In this document: one piece after another, positions 1 through 64,000 of the stretch
Layout of the letters: the number at the start of each line of letters is the position of its first letter
How positions within the stretch are numbered: the first letter of the stretch is position 1
Assembly: GCF_900105945.1 (NCBI RefSeq)
Contig: NZ_FNSO01000004.1
Span: forward strand, 5,890,001 to 5,954,000
Length of the DNA: 64,000 bases
Source: Amycolatopsis tolypomycina
Lineage (GTDB): Bacteria > Actinomycetota > Actinomycetes > Mycobacteriales > Pseudonocardiaceae
Direction of reading: 5' to 3'
The notes under the pieces: model-generated
What the model was told of the DNA's origin: nothing
Seen by the model: the letters and a program-made list of their open reading frames with translations, nothing else
Databases searched by the model: none
Position numbers and translations under genes: made by a program

Positions 1-1
1 C

Positions 2-535
2 GCGGCCGCCGCGCGCACGCCTGTCCACAAAGGACCTGTGGAGGCGGTGCTGGCCGCCCAGCGCGCGGTGCGCGAGCAGACGCTCGGGGACGCGGTGCTC
101 GTCGTCGCGATGCCGGCCGAGCACGGCGGCTACCGCATCGCCTGGGTCGGCGACGCCCGCGCGTACGCCTGGAACGGCACGGCGTTGAGCCGCCTGACGA
201 CGGACCACACGCTGGCCGAGTTCTTCCGCGCCCGCCACCAGCCGGTGACGCCCCGGATGGAGCACGTGGTGACGACCAGCGTCCGCACCGCGGAGCCGCA
301 CGAGATCGGCACGGCGGAGACGACGAGCGCGGGCCTGCTCTTGACCAGCGACGGCGTCCACAAGCCGCTCACCGGAAGCGGCATCCGAGCGGTGCTGGCC
401 CAGCCGGGCACGGGCGCGGCGGATCTGGTCGAGGCGGCGCTGGCCCGCGGCGGGACGGACAACGCGACGGCGCTCTACGTCGAGCCTTTGGAGGTCGTCG
501 ACAGCACGACGGTGCGATTTCCCGTCGCCGCGTAA
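2..535 (+). CDS. PP2C-like Ser/Thr protein phosphatase, C-terminal part (5' truncated by window edge)
   Basis: The frame is open from the first bases of the window, so the start lies upstream and only about 177 residues are visible. These carry PPM/PP2C signatures: a VGDARAYAW stretch (the family's GDSR-type motif), LLLTSDGVHKPL (the SDG metal-site region) and a C-terminal GGTDNATALYV, where the DN pair normally binds metal. The family removes phosphate from Ser/Thr residues, often opposing Hanks-type kinases. No kinase is visible here. An internal GTG at position 38 is not a credible start because homology-like sequence continues upstream. The TAA stop lies at the beginning of the first copy of a tandem repeat. 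The fold call is firm; substrate and regulation are unknown. Confidence 0.8.
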   Translation, partial: AAAARTPVHKGPVEAVLAAQRAVREQTLGDAVLVVAMPAEHGGYRIAWVGDARAYAWNGTALSRLTTDHTLAEFFRARHQPVTPRMEHVVTTSVRTAEPHEIGTAETTSAGLLLTSDGVHKPLTGSGIRAVLAQPGTGAADLVEAALARGGTDNATALYVEPLEVVDSTTVRFPVAA

Positions 536-1157
536 GCCCGGCGGGCACTCGGGGGTGGGGTGACGGCCTCGAGGAAGCGCTTTCGCGGGTAGGCGTCAAC
601 ACACCGGGACGGTTTCAATCGACCCCATGTTGAGGCGGAGGGAAGCGCCACGCACCCAACGGGCCATTCCCCCCGCCCGCCGCGTAAGCCCGACGGACAC
701 CCGGAAGCGCGGTCGCGGCCTCAACGAAACGGCCTTCGCGGGTAGGCGTCAACACACCAGGACGGCTTCAATCGACCTCATGTTGAGGTGAAGGGAAGCG
801 CCACGCGCTCAACGGGCCATTCCCCCCGCTCACCCGCGTAATCCCAGCGGACACCCGAAAGTGCGGTGACGGCCTCGACGAAGCCCCCTTTCGCGGGTAG
901 GCGTCAACACACCGAGACAGCTTCAATCGACCCCATGTCGAGGTGGCAGCAAGCGGGCGGGAAGCGCCACGCGCCCAACGGGCCACTCCCCCGCTCATCG
1001 CGCAAGCCCGGCGCACACACGGAAGCGCGGTCACGGCCTCAACGAAGCCGCCTTCGCGGGTAGGTGTCAACGCACCGGGACGGTTTCAATCGACCCCATG
1101 TTGAGGTGGCAGCAAGCGGAGGGAAAGCGCCACGCGCTCAACGGGCCGTTCCCTCCG
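530..1157. repeat. Four tandem copies of a 152-164 bp unit filling the intergenic region
   Basis: Units start at about 530, 682, 836 and 1000, each with GCGTAAGCCC or a variant. Shared blocks follow in fixed order: ACGGCCTC, TTCGCGGGTAGGCGTCAAC, GGTTTCAATCGACC, ATGTTGAGG, GGAAGCGCCACGC and CAACGGGCC. Copy lengths differ because copies 1 and 2 lack about 10 bases (TGGCAGCAAG) that copies 3 and 4 keep. The unit runs from the phosphatase stop codon to the first codons of the small gene starting at 1098, so it looks like duplication of the whole intergenic region plus the gene's 5' end. Copies have diverged by point changes. It is not a CRISPR array: units are far too long and have no unique spacers. 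Confidence 0.85.
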
Positions 1158-1292
1158 CGTCCCGAAGAACAGTTCGTCGCCCTGTGCGGGGAAGAAGTGA
1201 CCGTTGCCGTGCGGGATGTTCCGCAGCTTGGTGGGCATTGGTTCGATCCGACCTGCACCGCGTGCGAGTCGGCGTGGCTGGCGCGGTGCTGA
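1098..1292 (+). CDS. Small Cys-containing protein, probable metal-binding (zinc-finger-like)
   Basis: This 64-residue protein starts with RWQQAEGKRHAL, then has an ALCG motif, a PTCTAC motif (C-x2-C) and a C-terminal Cys. Short actinomycete proteins with a W..G.RH head followed by CG and C-x2-C pairs are common and are usually annotated as zinc-finger-like hypotheticals, so metal binding is an inference. The ATG at 1098 lies inside the fourth copy of the upstream tandem repeat; copy 3 carries a matching head (MSRWQQAGGKRHA) that is not followed by the rest of the gene. Its TGA overlaps the GTG start of the next gene, indicating translational coupling. No strong ribosome binding site is visible before 1098, so the start is less certain than the frame. 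Confidence 0.55.
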   Translation: MLRWQQAEGKRHALNGPFPPRPEEQFVALCGEEVTVAVRDVPQLGGHWFDPTCTACESAWLARC

Positions 1293-1702
1293 CCGGTGAC
1301 GATCGAGACCATCGGCTGCTGGAACGCATCCGCGACCTGCATGCCTCGCTCGCCCCCGATCTGGCGTGGCTGGCCAGGACCGTCGGCGAGGAGGCGCCGC
1401 GGCCCGACATCCTCCGTGACCTGGGGGAACGGCTCGCCGACCTCGGTGTGGACCTGATCAGCCGGGCCGACGAGCTCGACGCCCAGGTCCGGGCCGGCCT
1501 GCCGGACCACGGCTGGCTCCCCGAAGCGGGCGCACGGCGGCGCGCGCTGGCCGTCGCCCACCAGGTCGGCCCGCACCCCCTCCGGTGCGGGCCGATCTTC
1601 CTCGCCGTCTGCGGTGCGGCGTGCTTCCCCTTCTACGGGACGGACCCGACCGGTCGGACAGCCCGGCACGAACGGTGCGAAAAGTGCCTCCACGTGCACT
1701 GA
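1286..1702 (+). CDS. Hypothetical Cys/His-containing protein coupled to the preceding small gene
   Basis: A GTG start at 1286 overlaps the previous stop codon (GTGCTGA) and gives 138 residues. The N-terminal two thirds are predicted largely helical (LLERIRDLHASLAPDLAWLARTV and LGERLADLGVDLI segments). The C-terminus is Cys/His rich: LRCGP, AVCGAAC and RHERCEKCLHVH, the last containing a C-x2-C. A two-part layout of helical body plus metal-binding tail, and coupling to another Cys-rich gene, suggest the two proteins act together, but I do not recognise the family. Codon use matches the neighbours, so coding status is likely. Confidence 0.55.
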   Translation: MLTGDDRDHRLLERIRDLHASLAPDLAWLARTVGEEAPRPDILRDLGERLADLGVDLISRADELDAQVRAGLPDHGWLPEAGARRRALAVAHQVGPHPLRCGPIFLAVCGAACFPFYGTDPTGRTARHERCEKCLHVH

Positions 1703-1728
1703 TCCGCCGTTTCTGCTGAGCTGGAGGC

Positions 1729-2208
1729 ATGCAGAACACGACGGCGACCGAGCGGTTCTTCCGGATCGCGATCGCGATCAAGGGCCTCGACGGCGCACTC
1801 CAGGTCGTCGGGGCCCTGATCCTCGCGTTCATCCCGGCCTCGACGGTCAGCGGGTTCACCCACGCGGTGATCACCCGCGACCTCCTCGGCGACCCGTCGG
1901 GCACCCTGGCACGCCACCTCGAGTCGGCGACGGAGAACTTCCTCCACGGCGACACCAAGACGTTCGCGGTGGCGTACCTGCTCGCGCACGGGCTGATCAA
2001 GCTCGGCTTGGTGTGGGCGCTGGCGCGGAAGATCGTCCGCGCCTATCCGGTGGCCGCCGTCGTTCTCGCCGCGTTCGTGGTCTACGAGGTTTTCCGGGCC
2101 GTGCACACTCACTCGATCGCGTTGCCGTTCTTCGCCGCGCTCGACGTCGTGATCATCGTGCTGGTACTGCGGGAGTACCGGCAGCTGAAGCGCGGACAGA
2201 GCTCGTGA
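1729..2208 (+). CDS. DUF2127 family membrane protein
   Basis: A 159-residue protein with four hydrophobic stretches: residues about 20-38 (VVGALILAFIPA), 82-98, 104-122 (VAAVVLAAFVVYEVFRA) and 128-147. This size and topology, together with IAIAIKGLDGALQV near the N-terminus and the HGLIKLGLVWAL segment, fit DUF2127, a family of predicted integral membrane proteins of unknown function. The ATG is preceded by a clear GGAGG six bases upstream. The stop codon sits in the left arm of a strong hairpin, so the gene appears to end its own transcript. Confidence 0.75.
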   Translation: MQNTTATERFFRIAIAIKGLDGALQVVGALILAFIPASTVSGFTHAVITRDLLGDPSGTLARHLESATENFLHGDTKTFAVAYLLAHGLIKLGLVWALARKIVRAYPVAAVVLAAFVVYEVFRAVHTHSIALPFFAALDVVIIVLVLREYRQLKRGQSS

Positions 2209-2239
2209 CGGCCTCCCCGGTGCCGGGGAGGCCGTCACG
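2204..2239. terminator. Perfect 17-bp-arm hairpin between convergent genes
   Basis: Arms 2204-2220 and 2223-2239 are exact inverted repeats with a 2-base loop (core GACGGCCTCCCC). It spans the stop of the DUF2127 gene and ends two bases before the stop of the convergent glycosidase. There is no T-tract on either side, as is common in high-GC actinomycetes. A bidirectional terminator is the likely role. Confidence 0.75.
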
Positions 2240-2241
2240 AA

Positions 2242-4587
2242 TCACATGGCGGGCGGCGCCACCTGCGTCCCCCACGCCGTGGGCGTGTCGCTCAGGCGGA
2301 ACTCGATCTTGCCCGCCCGCAGCAGGTCCGCGTGTGAGATCCAGCTGCGGTCGTAACTCCGGTGTCCGATCCGGACGTCCTTTGTGTACTGCAACTTCGC
2401 CGCCGCGGCGCCCGGTGCCGAAATCTCGATCTTGCGGCCGCCGGCCGGGTGGATCTCCACCTTCTCGAACATCGGGGTGCTGAGCAGGTACGTTCCGGTG
2501 CCCGGCTGGGCTTCGAAGATGCCGGCCATGCCGAACACCAGCCACGACGAGATCGTGCCCAGGTCGTCGTTGCCAGGCATGCCGTACGGCGTGTCCGTGA
2601 ACAGCGTGCGCGCCGCGCGCAACACCGCCGACGTCTTCCACGGTGCGCCCGTCCAGCTGTACATCCAGGGCGCGTGCAGGTCGGGCTCGTTGTTCGGGTT
2701 GAACGCGAAGTTGTTGTGGTAGTCGTACGCGCCGTGGACCCAGGAGTCCTTCGCCGCCTTCGCCGGGTCCGTGAGCAGGAGCGGCATGTCGAAGAACGTG
2801 TCGAGCCGCTTCTCCGCCTGTGCCGGGCCGCCCATCAGGCCGAACAGCTTCGCGGTGTCCTGCTGGGCGAGCCACTGGTACTGCCACGGCGTGCCCTCGT
2901 GGAAGCCGGTGGACTTCGCCGGGTCGGGGTCGCCGACGCCGGTGCCGTCCGCCGCGCGGGTGCGCGGGAAGCCCGTGAACCCGTGGGATTCGACGCTGGT
3001 GTCCCACAAGTGGGCGAAGTTGCCGCAGCGGGCGCGCAGCGTCGCCGCCTTGTCGTGGTAGCCCAAACCGGACGCCATCGTGGACAGGGCACAGTCGGCG
3101 AGGGCGTACTCGAGGGTCGCCGAACCGGCCTGGCGCGTGTCGCCGTAGGTGTAGCCCGGCAGGTCCTGGTAGCCGATCCAGCCGTTCTGCACGTACGTCG
3201 GGTTGCCGTCGCGGCCGCGGAAGATCGACTGGTCCGCGGGCACTTCGTTGGCGTTGCGCCACAGCGCGTCGAACAGGTCGCGCGCGGTCCGGTCGTCGAG
3301 GAGGCCGCGGCGGTAGTTGTCGACCACCCACGGCGTGACGGGGTCGCCGCTCATCACGTTCGTCTCGCCGCCGGCCAGCGCCCAGCGCGGGACCCAGCCG
3401 CCGTCCTGGGCGATCTTGAGGACGGACCTGGTCATGTCCGCCGCCTTGTCCGGGTGCAGCAGCGCGACCAGCTGGTTCTGCGAACGGTACGTGTCCCACA
3501 GCGAGAACATCTGGTAGTAGGTGTCGCGGCTGCGGTGGACCCGGTCGTCGAAGCCGCGGTAGGAACCGTCGACGTCCGATCCGACGGACGGGTGCAGGAG
3601 CGACCGGTACAGCGCGCTGTAGTAGGTCCGCTGGTCGGCGGTGGTGCCGCCGGCGACGCGCAGCCGGTTCAGCTCGTCCTCCCACGTGTCGTGGGCGGCT
3701 TTGCGCGCCTTGTCGAACGACCTGGGCTGCTCGGCGCCGCGGTTGAGGCGGGCGCCGTCGATCGAGGTGTAGGAAAGCCCGACGGACGCGCCGACCTGGC
3801 TCTTGTCGCTGCCGAAGGTGAGCCAGGCGCCGGTGCGCTGGGTGCCGAGCGCGGCGTCACGCCGGTTCGGCGTCAGCGTGCCGTCGGTCCAGGTGCCGAA
3901 GCTGGTGAACTTGCGGTCGAACTTGGCGCTGAAGAAGACCTTGTACCGCTCCTTCTGCGTCTCCCAGCAGAAGTTGCCGCCCTGCAGCCAGCCCTCGACG
4001 GTGTCGTCGCCGACGACGTGGACCTCGCCGGCGTAGGTGTAGCCGTTGCTCTCGCCGACCTCGACGAGGACGTTCTCGCTGGTCCCGGCGGGGAAGGTGT
4101 ACCGGTGCTGGCCGGTGCGCTGGGTGGCGGTGAGCTCGGCGCCGATGCCGTTGGCGAGCTTGACGCCGTAGTAGCCGGGCTGCCGGGTCTCGTCGGCGTG
4201 GCTGAACTTCGCGCCGTACTTCGCGGGGTCGCTGCTGGTGACGGCGCCGGTGGTGGGCATGAACCGGAAGTTGCCCATCGTCTGGCAGCCGACGCCGGAG
4301 AGGTGGGTGTGGCTGAAGCCGAGGGTGGTGTCCTGCGCGTAGTCGTAGGAGGCGTACTTCTTGAGTTGGGTGTCCGGGCTGAGCTGGACCATCCCGAAGG
4401 GCGTGGTGGCACCGGGGAAGGTGGTGCCGTCGCCGTTGTTGCCGATCGAGGTGTCGACGAGGGTGGTGGGGTCGTCGGCGAACCTCGGTCCGGCCGCTTC
4501 GGCGGGGGTCGCGAGGGCGACCGTGGTGGCCCCGGCGAGCAGGGTGGCCAGGACGCGCGAGCGGGTCTTTGGGATGCACCGTCTCAT
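2242..4587 (-). CDS. Secreted GH92-family alpha-mannosidase-like glycosidase
   Basis: The 781-residue product begins with a signal peptide (basic start, hydrophobic LATLLAGATTVALA, cleavage near AEA-A). GH92 hallmarks follow: GFSHTHLSGVGC, EVGESNGYTYAGEV, WDTYRSQNQLVALLHP, GGWVPRWALAGGETNVMSGD and, near the end, GMPGNDDLGTISSWLVFGMAG. GH92 enzymes are calcium-dependent exo-alpha-mannosidases acting mostly on alpha-1,2 linkages; the exact linkage here cannot be read from sequence. The ATG at 4587 is chosen because AGGAGG lies a few bases upstream and it opens the signal peptide; earlier in-frame ATGs lack both. A LacI-type operator palindrome lies just upstream, so carbohydrate-responsive repression is likely. 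The gene stands alone on the minus strand. Confidence 0.88.
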   Translation of the reverse strand: MRRCIPKTRSRVLATLLAGATTVALATPAEAAGPRFADDPTTLVDTSIGNNGDGTTFPGATTPFGMVQLSPDTQLKKYASYDYAQDTTLGFSHTHLSGVGCQTMGNFRFMPTTGAVTSSDPAKYGAKFSHADETRQPGYYGVKLANGIGAELTATQRTGQHRYTFPAGTSENVLVEVGESNGYTYAGEVHVVGDDTVEGWLQGGNFCWETQKERYKVFFSAKFDRKFTSFGTWTDGTLTPNRRDAALGTQRTGAWLTFGSDKSQVGASVGLSYTSIDGARLNRGAEQPRSFDKARKAAHDTWEDELNRLRVAGGTTADQRTYYSALYRSLLHPSVGSDVDGSYRGFDDRVHRSRDTYYQMFSLWDTYRSQNQLVALLHPDKAADMTRSVLKIAQDGGWVPRWALAGGETNVMSGDPVTPWVVDNYRRGLLDDRTARDLFDALWRNANEVPADQSIFRGRDGNPTYVQNGWIGYQDLPGYTYGDTRQAGSATLEYALADCALSTMASGLGYHDKAATLRARCGNFAHLWDTSVESHGFTGFPRTRAADGTGVGDPDPAKSTGFHEGTPWQYQWLAQQDTAKLFGLMGGPAQAEKRLDTFFDMPLLLTDPAKAAKDSWVHGAYDYHNNFAFNPNNEPDLHAPWMYSWTGAPWKTSAVLRAARTLFTDTPYGMPGNDDLGTISSWLVFGMAGIFEAQPGTGTYLLSTPMFEKVEIHPAGGRKIEISAPGAAAAKLQYTKDVRIGHRSYDRSWISHADLLRAGKIEFRLSDTPTAWGTQVAPPAM

Positions 4588-4598
4588 CCGTGTCCTCC

Positions 4599-4612
4599 TG
4601 ACAACGTTGTCA
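4599..4612. promoter_or_regulatory. LacI-family-type operator upstream of the GH92 gene
   Basis: TGACAACGTTGTCA is a perfect 14-bp palindrome with the central CG typical of LacI-family sites. It lies 11 bases upstream of the GH92 start codon, next to the ribosome binding site, a position suited to repression. No LacI-family gene is in this window, so the regulator must be encoded elsewhere. Confidence 0.65.
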
Positions 4613-4663
4613 CATGCACGGTGGGATCTTTTCCGTTGTCCGGTGGACAAATCAAGCCCAGGC

Positions 4664-6112
4664 TCAGACCTGGTGTGTGACGTGCCCGTCGACGATGGTC
4701 GCCGTCACCGGGAGGTTGCGCAGGTCGGCCGGGGACAGCGCCGCCGGGTCCGTTGCCGTCACCATCAGGTCCGCGACGTCCCCCACCGCCACGCGGCGGC
4801 GGCCCCCCGACGACGCCGCCAGTGCGTCCGCGAACGAGATCGCCTGCTCCGGGTGCCACGGCGGGCGGTCGTCGTCCGTGCGGGAGATCGCCGACGCGAT
4901 TCCGTCCCACGGGTCCAGGGGCGCCACCGGGGCGTCCGAACCGAATTCCAGGCGGGCTCCCGACTCCAGCAGCGACCGGTAGGGGAACGCCCGCGAAGTC
5001 CGGCCGTGCCAGTGGCGGTCCGCGACGTCGCGGTCGTCCGGCTGGTGCGCCGGCTGGACCGCCGCGATCACGCCCAGCGCCGCGAACCTCGGGACGTCCT
5101 CGGCCGACAGCAGCTGCGCGTGTTCGATGCGCCCGGGGCAGCCGACCTCCTCGAACGCGTCCAGGGCGATCGTGTTCGCGCGGTCGCCGATCGCGTGGAC
5201 CGCCGGGATCAGCCCGTGGTCGAAAGCCCGGCGCATCAGGGGAATCAGCTCGGAAGGCGGCAGTTCCAGCAGGCCGGGCGAATCCACGCCGGGGTACGGG
5301 TCGTGGCAGTAGGCCGTGCGGGTGTTGAGGGAGCCGTCCACGAAGAGCTTGAACGGCCCCACCGTCAGCAGCCCGCCGGAGTCCGGCAGGACGTCGCCCG
5401 TGCGGTGGCCGCGCTCGATGGTCTGGTCCAGGAGGTGCTTGGCGACGACGCACGAGATCCGGGTCGCCGGCGCGCCCCGGCGGGTCCAGTCCGCCACCGT
5501 GTCCGCGTACTCGTAGTCGACGATCTGGGTGACACCCCGCGCGGCCGCCGCGGAAACCGCTTCCGCCACCCACCGGTCCTGGACGTCGATCGCCGCCGTC
5601 GGGAGCTGGGCCGTCGCGCTCATGCAGTCGCCCTCCAGCAGGACGCCGGTCGGGTGGTCGCGGCCGATCAGCTTCAGCGCCGCCGGGCTGAGCCACAGCG
5701 TGTGCAGGTCCGCGCTGAACAACGCGACCGCGCGGCCGGGCAGCGCCCGCTGCAGCAGGTCCTTGTGCGGCTTGTCCGGCCACAGCCCGTCGCGGAACCC
5801 GGCGCCCACGACGAGTTCCGTCTGCGGTGCCGGGGTCGCCAGCAGGTGGGCGAGCAGCAGTTCGATCGCCTCGCCGGCCGAGCGGGCCGCGTCCAGCGGG
5901 ATGCGCCGCCGGAACGTGGCCCACTGCACCACGTGGACGTGCGCGTCGGCCAGGCCGGGCAGCAGTGTCCCGCCGTGCCCGTCGACCACGCGCGCCGCGA
6001 ACCCCGCGGAGCCCGGTTCGGTGATCGACGTGACCCGGCCGTCGTTCACCCGGACGTCGGCGAGCTCGCCGCCGAGACCCGGCCGGACGCGGCGCAGCAG
6101 GAGATCATCCAT
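4664..6112 (-). CDS. Amidohydrolase family 3 (YtcJ-like) metal-dependent hydrolase
   Basis: The protein has an N-terminal beta-sandwich piece, then GTLLPGLADAHVHV (the HxH metal site), a central TIM barrel with VDGSLNTRTAYCHDPY, AVHAIGDRANTIALDAFEEV (second His site), RIEHAQLLSAEDV and LEFGSDAPVAPLDPWDGI (catalytic Asp), and a C-terminal sandwich return GDVADLMVTATDP. This order is that of YtcJ-type amidohydrolases, cytosolic enzymes that hydrolyse N-acyl or amide substrates. The substrate is unknown. The start may be ATG at 6112 (AAGGTGG eight bases upstream) or GTG at 6121. A 7-bp-arm palindrome at 6165-6182 lies upstream. Confidence 0.8.
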   Translation of the reverse strand: MDDLLLRRVRPGLGGELADVRVNDGRVTSITEPGSAGFAARVVDGHGGTLLPGLADAHVHVVQWATFRRRIPLDAARSAGEAIELLLAHLLATPAPQTELVVGAGFRDGLWPDKPHKDLLQRALPGRAVALFSADLHTLWLSPAALKLIGRDHPTGVLLEGDCMSATAQLPTAAIDVQDRWVAEAVSAAAARGVTQIVDYEYADTVADWTRRGAPATRISCVVAKHLLDQTIERGHRTGDVLPDSGGLLTVGPFKLFVDGSLNTRTAYCHDPYPGVDSPGLLELPPSELIPLMRRAFDHGLIPAVHAIGDRANTIALDAFEEVGCPGRIEHAQLLSAEDVPRFAALGVIAAVQPAHQPDDRDVADRHWHGRTSRAFPYRSLLESGARLEFGSDAPVAPLDPWDGIASAISRTDDDRPPWHPEQAISFADALAASSGGRRRVAVGDVADLMVTATDPAALSPADLRNLPVTATIVDGHVTHQV

Positions 6113-6164
6113 GCGGACCACCTTGCCAGCCCGGCCCGTCCGGGTGAAGCACGGCTTGAGATGA

Positions 6165-6182
6165 GGAATACGGGGGTATTCC
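6165..6182. promoter_or_regulatory. Candidate operator palindrome upstream of the amidohydrolase gene
   Basis: GGAATAC and GTATTCC form exact 7-bp arms around GGGG, about 55 bases upstream of the amidohydrolase start. The regulator is unknown. The remaining bases to 6294 contain no gene I can support. Confidence 0.35.
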
Positions 6183-6294
6183 CCTACCGTTGGAACAGAT
6201 GGCAGCCGTCGCCCGCCGAAGGGTCAGGGCCGGTTCAGGAGCGCCGCCTTCACAAGCCGCGCAGGGTTCGACTCCCTCGGTTGCCGCTCGGTCT

Positions 6295-7850
6295 TCACCC
6301 CGCCGGCATGTCCCGCCGCCGCAACGCGAACAACCCCGCCGCGCCCGCCACCAGCGCGATCGCCGCCAGCCAGAGCGCCGGTCCCGCCGAGAACGTCCCG
6401 CCCGGCAGGCGCGGCAGGTGCTGGAACGGCGAGATCCCCAGCACCACCGAACTCCACCGCAACGCCGTGCCCACCAGTGACAGCAACAGGAACGCCGCCA
6501 GCAGCCCCCAGGCCACCGCCGAATACCGCGGGACGAAGCCGATCAGCAGCGCTGCCAGGCCCGTCAGCACCCAGACCGCCGGCAGCTGGGCCAGCGCCGC
6601 CGGGACCAGCCCGAAGCCGCTCCCGTACGCCAGGCCCGTCGCCCAGCCCGTCACCGCCAGCACGACCGCCGGCCCGAGGAACGCGAACGCCAGGTGGCCC
6701 AGTGCCCAGCCGACCCGGCCGACCGCGGTGGCCAGGACCGGTTCCGCGCGGCCCGCCGCCTCTTCCGCACGCAGCTTCAGCGTCGCCTGCACCGCGTAGC
6801 CCGATGCCGCCAGGCCGAACAACGTCATCGTGCCCGCCAGGTACGCGTCCAGCACCGCGCCGCCGCCCATCCGGGAGAACAGGTCTCCGACCGCCTCGTT
6901 GTCCCGCATCATGTCCGCGACGTTCTGCGCGACCCCGCCCATCAGCAGCCCGACCAGCCCCAGGCAGACGGTCCAGACCAGCAGCGTGCCCCGCTGCAGC
7001 CGCCACGCCAGCGCCAGCGGCGAGCGCAGGGACGCCTGCGCGCCGGACCGCCCGAGCCGGGCCGGCAGCAGGGCCGCGCCGAGGTCCCGGCGTGCCGCCA
7101 GGGCGACGGCCACGGCCACCGCAAAGCCGGTCGCGACGACGCCCAGCGCGAGGACCCACCACTGCTCGCCCGCGAACGGCCGCAGCCGGTGCGCCCAGCC
7201 GATCGGCGACAGCCACGCCGGCCAGCCCGCCGACGCGCTGCTGTCCCCGGCCGCGCGCAGCAGGAACGCCGGCACCAGCACCCCGATGCCGAGGCCCCGC
7301 GCGCCGCTCGCGCCCCACGTCAGCTGCGCGGCGACCGCGCCGACCCCGGCGAACACCCAGCCCGCCAGGGAGAACCCGAGACCGAGCGCGAGGGCACCGG
7401 CGAACGGAACGCCCTGTGCGGCAACGCCGAACGCCGCCAGCAGCCCGAACACCAGACACGCGCCGCAGGTGGCGAGCACCGCCGCGGCCAGCCCCGCGTG
7501 CCGGCCGACGACGGTGGCGCCGGTGAGCTCACGACGTCCCGCCTCCTCCTCGGTCCGGGTGTGCCGGACCACGGTGAGCAGCGCGATCAGGCCCACGACC
7601 ACCGGGACGAACCCGCACTGCCAGGCCAGGAGGTTCCCCAGCGAAGAGCCGTAGAGCGGCCCGTTGCGCACGACGAAGGTCGCGCTCGACGCGTTGAGGT
7701 CGTAGAAATGCTGCCGTGCCAAGGCATCCGGGTACGCCGCCTTGATCGACGAGAGGTAGCCCACCGGTGCGAGCGCGAGGCCGACGATCCACAGTGGCAT
7801 GAGCAGGCGGTCGCGGCGCAGCACCAGCCGAAGCAGCGCCCCGGTGCCGG

Positions 7851-7854
<4 letters not shown>
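6295..7854 (-). CDS. ABC transporter permease of the antibiotic-exporter type
   Basis: A 519-residue integral membrane protein with about twelve hydrophobic segments and conserved repeats in its two halves (for example [19 protein letters not shown] and [21 protein letters not shown]). This two-half layout is typical of the large permease annotated in actinomycetes as a polyketide-antibiotic exporter permease. Its ATG overlaps the TGA of the ATPase gene by four bases, so the two are translationally coupled. It presumably forms the membrane channel moving a hydrophobic compound outward using ATP hydrolysed by the neighbouring subunit. The substrate is unknown, and no biosynthetic genes are adjacent. 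Confidence 0.82.
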
Positions 7855-8761
<907 letters not shown>

Positions 8762-8765
<4 letters not shown>

Positions 8766-9376
8766 TCCTTCCGTTGGTACGCGGCCAGCGATTCACTGGC
8801 CTTCTTCAGGGTTTCCGGCGTGGCGAGCGGATGCGTGAACAGGAAGCCGGCGGCGAGCGACATGCGCAGCATCGCCTCGTGGGTGCCGGGTTCCTCGCCG
8901 AGGGCGCGGGCGACGTGGTCCTGCAGGATCATCATCCCGCCGGTCATCGCGGCGAGCGCGGCCGCACAGGCGCGCGGATCCGGCATGTCCAGGTCCTGCT
9001 CGCGGAACCAGCGCTCGGTGCCGTCGACGATCTCGGTGAACTGCGCGGCCGCGGCCGCCGAGCCGTCGATCATCGCGCGGCCCATGTAGCGGCGGAACAG
9101 CAACTGGCGGGTGTCGAACGTCGGCACGAACCCCGGGTCCGCCTCGCCCTTGGCGAGCGCTTCCTCCTTGAACTTCATCAGCTCGTCGAAGACGTGGGTG
9201 TCGCAGGCCTCGCGCAGGCCGTCCTTGGAGCCGAAGTGGTGCCGGATCAAGCCACCGGAGACGCCGGCTTCCTCGGCGATGTCGAGGATCGACGTCTTCT
9301 CCATGCCACGCTCGGTGAACAGGCGGATGGCGGCGTCGCGGATCCGGGCGCGGGCGGTGAGGTCTTCGGCGGTCAT
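8762..9376 (-). CDS. TetR/AcrR-family transcriptional regulator of the ABC exporter operon
   Basis: The 204-residue protein carries the N-terminal TetR helix-turn-helix ([37 protein letters not shown], in pieces residues about 10-46) and a long helical ligand domain. It is the first gene of the operon and is preceded by a perfect 18-bp palindrome and a second palindrome, so autoregulation of the whole exporter operon with release by the exported ligand is likely. That reading rests on family knowledge and gene order. The ATG at 9376 starts directly before the helix-turn-helix. Confidence 0.88.
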
Positions 9377-9395
9377 CAGCGGTCCTTGATCCGTG

Positions 9396-9431
9396 CGTGT
9401 AGTCGACTACACGAGAATATAGCCCGCTATA
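9396..9431. promoter_or_regulatory. Double TetR-type operator region
   Basis: CGTGTAGTCGACTACACG at 9396-9413 is a perfect 18-bp palindrome, and TATAGC-CC-GCTATA at 9418-9431 is a second with 6-bp arms. Half-sites (CGTGTAG) recur at about 9436-9442. The cluster lies 20-55 bases upstream of the TetR start, where the promoter should be. Confidence 0.7.
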
Positions 9432-9448
9432 CGCGCGTGTAGCAAGGC

Positions 9449-9470
9449 GGCACTTTCACGTGAAAGTGCC
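9449..9470. repeat. Perfect 22-bp intergenic palindrome
   Basis: GGCACTTTCAC followed by its exact inverse forms a 22-bp palindrome with no loop. It lies between the divergent TetR and subtilase genes. It could be an operator or a dispersed palindromic element. The rest of 9471-9607 holds presumably the subtilase promoter, with nothing else I can identify. Confidence 0.5.
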
Positions 9471-9607
9471 CCTTCCCGTCATGGACCAACCGATTAGGCC
9501 ATTCGGCTCGCAACCAATTGCGGTCTATGGGCTAACTGTCTGATTGCTGACGAAGATCCCACCCTGTGTACTGCTCGGTACGCATTTCTTCACGAAGGGT
9601 CGTTTCA

Positions 9608-12600
9608 GTGGAACAGCACAGATCGCGCTGGAGACGGCGGGCCGGGATCACCATCCTCGCCACCGCGCTCGGCGCCTCCGTCCTCGGCGTGGCCGTCCCC
9701 GTGGCTTCCGCCCAGCAGGCCCCGCCGACCAGCGGCGCGGCCGACGGCAAGACCCTCGACGAGCACGACCGCGCGCTCGTCGCCGAAGCCGAGAAGGCCG
9801 GCAAGTCCGACGTCACGCTCCTGATCGCCGCGGAAAAGGGCCAGACCGGCACCGCCGTGAACGAGCTGAAGGCCCTCGGCGGCGTGGTCCAGTCCACGGA
9901 CACCAAGCTCGACTACGTCAAGGTCAGCATCCCGCCCGCCAAGGCGGAGAAGGCCGCGAAGCTCAAGTCGGTCAACGCCGTCGACGTCGACGGCCTCATC
10001 ATGCGCGACGACCCGAAGCCCGACGGCGCGATGACCCCGCTGCCGCAGCCGGCCCCGGGCAAGAACACCCCGCGCGTCAACCCGTACCTGCCAACCGGCG
10101 ACACCTACGCGGCGCAGTTCGGCCAGGTCCTGCCCAACTGGGACGGCAAGGACACCACGGTCGCGGTGCTCGACTCCGGCGTCGACCTCGACTCCCCCGC
10201 GCTGGCCACCACCAGCCACGGCGAACGCAAGATCGTCGACTGGTACAACGCCAACGCCACCAACTCCGGCGACGGCACCTGGGTCAAGCAGTCGACCCAG
10301 ACCTACACCGGCACCTTCACCGCCAGCGGCAAGTCCTGGACGGCCCCGGCGACCGGTGGCCCGTACACGTTCGGTCTGTTCGGCGAGACCGCGGGCGACC
10401 TGGGTGCCGCGGACAGCGAGACCGGCGGTGACATCAACCGCGACGGCGACCGCACCGACTCCTTCGGTGTGCTGCTCGACCCCGCGACCAAGGAGGTCCG
10501 GGTCGACCTCAACGGCAACGGCGACTTCACCGACGAGAAGCCGATGACCGACTACAACAAGAAGTTCGACGTCGGCTTCTTCGGCACCGACAACCCGGCG
10601 ACCGACATCGCCGAGCGGATGGCCTTCGTGGTCCAGACCGACAAGCCGGGCTTCGTCGGCATCGGCATCGCCGGTGCGGAGCACGGTTCGCACGTCGCCG
10701 GCATCGCCGCCGGCAACGACCTGTTCGGCGGCAAGATGGACGGCGCGGCCCCGGGCGCGAAGGTCCTGGCCGTCAAGGTCTGCCTCACGAGCGCGGGCTG
10801 CACCTCCTCCGGCCTGATCGACGGTGTCGTCTACGCGGCCAGCCACGGCGCCGACGTCATCAACATCTCGATCGGCGGCCTGCCGGCCCTCAACGACGGC
10901 AACAACGCCCGTGCGGAGCTCTACAACCGCACGATCGCCGAGTACAACGTCCAGATCTTCATCTCGGCGGGCAACAGCGGCGCCGGGGCGAACACGGTCG
11001 GCGACCCGTCGGTGGCCACGGACGCGCTCTCGGTCGGCTCGTACATCACCAAGGAGACCTGGCTGTCGAACTACGGTTCGGTCACCAAGAACCCCGAGTC
11101 GATGCACCCGTTCTCCTCGCGCGGCCCGCGTGAGGACGGTGGTTTCAAGCCGGACATCATCGCGCCCGGCGCGGCCATCGCCACCGTCCCGCGGTGGGAG
11201 CAGCCGAGCCCGGTGGCCGGCACGTACACCCTGCCCGCCGGGTACGCGATGCTGCAGGGCACGTCGATGGCGGCGCCGCAGGCGACCGGCGCGGCAGCCC
11301 TGCTGGTGAGCGCCTACAAGGCGACGCACAACGGCCAGCGGCCGCCGGTGGCGCAGCTGCGGGCGGCGATCAAGTCGACCGCGCGGTTCGTGCCGGGCAT
11401 CGGCGCGTACGCCCAGGGCGCGGGCCTGTTCAACGTCCCGGCCGCGTTCGTCGCGCTGTCGCTCAACCCGAAGCCGGACGCCGTTTCGACGTCGGTCGAG
11501 GTGCACACCGCGCTGTCGGGCCTGCTGGCCAAGCCGAACACGGGCGTGGGCATCCACGACCGCGAGGGCGTGACCGTCGGCAAGGCGTACACCCGGACGT
11601 ACACGATCACCCGCACCACGGGCGCGGCGCACCCGGTGCCGTACTTCGTGCGGTGGGTCGGCAACGACGGCACGTACTCGTCGGCTTCGACGGTGGCCCT
11701 GCCGCTGAACACGCCGGTTTCGTTCAAGGTTAACGTGAACCCGAAGTCGGCCGGCGTGCACTCGGCGCTGCTCTACCTGGACAACCCGCTGACCATCGGC
11801 ATCGACGTGCAGACCCTGAACACGGTCTTCGCGCCGCAGGAGTTCGTCGCCGGCAAGGGGTTCCGGGTCGACGTCGCGGGCAAGGCCGCGCGCAACCAGG
11901 CGACCAGCTACTTCGTGCGGGTGCCGCAGGGCGCCAGCGCGCTGAAGGTGGACCTGGACGCGGGCGCCGGCGCCCCGGGCAAGGGCCAGGTGCGGTTCCT
12001 GCGGTACGACCCGACCGGTGTCCCGGCCGAGGCCAGCACCGCGACGACCGCGTGCTACCTGCCCGACGCGGGTGCGGGCTGTGCCGGCGGCACGCCGACC
12101 AGCCGGACCTTCGCCAACCCGCTGCCGGGCGTGTGGGAGATCGTCGTCGAGGCGCGGCGGACGTCCGATGTGGACGAAGCACCGTACAAGCTGTCGGCCG
12201 CGGTGCTGGGCACGGCGATCTCGCCGAACCCGGACGTCATCGCCTCGGCCACGCTGAACACGCCGATCTCGCGGTCCTACACCGTGCAGAACACGCTCGG
12301 CGCGTTCACCGGCAAGCTCACCGGGGCCACCCTGGGCAGCGCGAAGACGCAGCGGCCGTCCATCGCCGAGGGTGCGCAGCAGCAGTACCAGATCCCGGTG
12401 ACGGCGGGCTCGAAGTCGCTGACCGTCACGATCGGCAAGACGTCCGACGTCGGCGCCGACCTGGACCTGGTGCTCTACAACTGCACCACCGGCTCCTGCG
12501 TGCAGGCGGCGGTGAGCGCGGACGGTGACTCCGAGGAGTCGGTGACGGTCGCCAACCCGGCGGCGGGCACCTGGGTCGCGCTGGTCGACGGCTACGCGGT

Positions 12601-12841
12601 GCCGGCCGGCACCACGGAGTACGACTACCTCGACGTGTTCGTCAACCCGGCGTTCGGTTCGGTCGCGGTGACCGACGCCGACGCCGCGCGCGCGTCGGGC
12701 AGCTCGTGGACCGTGCCGGCGACGGTGACGGCCACCGCCGCCCCGGCCGCGGGCCGGACCCTGCGCGGTCAGCTGACCGTGCAGACCGACACCGGTGTCA
12801 CGGTCGGCTCCTCGCTGGTGCAGATCACCGCGGTGAGCTAG
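9608..12841 (+). CDS. Secreted subtilisin-like serine protease (S8) with C-terminal extension
   Basis: The 1077-residue precursor has a basic start (HRSRWRRRAG), a hydrophobic core (ITILATALGASVLGVAVPVASA) and cleavage near ASA-Q. An inhibitor-like propeptide follows (about residues 50-140). The S8 triad is intact: Asp189 in VAVLDSGVDLDSP, His359 in EHGSHVAGIAAG and Ser553 in GTSMAAPQATGAAAL. The long C-terminal part (beyond about residue 650) is beta-rich with segments resembling pre-peptidase C-terminal domains. GTG at 9608 is preferred over the GTG at 9566 because AAGGG sits eight bases upstream and it directly opens the signal peptide. It probably degrades extracellular protein. Confidence 0.9.
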   Translation: MEQHRSRWRRRAGITILATALGASVLGVAVPVASAQQAPPTSGAADGKTLDEHDRALVAEAEKAGKSDVTLLIAAEKGQTGTAVNELKALGGVVQSTDTKLDYVKVSIPPAKAEKAAKLKSVNAVDVDGLIMRDDPKPDGAMTPLPQPAPGKNTPRVNPYLPTGDTYAAQFGQVLPNWDGKDTTVAVLDSGVDLDSPALATTSHGERKIVDWYNANATNSGDGTWVKQSTQTYTGTFTASGKSWTAPATGGPYTFGLFGETAGDLGAADSETGGDINRDGDRTDSFGVLLDPATKEVRVDLNGNGDFTDEKPMTDYNKKFDVGFFGTDNPATDIAERMAFVVQTDKPGFVGIGIAGAEHGSHVAGIAAGNDLFGGKMDGAAPGAKVLAVKVCLTSAGCTSSGLIDGVVYAASHGADVINISIGGLPALNDGNNARAELYNRTIAEYNVQIFISAGNSGAGANTVGDPSVATDALSVGSYITKETWLSNYGSVTKNPESMHPFSSRGPREDGGFKPDIIAPGAAIATVPRWEQPSPVAGTYTLPAGYAMLQGTSMAAPQATGAAALLVSAYKATHNGQRPPVAQLRAAIKSTARFVPGIGAYAQGAGLFNVPAAFVALSLNPKPDAVSTSVEVHTALSGLLAKPNTGVGIHDREGVTVGKAYTRTYTITRTTGAAHPVPYFVRWVGNDGTYSSASTVALPLNTPVSFKVNVNPKSAGVHSALLYLDNPLTIGIDVQTLNTVFAPQEFVAGKGFRVDVAGKAARNQATSYFVRVPQGASALKVDLDAGAGAPGKGQVRFLRYDPTGVPAEASTATTACYLPDAGAGCAGGTPTSRTFANPLPGVWEIVVEARRTSDVDEAPYKLSAAVLGTAISPNPDVIASATLNTPISRSYTVQNTLGAFTGKLTGATLGSAKTQRPSIAEGAQQQYQIPVTAGSKSLTVTIGKTSDVGADLDLVLYNCTTGSCVQAAVSADGDSEESVTVANPAAGTWVALVDGYAVPAGTTEYDYLDVFVNPAFGSVAVTDADAARASGSSWTVPATVTATAAPAAGRTLRGQLTVQTDTGVTVGSSLVQITAVS

Positions 12842-12851
12842 CCCCACCCAA

Positions 12852-12902
12852 GCCCCAATGTGGCGTTCGGTGCGTCCAACGCAACGAACGCCACATTGGG
12901 GC
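12852..12902. repeat. Intergenic palindromic element, CCAATGTGGCG family
   Basis: GCCCCAATGTGGCGTTCG and its near-exact inverse CGAACGCCACATTGGGGC flank a short centre (GTGCGTCCAACGCAA). It sits between the convergent ends of the subtilase and the ROK gene. Related copies occur at 25454-25501, 25567-25618 and, diverged, 62512-62552. Terminator use is likely at this position. Confidence 0.8.
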
Positions 12903-12906
12903 GCTT

Positions 12907-14070
12907 CTAGGCTTCTTGCGCCCGGGTGACGAACGGCGCCGGATCGGCCAGGACGCGGTGGATGACCCGGCCGGCCGCGCCGAGGGTCGCCGCGTCGCCG
13001 CCCAGGCGGGACGCCGTCAGCACCGGTGGCGTGCCGCGCAGGCCGCCGAGGCGCCGGGCCAGTACCGCCGACACCGGCTCGGACAGCCACGGGTACAGCT
13101 GCGTGAACACCCCGCCCAGCACGATGCGGTCGAGGTCCAGCAGGTTCACCGCCGAGGTCAGGGCGACGCCGAGGGCGCGCCCGGCCGCCGCGCACGCCGC
13201 CAGCGCCGGCTCGTCGCCGCGCTCGAGGGCGGCCAGCAGGGCCGGCAGCGAAGCCGCGTTTCCCGCCGCCAGCAACGCTTCCTGCCCCGCGTAGGTCTCC
13301 AGGCAGCCGCTGCCGCCGCACCGACAGGGCATTCCCTCCGGGGCCACCACCACGTGCCCCAGCTCGCCGGCCAGGCCGGTCGCGCCGGAGTACAGCACGC
13401 CGTTCACGACCAGGCCGGCGCCGATGCCGATTTCGCCGGAGACGTAGAGGAAGTCGCGTTCGCCGTCGCCGTACCAGAGCTCGCCGAGGGCGGCGAGGTT
13501 CGCCTCGTTGTCCAGCTCGACCGGGACCGGCAGCCGCAGCAGGTCGGCCGGGCGGACGTCCTGCCAGCCGAGGTTGGGGGCGCTGAACAGCACGCCGTCG
13601 CCGACCGGGCCGGACACCGCCAGCACCGCGCCCGCCGCCTCCAGCCCCAGCCGGTGGGTCTCGGCCAGCGCCTCCGACGCCAGCTCCTGCAGCTCGCCCA
13701 GCACCTTCTTCGGCCGCGAGCCGCGGTTGTCGCGTTCGCGGCGGGCGGCGACGCGGACCTCGCCGGTGAGGTCGAGCACGCGCACCGCGAGGTAGTCGAC
13801 GTTGATCTCCAGCCCCAGCGACGCCACCCGCGCCCCGCTCAGCACCACGTCCACCCCGGGACGGCCGCGTTCGCCGACCCGCGCCGGACCGGTCTCGGCG
13901 AGCAGGCCCGCGTCCACCAGGTCGCCGACGAGCTTGCTCACGGTCGACTTGGTCAGCCCGGTGAGCTCGGCCAGCGCGGCCCGGGTGAGCGGGCCGCCGC
14001 GGCTGACCGCGCCCAGCACGACCCCGAGGTTGCGGGCGCGCATCTCCTCGTGCCGCACGGCCTGCGTCAT
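12907..14070 (-). CDS. xylR: ROK-family transcriptional regulator, probable xylose repressor
   Basis: A 387-residue protein with an N-terminal winged helix (ALAELTGLTKSTVSKLVGDLVDAGLL, residues about 30-58) and a ROK sugar-kinase-like domain. The latter shows LDNEANLAALGE, the zinc motif CRCGGSGCLE, GEIGIGAGLVVNG and VNLLDLDRIVLGG. ROK repressors bind a sugar in the kinase-like fold and leave their operator. The gene is divergent from xylA with an inverted repeat between them, which points to xylose-responsive control of both genes. The XylR assignment is based on context, since ROK ligand specificity cannot be read from these motifs. Confidence 0.85.
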   Translation of the reverse strand: MTQAVRHEEMRARNLGVVLGAVSRGGPLTRAALAELTGLTKSTVSKLVGDLVDAGLLAETGPARVGERGRPGVDVVLSGARVASLGLEINVDYLAVRVLDLTGEVRVAARRERDNRGSRPKKVLGELQELASEALAETHRLGLEAAGAVLAVSGPVGDGVLFSAPNLGWQDVRPADLLRLPVPVELDNEANLAALGELWYGDGERDFLYVSGEIGIGAGLVVNGVLYSGATGLAGELGHVVVAPEGMPCRCGGSGCLETYAGQEALLAAGNAASLPALLAALERGDEPALAACAAAGRALGVALTSAVNLLDLDRIVLGGVFTQLYPWLSEPVSAVLARRLGGLRGTPPVLTASRLGGDAATLGAAGRVIHRVLADPAPFVTRAQEA

Positions 14071-14132
14071 CGTGTCCTCCCGCGAAGCACTGTAACCCGG
14101 CCCCTTGACGCCGGGGACCCCCGCGGCGCATA

Positions 14133-14155
14133 TTTAGTCTACAACGTGAACTAAA
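14133..14155. promoter_or_regulatory. Probable ROK/XylR operator between xylR and xylA
   Basis: TTTAGT and ACTAAA are exact 6-bp arms separated by 11 bases in the 98-bp divergent intergenic region, 13 bases before the xylA start and next to its ribosome binding site. The arm sequence resembles the TTAGT-type half-sites described for actinomycete ROK repressors. Confidence 0.65.
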
Positions 14156-14168
14156 TGAAGGGACAGTC

Positions 14169-15317
14169 ATGAGCGACTACGCTCCCCAGCCGGCCGACAA
14201 GTTCACCTTCGGCCTCTGGACCGTGGGCTGGCCGGCGAACGACCCGTTCGGGGTGGCGACGCGGGCGGCGCTGGACCCGGTCGAGAGCGTGCACCGGCTC
14301 GCGGAGCTGGGCGCCTACGGCGTGACCTTCCACGACGACGACCTGCTGGCCACCGAGCCGGACCGCGACAAGGCGATCGAGCGCTTCAAGAAGGCCCTCG
14401 CCGAAACCGGCCTGCGCGTCCCCATGGCGACGACGAACCTGTTCACCCACCCGGTGTTCAAGGACGGCGGCCTGACCAGCAACGACCGTGACGTCCGGCG
14501 CTACGCGCTGCGCAAGGTGCGCCGCAACCTCGACCTGGCGGCCGAGCTGGGCGCCGAGACCTACGTCGTCTGGGGCGGCCGCGAAGGCGCCGAGTCCGAC
14601 GCGGCGAAGGACGTCCGCGCGGCCCTGGCCCGCTACAAGGAGGGCCTGGACCTGCTCGCCGACTACGTCGTCGAGAAGGGCTACAACCTGCGGTTCGCGC
14701 TGGAGCCCAAGCCCAACGAGCCGCGCGGCGACATCCTGCTGCCGACGATCGGGCACGCGCTCGGCTTCATCTCCCAGCTCGCGCGGCCGGAGCTGTTCGG
14801 CCTCAACCCCGAGGTCGGGCACGAGCAGATGGCCGGGCTGAACTTCGTGCACGGCATCTCCCAGGCGCTGTGGCAGGGCAAGCTGTTCCACATCGACCTC
14901 AACGGCCAGCACGGCCCGAAGTACGACCAGGACCTGATCTTCGGCCACGGCGACCTGAAGAGCGCGTTCTTCCTGGTCGACCTGCTGGAGAACGGCGGCT
15001 ACGAGGGGCCGCGGCACTTCGACTACAAGCCGATGCGCACCGAGGACGCCGCGGACGTCTGGGTCTCGGCGGCGGCGAACATGCGGACGTACCTGATCCT
15101 CAAGGAGAAGTCGGCGGCGTTCCGGGCCGACCCGGAGGTCGTGGAGGCGCTGGCGGCGTCGCGGGTCCCGGACCTGGCCACGCCGACGCTGGCCCCCGGC
15201 GAGACCTTCGACGACGTCCTGAACGACGAGTTCGACCTCGACGCGACGGCCGCGCGCGGCTACCACTTCACCCGGCTCAACCAGCTCGCCCTCGAGCACC
15301 TGCTCGGCGTGCGCTGA
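14169..15317 (+). CDS. xylA: Xylose isomerase
   Basis: The 382-residue protein matches the class I (actinomycete) xylose isomerase length of about 385-390. Visible motifs are FGLWTVGW at the N-terminus, VTFHDDDL with the catalytic His, [29 protein letters not shown] with the metal-binding Glu, [31 protein letters not shown] and HFDYKPMRT. It converts D-xylose to D-xylulose in the cytosol. No xylulokinase or xylose transporter gene is adjacent. GAAGGGA precedes the ATG at good spacing. Regulation by the divergent ROK protein is very likely. Confidence 0.95.
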
Positions 15318-15327
15318 GCCCCGGCCA

Positions 15328-15972
15328 CTACGCCGCGGGAAGCACTCCCGCGGCGTAGCGGATCCCGCCGAGGAGCAGCGCGCGGAACGCCGGGTCGTCG
15401 TACGACTCGCTCGTGTGGCCGAGTCCGGTGTAGAACGCCCGGCCGCGGCCCTGCGGGTGGCACCACGTGATGGGGTGGTCCGCGCCCATCACCCCACCGG
15501 TGTAGCTCGACTCGTCCAGCGTCTGCAACACCCGCACGCGGCCACGCGGGTTGTCGCGGAAGTCGTACAGCTCGTCGGTCCGGGTCCACACCGGTGGCAG
15601 GTGGGCCGTGGCGGGGTGCGTGCCGTCCTCGGTCACGAACCGCGCCTCCTGGATCTCCGGGTGGCTCTTGAACCGGGCCCCCACCAGCTCGCCGTACCAC
15701 GGCCAGTCGTACCCCGTGTCGGCCGCCGCGTGGACGCCGACCCAGCCGCCACCTCCCTCCACATAGGACTCGAACGCCGCCTGCCCGGCCGCGTCCATGA
15801 CCTCGCCGCTGGTCGACAGGAACACCACCGCGTCGTGGGCGGGCGTGAACGCGTCCTCGGTCGCCGTGACGTCGAACCTGTGTTCCGCACCCAGTTCGCG
15901 GATCGCCCGGATCCCGGCCGGGATCGAGTCGTGGCGGTACCCGGCCGTCTTGGAGAACAGCAGCACCCGCAC
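15328..15972 (-). CDS. ThuA-domain protein (trehalose-utilisation / glutamine-amidotransferase-like fold)
   Basis: The product of about 214 residues begins RVLLFSKTAGYRHDSIPAG, then AVVFLSTSGEVMD, WVGVHAAADTGYDWPWYGELVGARFKSHP, and ends with WCHPQGRGRAFYTGLGHTSESYDDPAFRALLLGGIRYA, a classic ThuA pattern. ThuA proteins are linked to sugar metabolism but their reaction is poorly defined. A GTG at 15972 has AAGGGAG just upstream; an alternative GTG at 15987 overlaps the stop of the upstream gene. It is the last gene of the ebo-like operon. Confidence 0.82.
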   Translation of the reverse strand: MRVLLFSKTAGYRHDSIPAGIRAIRELGAEHRFDVTATEDAFTPAHDAVVFLSTSGEVMDAAGQAAFESYVEGGGGWVGVHAAADTGYDWPWYGELVGARFKSHPEIQEARFVTEDGTHPATAHLPPVWTRTDELYDFRDNPRGRVRVLQTLDESSYTGGVMGADHPITWCHPQGRGRAFYTGLGHTSESYDDPAFRALLLGGIRYAAGVLPAA

Positions 15973-15983
15973 GGGAGCTCCCT

Positions 15984-17345
15984 TCACTCGGTGGCCGCCA
16001 GCAGGAAGTCCTTGACCTCGGTGGCGTGGATCTTCTCCCGGGCCAGCGCCGGGTCCGAGCACAGCAGCACCGGCCCGTCCTCCGGGGAGTCCGGCAGCCG
16101 GCCGTGGCTGCCGCGGACCGGGGCCGGGTTCAGGGGGACCACCTGCATCGAGTACCGCAGGCCGAGCTTCTTGCGGGCCAGCGCGGCCGCCGCCTTCAGC
16201 TTCACCCTCGGGTCGGCCGGGTCGAAGAACAGCTCGGCCGGGTCGTAGCCGGGCTTGCGGTGGATCTCGACCGTCTTCGCGAAGTCCGGCGCGCGGTCGT
16301 CGCTGAGCCAGTAGTAATACGTGAACCACGCGTCCGGCTCGGCGATCGCGACCAGCTCGCCGGCCCGTTCGTGGTCGACGCCGATCTGGGCCTGGCCCGC
16401 CCGGTCGAGCACGACGTCCACGCCGGGCAGTCCGGCGACGATGTCCCGCACCCGCGGGATGTCCGCCGGGTCGGCGACGTACACGTGCGCGGCCTGGTGG
16501 TCGGCCACCGCGAACGCCCGGGACGTCCACGGGTCCAGGTACTCCATGCCCGCCTGGACGTACACGTTCAGCAGGCCTTCGCGGCGCAACGCCCGGTTGA
16601 CGTCGACCGGCCGGCTCGCGTTCGTGATGCCGTACTCCGACAGCGCGACCACGGTGTGCCCGCCCGCCGCGGCGAAGTCCAGCAGCGGTTTCAGCGCCGC
16701 GTCGATCTCCCGGGCGGCCGCCGCGGCCTGGGGCGCGTCCGGGCCGAAGCGCTGCAGGTCGTAGTCGAGGTGCGGGACGTAGACCAGCGTCGTGTCCGGC
16801 CTGTCCTCGGCCATGATCTTCTGCGCGGCGGCGATGATCCACCGCGACGACGTGATCGCCGCCGTCGGGCCCCAGTACGTGAACAGCGGGAACTCGCCGA
16901 GAGCGCCGACCAGGCGGTCGTGCAGCTGGGGCGGGTGGGTGTAGCAGTCCGGGGACTTCTTGCCGTCGGCGTGGTAGATGGGCCGCGGGGTCACCGTGAG
17001 GTCGGTGGCCGCGCCCATCGCGTACCACCAGCAGACGTTCGCGACCCGGTGGCCGTCCTGGGCGCGGCGGGCCGCGTCCCAGAACTTGTCGCCCTGCACC
17101 AGCCGGTTGTGCTGGCGCCAGAGGAACACCTCGCCGAGCTCGCGGAAGTACCAGCCGTTGCCGACGATGCCGTGCCGCGCCGGGGTGAGCCCGGTGAGGA
17201 ACGTCGACTGCACCGAGCAGGTGACGGCCGGGAACACGGTGTCCAGCTGCGCGGTGAAGCCGGGTTCGGCCATCCCGCGCAGGTTCGGCATGTGCGGGAG
17301 CAGCCGCGGGGTCAGCCCGACGACGTCCAGGACCAGCAGACTCAT
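15984..17345 (-). CDS. Type I phosphodiesterase / nucleotide pyrophosphatase family protein (EboF-like)
   Basis: The 453-residue protein belongs to the alkaline-phosphatase superfamily: LLVLDVVGLTPRLLPHMPNL at the start (first metal Asp), FPAVTCSVQSTFLTGLTPARHGIVGNGWYF with the nucleophile Thr/Ser region, YVPHLDYDLQRFGPD, and VALSEYGITNASRPVDVNRALR. It has no signal peptide, so it acts in the cytosol. Ebo operons include a phosphodiesterase of this family (EboF). The ATG at 17345 overlaps the EboE-like stop by four bases. It probably hydrolyses a phosphodiester or phosphate ester of the pathway intermediate, but the substrate is unknown. Confidence 0.8.
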   Translation of the reverse strand: MSLLVLDVVGLTPRLLPHMPNLRGMAEPGFTAQLDTVFPAVTCSVQSTFLTGLTPARHGIVGNGWYFRELGEVFLWRQHNRLVQGDKFWDAARRAQDGHRVANVCWWYAMGAATDLTVTPRPIYHADGKKSPDCYTHPPQLHDRLVGALGEFPLFTYWGPTAAITSSRWIIAAAQKIMAEDRPDTTLVYVPHLDYDLQRFGPDAPQAAAAAREIDAALKPLLDFAAAGGHTVVALSEYGITNASRPVDVNRALRREGLLNVYVQAGMEYLDPWTSRAFAVADHQAAHVYVADPADIPRVRDIVAGLPGVDVVLDRAGQAQIGVDHERAGELVAIAEPDAWFTYYYWLSDDRAPDFAKTVEIHRKPGYDPAELFFDPADPRVKLKAAAALARKKLGLRYSMQVVPLNPAPVRGSHGRLPDSPEDGPVLLCSDPALAREKIHATEVKDFLLAATE

Positions 17346-18469
17346 GCGGTCACCTCTTCCAAGCCCAGTGCGGTCAGTTCGCGCCGGGTCCAGTCCAGCT
17401 CGGCCGCGATGCCCGCGACCAGCCCGGCGTCGTCGGCGGGTGCGTCCGGGAGCACCTGCCAGGTGTAGGTCTCGACTTCGACGTGGTCGGTGCGCGCGGT
17501 GCCGCCGCCGAACAGCTCGGCCAGGGTGGCCGCCAGCACCGGCCGGGTCGACGTCAGCGGCGGCGCCGGGTCGGCGTGCAGCGGGACGTGGAAGTGCACG
17601 CGCCACGGCGCCCGCCCGGGGAGGCCGCCGGCCAGCGCGAGGTCGAGGTCGTCGGCGCCGGGTGGCGCTCCTTCGTTGCTCTGGTGGAGGAACCGGGGCT
17701 CCACAAAGGACTCCAGCGCCGCCCGCGTCGAAGGATCCGCCGGATCCGGGGCTTCCAGGGCGGCCGACGCCTGGAGCTTGACGACGGCCAGCCCGGCGGC
17801 TTCGAGCCGGCCCAGCGCGGCGGCCGGGTCCTCGAAGCCCACCGCGAGGTGGCAGGCGTCCAGGCAGACGCCCAGCCACTCTTTGTCCACTTCGGACAGC
17901 AGCGCCGCCGCCTGCGCCGTCGTCTCGATGACGCAGCCCGGCTCCGGTTCGAACGCCACCCGCACCGGCCGGTCCTGCCCGGCCAGGCCCTTGGCGAGCA
18001 CCTCGAGCTGCCCGTCGTCGCCCCGCCACTCCGTGCGCCAGCCGAGCGGGAGCGTCGACACGCTGCCGCGCACGGCGTCGTCCGGCATCAGCTCGGCCAG
18101 CAGCCGCGCGAGGTCCAGGGTGTAGCGCGTCCGCTCGGGGGCCGCCCAGTCCGGCCGGTACACCTTGTGCTTGACGACCGGGTCGTGGAAGCCCTGGTAC
18201 GGGAACCCGTTGAGGGTGACGACCTCCAGGCCGCGCACGGCCAGTTCGCGCTTGAGGCGATCCACCGCGGCCGGGTCATGAGCCAGCGCGGCCGCCACCG
18301 GCCGGGCCAGCCACAGGCCGAGCCCGAGCCGGGGGACGCCGAGGCGCTCGCGCACCGGCTCGCCGAACCGGCCCAGCTGGGCGAGCACGCCGTCGAGGTC
18401 TTCGGCCTGGTGGACGTTCGTGCAGTAGGCGAGGTGGACCAGCGTGCCGTCGCGGTGCCGGAACCTCAC
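17342..18469 (-). CDS. eboE: EboE-like metabolite traffic protein (xylose-isomerase-type TIM barrel)
   Basis: A 375-residue protein with VHLAYCTNVHQAEDLDGVLAQL at the N-terminus, LEVVTLNGFPYQGFHDPVVKHKVYRPDW, RVAFEPEPGCVIETTAQAAAL, WLGVCLDACHLAVGFEDP and a C-terminal HFHVPLHADP block. These are features of EboE, a TIM-barrel protein of the ebo operon, annotated as taking part in metabolite traffic because ebo mutants of cyanobacteria mislocalise a scytonemin precursor. The start is GTG at 18469, overlapping the stop of the TatD-like gene by four bases. Confidence 0.8.
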   Translation of the reverse strand: MRFRHRDGTLVHLAYCTNVHQAEDLDGVLAQLGRFGEPVRERLGVPRLGLGLWLARPVAAALAHDPAAVDRLKRELAVRGLEVVTLNGFPYQGFHDPVVKHKVYRPDWAAPERTRYTLDLARLLAELMPDDAVRGSVSTLPLGWRTEWRGDDGQLEVLAKGLAGQDRPVRVAFEPEPGCVIETTAQAAALLSEVDKEWLGVCLDACHLAVGFEDPAAALGRLEAAGLAVVKLQASAALEAPDPADPSTRAALESFVEPRFLHQSNEGAPPGADDLDLALAGGLPGRAPWRVHFHVPLHADPAPPLTSTRPVLAATLAELFGGGTARTDHVEVETYTWQVLPDAPADDAGLVAGIAAELDWTRRELTALGLEEVTA

Positions 18470-19317
18470 TTGCGGGCCCCCCGCAGGATCGAGTTGCCCG
18501 CGAACTCGGCGTCCGGGGACTCGCTGTCCAGCGCGAGCCGCCCGCTCTGGCCGTAGAACTCGACGGGGTTGCGCCACAGCACCCGGTCGACGTCGTCTTC
18601 GGTGAAGCCCGCGGCCAGCATGGCGTCGCCGGTGCGCCGGGTCTTGAGCGGGTCGCTCTTGCCCCAGTCGGCGGCGGAGTTCACCAGCACGCGCTCGGTG
18701 CCGTACTCCCGCAGGATCGCGACCATCCGGTCCTCGTCCATCTTCGTGTCCGGGTAGATCGAGAAGCCCAGCCAGCAGCCGGACTCCTTGGCCGTCCGCA
18801 CGGTGACCTCGTTGAGGTGGTCGAGCACCACGCGCCCGGGCGCGATCCCCGACTCGCGGACGACGGCGATGCTCCGCTCGGTCCCGGCCGCCTTGTCCCG
18901 GTGCGGGGTGTGGACCAGCGCGGGCAGGTCGTGGGCGATCGCCAGCGCGAGCTGCGCGGCGAACGCCTTGTCCTCCGCTTCGGTCATCGAGTCGTAGCCG
19001 ATCTCGCCGACCGCGACCACGCCGTCCTTCTCCAGGTACCGCGGCAGCAGGTCGAGCACCGGGACGCACCGCGGGTCGTTGGCCTCCTTGGGGTTGAGCG
19101 CGATCGTGCAGTGGTGGGCGATGCCGAACTGGCTCGCGCGGAAGGGCTCCCAGCCGACGAGGGCGTCGAAGTAGTCGGTGAAGCTGCCGACGTTGGTGCG
19201 CGGCTGGCCCAGCCAGAACGCCGGCTCGACGAGCGCGCGGACCCCGGCGGCGTGCATGGCGGCGTAGTCGTCGGTGGTGCGGGAGCTCATGTGGATGTGG
19301 GGATCGAAGATGCGCAT
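18466..19317 (-). CDS. eboB: TatD-family metal-dependent hydrolase (EboB-like)
   Basis: The 283-residue protein starts MRIFDPHIHMSSRTTDDY (HxH metal motif) and continues with VAVGEIGYDSMTEAEDKAFAAQL (metal Glu), LPALVHTPHRDK, VVLDHLNEVTV and RVLVNSAADWGKSDPLKT. This order is that of TatD-type amidohydrolases, and EboB of ebo operons belongs to this family. It shares one base with the EboA-like gene's stop region and four with the EboE-like gene, so it lies within a tightly coupled operon. Substrate unknown. Confidence 0.82.
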   Translation of the reverse strand: MRIFDPHIHMSSRTTDDYAAMHAAGVRALVEPAFWLGQPRTNVGSFTDYFDALVGWEPFRASQFGIAHHCTIALNPKEANDPRCVPVLDLLPRYLEKDGVVAVGEIGYDSMTEAEDKAFAAQLALAIAHDLPALVHTPHRDKAAGTERSIAVVRESGIAPGRVVLDHLNEVTVRTAKESGCWLGFSIYPDTKMDEDRMVAILREYGTERVLVNSAADWGKSDPLKTRRTGDAMLAAGFTEDDVDRVLWRNPVEFYGQSGRLALDSESPDAEFAGNSILRGARK

Positions 19318-19838
19318 CAGCCGTCCTGTTCGTTCAGCAGGGTGCGGAGATCGGCGGGGACCTCGCGGCCCGCCGCGGTGCGTTCGGCGGCGAAGTCCCG
19401 CAGCATGCGGACCAGCTCTGCGTCGGTCCGGCGGTCCAGGCCGGCCACGGTTTCCAGGGGGATGCCCATGAAGACGCACTTGAGGACGCCGTGGCGGTAG
19501 GCGGGCCCGTCGAGGTGCGCGGCGGCGTATTCGCCCATCGCGGCGGCGACGAGCCGGGTGTCGTTGGTGCGCAGGGCGTCCGCGACCAGCTCGACCCCGG
19601 CGTCTCCGATGTCCACAACGGACAGTCCAAGCAGGACGGCCCGTTTCTCGGCCGCGTCGCCGTAGCGGTAGAGCCCGGGCAGTTCCGCGGCGGCGCCGGG
19701 TGCCGCCTTGAGCAGTTCCACCCGGGCCGCGTCCGCCGCCGTCCGGCCGACCCGGCGGCCGGCCGCGGGGAACACCGTGCGCAGCACCGTCGCGTCGGCG
19801 GCCACGTCGGACAGGGCCTTGTCCAGCCACGCGTTCAC
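19317..19838 (-). CDS. eboA: EboA-domain protein
   Basis: The 173-residue, mostly helical protein has features recognisable in EboA proteins: an N-terminal FPAAGRRVGRTAADAARVELL stretch, LYRYGDAAEKRAVLLGLSVVDIG and HGVLKCVFMGIPLETVAGLDRRTDAELVRMLRDFAAERTAAG. EboA has no known enzymatic activity. It is a marker of ebo operons. GTG at 19838 overlaps the next stop codon by four bases. No transmembrane segment is visible. Confidence 0.75.
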   Translation of the reverse strand: MNAWLDKALSDVAADATVLRTVFPAAGRRVGRTAADAARVELLKAAPGAAAELPGLYRYGDAAEKRAVLLGLSVVDIGDAGVELVADALRTNDTRLVAAAMGEYAAAHLDGPAYRHGVLKCVFMGIPLETVAGLDRRTDAELVRMLRDFAAERTAAGREVPADLRTLLNEQDG

Positions 19839-20656
19839 GCCGGCGCCGCCTTCCGCAGGAACTCCAGCGACTCGCGGGCGATCCGCGGGGCCGCGTGGCT
19901 GTCGCGCGGCAGCTCCACGGCCACGAGCCCGCGGTACGGCGCCAGCGCGGCCAGCACCGGCGGGAAGTCGATCTCGCCGCGGCCGAACTCCAGGTGCTCG
20001 TGCGTGCCGCGGCGCATGTCGTCGATCTGGACGTTCACCAGCCGCGGCAGGGCCCGGCGGACGCAGTCGGGCACGGACGCGGATTCGTTGCACCGGCAGT
20101 GCCCGATGTCCAGCGTCAGCCCGAAGCGCTCCGGGTCGCCGAGCCTTCGCGCCAGGGCGAAGTACCCGTCGAGGTCCTCGACCAGCATCCCGGGCTCCGG
20201 TTCGAAGCCGAGCACGACGTCGTGCTCGTCCGCCGCCTTCAGCACCTCGGCGCAGCCGTCGGCCAGCCGCGTCCAGGCCTTCTCGGGTTCGAGGTCTGCG
20301 GGTTTGTTGCCGCTCCAGAAGGACACCGCTTCGGCGTTGAGGTCCGCGGCGATCTCGACGGCTCGGGTCAGGAACTCGACGCGGCGCGCGCGGTCGGGGT
20401 CGAGGAACGTCGGCGCGTGCTTGCGCCAGGGGTCCAGCAGGAACCGCGCGCCGGTCTCGATCACCACGGCGAGGCCGAGGGCGTCCAGGTCGGCGGCGAC
20501 GTCGGCGACGCGGCGGGCGAGGTCCGGCCCGAACGGGTCGAGGTGCTGGTGGTCGAGGGTGAGCGCGACGCCGTCGTAGCCGAGTTCGGCCAGGACGCGC
20601 AGGGCGTCGCCGAGGCGGTGGTTGGCGAAGCCGTTGGTGCCGTACCCGAACCTCAT
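19835..20656 (-). CDS. Sugar phosphate isomerase/epimerase-type TIM-barrel protein
   Basis: The 273-residue protein has xylose-isomerase-like TIM barrel features: FGYGTNGFANHRLGDALRVLAELGYDGVALTL, VVIETGARFLLDP, AVSFWSGNKPADLE, VVLGFEPEPGMLVEDLDGYFAL with a metal Glu, FGLTLDIGHCRCNE and LVNVQIDDMRRGTHEHLEFGRGEIDF. The Glu-Asp-His-Glu metal set seems complete, so catalytic activity on a sugar or polyol is plausible. It lies between the EboA and EboC-like genes with four-base overlaps on both sides. Confidence 0.8.
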   Translation of the reverse strand: MRFGYGTNGFANHRLGDALRVLAELGYDGVALTLDHQHLDPFGPDLARRVADVAADLDALGLAVVIETGARFLLDPWRKHAPTFLDPDRARRVEFLTRAVEIAADLNAEAVSFWSGNKPADLEPEKAWTRLADGCAEVLKAADEHDVVLGFEPEPGMLVEDLDGYFALARRLGDPERFGLTLDIGHCRCNESASVPDCVRRALPRLVNVQIDDMRRGTHEHLEFGRGEIDFPPVLAALAPYRGLVAVELPRDSHAAPRIARESLEFLRKAAPA

Positions 20657-21480
20657 GTCGGCGACACCTTCCGGCCCAGCGCCCGCGCGAGCGGGAACGC
20701 GGCGGCCACCGCCAGCGCCGGGCGCCACGCGCCGGTCCGCGCGATCAACCCGGCCTGCAGCGGGATCATGCCGTGGATCCCGGCGCCCACCGCCCGCCGG
20801 ATCTTCGGCGCGACCGGGTCGCGGACGGCGTCGTACTGCGCCCCGCCGGTGGTCACCGCGTACGTCCCCAGCAGCGCCGGAGCCAGCTTGCCGCCACGAC
20901 CGGCCGCGACCCCGACGCCGGCCGTCGCGACCAGGGTGGCCGCCGGCAGCGCCGGGCTCGCGCCGGTCACTTCGGACCGGGAAAGCGCTGTCACGGCGTA
21001 GGTGTGCGCCCCGACCGTGAGGGCCGCGGGCAGGGCGGCCCGGGCTCCGCCCGCCCCGAGCAGGACGTCGAGGGTCCGGGCCGCGGCCATCGCGGCCGGG
21101 CCGAGCACGGTGTTCTTGAGCGCGAAGTCGTACGCCCACACGGTCGCGGCCAGCGGCACGGCGACCCGCAGGGCCCGCCGTCCCCCGGCGGCCGCGGCGA
21201 TGCCCAGCCCGCCCGCGGTCAGCCCGGCCGCGACGCCGAACGCCGCCGGCGGCGTGACCCGGCCCGACGGGATCGGCCGCTCCGGCCGCTCGACGGCGTC
21301 GAGGGCGCGGTCGGCGTAGTCGTTGAGGGCCATGCCCGCCCAGTAGAGGCAGACCGAAGCGCCGGTCAGGGCGAGGGTGCGGCGGCCGAACGGCCAGCCC
21401 GAGGCGGCGGCCCCGGCGACGGCGTCGCCGGGCACGGTCAGCGCGGCGGGCGCGCGGACGAGCTCGGCCAGCGCCTTCAC
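20653..21480 (-). CDS. eboC: UbiA-family prenyltransferase (EboC / SCO3242-like)
   Basis: The 275-residue membrane protein has about eight hydrophobic segments and the UbiA aspartate motif NDYADRALDAVERPERPIPSGR near residue 55. The second motif, QYDAVRDPVAPKIRRA, is short in Asp. This matches the SCO3242-type UbiA proteins found in ebo operons. UbiA enzymes attach a prenyl or polyprenyl group, or use prenyl phosphate as acceptor. Overlap with the inositol-phosphate synthase gene raises the idea that an inositol-derived molecule is the polar partner. That idea is inference only. Confidence 0.8.
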   Translation of the reverse strand: MKALAELVRAPAALTVPGDAVAGAAASGWPFGRRTLALTGASVCLYWAGMALNDYADRALDAVERPERPIPSGRVTPPAAFGVAAGLTAGGLGIAAAAGGRRALRVAVPLAATVWAYDFALKNTVLGPAAMAAARTLDVLLGAGGARAALPAALTVGAHTYAVTALSRSEVTGASPALPAATLVATAGVGVAAGRGGKLAPALLGTYAVTTGGAQYDAVRDPVAPKIRRAVGAGIHGMIPLQAGLIARTGAWRPALAVAAAFPLARALGRKVSPT

Positions 21481-22586
21481 CGGTGCGCCCACGCGCGCAG
21501 CGCCGCGTACTGCGAGGCCAGGTCGTGGGGCCCGGCGCCGACGGGGTCCTTGAAGAAGAAGCCGAAGTCGGCGACCGGGCCGGCCACGCCGTCGCGGCAC
21601 GCCTTGCCGGTGAGCCGGGCGAGGTCGAGCACCAGCGGCGCGGCCAGCGCGGAGTCGCAGCCCTGCCAGGTGAGCTGCAGCGTCATGCGCGTGCCGAGGA
21701 AGCCCGCGAACAGCACGTGGTCCCAGGCCGTCTTCCAGTCGCCGAGCGCCGGGACGTGGTCGATGTGCACCTCGCCGTCGACCGGGTGGCCCAGGTTCTG
21801 CTGCAGCACCTGCTGTTTGGACGCGTTCTTGCTGGCCGCGGGCCCGGGGTCGGCCAGCGTGGCGCCGTCGCCGCCGCCGAGCAGGTTGGTGCCCGACCAG
21901 GCCAGGACGTCCAGCCCGCGCTGGGCGAACATCGGCGCAAGCACCGACCGCAGCAGCGTTTCGCCGGTCTTGCCGTCGCGCCCGGCGTACGGCACCCCGG
22001 CGGTGCGGGCGAGTTCGTCGAGCGCGGGCAGGCGCGCCCCGGTGGACGGCGTGAAGTCGACAAAGCCACAACCCGCACGGAAGGCGGCGTAGGCGTACAG
22101 CGAGCTGGCGGGCAGGACGTCTTCATGACCTTCGAGGGCAGCCAGGGACGCGTGCGCGGTGTGCGGTGGACACGGCGGTTCGGTGGAGGCGACGTTGAGG
22201 ACGACGACGTGGTCCAGTCCCTTGCCGAATTCGGCCAGGTCGGCGATCACCTGGTCGATCGCCGCGCGGCCTCCGTCGGACGGCGCCGGCCGCAGCCGCG
22301 CCTCGGCCGCGTCCAGTTCGGCCGCGACCGCACCGGACAGCGCCGGCGGCAGCACCCCGGCCGCCACGAGCCGTTCGGCCCGCTTGACCAGCGGCGTGTC
22401 GACGACGTCGTGGCCGCCGAACACGAGCTCCCCCAGACCGGGCAGGTCAGCCCCGGCGAAGTCCGGCAGTTCGGTCACGCAGCCGGTGGTTTCCGCCAGC
22501 CCGGCCCGCAGGGCGGCGGCCCCGGCGATGGCGGTGGTGGCCACCGAGCCGCGCGCCCCGACCAGCCAGACACCGATCTTCCCCAT
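21477..22586 (-). CDS. Myo-inositol-1-phosphate synthase family protein
   Basis: The 369-residue protein opens with a Rossmann motif, KIGVWLVGARGSVATTAIAGAAALRAG, and has the central block AGVPYAGRDGKTGETLLRSVLAPMFAQRGL, then SWSGTNLLGGGDGATLADP (written in the family as NxLGNxDG), ASKNASKQQVLQQ and HIDHVPALGDWKTAWDH. These are signatures of inositol-3-phosphate synthases, which turn glucose 6-phosphate into inositol phosphate with bound NAD. It is the promoter-proximal gene of the ebo-like operon. Of two adjacent ATGs the second (22586) has proper spacing to GGAGG. Confidence 0.85.
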   Translation of the reverse strand: MGKIGVWLVGARGSVATTAIAGAAALRAGLAETTGCVTELPDFAGADLPGLGELVFGGHDVVDTPLVKRAERLVAAGVLPPALSGAVAAELDAAEARLRPAPSDGGRAAIDQVIADLAEFGKGLDHVVVLNVASTEPPCPPHTAHASLAALEGHEDVLPASSLYAYAAFRAGCGFVDFTPSTGARLPALDELARTAGVPYAGRDGKTGETLLRSVLAPMFAQRGLDVLAWSGTNLLGGGDGATLADPGPAASKNASKQQVLQQNLGHPVDGEVHIDHVPALGDWKTAWDHVLFAGFLGTRMTLQLTWQGCDSALAAPLVLDLARLTGKACRDGVAGPVADFGFFFKDPVGAGPHDLASQYAALRAWAHR

Positions 22587-22683
22587 CATTCCTCCAGTTC
22601 GCAGGTCAGCCCGCGCCGCCGCCCCCGGCGTCACGCAAGTCCGGACTCCGCTCGCCCGTGTGAGTCCCGAGCGCGCAGATGCC

Positions 22684-22716
22684 CACCCGATCTACATCGC
22701 CTTAACCGATCGGGTG
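22684..22716. terminator. Hairpin between MarR gene and ebo-like operon
   Basis: CACCCGAT and ATCGGGTG form an exact 8-bp stem with a 17-base loop. It lies in the 219-bp gap downstream of the minus-strand MarR gene and about 100 bases upstream of the operon's first gene. It may end the MarR transcript or act as an operator. No other gene is visible in 22590-22805. Confidence 0.4.
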
Positions 22717-22805
22717 TTTCTCTTCGCCCTTAAGGGCCATCATGCGCCACTCTGCGGCGGAACTGTGCTGTGCCGAAACTTTCACCGGTCCGGCATGCGC
22801 CGAGG

Positions 22806-23258
22806 TCAAGCTCCCGGAAAACTCAGCGCCCCCAGCGCTCCCACCAGCGGCGCCAGTTCCGGCAGCGACTCGGCCTCCGCGAGCGCCTCCGCCAGGGCCG
22901 CGTCGTGGGTCGGGCGCGCCGCCGTCAGCAGCGCCTGGCCCGCCGGCGTCACCTCCGTGTAGATGCCCCGGCGGTCGTCCGCGCAGAGGTAGCGGGCCAG
23001 CAACCCGCGGCCCTCCAGGCGGGTGACCAGGCGCGTCGTCGCGGACTGGCTCAGTACCACCGCGTTCGCCAGCTGGTTCATCCGGAGGTGGAAGCCGTCC
23101 TGGCGGGCCAGGACGTCGAGGACCGTGTACTCGCTCACCGACAGCTCGTGGTCGCGCTCGAGCGCTCGCTGCAGCCTGTCCTCGATGCGCGCGTGGAGCG
23201 CGGCCAGCGTGCGCCAGCCCTGCGCACGGGCTTCGACGGCGTCGTCGTCCAGTGACAC
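22806..23258 (-). CDS. MarR-family transcriptional regulator
   Basis: The 150-residue protein has the MarR winged helix: LSVSEYTVLDVLARQDGFHLRMNQLANAVVLSQSATTRLVTRLEGRGLLARYLCADDRRGIYTEVT (in order from about residue 40 to 105), including the DDRRG wing. A flanking helical dimerisation region is present on both sides. It is divergent from an MFS exporter gene with an inverted repeat between them, the usual layout for a MarR repressor controlling an efflux pump. GTG at 23258 follows GGAGAG. Confidence 0.88.
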   Translation of the reverse strand: MSLDDDAVEARAQGWRTLAALHARIEDRLQRALERDHELSVSEYTVLDVLARQDGFHLRMNQLANAVVLSQSATTRLVTRLEGRGLLARYLCADDRRGIYTEVTPAGQALLTAARPTHDAALAEALAEAESLPELAPLVGALGALSFPGA

Positions 23259-23324
23259 GGTTCACTCTCCCCGGGTTGCGCACCCGGCCCGGAAAGTCGC
23301 AAGCTTGTGCAATAACCGGCGTGT

Positions 23325-23351
23325 GCAACTATCTCGGACGCTTGTAGTTGC
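23325..23351. promoter_or_regulatory. Probable MarR operator in the divergent promoter region
   Basis: GCAACTA and TAGTTGC are exact 7-bp arms with a 13-base spacer, midway between the MarR start (23258) and the MFS start (23389). A related TTGTGCA/TGTGCAA pair lies just to the left (about 23304-23328). Confidence 0.6.
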
Positions 23352-23388
23352 GAACGCCCTCAGTCTACTCCCGGAAGAAGGAAACTCC

Positions 23389-24573
23389 ATGCCCGCCGCT
23401 CTGCTCGCGCTCGCGATCAGCGCTTTCGGGATCGGCACCACCGAGTTCGTGATCATGGGCCTGCTGCCCGAGGTCGCGGCCGGCTTCGGCGTCTCGATCC
23501 CGGCCGCAGGCCTGCTCATCTCCGGCTACGCGCTCGGCGTCGTCGTCGGCGCACCCCTGCTCACCGCGCTGGCCTCGCGGGTGCCGCGCAAGACCGTGCT
23601 GGTCGCCCTGATGGGCCTGTTCATCGCCGGCAACGTCCTCTCGGCGCTCGCCCCGAGCTACGGCCTGCTGATGACCGGCCGGATCGTCGCCGCGCTCAGC
23701 CACGGCGCGTTCTTCGGCGTCGGCTCGGTCGTCGCCGCGTCGCTGGTCGCCCCGGCCAAGCAGGCCGGTGCCATCGCGCTGATGTTCACCGGGCTGACCG
23801 TCGCGAACGTGCTCGGCGTGCCCGCCGGCACCGCGCTCGGCCAGGCCTTCGGCTGGCGCTCGACGTTCTGGGTGGTCAGCGCGCTCGGCGTGCTCGGTGC
23901 CATCGGCATCCTCGTGCTGGTGCCGCGCCAGGAAACGTCGCCCGGCGCGGGCCTGCGCCGGGAGCTCGCCGTGTTCCGCCGCCCGCAGGTGTGGCTCGCG
24001 CTGGTGATGACCGCGCTCGGCTTCGCCGGGGTGTTCGCGTCCTTCACCTACATCGCCCCGATGATGACCGAGGTCGCCGGCTTCTCGAGCGGCGCCGTCA
24101 CCTGGCTGCTCGTGCTCTTCGGCGCCGGCCTGTTCGCCGGCAACCTGCTCGGCGGCCGGGCCGCGGACCGCAAGCTCATGCCCAGCCTCTACGTCATCCT
24201 CGCGGCACTGGCGCTCGTGCTGGTGGCGTTCGTCTTCACCGCGCACGCCAAGGTGCCCGCGGCGATCACCATCGCGCTGTTCGGCGCGGCGGGTTTCGCC
24301 ACCGTGCCGCCGCTGCAGGCCCGGGTGCTGGCCAAGGCCGAAGGCGCCCCGGCGCTCGCGTCGGCGGCGAACATCGCCGCGTTCAACCTCGGCAACGCCG
24401 GTGGCGCGTGGCTCGGCGGCCAGGCCATCGACGCCGGCCTCGGCTACACCGCCCCCAACTGGATCGGCGCCGCGCTCGCCGCGGCCGGGCTCGCCGTCGC
24501 CCTCGGCTCCGGCCTGCTCGACCGCCGGCGCCCGGCTAGTTTCGAAGCCGGGGAACGGGTACTCGCCCGATGA
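23389..24573 (+). CDS. MFS transporter, drug:H+ antiporter DHA1 type (CmlA/AraJ-like)
   Basis: A 394-residue protein with twelve hydrophobic segments. The first is ALLALAISAFGIGTTEFVIMGLLPEVA, a hallmark of the chloramphenicol/arabinose efflux subgroup. Loop 2-3 has the SRVPRKTVL motif and segment 4 the GRIVAALSHGAFFGVGS stretch. It likely exports a small toxic compound using the proton gradient. The ATG follows GGAAGAAGGA. It is divergent from and probably repressed by the MarR protein. Its stop codon lies 23 bases before the reductase start, so the two are probably cotranscribed. Confidence 0.88.
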   Translation: MPAALLALAISAFGIGTTEFVIMGLLPEVAAGFGVSIPAAGLLISGYALGVVVGAPLLTALASRVPRKTVLVALMGLFIAGNVLSALAPSYGLLMTGRIVAALSHGAFFGVGSVVAASLVAPAKQAGAIALMFTGLTVANVLGVPAGTALGQAFGWRSTFWVVSALGVLGAIGILVLVPRQETSPGAGLRRELAVFRRPQVWLALVMTALGFAGVFASFTYIAPMMTEVAGFSSGAVTWLLVLFGAGLFAGNLLGGRAADRKLMPSLYVILAALALVLVAFVFTAHAKVPAAITIALFGAAGFATVPPLQARVLAKAEGAPALASAANIAAFNLGNAGGAWLGGQAIDAGLGYTAPNWIGAALAAAGLAVALGSGLLDRRRPASFEAGERVLAR

Positions 24574-24596
24574 ACCACCCACCGAAAGGACCCCTC

Positions 24597-25430
24597 GTGA
24601 CCAGCGTGCCCGACATCGAACTCAACAACGGCGTCCGGATGCCGCAGCTCGGCTACGGCGTGTTCCAGGTCCCGGACGACGAGACCGCCACCGCCGTCAA
24701 GGCCGCCCTCGACGCGGGCTACCGCAGCATCGACACCGCCGCCGTCTACGGCAACGAGAAGGGTGTCGGCCAGGCGATCGCCGAGTCCGGCATCGCCCGC
24801 GACGAGCTGTTCGTGACCACCAAGCTGTGGAACTCCGCCCAGGGCTACGACTCGACGCTCGAGGCGTTCGACGAGAGCATGGCCAAGCTCGGCCTGGAGC
24901 AGCTCGACCTGTACCTCATCCACTGGCCCACCCCCGCGCGCGACAAGTTCCTCGACACCTGGAAGGCGTTCGAGAAGCTCTACACCGACGGCCGCGTCCG
25001 CGCGATCGGCGTCTCCAACTTCCAGCCCGCGCACCTCGAGCGCCTGCTCGACAACGCCGAGATCGCCCCGGCGGTCAACCAGGTCGAGCTGCACCCGTAC
25101 CTGCAGCAGCGCGAGCTGCGCGAGTTCGACGCCAAGAACGGCATCGCCACCGAGGCGTGGAGCCCGCTCGCCAAGGGCGGCAGCCTGCTCGGCGACCCGG
25201 TGATCGCGGAGCTGGCGGTGAAGCACAGCCGCACGCCGGCGCAGATCGTGCTGCGCTGGCACCTGCAGCTGGACAACGTGGTGATCCCGAAGTCGGTCAC
25301 GCCGTCCCGGATCGAGGAGAACTTCGACCTGTTCGGGTTCACCCTCACGGAGGAGGAGATGGAGTCGCTGACCCCGCTCGACCGCGGCGAGCGCACCGGT
25401 CCGGACCCCGACCGCTTCAACGCCATTTGA
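24597..25430 (+). CDS. Aldo/keto reductase (2,5-diketo-gluconate reductase type)
   Basis: The protein of about 277 residues shows the full AKR barrel: LNNGVRMPQLGYGVFQVPD, DAGYRSIDTAAVYGNEKGVG (catalytic Asp and Tyr), LFVTTKLWNSAQGYDST (catalytic Lys), LDLYLIHWPTP (catalytic His), IGVSNFQPAHLERLL, PAVNQVELHPYLQQ and the NADPH-binding VIPKSVTPSRIEENFDLFGF. It reduces carbonyl compounds. GTG at 24597 is preferred because AAAGGA lies seven bases upstream; an ATG at 24570 overlapping the MFS stop is the alternative. Confidence 0.9.
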   Translation: MTSVPDIELNNGVRMPQLGYGVFQVPDDETATAVKAALDAGYRSIDTAAVYGNEKGVGQAIAESGIARDELFVTTKLWNSAQGYDSTLEAFDESMAKLGLEQLDLYLIHWPTPARDKFLDTWKAFEKLYTDGRVRAIGVSNFQPAHLERLLDNAEIAPAVNQVELHPYLQQRELREFDAKNGIATEAWSPLAKGGSLLGDPVIAELAVKHSRTPAQIVLRWHLQLDNVVIPKSVTPSRIEENFDLFGFTLTEEEMESLTPLDRGERTGPDPDRFNAI

Positions 25431-25453
25431 CCCCGGACACCCGCTCCTGAGCG

Positions 25454-25501
25454 CCCCAATGTGGCGTTGGTTGCGCTCAACGCACCGAACGCCACATTGG
25501 G
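25454..25501. repeat. Palindromic element, CCAATGTGGCG family (copy 2)
   Basis: CCCCAATGTGGCGTT and AACGCCACATTGGG face each other around a mutated centre, as in the element at 12852-12902. It lies just after the aldo/keto reductase stop and before a convergent gene, so it may terminate transcription. Confidence 0.75.
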
Positions 25502-25566
25502 TGCGTTGAATCAGCACTGCGGCGCGAAGCGCCTCCGTTGAGGGCGGTGGCGGGGGCATGGATGGA

Positions 25567-25618
25567 GCACCGAACGCCACATTGGGTGCATCCAACGCAC
25601 CGAACGCCACATTGGGGC
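25567..25618. repeat. Two direct half-copies of the CCAATGTGGCG element
   Basis: GCACCGAACGCCACATTGGG occurs twice in the same orientation (about 25567 and 25597) with TGCATCCAAC between. These are right half-elements lacking the left arm, suggesting rearrangement or partial duplication of the neighbouring element. They lie just downstream of the methyltransferase stop. Confidence 0.75.
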
Positions 25619-25633
25619 GCTTGGGGCCGGCCG

Positions 25634-26473
25634 TCACTGCTTGCGGGCGACTCCGCCCAGCGTGAGGAAGTTCAGTTCGCCCAGCGGGTGCAGCCGCGGG
25701 CCGTCCGGCCACCATTCGTGCAGGTAGACCAGCCCGGGCCGGAGCAGCTCGGTGCCTTCGAAGAACCCCGCGATCTGCTCGCGCGTGCGGTGGACGCTGC
25801 CCAGCCCGGTGCCCTGGAAGCTGGTCTCCAGCAGCCGGGCCAGTTCCTGGCGCGGGGAGTCCTCCTCCGGGTCGAAGTTGTGCGTGAGCAGCAGGAACGA
25901 CCCGGGCGCGAGCGCGTCGACGTACTCCGCGACGATCGACTTCGCGCGGTCGTAGTCGTCGATGTGGTGGATGATCGACGTGAGGATCAGCGCCACCGGC
26001 CGGGAAAAGTCGAGGTACTCCTTGACGACCTCGTCGGCGAGGGTTTCCGCCGGCCGCGTCAGGTCGGCGCCGGTGACGTGGGTCAGGTAGTTCTCTTCGA
26101 GCAGCGCCCGGCCGTGCACCTGCACCACCGGGTCGTTGTCGACGTACACGACCTGCGCGTCCGGGTTGTACCGCTGCGCCACCTCGTGGGTGTTTTCCGC
26201 GGTCGGCATGCCGGAACCGAGGTCGAGGAACTGGTCGACCCCGCGTTTGCCGGCGAGGAACCGCACCGCGCGCACCAGCCAGTCGCGGTGCTCCTTCGCC
26301 ATCGCCCGGGCGCCGGGCGCGATGGCCAGCAGCCGCCGCATCGCTTCCCGGTCGACCTCGTAGTGGTCGTGCCCGCCGAGGAGTGCGTCGGACAGCCGCG
26401 CCAGGCTCGCCTTGCTGAAATCGAGCGCGGCCGCACCGCCCTCGGTTCCGGACCGCAGGTCGCCAGGCGTCAT
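25634..26473 (-). CDS. SAM-dependent methyltransferase, DUF574 family
   Basis: The product of about 279 residues matches the actinomycete DUF574 pattern: ASLARLSDALLGGHDHYEVDREAMRRLL, WLVRAVRFLAGKRGVDQFLDLGSGMPTAENTHEVAQ (SAM-binding DLGSG), VVYVDNDPVV, VALILTSIIHHIDD and a C-terminal LLRPGLVYLHEWWPDG. The target is not known for this family, which is highly expanded in Streptomyces and relatives. ATG at 26473 follows GGGAGA; an in-frame GTG at 26488 is possible. It is monocistronic. Confidence 0.88.
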   Translation of the reverse strand: MTPGDLRSGTEGGAAALDFSKASLARLSDALLGGHDHYEVDREAMRRLLAIAPGARAMAKEHRDWLVRAVRFLAGKRGVDQFLDLGSGMPTAENTHEVAQRYNPDAQVVYVDNDPVVQVHGRALLEENYLTHVTGADLTRPAETLADEVVKEYLDFSRPVALILTSIIHHIDDYDRAKSIVAEYVDALAPGSFLLLTHNFDPEEDSPRQELARLLETSFQGTGLGSVHRTREQIAGFFEGTELLRPGLVYLHEWWPDGPRLHPLGELNFLTLGGVARKQ

Positions 26474-26613
26474 CGGCTGTTCTCCCACTCTGCGCGTGGC
26501 GACGACGCCCCTGCCCGGGCTCGTTCACCGTGTCCGGCGACGGACAGTGCTCAGATTACGACATGGAGTTCACCAAGTGAACCAGGCACAAGGGCCCTGC
26601 CTGCCAGGGAGAA

Positions 26614-27711
26614 CTACCCGAAACGCAGTTCGCGCCAGGTGTGTCCCCCGTCCGTGGTCCGGTAGACGGCGGAGCCGCCGTCGGCGTCCGGCTGGCCGTC
26701 GACGACCACGCCGGTGCCGCGGCCGGGGAAGTCCAGATCGGTCAGCGCGAAGCCGCGATCGGGCAGTTCGAGCGTCTCCCAGGTGCGGCCGCCGTCGGCC
26801 GTGCTGTGCAGGAAGCCGACACCACCGCCCACGGCGGCGACCGTCGCGACGGCCGGCGAGGCCGCGGCGAAGCCCTGGTTGATGCCGGCGAACGGCGCGA
26901 CGCCGTCGTCGCCGAACTTCGCCCCGAGCCGCGGCGCGTGCCGCAGCTGCCGCTCGGTCGAGCCCGGCTGCGGCGAGCCGGGGCTGCCGCTGCACAGGGC
27001 CACGACCTGCTGCTCGCGGACGCCGGCGAGCGAGGCGACCGTCCCGTCCGGGCACGGCGGCTCGGCCGGGGCGAACCGGGTGCCGTCGCGGGAGGTCCAG
27101 TACCGCTCGGTGCCGTAGTCCGCGCCGAGCGCGACCTGCAGGCCGCCGCCGACGGCCAGGTCGCCGTAGGTGAGACCGCCGCTGACGGCGAACCCGGGCA
27201 CCGGGGCCAGCACCGGCGAGCCGGCGGTCGCCGAGTAGAGGAGGGTCGAGCCGCGCCCCTCGCCGTAGGTGGTCAGGATGGCGAAGACGCGGCCGCCGGT
27301 TTCGGCGATCTTCGAGAGGTAGTACGGCTCCCGCGCGCCGGCCAGGGTGACCGCCTGCCAGGTGGCGCCGCCGTCGCGGGTGGTGCGCACGTGGACGCCG
27401 TCGCTGACGTAGGCGACGCGGTCACCGAAGGCCCGCAGCGCGACGTGGTTGTGGTTGTCCGGCAGCGACATCGGCGGCGCACCCAGCCGCCGCCAGTGCC
27501 GCCCGGCGTCGGTGGTGCCCAGCAGCACCGGACACCACGTGCCGGCGCACGGCGCGTAGCCCAGGACGTAGCCGGTGCCGGGGCCGGTCCAGCTGGTCGA
27601 CGCGGGCTGGAATCCTGGCGGGATCACGGGTTCCGCCGCCGCGGGCGAGGCGAACGCGGCCAGGAGGGCGAGGACGGACACCAGCAGCGCACAGCGCCGG
27701 GGAGTTCTCAT
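26614..27711 (-). CDS. Secreted BNR/sialidase-like beta-propeller protein
   Basis: The protein of about 365 residues has a signal peptide (RRCALLVSVLALLAAFASPAAA) and repeated propeller motifs of the BNR type: TTDAGRHWRRLG, TTRDGGATWQAVTL, TSRDGTRFAPA, STADGGRTWETLEL and TTDGGHTWRELRF. BNR (S/T-x-D-x-G-x-x-W) repeats occur in sialidases and in non-enzymatic propellers. No catalytic sialidase residues can be identified. It is exported or lipid-free extracellular. The start is ATG at 27711 or GTG at 27717; the ribosome binding site does not clearly decide. Confidence 0.72.
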   Translation of the reverse strand: MRTPRRCALLVSVLALLAAFASPAAAEPVIPPGFQPASTSWTGPGTGYVLGYAPCAGTWCPVLLGTTDAGRHWRRLGAPPMSLPDNHNHVALRAFGDRVAYVSDGVHVRTTRDGGATWQAVTLAGAREPYYLSKIAETGGRVFAILTTYGEGRGSTLLYSATAGSPVLAPVPGFAVSGGLTYGDLAVGGGLQVALGADYGTERYWTSRDGTRFAPAEPPCPDGTVASLAGVREQQVVALCSGSPGSPQPGSTERQLRHAPRLGAKFGDDGVAPFAGINQGFAAASPAVATVAAVGGGVGFLHSTADGGRTWETLELPDRGFALTDLDFPGRGTGVVVDGQPDADGGSAVYRTTDGGHTWRELRFG

Positions 27712-27856
27712 GATCACCTGACGCCCCGCGCGGGACGTGGGTTGCCCACCGGCGTGGAGTTGCGCCGCGCGGCTCAGCGCCGTGCGGCCGCCCGGCGCCG
27801 GACCCGGCCGCCGGACGCCGTCGCCGGGCTAAGCCGGGACGTGGCAGCGGGTTCGC

Positions 27857-27913
27857 ACGTCATGAAAGAGTCGTTCATGACGTCTGACGTCATGAACGAC
27901 TCTTTCATGACGT
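27857..27913. repeat. Perfect 57-bp palindrome, ATGAACGA/TCGTTCAT family
   Basis: Arms 27857-27884 and 27886-27913 are exact 28-base inverses around a single T. Core motifs are ATGAAAGAGTCGTTCATGAC and TGACGTCA at the centre. A close relative lies at 50556-50610 and a half-copy at about 62384-62409. It sits between two minus-strand genes and could end the hydrolase operon transcript or act as a regulatory site. The rest of 27718-27968 shows nothing else. Confidence 0.85.
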
Positions 27914-27968
27914 CGGCGACAGCTGCACCGGCCCTCGCCCCGGCCACCGGGACGCCGTTGCCGGGGGT

Positions 27969-28811
27969 TCAGGCCAGGAACTTCACCACCGACTCCGCCC
28001 AGCCCGGCAGGAAGTGCCCGGCGTCCTCGGCCAGCCGGACATCGGCGTCCGGCAGGGCCTCCCGCAGCTTCGCCGCCGCGGCCCGTTGGTCGAGGAGGAC
28101 GTCGCGGGCGCCGAACTGGGCCTGGACCGGCATCACCAGCTCGTGCAGGCGCTCGACCCCGAACTCCGGGATTGCCTCCAGGCGCGGCTTGAAGTGCTCG
28201 AACGTCGCCAGCGTGAACTCGCCGACCGCATGCCGGGCCGGGTCGGTGGGGCTGCCCTTGGCGACCATCGCCAGTGACCGGCGGCGGCCCCAGGCACCGA
28301 GGAAGCTGTAGGCCGCGAACTTGAGCAGCGGCGCGGTCCGGCGCCGGCCGATTCCCGACGGGTTGACCAGTGCCAGCGCGCCGACGCGCTCGGGACGGCG
28401 CAGCGCGTGGTCCAGCGCCCACCAGCCACCCAAAGAGGTGCCGAGAAAGGCCGCGCGTGGCAGTTCGAGCTCGTCGAGGACGTCGTCGAGCCACTCGGCG
28501 TAGGCCGGTGACGCGAGCGGGGGCCGCGCCTCGACGGTGCGGCCCGGTTCGCCCGGTGCGTCGACCGCGTACACCCGCAGCCGCCCCGCGAGCGTCGCGA
28601 TGTCCGGCAGCCAGTGCGCCGCCGTCCCGCCCGATCCCTGCAGCGCGACGACCGGTGGCGCCGTCTCCGGGCCGGACACCACGGCGAAGGTCTCGCCGAG
28701 CCGGGTGCCCAGCGTGCGCCGCTCGGACGGCACCGGCCAGCGCGCCAGGAGCGCGTCGTAGCGGTCGCGGACCGCGGCCGCCCCGGCCGCCGACCGGTAG
28801 ATCGCCGTCAT
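27969..28811 (-). CDS. Alpha/beta-fold hydrolase
   Basis: The 280-residue protein has PPVVALQGSGGTAAHWLPDI (oxyanion region), LRVYAVDAPGEPG, AAFLGTSLGGWWALDHALRRPERV (nucleophile elbow GTSLGG), QAQFGARDVLLD (catalytic Asp) and AEDAGHFLPGW (catalytic His). The triad Ser-Asp-His is complete. Substrate unknown; no signal peptide. Its ATG overlaps the TGA of the helix-turn-helix gene by four bases, so the regulator and the hydrolase are cotranscribed and coupled. Confidence 0.85.
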   Translation of the reverse strand: MTAIYRSAAGAAAVRDRYDALLARWPVPSERRTLGTRLGETFAVVSGPETAPPVVALQGSGGTAAHWLPDIATLAGRLRVYAVDAPGEPGRTVEARPPLASPAYAEWLDDVLDELELPRAAFLGTSLGGWWALDHALRRPERVGALALVNPSGIGRRRTAPLLKFAAYSFLGAWGRRRSLAMVAKGSPTDPARHAVGEFTLATFEHFKPRLEAIPEFGVERLHELVMPVQAQFGARDVLLDQRAAAAKLREALPDADVRLAEDAGHFLPGWAESVVKFLA

Positions 28812-29233
28812 GTCAGGTTCTCCGCCATCGACGCCACCCAGCGCAGCAGGTCGGCGCCCGCGGCCAGGTCGCCGAGCACGATGATCTTCATGGTGGAGCG
28901 CTCCCCGTCGTGGATGGTCTCGACGCGCAGGGGCCGCTCGCCGGCGTCCCGCGGCCCGTTCACCGAGGCCAGGACCATGGTCGAGATCCGGTCGGCCGCC
29001 GCCCGGTCGACGCCGGCGAGCTCGACGACCGCCGAGAGCTCCGCGGTGGGAGCCGCCGCGCGCTCGGCGACCGGCAGCCCGGTGAAGGCCGCCAGGTCGC
29101 CGGCCGTGATCCGGTACTGCTTGCCGATCCGGACCGCCTTCAGCCGCCCGTCCCGCACGTAGTTCCGGACCGTCCGGACGTGCAGGCCGAGCTGCGCGGC
29201 GACCTGCTCGACGGAGTAGACGTCCTGCGCCAT
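28808..29233 (-). CDS. Excisionase/MerR-like helix-turn-helix protein
   Basis: The 141-residue protein has an N-terminal DNA-binding domain, YSVEQVAAQLGLHVRTVRNYVRDGRLKAVRIGKQYRITAGDLAAF (residues about 6-50), of the excisionase/MerR type. The C-terminal half (about 65-141) is an alpha/beta region with MVLASVNG and MKIIVLGDLAAGADLLRWVASM. That half may sense a ligand. Many actinomycetes pair such a gene with an alpha/beta hydrolase, as here. AGGAGGG precedes the ATG at 29233. An inverted repeat upstream suggests autoregulation. Confidence 0.75.
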   Translation of the reverse strand: MAQDVYSVEQVAAQLGLHVRTVRNYVRDGRLKAVRIGKQYRITAGDLAAFTGLPVAERAAAPTAELSAVVELAGVDRAAADRISTMVLASVNGPRDAGERPLRVETIHDGERSTMKIIVLGDLAAGADLLRWVASMAENLT

Positions 29234-29252
29234 GACCCTCCTCGGTTTCCGC

Positions 29253-29286
29253 AAACTACCCTATCATGCACAAAATAGGGAAGTTT
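29253..29286. promoter_or_regulatory. Imperfect 12-bp-arm inverted repeat upstream of the HTH gene
   Basis: AAACTACCCTAT and ATAGGGAAGTTT are inverse with one mismatch, separated by 10 bases. The site is 20-53 bases upstream of the HTH start and also in the promoter region of the divergent membrane gene, so it may be an operator for the HTH protein on both. Confidence 0.55.
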
Positions 29287-29388
29287 GAGGAGTCAACGGT
29301 TCGCTCGCCGGGATGCCGGGTATTTCCCAGTGTTGTTCCCGCTCGCCAGATACGTCCACATCGGACAGTCGAAAGGACGGCGCCGACG

Positions 29389-29799
29389 ATGCCGTATCCC
29401 CCTCCCCCGGAGCCGTACGGAACGCCGTACGAGCCCGCACCCACCGAAGAGATCGTGGAGCGCACCCACCCGCGCATCCGGGCCGTGCGCACGGTCAACG
29501 CCCTCATCCACCTCGTCTGCGCGGTGTTCGCGCTGGTACTGGCCGTGCACATCGTGCTGGTGCTGGGCGGGGCGAACTCGGCGAACGGCTTCGCGCACCT
29601 GATTTCGGAATGGTCGGCGGGCGTGTCGCTGGGCCTGCGGAACCTCTTCACGCCGGACTCGGAAGGCCTGCGGACGTTCCTCAACGACGGCCTCGCCGCC
29701 GTGCTCTGGCTGATCATCGGCGCGATCCTGACCGACGTCATCACGCGGATCGGCATCCCGGGCCCGCGGCGCGTCTGGTACCGGCGCAGCTACCGCTGA
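29389..29799 (+). CDS. Small membrane protein of unknown function
   Basis: A 136-residue protein with a Pro/Tyr-rich N-terminus (PYPPPPEPYGTPYEPAP), then two or three hydrophobic segments: NALIHLVCAVFALVLAVHIVLVLGG (residues about 42-66) and LAAVLWLIIGAILTDVITRIG (about 100-120). It ends with the basic tail RRVWYRRSYR. The family is not recognised; similar short membrane proteins with PxxP heads are common in Pseudonocardiaceae. GAAAGGA precedes the ATG at 29389. A very strong hairpin directly follows the stop. Confidence 0.65.
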   Translation: MPYPPPPEPYGTPYEPAPTEEIVERTHPRIRAVRTVNALIHLVCAVFALVLAVHIVLVLGGANSANGFAHLISEWSAGVSLGLRNLFTPDSEGLRTFLNDGLAAVLWLIIGAILTDVITRIGIPGPRRVWYRRSYR

Positions 29800-29805
29800 T
29801 CCCGG

Positions 29806-29860
29806 CCACGAAGAAGGCCTCCCCGACGCGGTCACTGCGTCGGGGAGGCCTTCTTCGTGG
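29806..29860. terminator. Perfect 24-bp-arm terminator hairpin between convergent genes
   Basis: Arms 29806-29829 and 29837-29860 are exact inverses (core AAGAAGGCCTCCCCGACGC) around a 7-base loop. The TTCTT stretch in the right arm gives a U-rich end in both directions. It separates the membrane gene from the convergent small gene that ends at 29865, so it should work as a bidirectional terminator. Confidence 0.88.
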
Positions 29861-29864
29861 TCTG

Positions 29865-30029
29865 TCAGCGCCGGGGCTGCTCGGCCGCCGGTTGCACGGG
29901 CTCCGGCTCGGGCTGCGGCAGGGCCTGCTCGACGGGCTCGCCGCCACGCGGCGCGGGAACGCCCTCGGCGGCGATCGCGTCGAAGTGTTCACGGCACCAG
30001 CGGCCGTAGCGCCTTGCGTGCACAGTCAT
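29865..30029 (-). CDS. Small 54-residue protein, Pro/Glu-rich tail
   Basis: The frame starts at ATG 30029 behind a strong AGGAGG (spacing eight) and encodes MTVHARRYGRWCREHFDAI followed by a low-complexity tail rich in Pro, Glu and Gln (PQPEPEPVQP). The ribosome binding site, high GC at third positions and fit between the upstream hairpin and next gene support coding. The basic head with a single Cys could bind nucleic acid or a partner, but no family is recognised. It is below the size most gene finders trust. Confidence 0.55.
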   Translation of the reverse strand: MTVHARRYGRWCREHFDAIAAEGVPAPRGGEPVEQALPQPEPEPVQPAAEQPRR

Positions 30030-30158
30030 CGCGTCCACCTCCTCTCACGGGCGATCCTCGGAACACCTTCAGCGTCCTCCGCCGCGGCGCCGAAAGCCAA
30101 CAGATTTAAGCGGGACTTAACAGACACGAATGGGTGAAGTCCCCTGTGGGACAACGGG

Positions 30159-30701
30159 TTAGGCCGCGAACTCCCGCACCACCGTCCGGCAGAAGGCCGG
30201 CAGGTCGTCCGGGTTGCGGCTGGAGACCAGTCCGTTGTCCACTACGACTTCTTCGTCGACCACGGTGGCGCCGGCGTTACGCAGATCCGTCCGGATGCTG
30301 GGGTAGGACGTCAGCGTGCGGCCACGGACGACATCCGCTTCGACGAGCGTCCACGGACCGTGGCAGATCACCCCGACCGGCTTGCCCGCCCGCACGAAGT
30401 CGCCGACGAACTTGACCGCGGCGGGGTCCGTGCGGAGGTTGTCGGGGTTCATCGTGCCGCCGGGCAGCAGCAGCGCGTCGAAGTCGCCGACTTCGACGTC
30501 GGCGACCTTGCGGTCCACCGGGAACTTCTCGCCCTTGTCGATGTCGCCGTTCATCGCCTGGATTTCGCCGGTGTCCAGCGACACCAGCTCCACCGTCGCG
30601 CCTTCGTCGAGGACGGCCTGGCGCGGCTTCTCCAGCTCGACCTGTTCGACGCCGTCCGCGGCCAGGATCGCGACCCGGCGTCCTTGCAGTGCGTTCGCCA
30701 T
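30159..30701 (-). CDS. DJ-1/PfpI-family protein (type 1 glutamine-amidotransferase-like)
   Basis: The 180-residue protein has VAILAADGVEQVELEKPRQAVLDEGA (with the conserved Glu), DFDALLLPGGTMNPDNLRTD, KPVGVICHGPWTLVEADVVRGRTLTSYPS (nucleophile Cys in ICHGP) and a C-terminal VVDNGLVSSRNPDDLPAF. This is the PfpI/YhbO subgroup, cytosolic proteins connected with stress protection and glyoxalase/deglycase or protease-like activity. The start at 30701 follows GGAG. A SigB-like promoter lies upstream on the same strand, which fits a general stress role. Confidence 0.88.
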   Translation of the reverse strand: MANALQGRRVAILAADGVEQVELEKPRQAVLDEGATVELVSLDTGEIQAMNGDIDKGEKFPVDRKVADVEVGDFDALLLPGGTMNPDNLRTDPAAVKFVGDFVRAGKPVGVICHGPWTLVEADVVRGRTLTSYPSIRTDLRNAGATVVDEEVVVDNGLVSSRNPDDLPAFCRTVVREFAA

Positions 30702-30738
30702 GGGGCTCCTCCGTCGGAAAACCGGTTGCACGGGGGTA

Positions 30739-30764
30739 ATTACCCGCTCTTCGAGCGGCCAAAC
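30739..30764 (-). promoter_or_regulatory. SigB/SigF-like promoter for the PfpI-family gene
   Basis: On the minus strand GTTTGG (30759-30764) is followed 13 bases later by GGGTAAT (30739-30745). This resembles the GTTT/GGGTA pattern of actinomycete stress sigma factors, about 40 bases upstream of the start codon. Experimental support is absent. Confidence 0.5.
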
Positions 30765-30787
30765 CCAGTCCACAGAGGACAGTGCAA

Positions 30788-32341
30788 TCAGTCCGCACAT
30801 TCGATGGCGAGCACGGCGATGTCGTCGTGCGCGGAGCTGCCCAGCCAGTCACGGACGGCCTGCCGCAGCTGCCGCACGACCTCGCGGGCCGGCTCGCCCG
30901 CCGCCGCGGCGAGCACCGCGCGCAACCGGTCGTCTCCGAAGAGTTCCGTCGGCTCGTGGCGGTTGCGGGCCTCGGTGATGCCGTCGGTGTACAGCAGGCA
31001 GACGTCCCCGCGTTCCAGCCGCACCTCGGCCTCGGCAAACCGGGCCTGCGGCGAGATGCCGACCAGCGTGCCCGGCACGGTGACCTCTTCGACCACACCG
31101 GACCGGCGGACGATCAGCGGCGCCGGGTGGCCGCCCGAGGCCAGCGTCAGGCCGACCCCGCCGTCCGACGGCCGGGCCGTGCCGAGCACGAGGGTGGCGA
31201 AGCGGCTGCTGCCGCCGGCGATGAGCAGCTCGTTGAGCAGCCGCAGCAGCGTGCGGCCGTCGCGTTCGACCATGGCGAGCGCGGTCAGGGCGTGCCGGAC
31301 CCGGCCGGTCAGGGCCGCCGCCTCGGGGCCCTTGCCGCAGACGTCGCCGAGCACCAGGAACGCGCTGCCGTCGTCGTGCGCCTGGACGTCGAAGAAGTCC
31401 CCGCCGACCGTGAGGACGCCGGCCGCCGGCTCGTACCAGGTCTCGAACCGGGCGCCGTCGAGCTCCGGCGGGTCGATCGGACGCAGCGTCGTCTCCAGGC
31501 CGCGGGTCGCCTCTTCCTGGCGGGCGTAGCGCTGGGCGTTGGCCAGCGCCGTCCCGGCCGCCACGGCGAACTCGACCACCGCGCGGGCCTGCTCGGCGCC
31601 GAACTCGGCGTCGCCGCGGCGGCCCAGCAGCAGCGCGCCGGTGACCCCGGCGCTCGCGCTCGGGCCGAGCGAGACGACCGAGACGTCCGCGTGCCCGGCG
31701 AACCGGTCGGCGACGACCGACGGCAGCGTGGCGACCTCGGGCCCGGGCACCGGCGCGGGCTGGGGGCGGCCGGTGGCGGCGAAGGTCGCCGCCAGCACCG
31801 GCGCGACCTGGGCGGGCACCCGCCGGATCCGGCCGTGCCCCTGCGCGGCCGGGCGCTCGCAGCTCCACCACTCCCACCGGCCGCGGGTGGTCGGCAGCAG
31901 CACGAAGACGGTTTCGGCCAGCGCGGACGCGGCCAGCTCGGCGATCGCCCGTGCGGTGCCGTGCCGTCCGCGCGCGGCGGCCAGCCGGGGCCCGGCCTCG
32001 GCCAGGAAGTCGCCCACGTGCCGCCGGGCGACGTCGTCCGCGAGGACGGTCCAGGCGTGCCAGCCCCCGGGCAGCGCCCGGATCCGGGCCGGCCGCCGGT
32101 GACCGGCCGCCTCGACGTGCCCGGAGGTATCGGAGACGGAGTTCAGGTGCGGCTCGGCGTCGCCCGCCAGGGCCCGCCCCGCCGGGTTCGCCCAACGCAC
32201 CGCACCCGCGCTGTCCTGCAGGAACACCGCGTCGCGGACGTCTTCGAGGGCCGCGCGCGTGAAGGCGTCGATGCCCGGCGGCCCGCCGTCACCGGTCATC
32301 GGCGGCGGGGCCGCCGAAGCCGGGGCCGGACGTGACACCAT
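30788..32341 (-). CDS. PAS/GAF-containing SpoIIE-type (PP2C) phosphatase
   Basis: The 517-residue protein has a PAS-like N-terminal part (FTRAALEDVRDAVFLQDSAGAVRWANPAGRALAG), a GAF-like middle (about residues 130-290) and a C-terminal SpoIIE/PP2C domain: GGDFFDVQAHDDGSAFLVLGDVCGKGPEAAALTGRVRHAL, LTLASGGHPAPLIVR, LLYTDGITEARN and SSAHDDIAVLAIE. Such RsbU-like phosphatases dephosphorylate anti-anti-sigma factors in partner-switching pathways. It is divergent from a large multi-HAMP kinase, with only 139 bases between starts. GGAGG precedes the ATG at 32341. No anti-sigma gene is in the window. Confidence 0.88.
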   Translation of the reverse strand: MVSRPAPASAAPPPMTGDGGPPGIDAFTRAALEDVRDAVFLQDSAGAVRWANPAGRALAGDAEPHLNSVSDTSGHVEAAGHRRPARIRALPGGWHAWTVLADDVARRHVGDFLAEAGPRLAAARGRHGTARAIAELAASALAETVFVLLPTTRGRWEWWSCERPAAQGHGRIRRVPAQVAPVLAATFAATGRPQPAPVPGPEVATLPSVVADRFAGHADVSVVSLGPSASAGVTGALLLGRRGDAEFGAEQARAVVEFAVAAGTALANAQRYARQEEATRGLETTLRPIDPPELDGARFETWYEPAAGVLTVGGDFFDVQAHDDGSAFLVLGDVCGKGPEAAALTGRVRHALTALAMVERDGRTLLRLLNELLIAGGSSRFATLVLGTARPSDGGVGLTLASGGHPAPLIVRRSGVVEEVTVPGTLVGISPQARFAEAEVRLERGDVCLLYTDGITEARNRHEPTELFGDDRLRAVLAAAAGEPAREVVRQLRQAVRDWLGSSAHDDIAVLAIECAD

Positions 32342-32480
32342 GCACGGACCTCCTGCCTCCGGACTGCTGTCGCACGGCTACCGCGTGAGCGGGCGGGCTG
32401 GCTCGAAGTGTAGGGCGAAGCATGGCACGCTGGGTCGACGACCATGGCTGGCGCATGCGTGGTGGAGAGGGTCGGCACAC

Positions 32481-37154
<4,674 letters not shown>

Positions 37155-37259
37155 GGCTCTACCATTGAGCTACACCCGCGTGCCCCCGGAGGTACCCGGG
37201 TGCGAGGCCAGCTTAGCGTGACCCGCTAGGCTGATCGCACACCCCCCTGGGGGTGGACC

Positions 37260-37333
37260 CGGGATGTGGCGCAGCTTGGTAGCGCATCCGCTTTGGGAGC
37301 GGAGGGTCGCAGGTTCAAATCCTGTCATCCCGA
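37260..37333 (+). tRNA. tRNA-Pro (anticodon UGG)
   Basis: The acceptor CGGGATG pairs with CATCCCG. The D-arm has GCGCAGCTTGGTAGCGC, the anticodon arm TCCGC-TTTGGGA-GCGGA gives anticodon TGG, and the T-arm contains GGTTCAAATCC. CCA is not encoded after discriminator A. The 80 bases between the two divergent tRNA genes hold only promoter-like sequence. Confidence 0.97.
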
Positions 37334-37457
37334 CCCGATTCGGGGGTGGGCTCGCGCTTGCGCGCTCGCCCCTCCCCCTTCATCTCCTTCCCGTTGCCCG
37401 GGGGGCCGGGCCCCCGGACCCCCCACGGTGCCTCCGGCGCCTGTTGAGAGGTCTGCC

Positions 37458-37527
37458 GCCGCCGAGCGCTGCCGCGGTCGGGAGCTTTGCCGCCCCGTTG
37501 GAGTCTGGCCGCCGAGCGCTGCCGCGG
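37458..37527 (+). repeat. Two direct copies of a 20-bp repeat downstream of tRNA-Pro
   Basis: GCCGCCGAGCGCTGCCGCGG occurs exactly at 37458-37477 and 37508-37527, each followed within a few bases by (G/A)AGCTTTGCCG, so the true unit is about 50 bases. The 239 bases from tRNA-Pro to the P450 gene contain no gene; they hold these repeats and GC-rich hairpins just after the tRNA that may terminate its transcript. Confidence 0.75.
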
Positions 37528-37572
37528 GTTGCAAGCTTTGCCGGTGGTGGGAGCCCCGCCGGCCCAGGCTGC

Positions 37573-38757
37573 CTACCAGGTGATCGGTAGCTCGTGCAGG
37601 CCGTAGACGAACATCTCGTGGCGGAACGGCAAGTCCTGCAGCGGCTTTGCCGGCGCCAGGGTTGGTATGCGCTGCACTACCGTGCGGATCGCCACCTGGA
37701 TCTCCACCCTGGCCAGGGACATCCCCAGGCACTGGTGCGACCCGAAACCGAACCCCAGGTGCTTGGGACCCTCGCGGTGAATGTCGAACGCCGCCGCGTT
37801 CGGGTAGACCTTCTCGTCGCGGTTGGCCGCCGGTAGGTAGAGGATCACGTTGTCCCCTTCCTTCAGCCTTCGGCCGCAGATTTCCACCTCCTCGGTGACG
37901 ATCCGGGACAATCCGCTCTGGACCACCGAGGCGTAGCGGAGCACCTCCTCGACCGCGCCCGGGACCAGGCTCGGGTCGGCGCGCAGCGCGGCCAGCTGGC
38001 CGGGGTGCCGGGTCAGCGCGGCGATGCCCAGCGCGATCGTGCCCGCCGTCGTCTCGTGGCCCGCGATCAGCAGGAGCACCGCCATCAGCACCAGCTGCTG
38101 GCGGGTCAGCTCGCCGGTGCTTTCGTATTCGGTGACCAGCGCGCTGATGACGTCGTCGCCGGGGTCGGCCGCCTTGCGGTCCGCCAGCCCGCTGAGGTAC
38201 GTGCCCAGTTCCACCAGAGCACCCATCGCCTCCTCGCCGCTGGATGCCCAGCTCATGATCTTGCGCGTGCTCGCCTGGAAGAACTCCGCCTCGTCGAACG
38301 GCACGCCCAGCAAGCGGCTGATCACCAGGGACGGCACGGGCAGCGCGAGCCCGGTCACCAGGTCGGCGGGTGGCCCCGTCTCCAGGAGCCGGTCGACGTG
38401 CTCGTCGGTGATGCGCTGGATCTCCGGCCGCATCGACTCCGCGCTCCGGACGGTGAACTTGCGGGCCAGCATCCGGCGCAGCCGGGCGTGCTCGGGATCG
38501 TCCATGCGGATGAACGTCGACACCTGCGGATTGACGCCGGGCGCGAACTGCAGGAACCCCGGCCGGGTCCCGTCGGCGCTGAACCGGCGGTCGGCGAGGA
38601 TCGCGCGGACGTCGTCGTAGCGGGTGACCACCCAGGCGGTCGTGCCGTTCCACATCCCGGCCTCGACGATTCCCGGCCCTTCACGGACTTCGGTGTAGGC
38701 CGGCGCGGGATCGAACGGGCAGCCGGTGCGCGGCGCGGGGAAGGCAGGCAGGGACAT
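37573..38757 (-). CDS. Cytochrome P450 of the terpenoid cluster
   Basis: The 394-residue soluble P450 has DDPEHARLRRMLARKFTVR (helix C region), the I-helix LLLIAGHETTAGTIAL with the oxygen-activation AGHETT, the K-helix EEVLRY (ExxR) and the heme loop FGFGSHQCLGMSLARVE. It should oxidise a small hydrophobic molecule using ferredoxin electrons; no ferredoxin gene lies next to it. ATG at 38757 follows GAGGAG. It is divergent from the aminotransferase-to-monooxygenase operon, with 131 bases between starts, so a shared control region and a role as late oxidase are likely. Confidence 0.93.
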   Translation of the reverse strand: MSLPAFPAPRTGCPFDPAPAYTEVREGPGIVEAGMWNGTTAWVVTRYDDVRAILADRRFSADGTRPGFLQFAPGVNPQVSTFIRMDDPEHARLRRMLARKFTVRSAESMRPEIQRITDEHVDRLLETGPPADLVTGLALPVPSLVISRLLGVPFDEAEFFQASTRKIMSWASSGEEAMGALVELGTYLSGLADRKAADPGDDVISALVTEYESTGELTRQQLVLMAVLLLIAGHETTAGTIALGIAALTRHPGQLAALRADPSLVPGAVEEVLRYASVVQSGLSRIVTEEVEICGRRLKEGDNVILYLPAANRDEKVYPNAAAFDIHREGPKHLGFGFGSHQCLGMSLARVEIQVAIRTVVQRIPTLAPAKPLQDLPFRHEMFVYGLHELPITW

Positions 38758-38888
38758 CGGGTCTCCTCGGGACGAGCAGTCCGGCCCAGCGTGCCCGCGG
38801 CCAGGCGGCGTGACCATCCGCCAAGCGCGCACCGGCTTTCGCGGAAGTGCGGATGGCTGTGGCACTCTCCCGAACGGAAGCTTTGCCG

Positions 38889-39872
38889 ATGGACACAGAA
38901 CGGCTGCGAGCCGCGCTGGGTGGCCCGGCCGACGGGTTCGTCCGGCTGTCGATGAACGAAAACCGGCGCGAACCGTTGCCAGGCGTGGAAAGCGCGGTCG
39001 TGGAAGCCACCCGCGATCCGGGCCGCGGCCCGGATCCGTGGTGTTCGGCGCTTTCCGCGGCCCTCGCGCGACGGCTTTCCGTCGACGTGGAGAACGTCCT
39101 CGTCGGCGCCGGTTCGTCGGCGTTGCTGCACGCGCTGTGCCAGACCAGTCCCGGCGACGTCGTCCACCCGTGGCCGTCGTTCGAGATGTACCCGCTCATG
39201 GCGGGGGCGAAGGCGGTCGCGGCGCCACCCGACCTCGATGCCCTCGGCGCCGCGGTGACCAGCCGGACCGCACTCGTCATCCTCTGCAACCCCAACAACC
39301 CCACCGGCGACCGGTGGCGCGCCGGGGAGGTCGAACAGTTCCTGGCCGGCCTGCCCGCCCACGTCACCGTCGTGCTGGACGAGGCCTACCGGGAGTTCGC
39401 CGAGGACTGCGCCGACGGCGTCGAGCTGTTCCGCCGGGATCCCCGCGTATGTGTGGTCCGGACCTTCTCGAAAGCCTACGGGCTCTTCGGGCTCCGCGTC
39501 GGCTATGCGGTCGCCGAGCCGGAACTGGCCGGACGGCTCCGGATGGCGCTGCTGCCGTTCCTGGTCCCGGCCACCGGACAGGCCGCCGCCCTCGCCGCGC
39601 TGCAGGCCGAGGACGCGATGCGGCAGTCGGTCGCGCGGATCCGCGAGGACCGGGACGCCCTGCGGGCGGCGTTGCTCGACCTCGGCTGGTCCGTCCCGCG
39701 CAGCCACGCAAGCTTCCTCTGGGTGCCCGGGGCGGGCGAGCGCCTGGCCGGCTTCCTCGCCGAACGGGGCATCCTCGTCCGCGACGTGGCGGGCCTGGGT
39801 GTGCGGATCAGCGTCGGCACTCCGGAGGAGAACCGGAAGCTCGTCGAAGCCGCCGCGGAGTTCCCCGCATGA
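38889..39872 (+). CDS. PLP-dependent class I/II aminotransferase (histidinol-phosphate aminotransferase-like)
   Basis: The 327-residue protein resembles HisC-type enzymes: SMNENRREPLPGV at the N-terminus, VLVGAGSSALLHAL, VILCNPNNPTGDRW, VVLDEAYREFAED and the PLP lysine (Lys195) in TFSKAYGLFGLRVGYAV, with a C-terminal RISVGTPEEN (Arg for the substrate carboxylate or phosphate). It is somewhat shorter than typical HisC (about 350). Its place as first gene of a terpenoid operon suggests it either makes an amino or keto acid building block or aminates the terpene. It overlaps the next gene by four bases. Substrate unknown. Confidence 0.85.
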   Translation: MDTERLRAALGGPADGFVRLSMNENRREPLPGVESAVVEATRDPGRGPDPWCSALSAALARRLSVDVENVLVGAGSSALLHALCQTSPGDVVHPWPSFEMYPLMAGAKAVAAPPDLDALGAAVTSRTALVILCNPNNPTGDRWRAGEVEQFLAGLPAHVTVVLDEAYREFAEDCADGVELFRRDPRVCVVRTFSKAYGLFGLRVGYAVAEPELAGRLRMALLPFLVPATGQAAALAALQAEDAMRQSVARIREDRDALRAALLDLGWSVPRSHASFLWVPGAGERLAGFLAERGILVRDVAGLGVRISVGTPEENRKLVEAAAEFPA

Positions 39873-40852
39873 GCATCGCCCTGGAACCGGTCCAGGCGTC
39901 GCTGGGCCTGGTGCGCGAGGAACTCGATCGGCGCTGGCCGGACGGCCGCGACCGGCTGGACGCGATGTGCCGGCACGCGCTGCTGCCGAGCGGCAAGCTC
40001 CTGCGCCCGCTGTTGCTGCTGGAATCCGCGGCCGCCGTCGGCGGCGATCGCGCGCGGGTGGTCCCGGCGGCGCTCGCCGTGGAATACCTGCACGGCGCTT
40101 CGCTGGTCCATGACGACGTGATCGACGGCGACCGACTCCGGCGCGGCCGCGACTCGGTGATGGCCCGCTTCGGCGTCGACGACGCGATCGTGGCCGGGGA
40201 CGCGCTGTTCATGGCTTCGGTGACAGCACTGGCCGAGTGCGGCCGCCGGGGCGTGCCCGCGACCGCGGTGGTCACCGCGCTGCGCCTGTTCGGCGAGGCC
40301 GGCATCCGGCTGTGCCGCGGCCAGGTCGAGGAAAGCGCGCAGCAGGGCGCGCTCGAGGGCGGGCTGCCCGCCTACCTCGCCATGGCCGACGGCAAGACCG
40401 GCGCGCTGTTCCGGGCGGCCTGCGTCGCCGGTGTCGTCCTCGGCGGCGGCAGCCCGGCCGACCAGGCCGCGGCCGATTCCTACGCGCGGCACCTCGGGAT
40501 CGCGTTCCAGATGTACGACGACCTCCTGCCGTACCTGCGCGAGAGCGCCACGACGGGCAAGGCGGCCGGCAGCGACCTCGCCAACCGGCGGCCCACGTTC
40601 CCGGTCCTGGTCGCCTCCGAACTGGCGCCGGGCCGCCGCGGCGAGATCGCCGCGATCCTCCACAGTGGATCGGCCGGCGCGCTGGCCAGGATGAGCGAGC
40701 TGCTGCACGACATCGGCGCGATCGAGCACGCCCGGCGCCGCGCCGAAGCCGAAGCCGATCGGGCGGCCGGCGCCCTGGCCGGGTTCCCGGCCTCGGAGAG
40801 CACGGCGTTCCTCGGGTCCGTCGCCGAGCTGGTCGTCGATCGGGAGCGGTGA
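39869..40852 (+). CDS. Polyprenyl synthetase, probable geranylgeranyl diphosphate synthase
   Basis: The 327-residue protein is a trans-isoprenyl diphosphate synthase: GKLLRPLLLLESA, the first Asp-rich motif in LVHDDVIDGDRLRRGRDSVMARFG, GDALFMASVTAL, ADGKTGALFRAAC and the second Asp-rich region FQMYDDLLPYLRESATTGKAAGSDLANRRPTFP. The second motif is DDLLP rather than DDxxD, a deviation seen in some secondary-metabolism synthases. It supplies the chain, most likely C20, to the UbiA enzyme or cyclase downstream. Chain length is an inference. It overlaps both neighbours. Confidence 0.88.
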   Translation: MSIALEPVQASLGLVREELDRRWPDGRDRLDAMCRHALLPSGKLLRPLLLLESAAAVGGDRARVVPAALAVEYLHGASLVHDDVIDGDRLRRGRDSVMARFGVDDAIVAGDALFMASVTALAECGRRGVPATAVVTALRLFGEAGIRLCRGQVEESAQQGALEGGLPAYLAMADGKTGALFRAACVAGVVLGGGSPADQAAADSYARHLGIAFQMYDDLLPYLRESATTGKAAGSDLANRRPTFPVLVASELAPGRRGEIAAILHSGSAGALARMSELLHDIGAIEHARRRAEAEADRAAGALAGFPASESTAFLGSVAELVVDRER

Positions 40853-41754
40853 TGCTGTCGGCACACGTGCAGACCTGGCGGCCGTATACGCTGGCCTACC
40901 CGGGGCTGGTCGGGATGGCCGGCGCGGCGCTCCCGCCCGGACCGCCGGCGTGGTGGCAGCCGGCGCTCGCCTGGGCCGCCGCGACCCTCGGCTGGGTCGC
41001 CGGGCACTACCTCGGCGACTACTTCGACCGCGACCTCGACGCGATCAGCAAGCCACAACGCCCGATCCCGTCCGGCAGGCTGTCCGCGCGCACGGCGTGG
41101 TGGACCGGGTCCGCGGTTGCCGCCGCCGTCCTGGTGACGCTGGTGGCCGTGAACTGGCGGGTCAGTGTCCTGGCCTTGGTCACGGTCGCCGTGATGGTGG
41201 CCTACAGCGCGGTCCTGAAGAGCCGTGGCCTGTCCGGCAACCTGGCGCGCGGGACCGCGACGGCGCTGGCCCTGGTCTGCGGCGCCCTGCTGGCCCACCC
41301 CGTGCCGCCGCCGGCGACCGCGGTCGTCGCGGTGGCGTTCCTGTGCCACGACACGGCGTCGAACCTCGTGGGCACCCTGCGCGACATCGACGGCGACGAG
41401 CGCGGCGGCTACCGGACCTTCCCGGTCCGGCACGGGGCGCGCGCCACCGTCCGCCTCGTCGCGGTGCTGTACGCGGTGGCGGTCGGTGCCCTGTTCGCCG
41501 CGGCACCGTTCACCGTTCTGCTGCCGGCCGCGGCGGCCCTCGGCATCGCGGCACTGTGGGTGTTGCGGACCGTGACGCCGGGCCGGGCGTTGCGTGCGCA
41601 CGAAGTGCTGGTCGTCGAGCGGCTCGTGCTGGCCGCCGCGTTGCTGCCGCCGGCCCTGGGCGTTCCCGTCCTGATCGTCGTCCTGGTGCCGACGCTGGTG
41701 ACGCAACGCCGGATGCGGGCCCGGTACGAATTCCCGGAGGGACGCCATGCCTGA
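40852..41754 (+). CDS. UbiA-family prenyltransferase or UbiA-type terpene cyclase
   Basis: The 300-residue protein has about nine hydrophobic segments. The first Asp-rich loop is [26 protein letters not shown] (near residue 55) and the second is [22 protein letters not shown] (near residue 180), so both metal-binding motifs are intact. UbiA enzymes prenylate an aromatic or other acceptor; some actinomycete members cyclise GGPP on their own. With a GGPP synthase in front and a cyclase-like gene behind, either role is possible. Its ATG overlaps the synthase stop by one base (TGATG). Confidence 0.85.
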
Positions 41755-43351
41755 GACGGATCTGCTCGACGACGGCATCGAGCGTGGCGCCGCCGCGTTG
41801 TTCGCCGCCGTGCGGCCGGACGGCGTGATCCGCACCGATGCCGACTGGTCCTCCACGGTGTCGACCGCCGCGGCGGTGCTCACGCTGTCGCTTGTGGACG
41901 ATGACGCCGAAGACCTCGTTTCGGCCGGGACGAGCTGGCTGCGCAAGGCACAGCGTCCCGACGGCGGCTGGGGCACCGTGTCCGGTGTGGACAGTGAGGT
42001 GCTGCCGACGGTGATGAGCGCCGTCGCGCTGGACGTGGCCGGCCGCCGGGACGCCGATCCCGCCGTGCGAGCCGGGCGGGCGTGGCTGGACCGCTACGGC
42101 GGGCTCGACGCCGTGCCGAGCCGCGCGATCCGGACGCTCGGCACGTTCTTCTGCTCGCTGGCCGGCTGGGTCGAACCACGGGCCGTGCCGCGCATCCCCT
42201 CGGTGGTGTTCCTCTTCCCGGCGCGGGCCCGCCGGATGTTCGCCGTGATGCTCCCGGTGGCGGCCGCGCTCAGCCTCAAGCCCGGCGCGCACGGCCCGGC
42301 GGCCCGGCGCGCGGTTTCGGTGATCCGGCAGATGCACGACCACGAAGGCGGTACCGGCGAGCTGGGCGGCGACCCGTGGCCCGCGTCGATGATCTGCCTC
42401 GGGCTGCACCGGGCCGGGCAGGCGCCGGAAGTGACCGGCGCGATCCGGCAGCGGCTGCGCGCGACGGTCAACCCGGACGGCTCGTGGGACATGATGCCGC
42501 TGGACATCACGTGGTCGGTGTTCGCCGCGGCCGGGCTGGCGGAGGCCGGCTTCGGTACCGATCCCCGGCTGGCACCGACGCTGGCGATGTTGCGAGCGCG
42601 CCAGGGGAACCGGCCGTTCACGGCGTTCGGCAGCCCGCCGGGGTACTGGAGCTACGGCACGGGCCACGGCTGGCCCATGGCACTGGAGACGGCGGAGGTG
42701 ACGGCGTTGCTGGCCCGCGTCACCCCGGGGGACGCACCGGCCGCGCGCGGCGTGGAGTGGCTCAGCCGGCAGCAGGACCGGCGTGGCTCGTGGAGCCTGT
42801 GCGTACCCGAGACGATCGCGCCCAACATCGGGGCCGATCCGTTCATGACCGCGCAGGCGGTCTGCGCGCTGCTGGATTCCGGAGTGGCCGGTGCGGACCG
42901 GCGCGTCCGGCGCGCGGCCGGCTGGCTGCGTCGTCAGCAGGACGACGAGGGCCGGTTCGAAGCGATGTGGTACCGCAACCACACGTCGGGCACCGCGGTC
43001 GTGCTGGAGGCGCTGGCCCGCGCGGGCGACGGCGCGGAGCGGGCGAAGCAGTGGCTGCTCGGCACGCAGCACCCCGACGGGTCGTGGTCGGACGGCAGAG
43101 CGGGAACGCCGGGGACGGTCGAGGAGACGGCCTGGGCAGTGCGCGCGCTCCTGCACGCGGGTCTGCGGCCCGGCGATCCGGCCGCGCGCCGCGCGGTGCG
43201 CTGGCTGCTCGACGTCCAGCACCGGGACGGCACCTGGCCCGCGGCGCCGGTCAGCGAATGGATCCGCAACTGCTACCGGTACTTCAACACGGCGATCACC
43301 AACGGCCTGGCCCTGCGGGCGCTCGGTTGCTACCGGGAGGCGGCGCGATGA
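41747..43351 (+). CDS. Squalene-hopene/class II terpene cyclase-like protein with degenerate DxDD
   Basis: The 534-residue protein has the alpha/alpha-barrel repeats of the family with several QW-type motifs: [39 protein letters not shown] and HRDGTWPA. At the position of the DxDD acid motif it has MPLDIT (Asp253), so only the middle Asp (the general acid in A. acidocaldarius SHC) is retained. It is shorter than SHC (about 630) and close to class II diterpene cyclases. The start overlaps the UbiA gene by eight bases behind GGAGGG. Likely role: protonation-initiated cyclisation of a prenyl chain or an epoxide; it could also be non-catalytic. Confidence 0.8.
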
Positions 43352-44646
43352 CCGACGTACTCGTGTGCGGGGCCGGCGTCGCCGGGTTGTCGGCCGCCTG
43401 CGCCCTCGGGTCACTCGGCCTCCGGGTCCTCGTGGTCGACAAGGCGCCCGGCATCCGCCCGGTGGCCAAGGGCGAGGTCTTCCAGCCCTCCGCGCTCCCG
43501 GCGCTGCAGGAGTGGGGCGTCCTGTCCCGGCTCGACGACCACGGCGCCCTGCGGCTGTCCCGGCTCGTCACCCGGGACGAACTCGGCGGTCCGCTGCTCG
43601 CCATCGACTACCGCGACCTGCCCGAGGGCAGCCGTCACCTGCTGGCCCAAGACTACCCGGGCATCCTGCGCGCGCTCACCGCCGGCCTGCCCGCCACGGT
43701 GGAGCTGCGGCGCGCCACCGTGGTCACCGAGCTGACCGGCAACGGCGGCCGGATCGACGGTGCGTGGCTGAAGGAAGACGGCCGTCCCTACCGGGTGCGG
43801 GCCGGGCTGGTCGTCGCCGCCGACGGCGTTTCCTCCGCGCTGCGCAAGCAGGTCCGGATCGCCGGGTACCGCCGTGCCTATCCCCACCGCCTGGCGACGT
43901 TCGAGGTCGCCGGGACGGCCGCCGACGCGTTCACCGCCTACCGGAGCCCGCGCGGCCTGCGGCTCGTCTACCCGCTGCCCGGCCACCGGGTACGCGTGTA
44001 CGCCCAGGTCGAGCCGGACGAACTCCGCGGTGACGCGCGGCGCTGGTATCGCGGGCTGGCGGCCGACGTCCCGGCTCTGGACTGGCTGGCCGACGCGGTA
44101 CCCGCCCGGCCGCGCCGGCCGCAGTCGCTGCCGGTGTCCCGCTTCCTCGCCGACCGGCTGATCGCGCCGGGGCTGGCGCTGGCCGGGGACGCCGCCCACG
44201 TCGTGCACCCGATGGCGGCCCAGGGACTCGGCTGCGCGGTCGCCGACGCCCAGGTGCTCGCCGCGCTGATCGCCGAGCAGTGGGACGGGGCCGGGGACTT
44301 CGCCGCCGCCGTCGACCGGGCGCTGCCCGCCTACCAGGCCGACCGGATGCCCGCGCTCGTCCACAACCAGCGGATGAGCCACCGCGCCGCCCGGCTCATC
44401 ACGAACACCTCGCCGATCGTCGCGCGGATCAGCGGCCGGGCCCTGCGCCGCACCGCCGCCGACCCGCGGCTGGTGCACCTCATGGCCTACAACCTGGCCG
44501 GGCTCGGCATCCGGCCGTTCTCCGCGGCGGACCGGCTGCGCCAGTTCGGCCTGCTGCCGCGCGAGCGGCAGCGGCCGGATCACCGTGCCGGCAGCCAGGC
44601 CGTCAGTGACTCCGCGAGCAGCTCCGGCTGGTCCTCCGGCGTGTGA
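43348..44646 (+). CDS. FAD-dependent monooxygenase (group A, UbiH/geranylgeranyl-reductase-like)
   Basis: The 432-residue protein has the FAD-binding GxGxxG in [18 protein letters not shown], the E/D end of strand 2 in LVVDKAPG, the DG motif in [15 protein letters not shown] and the GD motif in [26 protein letters not shown]. Such enzymes hydroxylate or epoxidise substrates or reduce prenyl chains. In this cluster an epoxidase that primes a prenyl chain for cyclisation by the preceding gene product is a good hypothesis. It overlaps the cyclase gene by four bases and its 3' end overlaps the convergent hydrolase gene by 67 bases. Confidence 0.85.
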
Positions 44647-45353
44647 TGCCCCGCCACCACCGGGTGGTGCACCACCTTCAGCGACGCGAACGCCGCCGCC
44701 AGCCACGCCACCATCGGTGGCGTCAGCATCGTGTCCGGGCCCGGCTCGAAGGTGACCAGCAGCTTCGGGATCTCCGGGGTCGCGCCGAGCCACTCGCCGA
44801 ACGCCTCGATCCGGGCCACCACCGGCGCCGGCTCGCCGCCCAAGGGCAGTGATCGCGCGAACTGCAGCAACGGGCGGCGAGACTCCGGGGTCGGATACAT
44901 CCGCGCGTACTCCGGGGGCAGCCCGGACAGGAAGTCCCCGATGAGCGGCTCACCGGAGGTCTTGATCGCGCGGAACACCGCCGCGCCCGCCGGCGGGAAC
45001 TCCTCCCACGTCATCGGCTTCAAGACCGCTTCGGTGAACGCCAGCCCCCGGACCCGGGACGGGTGCCGGGACGCCCAGTCCGCCGCCAGGGCGCCGCCCC
45101 AGTCGTGGCCGACCAGGACGACGTCCTCCAGTGACAGCTCGTCGAACCACTCGTCCAGGTAGCGCGCGTGGTCTTCGAACGTGTACTCGATGCCGGGCCT
45201 GGGCGAGTCGCCCATGCCGATCAGGTCCGGTGCCAGCCGCCGTCCCGGCAGGGACGGCAGCACGTTGCGCCACAGGTACGACGACGTCGGGTTGCCGTGC
45301 AGGAACACCACCGGGGCGCCCGAACCCTGCTCGCGGTGGGCCAGGACCGTCAC
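44580..45353 (-). CDS. Alpha/beta hydrolase, haloalkane-dehalogenase-like
   Basis: The 257-residue protein shows PVVFLHGNPTSSYLWRNVLPSL (HGNP oxyanion motif), DLIGMGDSPRPGIEYTFEDHARYLDEWFDEL, LVGHDWGGALAADWASRHP with an Asp nucleophile, AFTEAVLKPMTWEEF, and [23 protein letters not shown] with the catalytic His. The Asp nucleophile in GHDWGG and the HGNPTSSYLWR segment are typical of haloalkane dehalogenases and epoxide hydrolases. The natural substrate is unknown. GTG at 45353 overlaps the stop of the NmrA-like gene by four bases, so they form an operon. Confidence 0.85.
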   Translation of the reverse strand: MTVLAHREQGSGAPVVFLHGNPTSSYLWRNVLPSLPGRRLAPDLIGMGDSPRPGIEYTFEDHARYLDEWFDELSLEDVVLVGHDWGGALAADWASRHPSRVRGLAFTEAVLKPMTWEEFPPAGAAVFRAIKTSGEPLIGDFLSGLPPEYARMYPTPESRRPLLQFARSLPLGGEPAPVVARIEAFGEWLGATPEIPKLLVTFEPGPDTMLTPPMVAWLAAAFASLKVVHHPVVAGHHTPEDQPELLAESLTAWLPAR

Positions 45354-46144
45354 TTGAACGCCCCCGCGAGCAGCGCCGCCCACTCCGCGAACGGCTTCGG
45401 CGGCCGGCCCAGGACCCGCGCGACGTCCGGGCTCACTTGCTGCTCCGCCGGCGTCGGTGCGCCGAGGATGTCCAGCGTCACGTCCGCCACCTCGGCGGGC
45501 ATGAAGCCCAGCAGCATCGCGCGGGCCTCTTCGCGTGTCTGCGAAGTGAACCGCACCGGCTCGCCCACGGCGGCGCCGATCGCCGCCGCCTGCTCGCGCG
45601 GGGTGATCGGGGCCGGGCCCGTCAGGGTGTACGCCTGGCCCGCGTGGCCGTCTTCGCGCAACGCCGCCGCCGCGACCGCCGCGATGTCCTCCGGGTCCAC
45701 CACCGGCAGCGCCACGTCGGCGAACGGGGCCACCACCTCGCGGGCCGAGCGCACGCTTTCCGCCCACTGCAGCGTGTTCGACGCGAACGCGCCCGGCCGC
45801 AGCAGTGTCCACTCCAGACCCGAGCGGCGCACCGAGTCCTCCAGGACCGCCGGGTGCCGTCCGGTCGCCACGCCCTGGGACGACAGCGCCACCACCTTGC
45901 GGACGCCCGCCGCTGCCGCACGGGCCAGGACGTCGTCCAAAGGCACGAAAGCGCCCGACACCATCAAGAAGACCGCCGACACGCCTTCGAAGTCCAGTGT
46001 CGCCAGGTCTCCTTGCCGCACAACGACTCCGGGCGGCGCCGCCGTGATCCGGCGGGACACCGCCGTCACCTCTTCGCCCGCCTCGGCGAGCATGCGCACC
46101 AGCGGCGCTCCGACATTTCCCGTCGCTCCCACAACCATGATCAT
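45350..46144 (-). CDS. NmrA-like NAD(P)-binding protein (SDR superfamily)
   Basis: The 264-residue protein begins MIMVVGATGNVGAPLVRML, the GxxGxxG dinucleotide motif of atypical SDRs, followed by VSAVFLMVSGA, VRKVVALSSQGVATG, GLEWTLLRPGAFASNTLQWA and PVVDPEDIAAVAAAALRED. There is no clear YxxxK, as in NmrA/HSCARG-type sensors and some quinone reductases. It is divergent from an HxlR-type regulator with a palindrome between them, a common pairing for redox or quinone-responsive genes. No ribosome binding site is evident, so the start could shift by a few codons. Confidence 0.8.
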   Translation of the reverse strand: MIMVVGATGNVGAPLVRMLAEAGEEVTAVSRRITAAPPGVVVRQGDLATLDFEGVSAVFLMVSGAFVPLDDVLARAAAAGVRKVVALSSQGVATGRHPAVLEDSVRRSGLEWTLLRPGAFASNTLQWAESVRSAREVVAPFADVALPVVDPEDIAAVAAAALREDGHAGQAYTLTGPAPITPREQAAAIGAAVGEPVRFTSQTREEARAMLLGFMPAEVADVTLDILGAPTPAEQQVSPDVARVLGRPPKPFAEWAALLAGAFK

Positions 46145-46172
46145 GGGCACGACGCTACATTCCGGTTTATAG

Positions 46173-46182
46173 TAGGTACCTA
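46173..46182. promoter_or_regulatory. Probable HxlR operator
   Basis: TAGGTACCTA is a perfect 10-bp palindrome in the 66-bp gap between the divergent NmrA-like and HxlR genes, within a run matching TATAGTAGGTACCTAGAGG. Its location suits control of both promoters. Confidence 0.6.
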
Positions 46183-46210
46183 GAGGAAAGTATTGGCTGG
46201 AGGCGCCAAA

Positions 46211-46576
46211 GTGACCGAGACCACACCCGAGCTGGCCTGCCCGATCGCCCCGGTGGTCGACATCGTCTTCAGCCGGTGGACCACGCCGATCCTGTGGGCG
46301 CTCAACGAGTTCGGGCGCCAGCGGTTCGTCGAGCTCGAGCGCCGGATCGCCACGATCACGCCGAAGGTGCTCACCCAGCGGCTGCGGCAGCTGGAGCGCG
46401 ACGGCCTGGTCGTGCGCACCTACCACGCCGAGGTGCCACCACGCGTCGAGTACGAGATCAGCGAGCTCGGCCGCAGCCTCGGCCCGCTGTTCGCGTCGCT
46501 CTCCGAGTGGTCCGGCAACCTCGGCAAGGTCGAAGCGGCCCGGCGGAGCTACGACGAACGCAGCTCCGCCAGGTAG
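46211..46576 (+). CDS. HxlR-family winged-helix transcriptional regulator
   Basis: The protein of about 121 residues has the HxlR pattern: a Cys near the N-terminus (LACPIAPVVDIVFSRWTTPILWAL), then FVELERRIATITPKVLTQRLRQLERDGLVVRTYHAEVPPRVEYEISELGRSLGPLFASLSEW. The conserved Cys often senses electrophiles or quinones. GTG at 46211 is chosen since GGAGG is seven bases upstream; a TTG at 46193 lacks this. It ends two bases before the convergent alpha-galactosidase stop. Confidence 0.88.
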   Translation: MTETTPELACPIAPVVDIVFSRWTTPILWALNEFGRQRFVELERRIATITPKVLTQRLRQLERDGLVVRTYHAEVPPRVEYEISELGRSLGPLFASLSEWSGNLGKVEAARRSYDERSSAR

Positions 46577-46578
46577 GT

Positions 46579-48147
46579 CTACGGCGAGACGTCCAGGTAG
46601 TCGAGGTTCGCCGGGCCGGCGTCCGTCGTCGCGGTCAGGCGGACGGTGTGTGACCCCGCCGCCAGGGTGATCGGGCGGGCGAGGGTGCTCCACGTCGTCC
46701 AGGCGCCGGTCGACGGGAACGGCACCGCCGCGGCGACCACCGCGCCGTCGACCGAGATGTCCACCGGACGCGCCGCCGTCGTGCCGTTCGCGAAGCCGAA
46801 CGTCAGCGTCGACGCCGGGCCGGTCACCTGCCATTCGACGTAGCTGCCGACGGCGTTGGCGCCGTTCGCGAAGCCGGTCCCGGAGTAGCCCGCGTGGTTC
46901 GCGTCGATCGTGCCGCCCGCCGAGAGGGACGCGGACTCCGCTTCGAAGCGGGCCGCGCCGCCGGCCCGGGACACGCGGTACAGCACCGTCGCGTGCGAAG
47001 GCACCGAGGCGCTGATCGTGCCGGTGGTGGTGCGGACAGCCTTGCTCCACAGGTCTTTCAGCGTGTACGAGGCCGCGCCGCCGATCCCGGTGGCCGACGC
47101 CGTCGTGCTGATCGTCGCCGTCGCGGCCGTCTCGTTGGACAGGGCCACCGCGCGGTCGCCGTTGGCGAGGACCTTGCTGTAGACGACCAGGCCCGCGTTC
47201 GCGCTGAGCACCGTCGCCTGCCTGCCCAGCGGGTCCTGGTCGAGCGCGATGACGTCGGTGTTCTTCAGGGTCGCGAAGTCGTCGGCCGACACCTTGCGCA
47301 GGTCGCTGCCGATCAGCAGCGGCGCCGCCATCATCGCCCACAGGCTGAAGTGCGTGCGGTACTCCGTGGTGGTCATCCCGCCGTTGCCGACCTCCAGCAT
47401 GTCGGGGTCGTTCCAGTGCCCGGGGCCGGCGTACTGCGCGAGACCGCGGTTGGCCTGCGCCTTGCCGATCATGCTCGACCACCTGTCGGAGATGTCACCG
47501 GTGGTGCGCCACAGGTTCCCGACCGGCTCGGCCCAGGTCCACGGTCTGGTCTGCCCCCATTCGCAGATCGAGTACGCGATGGCGCGGCCGGACTTCGCCA
47601 GGGCGTCCCGCATCGCCTTGTAGCGCTGCTGCGCGTCGACACCCTGGTTGTTGCAGTTGTCGTACTTCAGGTAGTCGACGCCCCAGGAGGCGAACAGGTT
47701 CGCGTCCTGCTGCTCGTGGCCCAGTGCGCCCGGGAAGCCCGCGGTGTTGCAGGTCTTCGTGCCGGCGCTGGTGTAGATGCCGAACTTGAGGCCCTTGGCG
47801 TGCACGTAGTCGGCGAGTGCCTTGATGCCGTTGGGAAAGCGCGCCGGGTCTGGCACCAGGTTCCCCGCCGAGTTGCGCGACGGCAGCGCCCAGCAGTCGT
47901 CGATGTTGACGTAGGTGTAGCCGGCGTCCTTCAGGCCCTTGCTGACGAAGATGTCGGCGATGCCCTTGATCATCGTTTCGTTGAACTCGGCCCGGCACTG
48001 CGTCGAGTTCCAGTTGTTGAAGCCCATCGGCGGCGTGCGCAGGAGGCCGTTTTCGAGGGCGGGCGCGGGGGTGGAGCCCAGGACGAGACCGCTGGCCGCG
48101 ATCACGAGGACCGCGGCCGCGCTCGCCGTGCGACGCAAGAAGGACAT
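46579..48147 (-). CDS. Secreted GH27 alpha-galactosidase with C-terminal CBM35-like domain
   Basis: The 522-residue protein has a signal peptide (LRRTASAAAVLVIAASGLVLG), then the GH27 barrel: TPPMGFNNWNSTQCRAEFNE, YVNIDDCWALPSRN, LKFGIYTSAGTKTC, WGVDYLKYDNCNN with the nucleophile Asp (about residue 160), ICEWGQTRPWTWAEPVGNLWRTTGDI and GPGHWNDPDMLEVGNGGMT with the acid/base Asp. A beta domain and a carbohydrate-binding module of about 120 residues (FEAESASLSAGGTI to NLDYLDV) follow. It releases terminal alpha-galactose outside the cell. It is monocistronic with GGGAG before the ATG. Confidence 0.93.
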   Translation of the reverse strand: MSFLRRTASAAAVLVIAASGLVLGSTPAPALENGLLRTPPMGFNNWNSTQCRAEFNETMIKGIADIFVSKGLKDAGYTYVNIDDCWALPSRNSAGNLVPDPARFPNGIKALADYVHAKGLKFGIYTSAGTKTCNTAGFPGALGHEQQDANLFASWGVDYLKYDNCNNQGVDAQQRYKAMRDALAKSGRAIAYSICEWGQTRPWTWAEPVGNLWRTTGDISDRWSSMIGKAQANRGLAQYAGPGHWNDPDMLEVGNGGMTTTEYRTHFSLWAMMAAPLLIGSDLRKVSADDFATLKNTDVIALDQDPLGRQATVLSANAGLVVYSKVLANGDRAVALSNETAATATISTTASATGIGGAASYTLKDLWSKAVRTTTGTISASVPSHATVLYRVSRAGGAARFEAESASLSAGGTIDANHAGYSGTGFANGANAVGSYVEWQVTGPASTLTFGFANGTTAARPVDISVDGAVVAAAVPFPSTGAWTTWSTLARPITLAAGSHTVRLTATTDAGPANLDYLDVSP

Positions 48148-48264
48148 GGCGTACTCCCGGTGGAAACGTCGGAGGTCTTCTCCGACCCAGTAGAGAGTCC
48201 CGCCAGTCCCGGCGTCAAGAGATCATGTATCAGATATGAAACTGGGTTTCCGCTGGCCGGGACG

Positions 48265-48711
48265 CTATTCCGCCACCTGCCGCGCGGTCGCCATCGCGCG
48301 CTCGGTTTCCCAGAACGCCCGCACCGACCGGATCAGCCCGTCGTCGCCGACGCGGTAGACGAACACCCCGTCGGTGTCGACGCGGTAGCCGCCCGGCAGG
48401 AACGTCGTGATCGTCCCGACGTTGGCCACCTCGTCGCCGCCCGCGTGGGAGTCGCGGATGGTGAACTCGAAGCGCTCGACGTTGGCGATCGTCATGTCCC
48501 AGAACGCACTGATGCCGTCGCGGCCGTGATGGCCCTTGCCCTCGGCGTCGAACATCGACGGGCCCACCGGGTCCTCGACGACGGCGTCCGCCGCGAACAG
48601 CGCCAGCCAGGCCTCCTTGTCCCCCGCCGTCACCGCGGTCATCGACGCGAACGCCGCGCGCCGCGCGGGCGGCTGCTCCGCCGCCGTGTCCCAGCTGACC
48701 TGCACGCCCAT
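48265..48711 (-). CDS. SnoaL-like / nuclear transport factor 2 fold protein
   Basis: The 148-residue protein has the NTF2-like pattern: RRAAFASMTAVTAGDKEAWLALFAADAVVEDPVGPSMFD, GRDGISAFWDM, then FTIRDSHAGGDEVANVGTITTFLPGG and VFVYRVGDDGLIRSVRAFWE. Members are small isomerases or hydratases (steroid isomerase, polyketide cyclase) or ligand carriers. It lies directly downstream of the LLM oxidoreductase gene with five bases between them, so it belongs to the same transcript. GAGGAGTG precedes the ATG. Confidence 0.82.
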   Translation of the reverse strand: MGVQVSWDTAAEQPPARRAAFASMTAVTAGDKEAWLALFAADAVVEDPVGPSMFDAEGKGHHGRDGISAFWDMTIANVERFEFTIRDSHAGGDEVANVGTITTFLPGGYRVDTDGVFVYRVGDDGLIRSVRAFWETERAMATARQVAE

Positions 48712-48716
48712 GGAAG

Positions 48717-49592
48717 TCACTCCTCGAACTTCGCGATGATCTCGGCCCCGAACCTGCGGATCGCCTCGAGCTTCGGCTCGACCGGCGCGTCGAAGCCGAC
48801 GCCGTCGAACACCCACGGCATGGTGATGACGTCGGTGACGCCCGCTTCGGCCTGCGCGCGGTAGCCGTCCAGGCCGAAGGCGTCGATGCAGACCGCCTGG
48901 TACTCGAACGGATCACCGGCGCGGCCGCACTCGGCCAGCAGCTCCTTGAGCCGGGCGATGGTGGAGCGCAGGTCGTCGAGCTTCATCATCGCCGACGACC
49001 ACCCGTCGGCGACCCGCGCGGCGCGCTTCAGCGCGACCTCGGTGTGGCCCCCGATGTAGAACGGCACCCGCCCCGGCGGGGTGGGGCTCATCTGGATCTT
49101 GTCGAAGTCGTAGAACTCGCCGTGGTACTCGACCATGCCGCCGCCGAGGATCAGCCGCAGCACGTCGATGGCCTCGTCGACGCGCTTGCCACGCCGCTCG
49201 AAGGGCACCCCGCAGTACTCGAACTCCTGCGGCAGCCAGCCGACGCCGAGCCCGAGCCCGAACCGGCCGCCGGTGAGCGCCGCCACCGAGCCGACCTGGC
49301 GGGCGAGCAGCACCGGGTTGCGGGAGCCGAGCTTGAGCACCGACGTGTAGAAGTGGATCCGGCTGGTCACCGCCCCCATCGACGCGGCCGCGACGAGCGG
49401 GTCGACCCAGGGCGTATCCGCGGTCCAGAACCGGCTGCCGTCGGGGGTGTACGGGTAGTCGGTGTCGACGGTCTCGGCGTAGAAGAGCGAGTCGGGCAGG
49501 GCAATGGAGGCGAAGCCGGCCTCTTCGGCGGCCCGGGCGAGCTCGCCCAGCTGATCGAGGGGGTTCATCGCGATCGACAGGGTGAACTTCAT
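48717..49592 (-). CDS. LLM-class F420-dependent oxidoreductase
   Basis: The 291-residue protein has the luciferase-like TIM barrel features MKFTLSIAMNPLDQLGELARAAEEAGFASIALPDSLFY, WVDPLVAAASMGAVTSRIHFYTSVLKLGSRNPVLLARQVGSVAALTGGRFGLGLGVGWLPQEFEYCGVPFERRGKRVDEAI (in order), then FYIGGHTEVALKRAARVADGW. This is the F420-binding LLM family of actinomycetes, which oxidise or reduce lipids, cofactors and drugs. A KstR-type box sits just upstream, suggesting steroid or lipid catabolism. No ribosome binding site is visible before the ATG, so a leaderless transcript is possible. Confidence 0.87.
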   Translation of the reverse strand: MKFTLSIAMNPLDQLGELARAAEEAGFASIALPDSLFYAETVDTDYPYTPDGSRFWTADTPWVDPLVAAASMGAVTSRIHFYTSVLKLGSRNPVLLARQVGSVAALTGGRFGLGLGVGWLPQEFEYCGVPFERRGKRVDEAIDVLRLILGGGMVEYHGEFYDFDKIQMSPTPPGRVPFYIGGHTEVALKRAARVADGWSSAMMKLDDLRSTIARLKELLAECGRAGDPFEYQAVCIDAFGLDGYRAQAEAGVTDVITMPWVFDGVGFDAPVEPKLEAIRRFGAEIIAKFEE

Positions 49593-49600
49593 GGCCGAAC

Positions 49601-49614
49601 TATAACGTGTTCTA
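49601..49614 (-). promoter_or_regulatory. KstR-like TetR operator upstream of the LLM gene
   Basis: On the minus strand TAGAACACGTTATA fits the TnnAACnnGTTnnA consensus described for KstR, the cholesterol-catabolism repressor of mycolic and related actinomycetes. Extended arms AACTA/TAGTT flank it. It ends eight bases before the start codon, so bound repressor would block initiation. No kstR gene is in the window. Confidence 0.55.
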
Positions 49615-49737
49615 GTTTTTTCGGCCAGGGCGCGCGGTGGGCCGCATCACCCACCGGGAACCCACCGCGTAGCGTCCGCGTTGTCCGAATCAAAGGTGAC
49701 GTCCAATCACCGAGCCCCGAACTTCTGGGAGTGGTCC

Positions 49738-50541
49738 ATGGGCACCGCGATCTTCCTGATCGTGCTCGTCGTCGTGATCGTCGGCGGCGGCCTGTATTTC
49801 TCGCGGCAGCGCGCCGCGGCCCGGCAGCGGGAGCTGGACGACGCCAAGGCCGATGCCCGGCGCCTGGTCGAGCGGCTCGGCGGCCAGGTCCTGAACCTCA
49901 ACGGCAACGACACCGCGTCGATGCAGGCGATGGCCGACGCGAGCGAGCGCTACAACGCCGCCGGCTCGCAGCTGGAGCAGGCGCGCACCATCGAGCAGGC
50001 CCGGCTGGTGAAGGACACCGCCGTCGAGGGCCTCTACTACGTCCGCGCCGCGCGCGTCGCGATGGGCATGGACCCCGGCCCGCAGCTGCCGGAGGAGGCC
50101 GAGCGCGAGCGCGCCGGCAAGGTCACCGAGCGCCGCGAGGTCGACGTCGAGGGCCAGCACTACGCCGCCTCCCCCGAGGCCGGCCAGGACACGCCGTACT
50201 ACTACCCCGGCGGCCGCGTCGCGGGCCGTCCGGTGCCGCAGGGCTGGTACAGCGAGCCGTGGTGGAAGCCCGCGCTCGTCGCCGGCGCCTGGGGCCTCGG
50301 CTCGATGTTCCTGTTCAGCGCGATGTTCTCCGGCATGAGCGGCATCGCGAGCGCCTCGGCCTGGGAATCCGGCTACGACGCGGGCCAGCAGGACGCGCTC
50401 GAGTCCGGCGACATGGGCGGCGACGCCGGCGGTGACGCCGGGGGCGACTTCGGCGGAGACGGCGGCGGCGACTGGGGCGGCGGTTTCGACGGTGGCGGTT
50501 TCGACGGCGGAGGCTTCGACGGGGGCGGCTTCGACTTCTGA
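49738..50541 (+). CDS. Membrane protein with Gly/Asp/Phe-rich C-terminus
   Basis: The product of about 267 residues has one N-terminal membrane segment (TAIFLIVLVVVIVGGGLYF), a helical charged region (about residues 22-100), a second hydrophobic segment (ALVAGAWGLGSMFLFSAMFSGM, about 180-202), and a C-terminal tail of about 45 residues made of GGDAGGD, then repeated GGGFD units ending in Phe-Asp-Phe. The body resembles actinomycete proteins of unknown function next to nei2. ATG at 49738 follows GGGAG; an upstream TTG (49681) lacks a site. The tail could be a flexible surface or assembly region. Confidence 0.65.
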   Translation: MGTAIFLIVLVVVIVGGGLYFSRQRAAARQRELDDAKADARRLVERLGGQVLNLNGNDTASMQAMADASERYNAAGSQLEQARTIEQARLVKDTAVEGLYYVRAARVAMGMDPGPQLPEEAERERAGKVTERREVDVEGQHYAASPEAGQDTPYYYPGGRVAGRPVPQGWYSEPWWKPALVAGAWGLGSMFLFSAMFSGMSGIASASAWESGYDAGQQDALESGDMGGDAGGDAGGDFGGDGGGDWGGGFDGGGFDGGGFDGGGFDF

Positions 50542-50555
50542 CGCCCCGGCCCGCA

Positions 50556-50610
50556 TGACATGAACGACCCTTTCATGACGTCTGACGTCATGAAAGGGTC
50601 GTTCATGTCA
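50556..50610. repeat. Perfect 55-bp palindrome, ATGAACGA/TCGTTCAT family (copy 2)
   Basis: Arms 50556-50582 and 50584-50610 are exact 27-base inverses around a single T (ATGAACGACCCTTTCATGACGTC core). It lies between convergent gene ends and includes the last codon of the nei2 gene. It is closely related to 27857-27913, and probably serves as a bidirectional terminator. Confidence 0.85.
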
Positions 50611-51414
50611 GTTCTGGCAGGTGGGGCACCAGTAGAGGTTGCGCCCGACCAGCTCTGAGTTCGCCACCGGCGTTCCGCACACCAGGCACGGCTCGCCGGC
50701 CCGGCGGTAGACGTAGACCTCGCCGCCGTGGCGGTCGACGCGGGCCGCCCGGCCCATCGCCTCCGGCAGGTGCTCCGGGCGCACCGTGTCGATCCGGCCG
50801 ACGCGGACGCCGGCGCGCATCAGCGTCACCAGGTCGGCCCACATGTCGTCCCACACCGCGCGGTCCAGCGCCCGTCCCGGCGTCAGCGGCGCGACGCCGT
50901 GGCGGAACAGCACCTCGGCGCGGTAGACGTTGCCGACGCCCGCGAGCACCGCCTGGTCCATCAGCAGCGCCGCGATCGACGTCCGGGACCGCGAGATGCG
51001 CGCCCAGGCCAGCTCCGGTTTCGCGTCCCGGCGCAGCGGGTCCGGGCCGAGCCGGGCCTTGATCGCGTCGGCCTGCTCGGGGGCGAGCAGTTCACAGCGA
51101 GCCGGCCCGCGCAGGTCCGTCCAATGTGTCCGGCCGGCCAGCCGCAGCCGGACCTGGCCGACCGGCTCGGGCGCCGGCAGCGGCGCTTCGCCGAAGGTGC
51201 CGTACAGCCCCAGGTGGATGTGCACCACGCCGTGCGGGCCGTAGTCGTGGAAGAGGTGCTTGCCGTACGCCTCGACGCCGGCGAGCACCTGACCGTCCAA
51301 ACGGGACGCTTCGGCGGCGAACCGGCCCTGCGGGCTGCTCACCGCGAGCGGGGCGCCGGCGTACCGGCGCTTGTGCAGCCGCGCGAGCCGGTGGAGCGTG
51401 TGCCCTTCGGGCAT
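50608..51414 (-). CDS. nei2: Formamidopyrimidine/endonuclease VIII-family DNA glycosylase (Nei2-like)
   Basis: The 268-residue protein has the catalytic N-terminus MPEGHTLHRLA (Pro2, Glu3), GKHLFHDYG, the helix-two-turn-helix DQAVLAGVGNVYRAEVLFRHGVAP and a C-terminal zinc finger CLVC-x16-CPTC. It excises oxidised bases and nicks the DNA strand. The product corresponds by position and features to M. tuberculosis Rv2464c (Nei2). Its ATG overlaps the rpiB stop by one base, giving an rpiB-nei2 operon as in mycobacteria. Confidence 0.9.
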   Translation of the reverse strand: MPEGHTLHRLARLHKRRYAGAPLAVSSPQGRFAAEASRLDGQVLAGVEAYGKHLFHDYGPHGVVHIHLGLYGTFGEAPLPAPEPVGQVRLRLAGRTHWTDLRGPARCELLAPEQADAIKARLGPDPLRRDAKPELAWARISRSRTSIAALLMDQAVLAGVGNVYRAEVLFRHGVAPLTPGRALDRAVWDDMWADLVTLMRAGVRVGRIDTVRPEHLPEAMGRAARVDRHGGEVYVYRRAGEPCLVCGTPVANSELVGRNLYWCPTCQN

Positions 51415-51887
51415 CAGGCCTCCGGCAACGCCGGCGGGGTCCCGGTGCGCTCGTAGTCGAGCAGCTGCTGGACGCGGCGGGCGTGCCGCTCCTCCGGCGA
51501 GACCTCGGTCGCCAGGAACGCCTCGACGATCTCGGTGGCGTCTTCGGCGGTGTGCATCCGGGCGCCGACGCCGATCAGCTGGGCGTGGTTGTGCTCCCGG
51601 CACAGCTTCGCCGTCTCGACGCTCCAGGCCAGGCCGCACCGCGCGCCGGGCACCTTGTTGGCCGCGATCTGCTCCCCGTTGCCGGAGCCGCCGACGACGA
51701 TGCCGCGGCTGCCCTCGTCGGCCACCACGCGCAGCGCCGCCTCGACGCAGAACGCCGGGTAGTCGTCGGCCGCGTCGTAGACGTGCGGACCGACGTCGGT
51801 GACCTCGTGGCCCTGCTTCTCCAGGTGAGCCACCAGGTGGTTCTTCAGCTCGAAACCGGCATGGTCGGATCCCAAGTAGACACGCAC
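51414..51887 (-). CDS. rpiB: Ribose-5-phosphate isomerase B
   Basis: The 157-residue protein matches actinobacterial RpiB: MRVYLGSDHAGFELKNHLVAHL, VGPHVYDAADDYPAFCVEAA, GIVVGGSGNGEQIAANKVPGARCGLAW, AKLCREHNHAQLIGVGARMHT and a C-terminal SPEERHARRVQQL. The active-site Cys of some homologues is replaced by the Ser-Gly in GGSGNG, with the Glu used in the actinobacterial type. It interconverts ribose and ribulose 5-phosphate. Start GTG at 51887. It is upstream of and coupled to nei2. Confidence 0.93.
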   Translation of the reverse strand: MRVYLGSDHAGFELKNHLVAHLEKQGHEVTDVGPHVYDAADDYPAFCVEAALRVVADEGSRGIVVGGSGNGEQIAANKVPGARCGLAWSVETAKLCREHNHAQLIGVGARMHTAEDATEIVEAFLATEVSPEERHARRVQQLLDYERTGTPPALPEA

Positions 51888-51931
51888 GGCTGGAGTCTGC
51901 CATCCGGTCCGGTTTCGGGCATGCTCCGGGG

Positions 51932-52549
51932 GTGGGGATCTGGGAGCAGACCGGCTACGACGTCCGGCTCGACTGGGGTGCCGTGCTGGTGATCGTCGAC
52001 GTGCTTTCGTTCAGCGCCACCACGGATCTCGTGGCCAACCGCGCGCTGCCCGTTCGCCGGCGCGGGGTGGCTCGGGCGGCCGGGGCGGTCATCGTGGGCG
52101 AGGGCGAACTCACCCGGCGGCCCTCTTCTGTGACGGAAATCCCGCCGGGCGCTCTGCCGGTGTCCCCTCGGCCAACGGCGCAACGCTGGGTAAGGCCGTC
52201 GCGGAGACCGGCGCGCACCTGCTCGCGGGCTGCCTCCGCAACGCCGATCGCGGCCGGGGAACGCTGGGGGGTGAACATTTTCGGTGACGGCGAAACGTCC
52301 GGGCCGCTGCGGCCGTGCGTCGAGGACCAGATGGGCGCCGGGGCGATCGCCGCCGCGCTGGCCGGCCTCGGGCTCGCGCTGTCCGCCGAGGCCGCGCTCG
52401 CCGCGCGATCCGTCGACGTCACGGCCCTGGCGACCTGCGTGTCGAGCCGCGAACTGACCGAAGCCGGCCACGGCGGCGACGTCGTCCTGGCCGCTCGAAC
52501 CGACGTGAGCGATGCCGCTCCCGTCCTGATCGAAGGAGTGCTGACATGA
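51932..52549 (+). pseudogene. 2-phosphosulfolactate phosphatase (ComB-family) remnant with compensating frameshifts
   Basis: The ends match ComB-like proteins: GIWEQTGYDVRLDWG and VLVIVDVLSFSATTD at the start, AGERWGVNIFGDGETSGPLRPCVEDQMGAGA and SSRELTEAGHGGDV at the end. In the middle (about 52155-52250) the conserved segment PSANGATLGKAVAETGAH is found only in another frame (codon TCG at 52168), while the open frame reads an Arg-rich nonsense stretch. Two opposite indels therefore seem to have shifted the frame out and back. The protein is also short (205 versus about 235 residues) with gaps near the N-terminus. It is probably non-functional, though no stop codon interrupts it. It overlaps the next gene by ATGA. 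Confidence 0.7.
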
Positions 52550-53355
52550 CCGGCCGCTGGATCGAGGTCGCCGAGGGCGTGCACGCCCGCCGCTACGAGG
52601 AGCTGGACCTGACCGTCGGGCTGGTCGTGGGCACCGAACGCTGCCTGGTCGTCGACACGCGCGGCGACCTCGAGCAGGGCGCCGAGCTCGCGGCCGCCAT
52701 CCGTGAGATCACGCCGCTGCCGTGGGTCGTCGTCTACACGCACGCGCACTTCGACCACGCCTGGGGCACCGAGGCGTTCCTGCCGTGCGAGGTCTGGGCG
52801 CACCAGGGCTGCGCGGCCGAACTGGGGACGGACATCGACGCCGTCCGCGCGAAGTGGATCGCCCACTACCGCAAGGAGGGCAAACCGGACATCGCCGACG
52901 CGATCGCCCGCACGACCATCACCGGCCCGGACCACACGTTCACCGACCACGTCGAACTCGACCTCGGCGGCCGCACGGCTGTCCTGCTGCACCCCGGCCC
53001 CGCGCACACCGGCCACGACGTCGTGGTGCACGTGCCGGACGCGGCTGTGGTCTTCGGCGGCGACGTCGTCGAGCACGCCGAAGCCGGGTTCAGCGAGTTT
53101 TCGTTCAGCGACGAGAGCGACCTGACCGCCTGGCCGGCCGCGTTCGACGCGATCCTGGCGCTGGAACCCCGCGTCGTCGTGCCCGGCCACGGCGAGCCGG
53201 TCGACGCGGAGTTCGTCCGCTACCACCGCGACGGCCTGCACGAGCTGATCACGCTCAAGGCCGGCGTGGGCCGCGGCGAGACGACCGAAGTGGCCGCCGT
53301 CGCCGCGTCCCGCTACCCCAGCGACGTCACCCTGGCCGCGCTGGCGACGCCTTAG
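52546..53355 (+). CDS. Metallo-beta-lactamase-fold hydrolase
   Basis: The 269-residue protein has the HxHxDH motif in [18 protein letters not shown], the third His in [18 protein letters not shown], the Asp in [15 protein letters not shown], and the final His in [15 protein letters not shown]. It is therefore a complete binuclear zinc hydrolase of the glyoxalase II/teichoic-acid type superfamily. No signal peptide. The substrate is unknown. ATG overlaps the preceding comB-like frame by four bases, with GAAGGAG upstream. Its stop shares four bases with the convergent DsbA-like gene's stop. Confidence 0.88.
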
Positions 53356-53972
53356 TCGAAGTTGAGCTCGCCGGTCCGGGTGCGCTTGAGCTCGAAGAAG
53401 TCCGGGTAGCTCGCCAGCGCCACCGCGCCGTCGAACACCTTCAGCGCGGCTTCGCCACGCGGGATGGAGCTGAGGACCGGGCCGAAGAACGCCACGCCGT
53501 CGATGTGGATCGTCGGGGTGCCGACGTCCTGGCCGACCGGGTCCATGCCCTCGTGGTGGCTCTTCTTCAGTGCCTCGTCGTACTCGGTCGAGTGCGCGGC
53601 CTCGGCCAGCTCGGCGGGCGCGCCGATCGCTTCCAGGGCCTCCTTGATGACCGTGTCGTAGTCCTTGACGCCCTGGTTGTGGTAGCGGGTGCCGAACTCG
53701 GTGTAGTACTGGCGGAGCACTTCTTCGCCCTTGAGCTGCGACAGCGCCACGGCCACGCGCACCGGGCCCCAGCCCTTCGCCAGCAGTTCCTTGTACTGCT
53801 CGGGCAGCTCGTCCCGGCCCTCGTTGAGCACCGACAGGCTCATGATCCGGAAGTTCAGGTCCAGGTTGCGGTGCTTCTCCACCTCCAGGATCCAGCGGGA
53901 GGTGATCCACGCGAACGGGCAGATCGGGTCGAAGTAGAAATCGACCTTCGTGGGCTGCTCGGCAGCGGTCAT
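53352..53972 (-). CDS. DsbA/mycoredoxin-2-like thioredoxin-fold protein with CPFA active site
   Basis: The 206-residue protein resembles M. tuberculosis Rv2466c, a mycothiol-dependent reductase: [105 protein letters not shown] and [15 protein letters not shown]. The active site is CPFA (Cys18, Ala21) instead of CPWC, so the resolving cysteine is missing and a monothiol mechanism is expected. Cytosolic. ATG at 53972 follows GGAG. It is divergent from pepN as in mycobacteria. Confidence 0.9.
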
Positions 53973-54126
53973 CGGGGCACTCCTCCAGGCACGTTTCGAT
54001 GTGGGCGGACCCCACACGAGGAGGCCAACACCGGGAAACGCGGGGTTGTTCCCTTATCGCCCGCCACCCCGTCCCCATGATTGGATGCGGGGAGTTGAAA
54101 ACCGATACCAACGACCAGAGGTGCCT

Positions 54127-56694
54127 GTGCCCGCCCCCAACCTGACCCGCGACCAAGCCAAGCTGCGCGCGGATCTGCTCGACGTCACCGGTTACGACAT
54201 CGAGCTCGATCTGACGAACGGCCACGGCGGTCCCGGGGAGAAGACCTTCGCGTCGACGACGACCGTCCGGTTCTCCAGCGCCCGGGCCGGTGAATCGACC
54301 TGGGTCGACATCGTCGCCGACCGCGTGCACTCGGCCACCCTGAACGGCGCGGACGTCGACGTCAGCGCGTATGTCGAGGACAAGGGCATCGCGCTGGCCG
54401 GGCTGGCCGAGGCCAACGAGCTCACGGTGACCGCCGACTGCCGGTACATGAACACCGGCGAGGGCCTGCACCGGTTCGTCGACCCGGTCGACGACGGCGT
54501 CTACCTGTACACGCAGTTCGAGACGGCGGACGCCAAGCGCATGTTCGCCTGCTTCGACCAGCCGGACCTGAAGTCGGTCTACCGGCTCACGGTGGTCGCG
54601 CCGAAGGACTGGAAGGTCATCTCCAACGCCGTCGTGGAGTCCACGGAGGAGACGCCGGAAGGCGCGGTCCGCACGGTGTTCAAGGAGTCCGAGCGGATCT
54701 CGACCTACCTGGTGGCGCTGATCGCCGGCCCGTACGCCGAGTGGCGTGACGAGTACACCGACGCCCACAAGACCATCCCGCTCGGCATCTACTGCCGCGC
54801 GTCGCTGGCCGAGCACATGGACGCCGATCGGCTGTTCACCGAAACCAAGCAGGGCTTCGGCTTCTACCACGAGAAGTTCGGCACGCCCTACCCGTTCTCC
54901 AAGTACGACCAGCTGTTCGTGCCGGAGTTCAACGCGGGCGCGATGGAGAACGCCGGCGCGGTGACGTTCCTGGAGGACTACGTCTTCCGCAGCCGCGTCA
55001 CCCGCTACGCCTACGAGCGGCGCGCCGAGACGCTGCTGCACGAGATGGCGCACATGTGGTTCGGCGACCTGGTCACCATGCGCTGGTGGGACGACCTGTG
55101 GCTGAACGAGTCGTTCGCGACCTTCGCGAGCGTGCTGGCCCAGGCCGAGGCGACCGAGTACAAGAACGCGTGGACCAGCTTCGCGAACATCGAGAAGTCG
55201 TGGGCCTACCGGCAGGACCAGCTGCCCTCGACGCACCCGATCGCGGCCGACATCGTCGACCTGCACGCGGTCGAGGTCAACTTCGACGGCATCACCTACG
55301 CCAAGGGCGCCAGCGTGCTCAAGCAGCTCGTCGCCTACGTCGGGCTCGAGCACTTCCTCGACGGCCTGAAGGTGTACTTCGGCAAGCACGCGTGGGGCAA
55401 CGCGACGCTGGCCGACCTGCTGGGCGCGCTGGAAGAGGCGTCCGGCCGCGACCTGTCGTGGTGGAGCGCGCAGTGGCTGGAGACCACCGGGCTGAACTCC
55501 CTGAGCCCGCGCTACGAGGTCGGCGCGGACGGGTCGTTCACGTCGTTCGCGGTGGTGCAGTCGGGGGCGAAGCCGGGCGCGGGTGAGCTGCGCACGCACC
55601 GCGTCGCGGTGGGCGTGTACGACGAGGACGGCGCCGGCAAGATCGTCCGCAAGCACCGCGTCGAGCTCGACGTCGACGGCGAGCGCACCGAGGTCCCGGA
55701 CCTGGTCGGCCTGCCCGCGGGCAAGCTGGTCCTGGTCAACGACGACGACCTGACGTACTGCACGATGCGCCTCGACCCGGCGTCGCTGACGACGTTGATC
55801 GACCGCATCGCGGACATCACCGAGCCGCTGCCCCGCACGCTCTGCTGGTCGGCGGCGTGGGAGATGACCCGCGAGGCCGAGCTGAAGGCCCGCGACTTCG
55901 TCACGCTGGTGCAGCGCGGCATCCACACGGAGTCCGAGGTCGGCGTGGTCCAGCGCCTGCTGCTGCAGGCCCAGACGGCACTGAACTCGTACGCGGAGCA
56001 GGAGTGGGCGGCGGCGACGGGCTGGCCGGCGTTCACCGCCCGGCTGCTGGAGCTGGTCCGCGGCGCCGAGCCGGGTTCGGACCACCAGCTGGCGTTCGTG
56101 AACTCCCTGGCCGGCTCGGTGCTGGACGCGTCGACCCTGTCGGTGTTGTCCGGCTGGCTGGACGGCTCCGCGCCGTTGGAGGGGTTGACGGTCGACACGG
56201 ACCTGCGCTGGCGCCTCCTGCACGCACTGGTGGCCCACGGCAAGGCGGACACGGCGGAGATCGACGCCGAGCTGGCCCGCGACAACACGGCAACGGGCCG
56301 CCGCCAGGCGGAGCGCGCCCGGGCGTTGCGCCCCACGGACGAGGCCAAGGCCGACGCGTGGCAGCGCGCGGTGTACGACGACGAGCTGCCCAACGCGGTC
56401 AGCGACTCGCTCATCTCGGGCTTCTCGCACCCGGGCCAGAAGGCACTGCTGGGCTCGTACGTGGCTCGCTACTTCGAGGTGATCGACGAGGTGTGGCAGC
56501 GCCGCTCCAGCGAGCGAGCCCAGCCGATCGCGATCGGCCTGTACCCGTCGTGGGCGGTGGCCCCGGAGACGGTGACGGCCTCGGACGAGTGGCTGGCGGG
56601 CGAGCACCCGCAGGCCCTGCGCAGGCTGGTATCGGAGGGCAGGGCGGGCATCGTCCGGGCACTGGCGGCGCGGGACTTCGACGCGCAGGCCTGA
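54127..56694 (+). CDS. pepN: Aminopeptidase N (M1 family)
   Basis: The 855-residue protein has the M1 signatures: substrate motif EFNAGAMENAGAVTF, zinc site HEMAHMWFGDLVTMRWWDDLWLNESFA (HExxH-x18-E), and an ERAP1-type helical C-terminal domain (about residues 520-855). It removes N-terminal amino acids from peptides in the cytosol. Length and order match actinobacterial PepN (about 860). GTG at 54127 is preferred to GTG at 54121 because AGAGG has correct spacing. It is monocistronic, followed by two hairpins. Confidence 0.95.
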   Translation: MPAPNLTRDQAKLRADLLDVTGYDIELDLTNGHGGPGEKTFASTTTVRFSSARAGESTWVDIVADRVHSATLNGADVDVSAYVEDKGIALAGLAEANELTVTADCRYMNTGEGLHRFVDPVDDGVYLYTQFETADAKRMFACFDQPDLKSVYRLTVVAPKDWKVISNAVVESTEETPEGAVRTVFKESERISTYLVALIAGPYAEWRDEYTDAHKTIPLGIYCRASLAEHMDADRLFTETKQGFGFYHEKFGTPYPFSKYDQLFVPEFNAGAMENAGAVTFLEDYVFRSRVTRYAYERRAETLLHEMAHMWFGDLVTMRWWDDLWLNESFATFASVLAQAEATEYKNAWTSFANIEKSWAYRQDQLPSTHPIAADIVDLHAVEVNFDGITYAKGASVLKQLVAYVGLEHFLDGLKVYFGKHAWGNATLADLLGALEEASGRDLSWWSAQWLETTGLNSLSPRYEVGADGSFTSFAVVQSGAKPGAGELRTHRVAVGVYDEDGAGKIVRKHRVELDVDGERTEVPDLVGLPAGKLVLVNDDDLTYCTMRLDPASLTTLIDRIADITEPLPRTLCWSAAWEMTREAELKARDFVTLVQRGIHTESEVGVVQRLLLQAQTALNSYAEQEWAAATGWPAFTARLLELVRGAEPGSDHQLAFVNSLAGSVLDASTLSVLSGWLDGSAPLEGLTVDTDLRWRLLHALVAHGKADTAEIDAELARDNTATGRRQAERARALRPTDEAKADAWQRAVYDDELPNAVSDSLISGFSHPGQKALLGSYVARYFEVIDEVWQRRSSERAQPIAIGLYPSWAVAPETVTASDEWLAGEHPQALRRLVSEGRAGIVRALAARDFDAQA

Positions 56695-56698
56695 CCCG

Positions 56699-56744
56699 GT
56701 CGTGAGTGGTGAGGCGGGTTAGAACCCGCCTCACCACTCACGAC
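56699..56744. terminator. Perfect 22-bp-arm hairpin after pepN
   Basis: Arms 56699-56720 and 56723-56744 are exact inverses (core GAGTGGTGAGGCGGGTT) with a 2-base centre, five bases after the pepN stop. Confidence 0.8.
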
Positions 56745-56764
56745 GGCCGGGGACGCACGAAAAG

Positions 56765-56795
56765 AGCCCCGCACCTCGAACAGGTGCGGGGCTCC
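56765..56795. terminator. Second hairpin (13-bp arms) between convergent pepN and DUF5130 genes
   Basis: GAGCCCCGCACCT and its exact inverse flank the loop CGAAC; AAAA before the left arm gives a U-tract for minus-strand transcripts, so this stem most likely ends the DUF5130 operon. Confidence 0.8.
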
Positions 56796-56808
56796 TTCGT
56801 CAGCTAAG

Positions 56809-57297
56809 TCAGCGGGGCGCGGGGCCCGCCTGGTCGGAAAGCATCCGCAGCGCGTTCACCAGGCCGTTGACCAGTCCACGGACCAGGTCACCCTCCTTGA
56901 ACGACGCCACCATGCTCGCCACCGCCAGCTTGGCGCCGCGGTCCGGCAGCCGCAGGTGCGCCACCTTGCCCGTGACGATCTCGATCAGCCGCTCGCCCGG
57001 CGACACCGCGATCAGCACCGAGTTCGCCGGGTCCGCCGTCGTCGCGTGCAGCTTCTCCGCCGTTGCCCGGCTCTCCGGCCCCAGCTCGCCGAGGTACAGG
57101 CTGAAGTCCAGCCCGGTCTCCCGCGAGGCGAACGTCAGCGCCTCGTCGAGGCGGGCCAGTTGCCGGGTGTTGAACGGCCCGGCCGGCGCCGCCGGCTCGT
57201 ACATCTTGGCCGCGGACACCCGTCCGGTCGCCATCAGTGCCTCGCCGTAGCCCAGCTCGGACTCGTCGACGCGCTTCGTCAGCTCACCAGTTGCCAC
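56809..57297 (-). CDS. DUF5130-family protein (Rv2468c-like)
   Basis: The 162-residue protein has features of the TPM-like DUF5130 family: FNTRQLARLDEALTFASRETGLDFSLYLGELG, ATAEKLHATTADPANSVLIAVSPGERLIEIVTG and a helical C-terminus with MVASFKEGDLVRGLVNGLVNALRML. Function is unknown. GTG at 57297 follows GGGAGG. It overlaps the small membrane gene by 14 bases; the same pair occurs next to pepN in mycobacteria (Rv2468c/Rv2468A), so the association is old. Confidence 0.8.
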   Translation of the reverse strand: MATGELTKRVDESELGYGEALMATGRVSAAKMYEPAAPAGPFNTRQLARLDEALTFASRETGLDFSLYLGELGPESRATAEKLHATTADPANSVLIAVSPGERLIEIVTGKVAHLRLPDRGAKLAVASMVASFKEGDLVRGLVNGLVNALRMLSDQAGPAPR

Positions 57298-57532
57298 GAG
57301 CGCCTCCCGCCGCGGTCGGGGCGCCCTCGGGCGCAACATTCTCAGTGCCGGCGTGCCGGTGTCCCGCACCCTCGGGGTTGGCGCTCCACCACATGGCCGG
57401 GTAGTCCCAGGCCTGGCCGGACCGGTGCCGCGGGGCAGCGCCGGACCTGCGCCGGAGCGTCAGCAGCCCGGCGAGACCGTAGATGGCCAGCGGGATCACG
57501 GCGAAGACCACGATCGTCTCGACAACGTTCAC
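57284..57532 (-). CDS. Small single-span membrane protein (Rv2468A-like position)
   Basis: The 82-residue protein begins at GTG 57532 with MNVVETIVVFAVIPLAIYGLAGLLTLRRR, a single membrane segment with a basic stop-transfer sequence, followed by a hydrophilic region containing QAWDYPAMWWSANPEG. Its size, topology and place upstream of and overlapping the DUF5130 gene match a conserved actinobacterial pair. Function unknown. A much longer open frame on this strand extends upstream through the antisense of the TRVTxG gene. I do not accept that extension because it has no start signals and consists of mirror-image repeats. Confidence 0.75.
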   Translation of the reverse strand: MNVVETIVVFAVIPLAIYGLAGLLTLRRRSGAAPRHRSGQAWDYPAMWWSANPEGAGHRHAGTENVAPEGAPTAAGGARGNW

Positions 57533-57818
57533 GCCGGTGAGCGTATCGGATGACCTCGAAGACACCTCAGCCACCGCGCGCGGCGCACTCGACCGTTCGT
57601 CGTAAGCCGAGTGCCGTCCGCCGCTTGGCTCGCGGCCACTGGAACGTTGGGGCGAAGACCGTCGGGCCGAAAGGTTGCAACTCAACGTACAGGCGGCCGC
57701 ACCCGCCGCTGTCGTCTTGTCGGCGCCTTGAAATCCTCGTAGCTTTTTCACCTGTACGGGCCTTGCGCCCCGCTCCCCAGCCCCAGCAGGTAACGCACCG
57801 GTCCCAGGAGGCCTTGCC
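57533..57818 (+). promoter_or_regulatory. 286-bp divergent intergenic region upstream of the TRVTxG gene
   Basis: No gene is visible. The region separates the minus-strand small membrane gene from the repeat gene and must hold both promoters. AGGAGG at 57806-57811 lies seven bases before the ATG. A TTGCAA hexamer near 57677 may be part of a promoter, but no convincing -10 box pairs with it. Confidence 0.35.
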
Positions 57819-58190
57819 ATGAACAGCGTCCAGACGCCCGCACAGGCGATCACCGAGACCACCTCGTCACTGAGCGACATCGAATTCGTGCCCGGAACGC
57901 GTGTGACGGCGGGCACAAGGGTTACCCGGGGTACACGCGTCACTCGCGGTACACGGGTGACGGCGGGAACCCGCGTCACCATGGGCACCCGGGTGACGGC
58001 CGGCACGCGAGTCACCCGCGGGACCCGGGTCACGCGTGGCACTCGCGTCACGATGGGCACGCGTGTGACGGCCGGCACGCGAGTCACCTGCGGCACCCGC
58101 GTCACGCGAGGCACCCGTGTCACTCGCGGCACGCGCGTCACCATGGGCACCCGCGTCACCTGCCAGAGCGACTACGCGCTCGCTGCCTGA
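57819..58190 (+). CDS. TRVTxG hexapeptide-repeat protein (15 repeats), function unknown
   Basis: The 123-residue protein has a 26-residue unique head (NSVQTPAQAITETTSSLSD, then IEFVPG), 15 perfect TRVTx-G hexapeptides (residues 27-115) and the tail QSDYALAA. The x residues are A R R A M, A R R M A, C R R M C when read in fives, suggesting an ancestral 30-residue block. Codons for the fixed residues vary freely between repeats (all four Thr codons, five Arg codons), so the protein sequence, not the DNA, is conserved. V-T-x-G-T-R fits a hexapeptide beta-solenoid pattern. It is strongly basic. A strong AGGAGG supports expression. Alternatives are a multi-core peptide precursor or a nucleic-acid- or ice-binding solenoid; no modifying enzyme is adjacent. 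Confidence 0.75.
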   Translation: MNSVQTPAQAITETTSSLSDIEFVPGTRVTAGTRVTRGTRVTRGTRVTAGTRVTMGTRVTAGTRVTRGTRVTRGTRVTMGTRVTAGTRVTCGTRVTRGTRVTRGTRVTMGTRVTCQSDYALAA

Positions 58191-58245
58191 CCCCGTACTC
58201 CAGGGCCGCACGCACTACCTGAACACCGCGCGCAAGCACCCGGCT

Positions 58246-58276
58246 CGCCCCGGCCGCCGCACAGGCAGCCGGGGCG
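58246..58276. terminator. GC-rich hairpin between convergent TRVTxG and HNH genes
   Basis: CGCCCCGGC and GCCGGGGCG form an exact 9-bp stem with a 13-base loop, 55 bases after the repeat-gene stop and 34 before the HNH stop. Probable bidirectional terminator. Confidence 0.55.
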
Positions 58277-58309
58277 CCGGCTTGTCCAGGGGGCTCCACC
58301 CCCGAAGAA

Positions 58310-59017
58310 CTAGGCGGCGGAGCCCAGATACGGCCGCCAGAGCGGATCGGCCTCCTTGGAGTGCGCGAGCAGCCGCCAGTGCGGGCCGTGGGGCGCCCGC
58401 GGGACGACCCGCAGCCGCCAGCCGATCTCCGAGAGCAGCCGGTCCGCCTTGCGGTGGTTGCACTTGGCGCAGCAGGCGACGCAGTTGGTCCAGCTGTGGG
58501 GGCCACCCCGGCTGCGCGGGACGACGTGGTCGATCGTCTCGGCCCGCCCGCCGCAGTAGGCGCAGCGGTACCGGTCGCGGTGCATGAGCCCCGCGCGGGT
58601 CAGCGGCACCTGGGCCCGATACGGTACGCGGACGTACGTGCTGAGGCGGATCACCGAAGGCACCGGCAGCGAGACCTTCGCCGAGTGCAGCTCGATCCCC
58701 CCGGGGTCACCGTGCACCACTTCGGCCTTGCCGCACATCACGAGCACGACGGCGCGCCGCAGCGGCAGCGCCGTCAGCGGCTCGAAAGTGGCGTTGAGCA
58801 GGAGCACCCGGCGCCGCCCCCAGGCCGGGGCGGCCGGATCCCGGCCTCTACGCTGTCCGGGCGGGCGGGTCACTCCCCCTGGGCGGGTCCCCGGCCCGGC
58901 CGGGACTGCTCCGCCGGATGCGGAACCCCCCGGGTAGGCACGCAGGACCACCTCTGGCGCCTCGTCGGCCGTGGCTCGGCCGGAGGCGCCGCGGGGGCTG
59001 GGTTGTCGGTCTGGCAC
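58310..59017 (-). CDS. HNH endonuclease-domain protein (Rv2469c-like)
   Basis: The product of about 235 residues has a low-complexity Gly/Pro/Arg head, then RRVLLLNATFEPLTALPLRRAVVLVMCGKAEVVH, LSTYVRVPYRA and the HNH core CAYCGGRAETIDHVVPRSRGGPHSWTNCVACCAKCNHRKAD with zinc Cys pairs and catalytic His. It belongs to the conserved actinobacterial HNH family next to glbO. DNA cleavage is presumed; the biological role is unknown. GTG at 59017 has GGAGG seven bases upstream; the frame is open further upstream, so a longer product is possible. Confidence 0.82.
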   Translation of the reverse strand: MPDRQPSPRGASGRATADEAPEVVLRAYPGGSASGGAVPAGPGTRPGGVTRPPGQRRGRDPAAPAWGRRRVLLLNATFEPLTALPLRRAVVLVMCGKAEVVHGDPGGIELHSAKVSLPVPSVIRLSTYVRVPYRAQVPLTRAGLMHRDRYRCAYCGGRAETIDHVVPRSRGGPHSWTNCVACCAKCNHRKADRLLSEIGWRLRVVPRAPHGPHWRLLAHSKEADPLWRPYLGSAA

Positions 59018-59162
59018 TCGACCACCTCCAGGGGCGTAGGCATAGTCGACCACAGAACAGGCCCCCAGCGCACGTGTGTTACAAGACGTGTCACATCCGC
59101 GCGACCCAACATCCACTCGACGTTGGGCTACCCGACCCGATCGGAAGGATGAACGAACCCCC

Positions 59163-60149
59163 GTGCTCTCCCTGCTCCCCTCCGCCGACCCGCCGTGCAT
59201 CCAGGACCCCAGCACGTTCTGTTACCAGGTCTTCGATGTCACGAACAACAAGTGGCTGGCGGGTTCGGCGAATTGGCTGATCACCAAGCCGATCAAGATC
59301 CTCATGATCATCGTGATCGCGTTCTTGGTCCGGCTGCTGGTCAGACGGCTGATCAACCGCGTCACGACACTGCCGAAGACCGGCGGCAAGCTCCCGTCGA
59401 TGCTGCGTCCCCTGCGCGAGCGCGCGCCGGAGGTGCTCGGCTCCGCCATCATCGAACGGCGCCGCCAGCGCGCGAAGACCATCGGCTCGGTGCTGAAGTC
59501 GATGGCGACGTTCCTGATCTACGGCCTGGCGTTCATCCTCGTGCTGGGCGAACTGGGCATCAACCTCGGCCCGATCATCGCGTCGGCGGGCATCATCGGC
59601 GTCGCGATCGGGTTCGGCGCGCAGAACCTGGTCAAGGACTTCCTGTCCGGGATCTTCATGATGGTCGAGGACCAGTACGGCGTCGGCGACGTCGTCGACG
59701 TCGGCGAGGCGTCCGGCACGGTCGAGTCGGTCGGCCTCCGGATCACGACGCTGCGTGACGTCAAGGGCACGGTCTGGTACGTCCGCAACGGCGAGGTCCT
59801 GCGCGTCGGCAACTCGAGCCAGGGCTTCGCGGTGGCGGTCGTGGACGTGCCGCTCGGCTACACGGCCGACGTCGAGCGCGCGACGACGGTCCTCGGCGAG
59901 GCGGCTTCGGCGGCCACCGAGAGCGAAGCGCTGAAGGACAACGTCCTCGAGCCGCCGGAGATGCTGGGTGTGGAAAGCGTCACACCGGAGGGTCTCTCCC
60001 TGCGCCTGACGGTGAAGGTGCGGCCGGGCAAGCAGTGGGCGGTGCAGCGGGCGCTGCGGGCCCAGCTGCTGGCGGCCCTGGAGGAGGCCGGTTTCGACCC
60101 GCCGCTCGGCCGGCTGTTCCCGCCCGCGGCCCCGGCTCCCGGGAAGTAG
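59163..60149 (+). CDS. MscS-family mechanosensitive ion channel
   Basis: The product of about 328 residues has membrane segments at [18 protein letters not shown] (about 41-58), [21 protein letters not shown] (about 115-135) and the pore helix [43 protein letters not shown], the most conserved MscS region. A beta domain ([28 protein letters not shown]) and alpha/beta C-terminus follow. It should release solutes under osmotic downshock. GTG at 59163 has GGAAGGA upstream at long spacing. It precedes glbO by 82 bases and may be cotranscribed. Confidence 0.9.
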
Positions 60150-60231
60150 GCGCCACTACGCTGGGGAGCGGGTTCGCGACGGACCGGGACCGAACGGACC
60201 GGGCGTCGGGAACCCGCACCCCAGGGGCAAA

Positions 60232-60633
60232 ATGGAAGGCGTGTCTGCAGTGAGCGAACCGGCGAACCTGTACGAAGCGGTGGGCGGCGAACCGACGTTC
60301 CGCCGGATCGTCGGGCGGTTCTACGAAGAGGTCGCGCGCGACGAGATCCTCCGCCCGCTCTACCCCGAAGAAGACCTCGGGCCAGCCGAAGAGCGCTTCC
60401 GGCTGTTCCTCATCCAGTACTGGGGCGGCCCGCACACCTACTCCGACCAGCGCGGGCACCCGCGGCTGCGGATGCGGCACGCGCCGTTCAAGATCGGGCC
60501 GCTCGAGCGGGATGCCTGGCTTCGCTGCATCCGGATCGCCGTCGACGAAGAGAACCTGGAAGAGCCGTACCGCGGGCAGCTCTGGGCGTATCTGGAGATG
60601 GCCGCGCACAGCATGATGAACAGCTTCGTATGA
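60232..60633 (+). CDS. glbO: Group II truncated haemoglobin
   Basis: The 133-residue protein closely resembles mycobacterial Glb[37 protein letters not shown] with Tyr B10 and Tyr CD1, [31 protein letters not shown] with the proximal His, and [10 protein letters not shown] with Trp G8, then [13 protein letters not shown]. These heme-pocket residues are those of oxygen-binding group II globins. The start is ATG at 60232; GTG codons at 60241 and 60250 are alternatives. It overlaps aglA by ATGA, so globin and glucosidase are coupled, as in M. tuberculosis. Confidence 0.95.
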
Positions 60634-62180
60634 GCCGGGGAGCCTGGTGGCAGGACGCCGTCTTCTACCAGGTCTACGTACGCTCGTTCGCCGACTCGGA
60701 CGGTGACGGCGTCGGGGACCTGGAAGGCATCCACTCCCGGCTCGGTTACCTGGAGCTGCTGGGCGTCGACGCGCTGTGGCTGACGCCCTTCTACCGCTCC
60801 CCCATGGCCGACCACGGCTACGACATCGCCGACCCGCGGGACGTCGACCCCGTGTTCGGCACCCTCGGCGACTTCGACGTGCTGCTCACCGAGGCGCACA
60901 AGCGCGGCATCAAGGTGACCGTGGACGTGGTCCCCAACCACACCAGCAACCAGCACGCCTGGTTCAAGTCCGCGATGGCGGCGAAGCCGGGCAGCCCGGA
61001 GCGCGACCGCTACATCTTCCGCGACGGCGTCGGCCCGAAGGGCGAAGACCCGCCCAACAACTGGGTCAGCACGTTCGGCGGCCCGGCCTGGACGCGCGTG
61101 CCGGACGGGCAGTGGTACCTGCACCTGTTCGCGCCGCAGCAGCCGGACCTGAACTGGGCCAACCCGGAGGTCGCCGCCGACCTGGAACGCACCCTGCGGT
61201 TCTGGCTCGAACGCGGCGTCGACGGCTTCCGCATCGACGTCGCGCACGGCATGGCCAAACCGCCCGGCCTGCCGGACATGGACCCGCGCGCGAACCCGCT
61301 GGGGCCGAGCCACTACTACGACCCGCGGTGGGACCACGACGGCGTCCACGAGATCCACCAGATGATCCGCAAGGTCCTCGACGAGTTCCCGGACGCGATG
61401 GCGGTCGGCGAGATCTGGGTGACCGACGAGGAGCGGCTGGCGCGCTACCTGCGGCCCGACGAGCTGCACCTGGCGTTCAACTTCCGGCTCGTGCTCACGC
61501 ACTTCGACGCCGACGCCATGCGCACGGCCATCGAGCGGTCCCTGGCGGTCCCGGCCCGCACGGGCGCCCCGGCAACGTGGACGCTGGGCAACCACGACGT
61601 CTGGCGCCAGGTGAGCCGCTACGGCGGCGGTTCCCTCGGCGTGCGCCGCGCGCGGGCGATGGCGTTGGTGGAGCTGGCCTTGCCGGGCGCGGTGTACCTG
61701 TACAACGGCGAAGAGCTGGGGCTGGCGAACGTTCCGCTGTCACCGTCGGACATGGCCGACCCGCGGGCCAAGACCAGCGGCGCGAAGTTCGGGCGAGACG
61801 TTTCCCGGGTACCGCTGCCGTGGGAGGGCGATCTGCCACCGTTCGGGTTCTCGCGCAACCCGCGCACGTGGCTGCCGATGCCGGCTTCGTGGGCAGGATT
61901 GACGGTGGAGAAGCAGATCGAGGACGCGGACTCGACGCTGTCGCTGTACCGCGCGGCGATCGAGCTGCGGAAGACGCACCCGGCGTTCAGCGGGGACGAG
62001 CTGGAGTGGTACGGCGCACCGGCCGGGTGTTTCGCGTTCCGGCGGCGTGGGGGTGGGCTGGTTTGTGCTTTGAACACGTCGGCTTCGCCGATTGCGTTGC
62101 CGCCGGGTGACGTTTTGTTGGCGAGCAGTCCGCTGGTGGAGGGCAGGTTGCCTGCGGACTCGGCCGCCTGGCTGGTCTGA
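60630..62180 (+). CDS. aglA: Alpha-glucosidase, GH13 (AglA-like)
   Basis: The 516-residue protein has GH13 regions in order: [32 protein letters not shown] (region I), GFRIDVAHG with the nucleophile Asp (region II), AVGEIWV with the acid/base Glu (region III) and LGNHDVWRQ (region IV). This is the oligo-1,6-glucosidase/alpha-glucosidase subgroup; it hydrolyses terminal alpha-glucosidic bonds of malto- or isomalto-oligosaccharides in the cytosol. It corresponds by position to Rv2471. Confidence 0.93.
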
Positions 62181-62704
62181 GGCTTTCCACAATCCGCGGT
62201 GGGTGTGGACAACTCGGGCCGGTGGCTGGTTCTTTCGGTTTTTCGTCGGTCGCTGCCGATACGCTGGAAGCGGGGGCAGCCCCCAGGGAGGGCGGGCCGC
62301 GCGCTTTTCCGGCCGGGCGCTTTTCCGGCCGGGCGCTTTTCCGGCCGGGCGCTTTTCCGGCCGGCCGGTGGGAGCTGCGTTGTCGTGAACGGGTCGTTCA
62401 TGACGTTCTTGGTCGAGTTGGTGCCGGTCGTGGGTGGCTTGCGGTCGCGGTGGGGTGAGTGGTGTCGTTGCCGGGGCTATGGGGACGGTTGTTGCGGGCT
62501 GTGATGCAGCGAAGGCGGCGTTGGGTGCGTTGAACGCACCGAAGGCCGCCTTGGGGCATCAGCTGCTGCCGCCGGCAGGATCGGGGTGCGCGGAGTTGCC
62601 GGTCGGGAGCCACACGCCGGATCAAGATCATTACGGGCGAGCCGCTCGCGGCGTGACTTTGCCGGAACCCGCCCAGGGAGGGCGGGCCCTGCGCGGCGCG
62701 GGCT
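62181..62704. repeat. 524-bp intergenic region with tandem repeats and palindromic elements
   Basis: No gene is supported. GCGCTTTTCCGGCCGG is repeated four times exactly at 62301-62364. A GTGAACGGGTCGTTCATGAC half-copy of the ATGAACGA palindrome is at about 62384-62409. At 62512-62552 a 20-bp-arm imperfect palindrome (AAGGCGGC/GCCGCCTT with GTGCGTT/AACGCAC centre) resembles the CCAATGTGGCG family in layout. The region follows aglA and precedes a convergent small gene, so it may include a terminator. Confidence 0.75.
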
Positions 62705-62953
62705 TCAGCCGGTCTGGTTGCCCGGCCCGTCGTCGAAGGCACCGCTCGCCAGCCAGGCCACCAACGCCGCGGCCTGGAGGTAGGGCGCCGCCTGGGCGGC
62801 CGCCCGGCCCGCCGCGCGCGTGCGGCCCCACCTCTCAGGTCGTTCCGCGGGCGATGGTGCCCGCTCACCCGCCGGACGGTCCGTCCGCCACGGAGCTTCT
62901 TCGGCACGCACCGAATCCAGGAACTCCGCGGTCGGGTCTTCGTCCGGGGCCAT
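62705..62953 (-). CDS. Small hypothetical protein
   Basis: An 82-residue protein with an acidic head (APDEDPTAEFLDSVRAEEAPW), an Arg/Glu-rich middle, and a hydrophobic Ala-rich helix (AAAQAAPYLQAAALVAWLASGAF) near the C-terminus that could lie on or in a membrane. The family is not recognised. It follows the 63007-63642 gene on the same strand after 53 bases, so it may be in one operon with the thioesterase. An upstream in-frame extension is possible. Coding status is likely but not certain. Confidence 0.5.
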   Translation of the reverse strand: MAPDEDPTAEFLDSVRAEEAPWRTDRPAGERAPSPAERPERWGRTRAAGRAAAQAAPYLQAAALVAWLASGAFDDGPGNQTG

Positions 62954-63006
62954 GCGACCAGCGTGCCACCGCTCGGCCGGGAGCGGTGGCCGCCGTAAGG
63001 ACTTCG

Positions 63007-63642
63007 TCAGAACAGCAGCGGCAACAGCGCGTGCCGGCGCCGCACGATCGCCCCGTACCGGGCGTCCAGGCGCAGCCACGAATCCGTCGCCGTCACGCGG
63101 ACCACGTCACCCTCCACGTCCGAATCCACGAAACCCATTCCGGACATCGCGAACAGGCAGCGCATCTGGACCTTGACCTCGACCGACTCGCCCGTCACCG
63201 TCAGCACCGCCTGGTCCATCAGGGACGCCGGGGGCGTGCCGTGCGGGCCCGCGTTGTCCCTGGCCAGCGTCACTCCGCGGTCCGCCAGCTCCGAGACCAC
63301 CCGCGCGGGCAGCTCGTCGACCAGCGGCCAGCGGCCCGACGGTGGCAGCTCGCCGTGCCAGAGCAGGTCGCGGGCCGGGCCCGGGTCCATGCGGGGGCCG
63401 CCCGCCACCGTCAAGGCCGCCAGCAGCTCGTTGCCGGACACCGTGACGTCGCCGGGTGTCACGTCGCCGGCCACCGCTCGGGTGGCCAGGCACTCGAACG
63501 GCGTGGCCGTCCAGGCCTCGACCACGCCGTCGCCGCGCTGTCGCAGGCGGACGGCCGTCTGGCCGTCCAGCCGGACCGCGCGGGCGACGAACGCGCCGAG
63601 GGTCTCCCGGTCGGCCGCGTCCGGCACGAACAACTCAGGCAT
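63007..63642 (-). CDS. Conserved actinobacterial protein of unknown function (Rv2474c-like position)
   Basis: The 211-residue soluble protein has no motif I recognise. Segments such as FVPDAADRETLGAFVARAVRLDGQTAVRLRQ, LLWHGELPPSGRWPLVDELPARVVSELADRGV and the C-terminal VTATDSWLRLDARYGAIVRRRHALLPLLF look conserved in style with mycobacterial Rv2474c, which occupies the same place beside the thioesterase gene. That match is by size and context, not by a domain. Its ATG overlaps the thioesterase stop by eight bases, so they are coupled. Confidence 0.7.
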   Translation of the reverse strand: MPELFVPDAADRETLGAFVARAVRLDGQTAVRLRQRGDGVVEAWTATPFECLATRAVAGDVTPGDVTVSGNELLAALTVAGGPRMDPGPARDLLWHGELPPSGRWPLVDELPARVVSELADRGVTLARDNAGPHGTPPASLMDQAVLTVTGESVEVKVQMRCLFAMSGMGFVDSDVEGDVVRVTATDSWLRLDARYGAIVRRRHALLPLLF

Positions 63643-64000
63643 CCGCGAACCCCTGCTTCAGAAACTCCGACTCGGCCGGGGTGAGCCTACGCGGCCGCAG
63701 CGCGACCGTGTCGTACGGCGCCAGCACCGTCTCCGCCGTGACCGCCACCGGGTCGTCCGCCGACGGCCCGCCGCGGACGCGGTAGGCCAGCGTGAAGCTC
63801 GCCGCGCGCAGCTCGGTCAGGTCAATGTCGACGCGCAGCTGCTGGCCGGACACCACGATCGGCGCCTTGTACGCCACCTCCAGCCGGACCACGACGATAC
63901 CCTTCGGCAGCTGGTCCAGCCCCGCCTTCGTCGCCCCCTCGAACAGCAGCGGGATACGTGCCTCTTCGAGCAGCGTCACCATCTTCGCGTGGTTGATGTG
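63635..64000 (-). CDS. Acyl-CoA thioesterase (hotdog fold), 5' end beyond window
   Basis: The visible 121 residues begin with HINHAKMVTLLEEARIPLLFEGA, the hotdog-fold 4HBT motif in which HINH matches the usual H-N-N/HVNN turn and the Glu on the long helix is catalytic. VVRLEVAYKAPIVVSGQQLRVDIDLTEL and FTLAYRV follow on the beta strands. The reading frame is open to the window end, so a short N-terminal piece with the catalytic Asp (normally DxxGH) is missing. It likely hydrolyses acyl-CoA and matches Rv2475c by position. Confidence 0.82.
   Translation of the reverse strand, partial: HINHAKMVTLLEEARIPLLFEGATKAGLDQLPKGIVVVRLEVAYKAPIVVSGQQLRVDIDLTELRAASFTLAYRVRGGPSADDPVAVTAETVLAPYDTVALRPRRLTPAESEFLKQGFADA

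Follow-up and report, generated by a model that had tools for sequence, protein, structure and literature searches.

A tandem-repeat protein of Amycolatopsis and other Pseudonocardiaceae with genus-specific cores and an ssrA-like C-terminal tail

The window analysed here is a stretch of 64,000 nucleotides from Amycolatopsis tolypomycina (contig NZ_FNSO01000004.1), in which a gene for a protein of short tandem repeats lies between a divergent gene for a small protein, probably located in the membrane, and a convergent HNH endonuclease gene (Table 1). The N-terminus of the repeat protein aligns with its relatives under the consensus MxxxxTPAQAxxxxxSS, of which the TPAQA segment is common to many. 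An antisense frame of 291 codons (57284-58159), itself carrying TRVPxV repeats, shares its wobble positions with the forward frame, so that codon variation alone cannot name the coding strand. Three features of 1,241 TRVTxG units from 86 loci fit the plus strand only: the core Arg is AGG or AGA in 129 units, a change that is silent on that strand alone; Met at the variable position x is written ATG 161 times and never ATA, ATC or ATT; and Cys at x is written TGC or TGT 90 times and never TGG or TGA. Judged by these codons and by its homologues, the frame is a genuine gene and the plus strand is coding. Elsewhere in the window we noted a tandem array of 276-bp units at 32988-35045 (7.5 copies, 81 percent matches), degenerate repeats of about 153 and about 163 bp at 526-1158, and 4.4 nearly perfect copies of the 16-bp unit GGCCGGGCGCTTTTCC at 62295-62364.

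Table 1. Features at the repeat-gene locus, in window coordinates.
Feature	Position	Strand	Basis
Divergent small protein, 82 aa, GTG start	57284..57532	-	tblastn synteny
Promoter-like pair TTGTCG (57717-57722), 17-nt spacer, TAGCTT (57740-57745)	57717..57745	+	upstream alignment
Leader element TTTTTCACCTGTACGGGCCTTGCG, 75 nt before ATG	57744..57767	+	conservation
Shine-Dalgarno AGGAGG	57806..57811	+	upstream of ATG
Repeat-protein gene, 123 aa	57819..58190	+	ORF, genus-wide homologues, codon evidence
N-terminal 25 residues with TPAQA segment	57819..57893	+	alignment; low model confidence
Array of 15 GTRVT cores, one-residue linkers	57894..58160	+	sequence
C-terminal tail CQSDYALAA, ssrA-like	58161..58187	+	pattern match, tmRNA tag, tail conservation
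Strong hairpin between convergent genes	58232..58285	.	-44.2 kcal/mol for 58225-58300, z -2.1
HNH endonuclease gene, convergent, start uncertain, C-terminus YLGSAA	58310..59215	-	PF14279/PF01844, synteny

An earlier note, made from the letters of the window, had described a protein of 123 residues built of 15 exact TRVTxG hexapeptides; the length stands, and so does the number of repeats if these are taken as exact GTRVT pentapeptides, while reading them as TRVTxG leaves 14 exact units and a final TRVTCQ. The five-repeat pattern that it saw in the residue x is approximately present in the window protein and is not general in relatives. Its argument for selection on the protein was borne out, as Thr, Arg, Val and Gly are each written with 3 to 6 codons across the 1,241 units, and within-protein mean diversity over 96 GTRVT loci (1,555 units) is 0.56 at third positions against 0.006 for core residues, the latter being a floor as units were pre-selected at four of five matches. 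Nonsynonymous sites are thus far from varying as freely as synonymous ones, the core being nearly fixed and the wobble positions diverse. Exact cores make up 1,530 of 1,555 units within one mismatch of GTRVT, 172 of 178 for GVRIS and 93 of 96 for SVRIT, with third-position diversity of 0.49 to 0.56 in these sets. A core that barely changes amid widely varying synonymous sites indicates that selection is acting on the repeat protein.

Comparison among relatives revealed that each protein has one dominant core and that its version differs between genera. Exact cores are separated by 1 to at least 27 residues, and long gaps may hide altered cores; the gap is a single residue in 1,359 of 1,436 cases for GTRVT and mostly 3 or 4 residues for GVRIS among the gaps listed. 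As judged by eye, longer insertions in GTRVT proteins fall mostly at the junction between x and G and look loop-like, and some units are shortened. Linkers differ among members in length and composition, and the number of exact cores per protein ranges from 3 to 60. The extreme GTRVT copy numbers are the 60, 48 and 37 exact cores of L121, L043 and L199. Net charge spans -10 to +80 among the 17 members computed, one of which is net negative. Because spacings, core residues and charge all differ among orthologues, neither hexapeptide spacing nor Thr nor basicity is what the family conserves, and the basic Thr/Arg surface proposed in the earlier note is weakened. What holds across the family is x-[V/T/I]-R-[V/I]-x rather than a basic hexapeptide.

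The earlier note had proposed a search of related genomes, and at E 1e-8 homologues of the window protein appear in all 80 genomes of its own genus, in 172 of 390 genomes of the family and in 23 of 46 genera. Eighty named homologue loci, a subset kept of 108 found, come from Amycolatopsis, Prauserella, Saccharomonospora, Haloechinothrix, Kibdelosporangium, Actinokineospora, Actinocrispum and Qaidamihabitans, with a single Actinosynnema and a single Rhodococcus besides. L311, whose title is Rhodococcus rhodnii NRRL B-16535, has a GTRVT gene match, and the record may be misnamed. The syntenic block described for the window recurs at GTRVT-type loci with wide flanks, with the small protein and a DUF5130-like gene on one side (L111 being taken without its upstream side) and, on the other, the convergent HNH gene with MscS-like and globin genes beyond it. 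Neighbours matched within about 4 kb of each side are pepN, DUF5130-like, small protein, HNH, MscS-like and globin, the six proteins that were queried, which fill much of that space.

To reach beyond GTRVT, we used the HNH gene as an anchor in 32 family genomes without a strong GTRVT match (two have weak ones); it was found in all 32, and 30 loci were obtained. An array of another core sits at the same place in 23 of these 30 loci (21 of 26 genera), with GVRIS in 10, SVRIT in 6, GVRIH in 2, and GVRVT, GIRVT, GIRVN, GVRIE and GVRIN in 1 each; no array was found in the other 7. Other cores also turned up among matches of the GTRVT search, namely GTRIT (L117) and GVRVT (L196). In total the gene is present in 37 of the 42 Pseudonocardiaceae genera examined, 16 of them chosen for having a match and 26 for lacking a strong one. 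Outside the family, arrays with at least three copies occur in 3 of 30 HNH-anchored loci, all of one genus (GTRVG, GVRVG, AVRVG), and a fourth locus from this genus departs from the core rule with three copies of GGRFG. One locus of another family (L263) carries a short AVRVG repeat gene as two tandem copies adjoining HNH. An order-wide search matched 9 genomes of other families, one of them syntenic (L189); among the 7 of these genomes examined, five (L190, L191, L193-L195) lack both a TRVT array and the neighbour genes, and one more lacks an array, as does a weak match within the family (L192). A phage or plasmid origin was considered and set aside, as tblastn at E 0.001 gave no match in 50,697 phage and 72,556 plasmid records.

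Upstream of the gene, an alignment of 31 loci keeps CTTGT, a spacer of about 17 nt, a TAGnTT-like hexamer and then TTTTTCACCTGTACGGGCCTTGCG. A generic sigma-70 scan found nothing; from its conservation we read the promoter-like pair as a putative promoter. The leader element, which was absent from the earlier note, is identical at 19 or more of 24 positions in 21 of the 23 HNH-anchored loci that bear the gene, the remaining two having 16 and 14, and lies at background, 12 to 14 of 24, in all seven gene-less ones, none of which reaches 19; by these counts the leader tracks the repeat gene. In most members it lies 73-77 nt from the start; L210 and L224, whose choice of start is unsure, are among the exceptions, and the element was not seen in members outside the family. 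Two roles for the leader were tried and rejected: that of a regulon element, as a 23-nt version, with up to 3 mismatches allowed, has a single copy in the 10.36-Mb genome, and that of a structured RNA, as RNAalifold gave -0.6 kcal/mol for 33 leaders against a mean of -0.08 and a lowest value of -2.3 in 60 column shuffles. Rfam returned one sub-threshold microRNA match and nothing at threshold. Downstream, the hairpin may be a bidirectional terminator; no T-run terminator was found between the convergent genes.

The C-terminus, likewise absent from the earlier note, ends SDYALAA, and the tmRNA tag of the same genome (ADSSQREFALAA) ends REFALAA. ARAGORN predicts a tag ending [YF]ALAA at 50 of 50 tmRNA loci, all of the window's genus. 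A DNA pattern for [DE][YF][AST]LAA-stop, which misses the serine codon AGC and admits TGG as the last codon, matches the 10.36-Mb genome twice, at the tmRNA and at the end of the repeat gene; across 80 genomes of the genus it gives 140 matches against 9 for the reversed pattern (summed by hand), individual loci being known from among the matches listed. Of the 80 genus loci 73 were read, and 63 of these end in LAA; among 65 LAA tails (63 from the genus, 2 from others) [DE] stands at -6 in 63 and [YF] at -5 in 63, with varied codons. None of 370 neighbour proteins (pepN, DUF5130-like, small, MscS-like, globin) ends in AA. LAA ends occur in 10 of the 37 genera with the gene, among the loci read; RSEYALAA, RQNDFSLAA, RQGELALAA and plain ALAA recur in other genera, and the rest end VTA, TAS, TAA and others. 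Since, among the loci read, 27 of 37 genera show no LAA end and 10 of 73 genus loci lack it (e.g., L055, L056 and L058-L060), the putative degron is not universal. We also asked whether the Y or F of the tail follows that of the same genome's tmRNA, and by eye it does not, as where an EFALAA tmRNA accompanies a DYALAA tail.

In its C-terminal residues, the feature by which encoded ssrA-like substrates of ClpXP are recognised, the window protein resembles those substrates, and ClpXP turnover would best explain its tag-like end. An ssrA-like tail has been the subject of speculation for Hcp too (PMC11731876). The HNH protein, too, ends Ala-Ala at 120 of 128 family loci, namely at 118 of the 121 that bear the repeat gene and at 2 of the 7 that lack it; at the remaining five without the gene it ends Val-Ala. 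The Ala-Ala end might make HNH a ClpXP substrate as well. A functional link between that Ala-Ala and the repeat gene is no more than a lead, the counts being uncorrected for kinship and some gene-less families also ending AA.

Pfam and NCBIfam contain no family that the window protein reaches at cut-off, and literature searches under GTRVT or TRVT repeats, Amycolatopsis and Pseudonocardiaceae hexapeptide repeats gave nothing on the repeat family, nor did Rv2469c give any hit; the earlier note's statement that no described family has this repeat agrees with these searches. Protein-database searches, with about 8,000 candidates scored in each, too few to map the family, listed at least 7, at least 8 and at least 13 entries, the window protein not among them. 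Among the matches listed from 5.8 billion proteins (7,993 candidates scored), the window protein and full-length GTRVT relatives are absent, and annotation may have overlooked the gene or filtered it out. By the few members that these searches list, the family seems to have received little notice so far.

AlphaFold models of two proteins, one of them an SVRIT member, place strands at the cores with pLDDT of 67 and 73 and pTM of 0.59 and 0.75, the five models per job falling to pLDDT 49 and 41. They predict, at modest confidence, solenoid-like proteins; that tandem repeats invite solenoid predictions counts against their weight, and core gaps of 27 residues or more would sit badly with a uniform solenoid. 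Foldseek found no match at E 0.001 for either model, an absence that is no evidence of a new fold. Hexapeptide chains superpose on these modest-confidence models at about 12 A rmsd and other solenoids at 2.3 to 3.9 A, so that the models do not favour a left-handed hexapeptide fold. Against left-handed hexapeptide proteins the window protein reaches a best E of 0.031 in PDB and 1e-4 to 1e-2 in NCBIfam, far under cut-offs; the best Hexapep score among the members searched is 26.6 bits (L220) against a cut-off of 27, and at E 10 the window protein has no listing for PF00132. Of the beta-solenoid with 18-residue coils proposed earlier, what remains is this weak hexapeptide similarity and the solenoid-like models, and what is weakened, given the other spacings and the poor superposition, is the hexapeptide geometry.

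From these observations we put forward, as a tentative reading that may well be wrong, a short-lived protein controlled by ClpXP and made of stacked beta-strand motifs that may self-assemble. The chromosomal gene would have a conserved promoter and leader of its own to drive its transcription, and the cytosolic product would be a string of x-[V/T/I]-R-[V/I]-x strand cores split by turns and loops. These cores would stack as a beta-solenoid, with [V/T/I] and [V/I] alternately facing inward and Arg outward, an idea suggested by the alternation of residues, by the models and by the sameness of cores within a protein; stacking of like on like would account for cores that are uniform within a protein and of different versions between genera. 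The exposed C-terminus, which in this lineage nearly copies the end of the tmRNA tag, would mark the protein for ClpXP and normally keep its level low. ssrA-tagged proteins are reported to queue for ClpXP (PMC9382460), and under translation stress, with ClpXP busy on tmRNA-tagged proteins, the repeat protein might accumulate and go on to form end-to-end assemblies or serve as a multivalent scaffold. Degradation, accumulation under stress, assembly and function are all conjectural steps of this scheme. A further form of it, which we consider improbable, is a sensor of the proteolytic queue: a beta-strand polymer subunit with an encoded tag ending, made continually, would be destroyed immediately while ClpXP is free and would assemble once ribosome rescue saturates ClpXP, its core serving as a genus-specific assembly code that prevents co-assembly between genera.

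A binding partner that co-evolves with the cores would explain them almost as well as stacking. Each five-residue core could bind one such folded partner, each genus thereby retaining a version of its own, making the protein a multivalent array of linear motifs in which linkers are spacers and the tail sets turnover; we hold this to be somewhat unlikely. It accords with a core nearly fixed per protein despite diverse synonymous sites, with linkers of varying length and composition, and with charges of -10 to +80 and 3 to 60 exact cores, yet no partner is known, HNH being found at gene-less loci too and hence offering no obvious one, and the alternation of V/T/I with V/I suits a strand. A multi-core peptide or RiPP precursor, with an N-terminal leader and repeated cores that are excised or modified, is very unlikely: the leader-like N-terminus with its common segment and the nearly invariant cores between variable spacers would suit it, but the neighbours matched are the six listed above, a tag-like C-terminus is ill-suited to an exported precursor, and cores such as GVRIE and GVRVG have no constant Cys, Ser or Thr. 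Remoter still is a spike-like beta-prism akin to the VgrG/DUF2345 needle. The SVRIT member L210 does score 61.2 bits to DUF2345 (cut-off 30.7), and 3 of its at least 8 database relatives bear DUF2345 names, but eight other repeat members fall under that cut-off (nearest L227, 30.6) or go unmatched, L210 also passes the unrelated cut-offs of DUF3540 and ChapFlgA, as repeats do, and no secretion genes are among the neighbours matched; we judge these matches and names to be an effect of the repeats. That the antisense frame is a real gene, or the array a DNA or RNA element, is practically negligible, for the long antisense ORF with its shared wobble positions and the hairpin 3' of the gene are outweighed by the strand-specific Arg, Met and Cys codons, the Shine-Dalgarno and start, a tail kept across loci and the lack of any Rfam family at threshold.

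Under the stacking reading and the partner reading alike, a core that is fixed within one molecule through many old repeats and divergent between lineages would amount to a sequence code that core swaps could test. If the tail is a true degron, it would be native chromosomal mimicry of the tmRNA tag in a genus known for antibiotics, and would couple the load on ribosome rescue to the level of one protein.

Among known systems, the Hexapep (PF00132) transferases share with the GTRVT version its six-residue spacing, an aliphatic residue and weak profile and sequence matches; they differ in that the repeat family stays below every cut-off, has no enzyme domain, includes orthologues without six-residue spacing and superposes poorly. 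The C-terminal DUF2345 of VgrG resembles the SVRIT version in its octapeptide-like beta repeats, whereas only one of nine repeat members exceeds the cut-off (DUF2345 is not listed in Pfam for the window protein at E 10), and the family lacks a VgrG body as well as secretion genes among the neighbours matched. Bactofilin BacA and the functional amyloids FapC and CsgA, all of them polymerising beta structures built of repeats, turn up in the Foldseek list of the SVRIT model at E 0.7 to 2.4, which is not significant; no sequence relation to the repeat family is shown, and profile searches with the window protein (E up to 10) and with nine other members (E up to 0.1) did not list bactofilin. The phi-polar-phi-small core presumably resembles that of RHIM, and amyloid signalling motifs (BASS) are reported from filamentous actinobacteria. 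Such RHIM and BASS motifs are described at NLR N-termini and effector C-termini, whereas the repeat family forms tandem arrays, and the neighbours matched include no gene of that kind. As far as our searches reach, encoded ssrA-like tails are already known and a genus-specific repeat family of this kind is not. The closest parallels for the tail are sigma-AntA of Streptomyces, for which Ala-Ala-dependent degradation by ClpXP is reported (PMC7142297), and the mycobacteriophage BPs repressor gp33, reported to be degraded via an ssrA-like tail (PMC4557955). Like these two native proteins, one actinobacterial and one from a phage, for which proteolysis is reported, the window protein closes with LAA or AA; unlike them, it belongs to a chromosomal repeat family that in the window's genus mostly carries the fuller D/E-Y/F-A/S/T-LAA ending, a putative degron recognised from its sequence.
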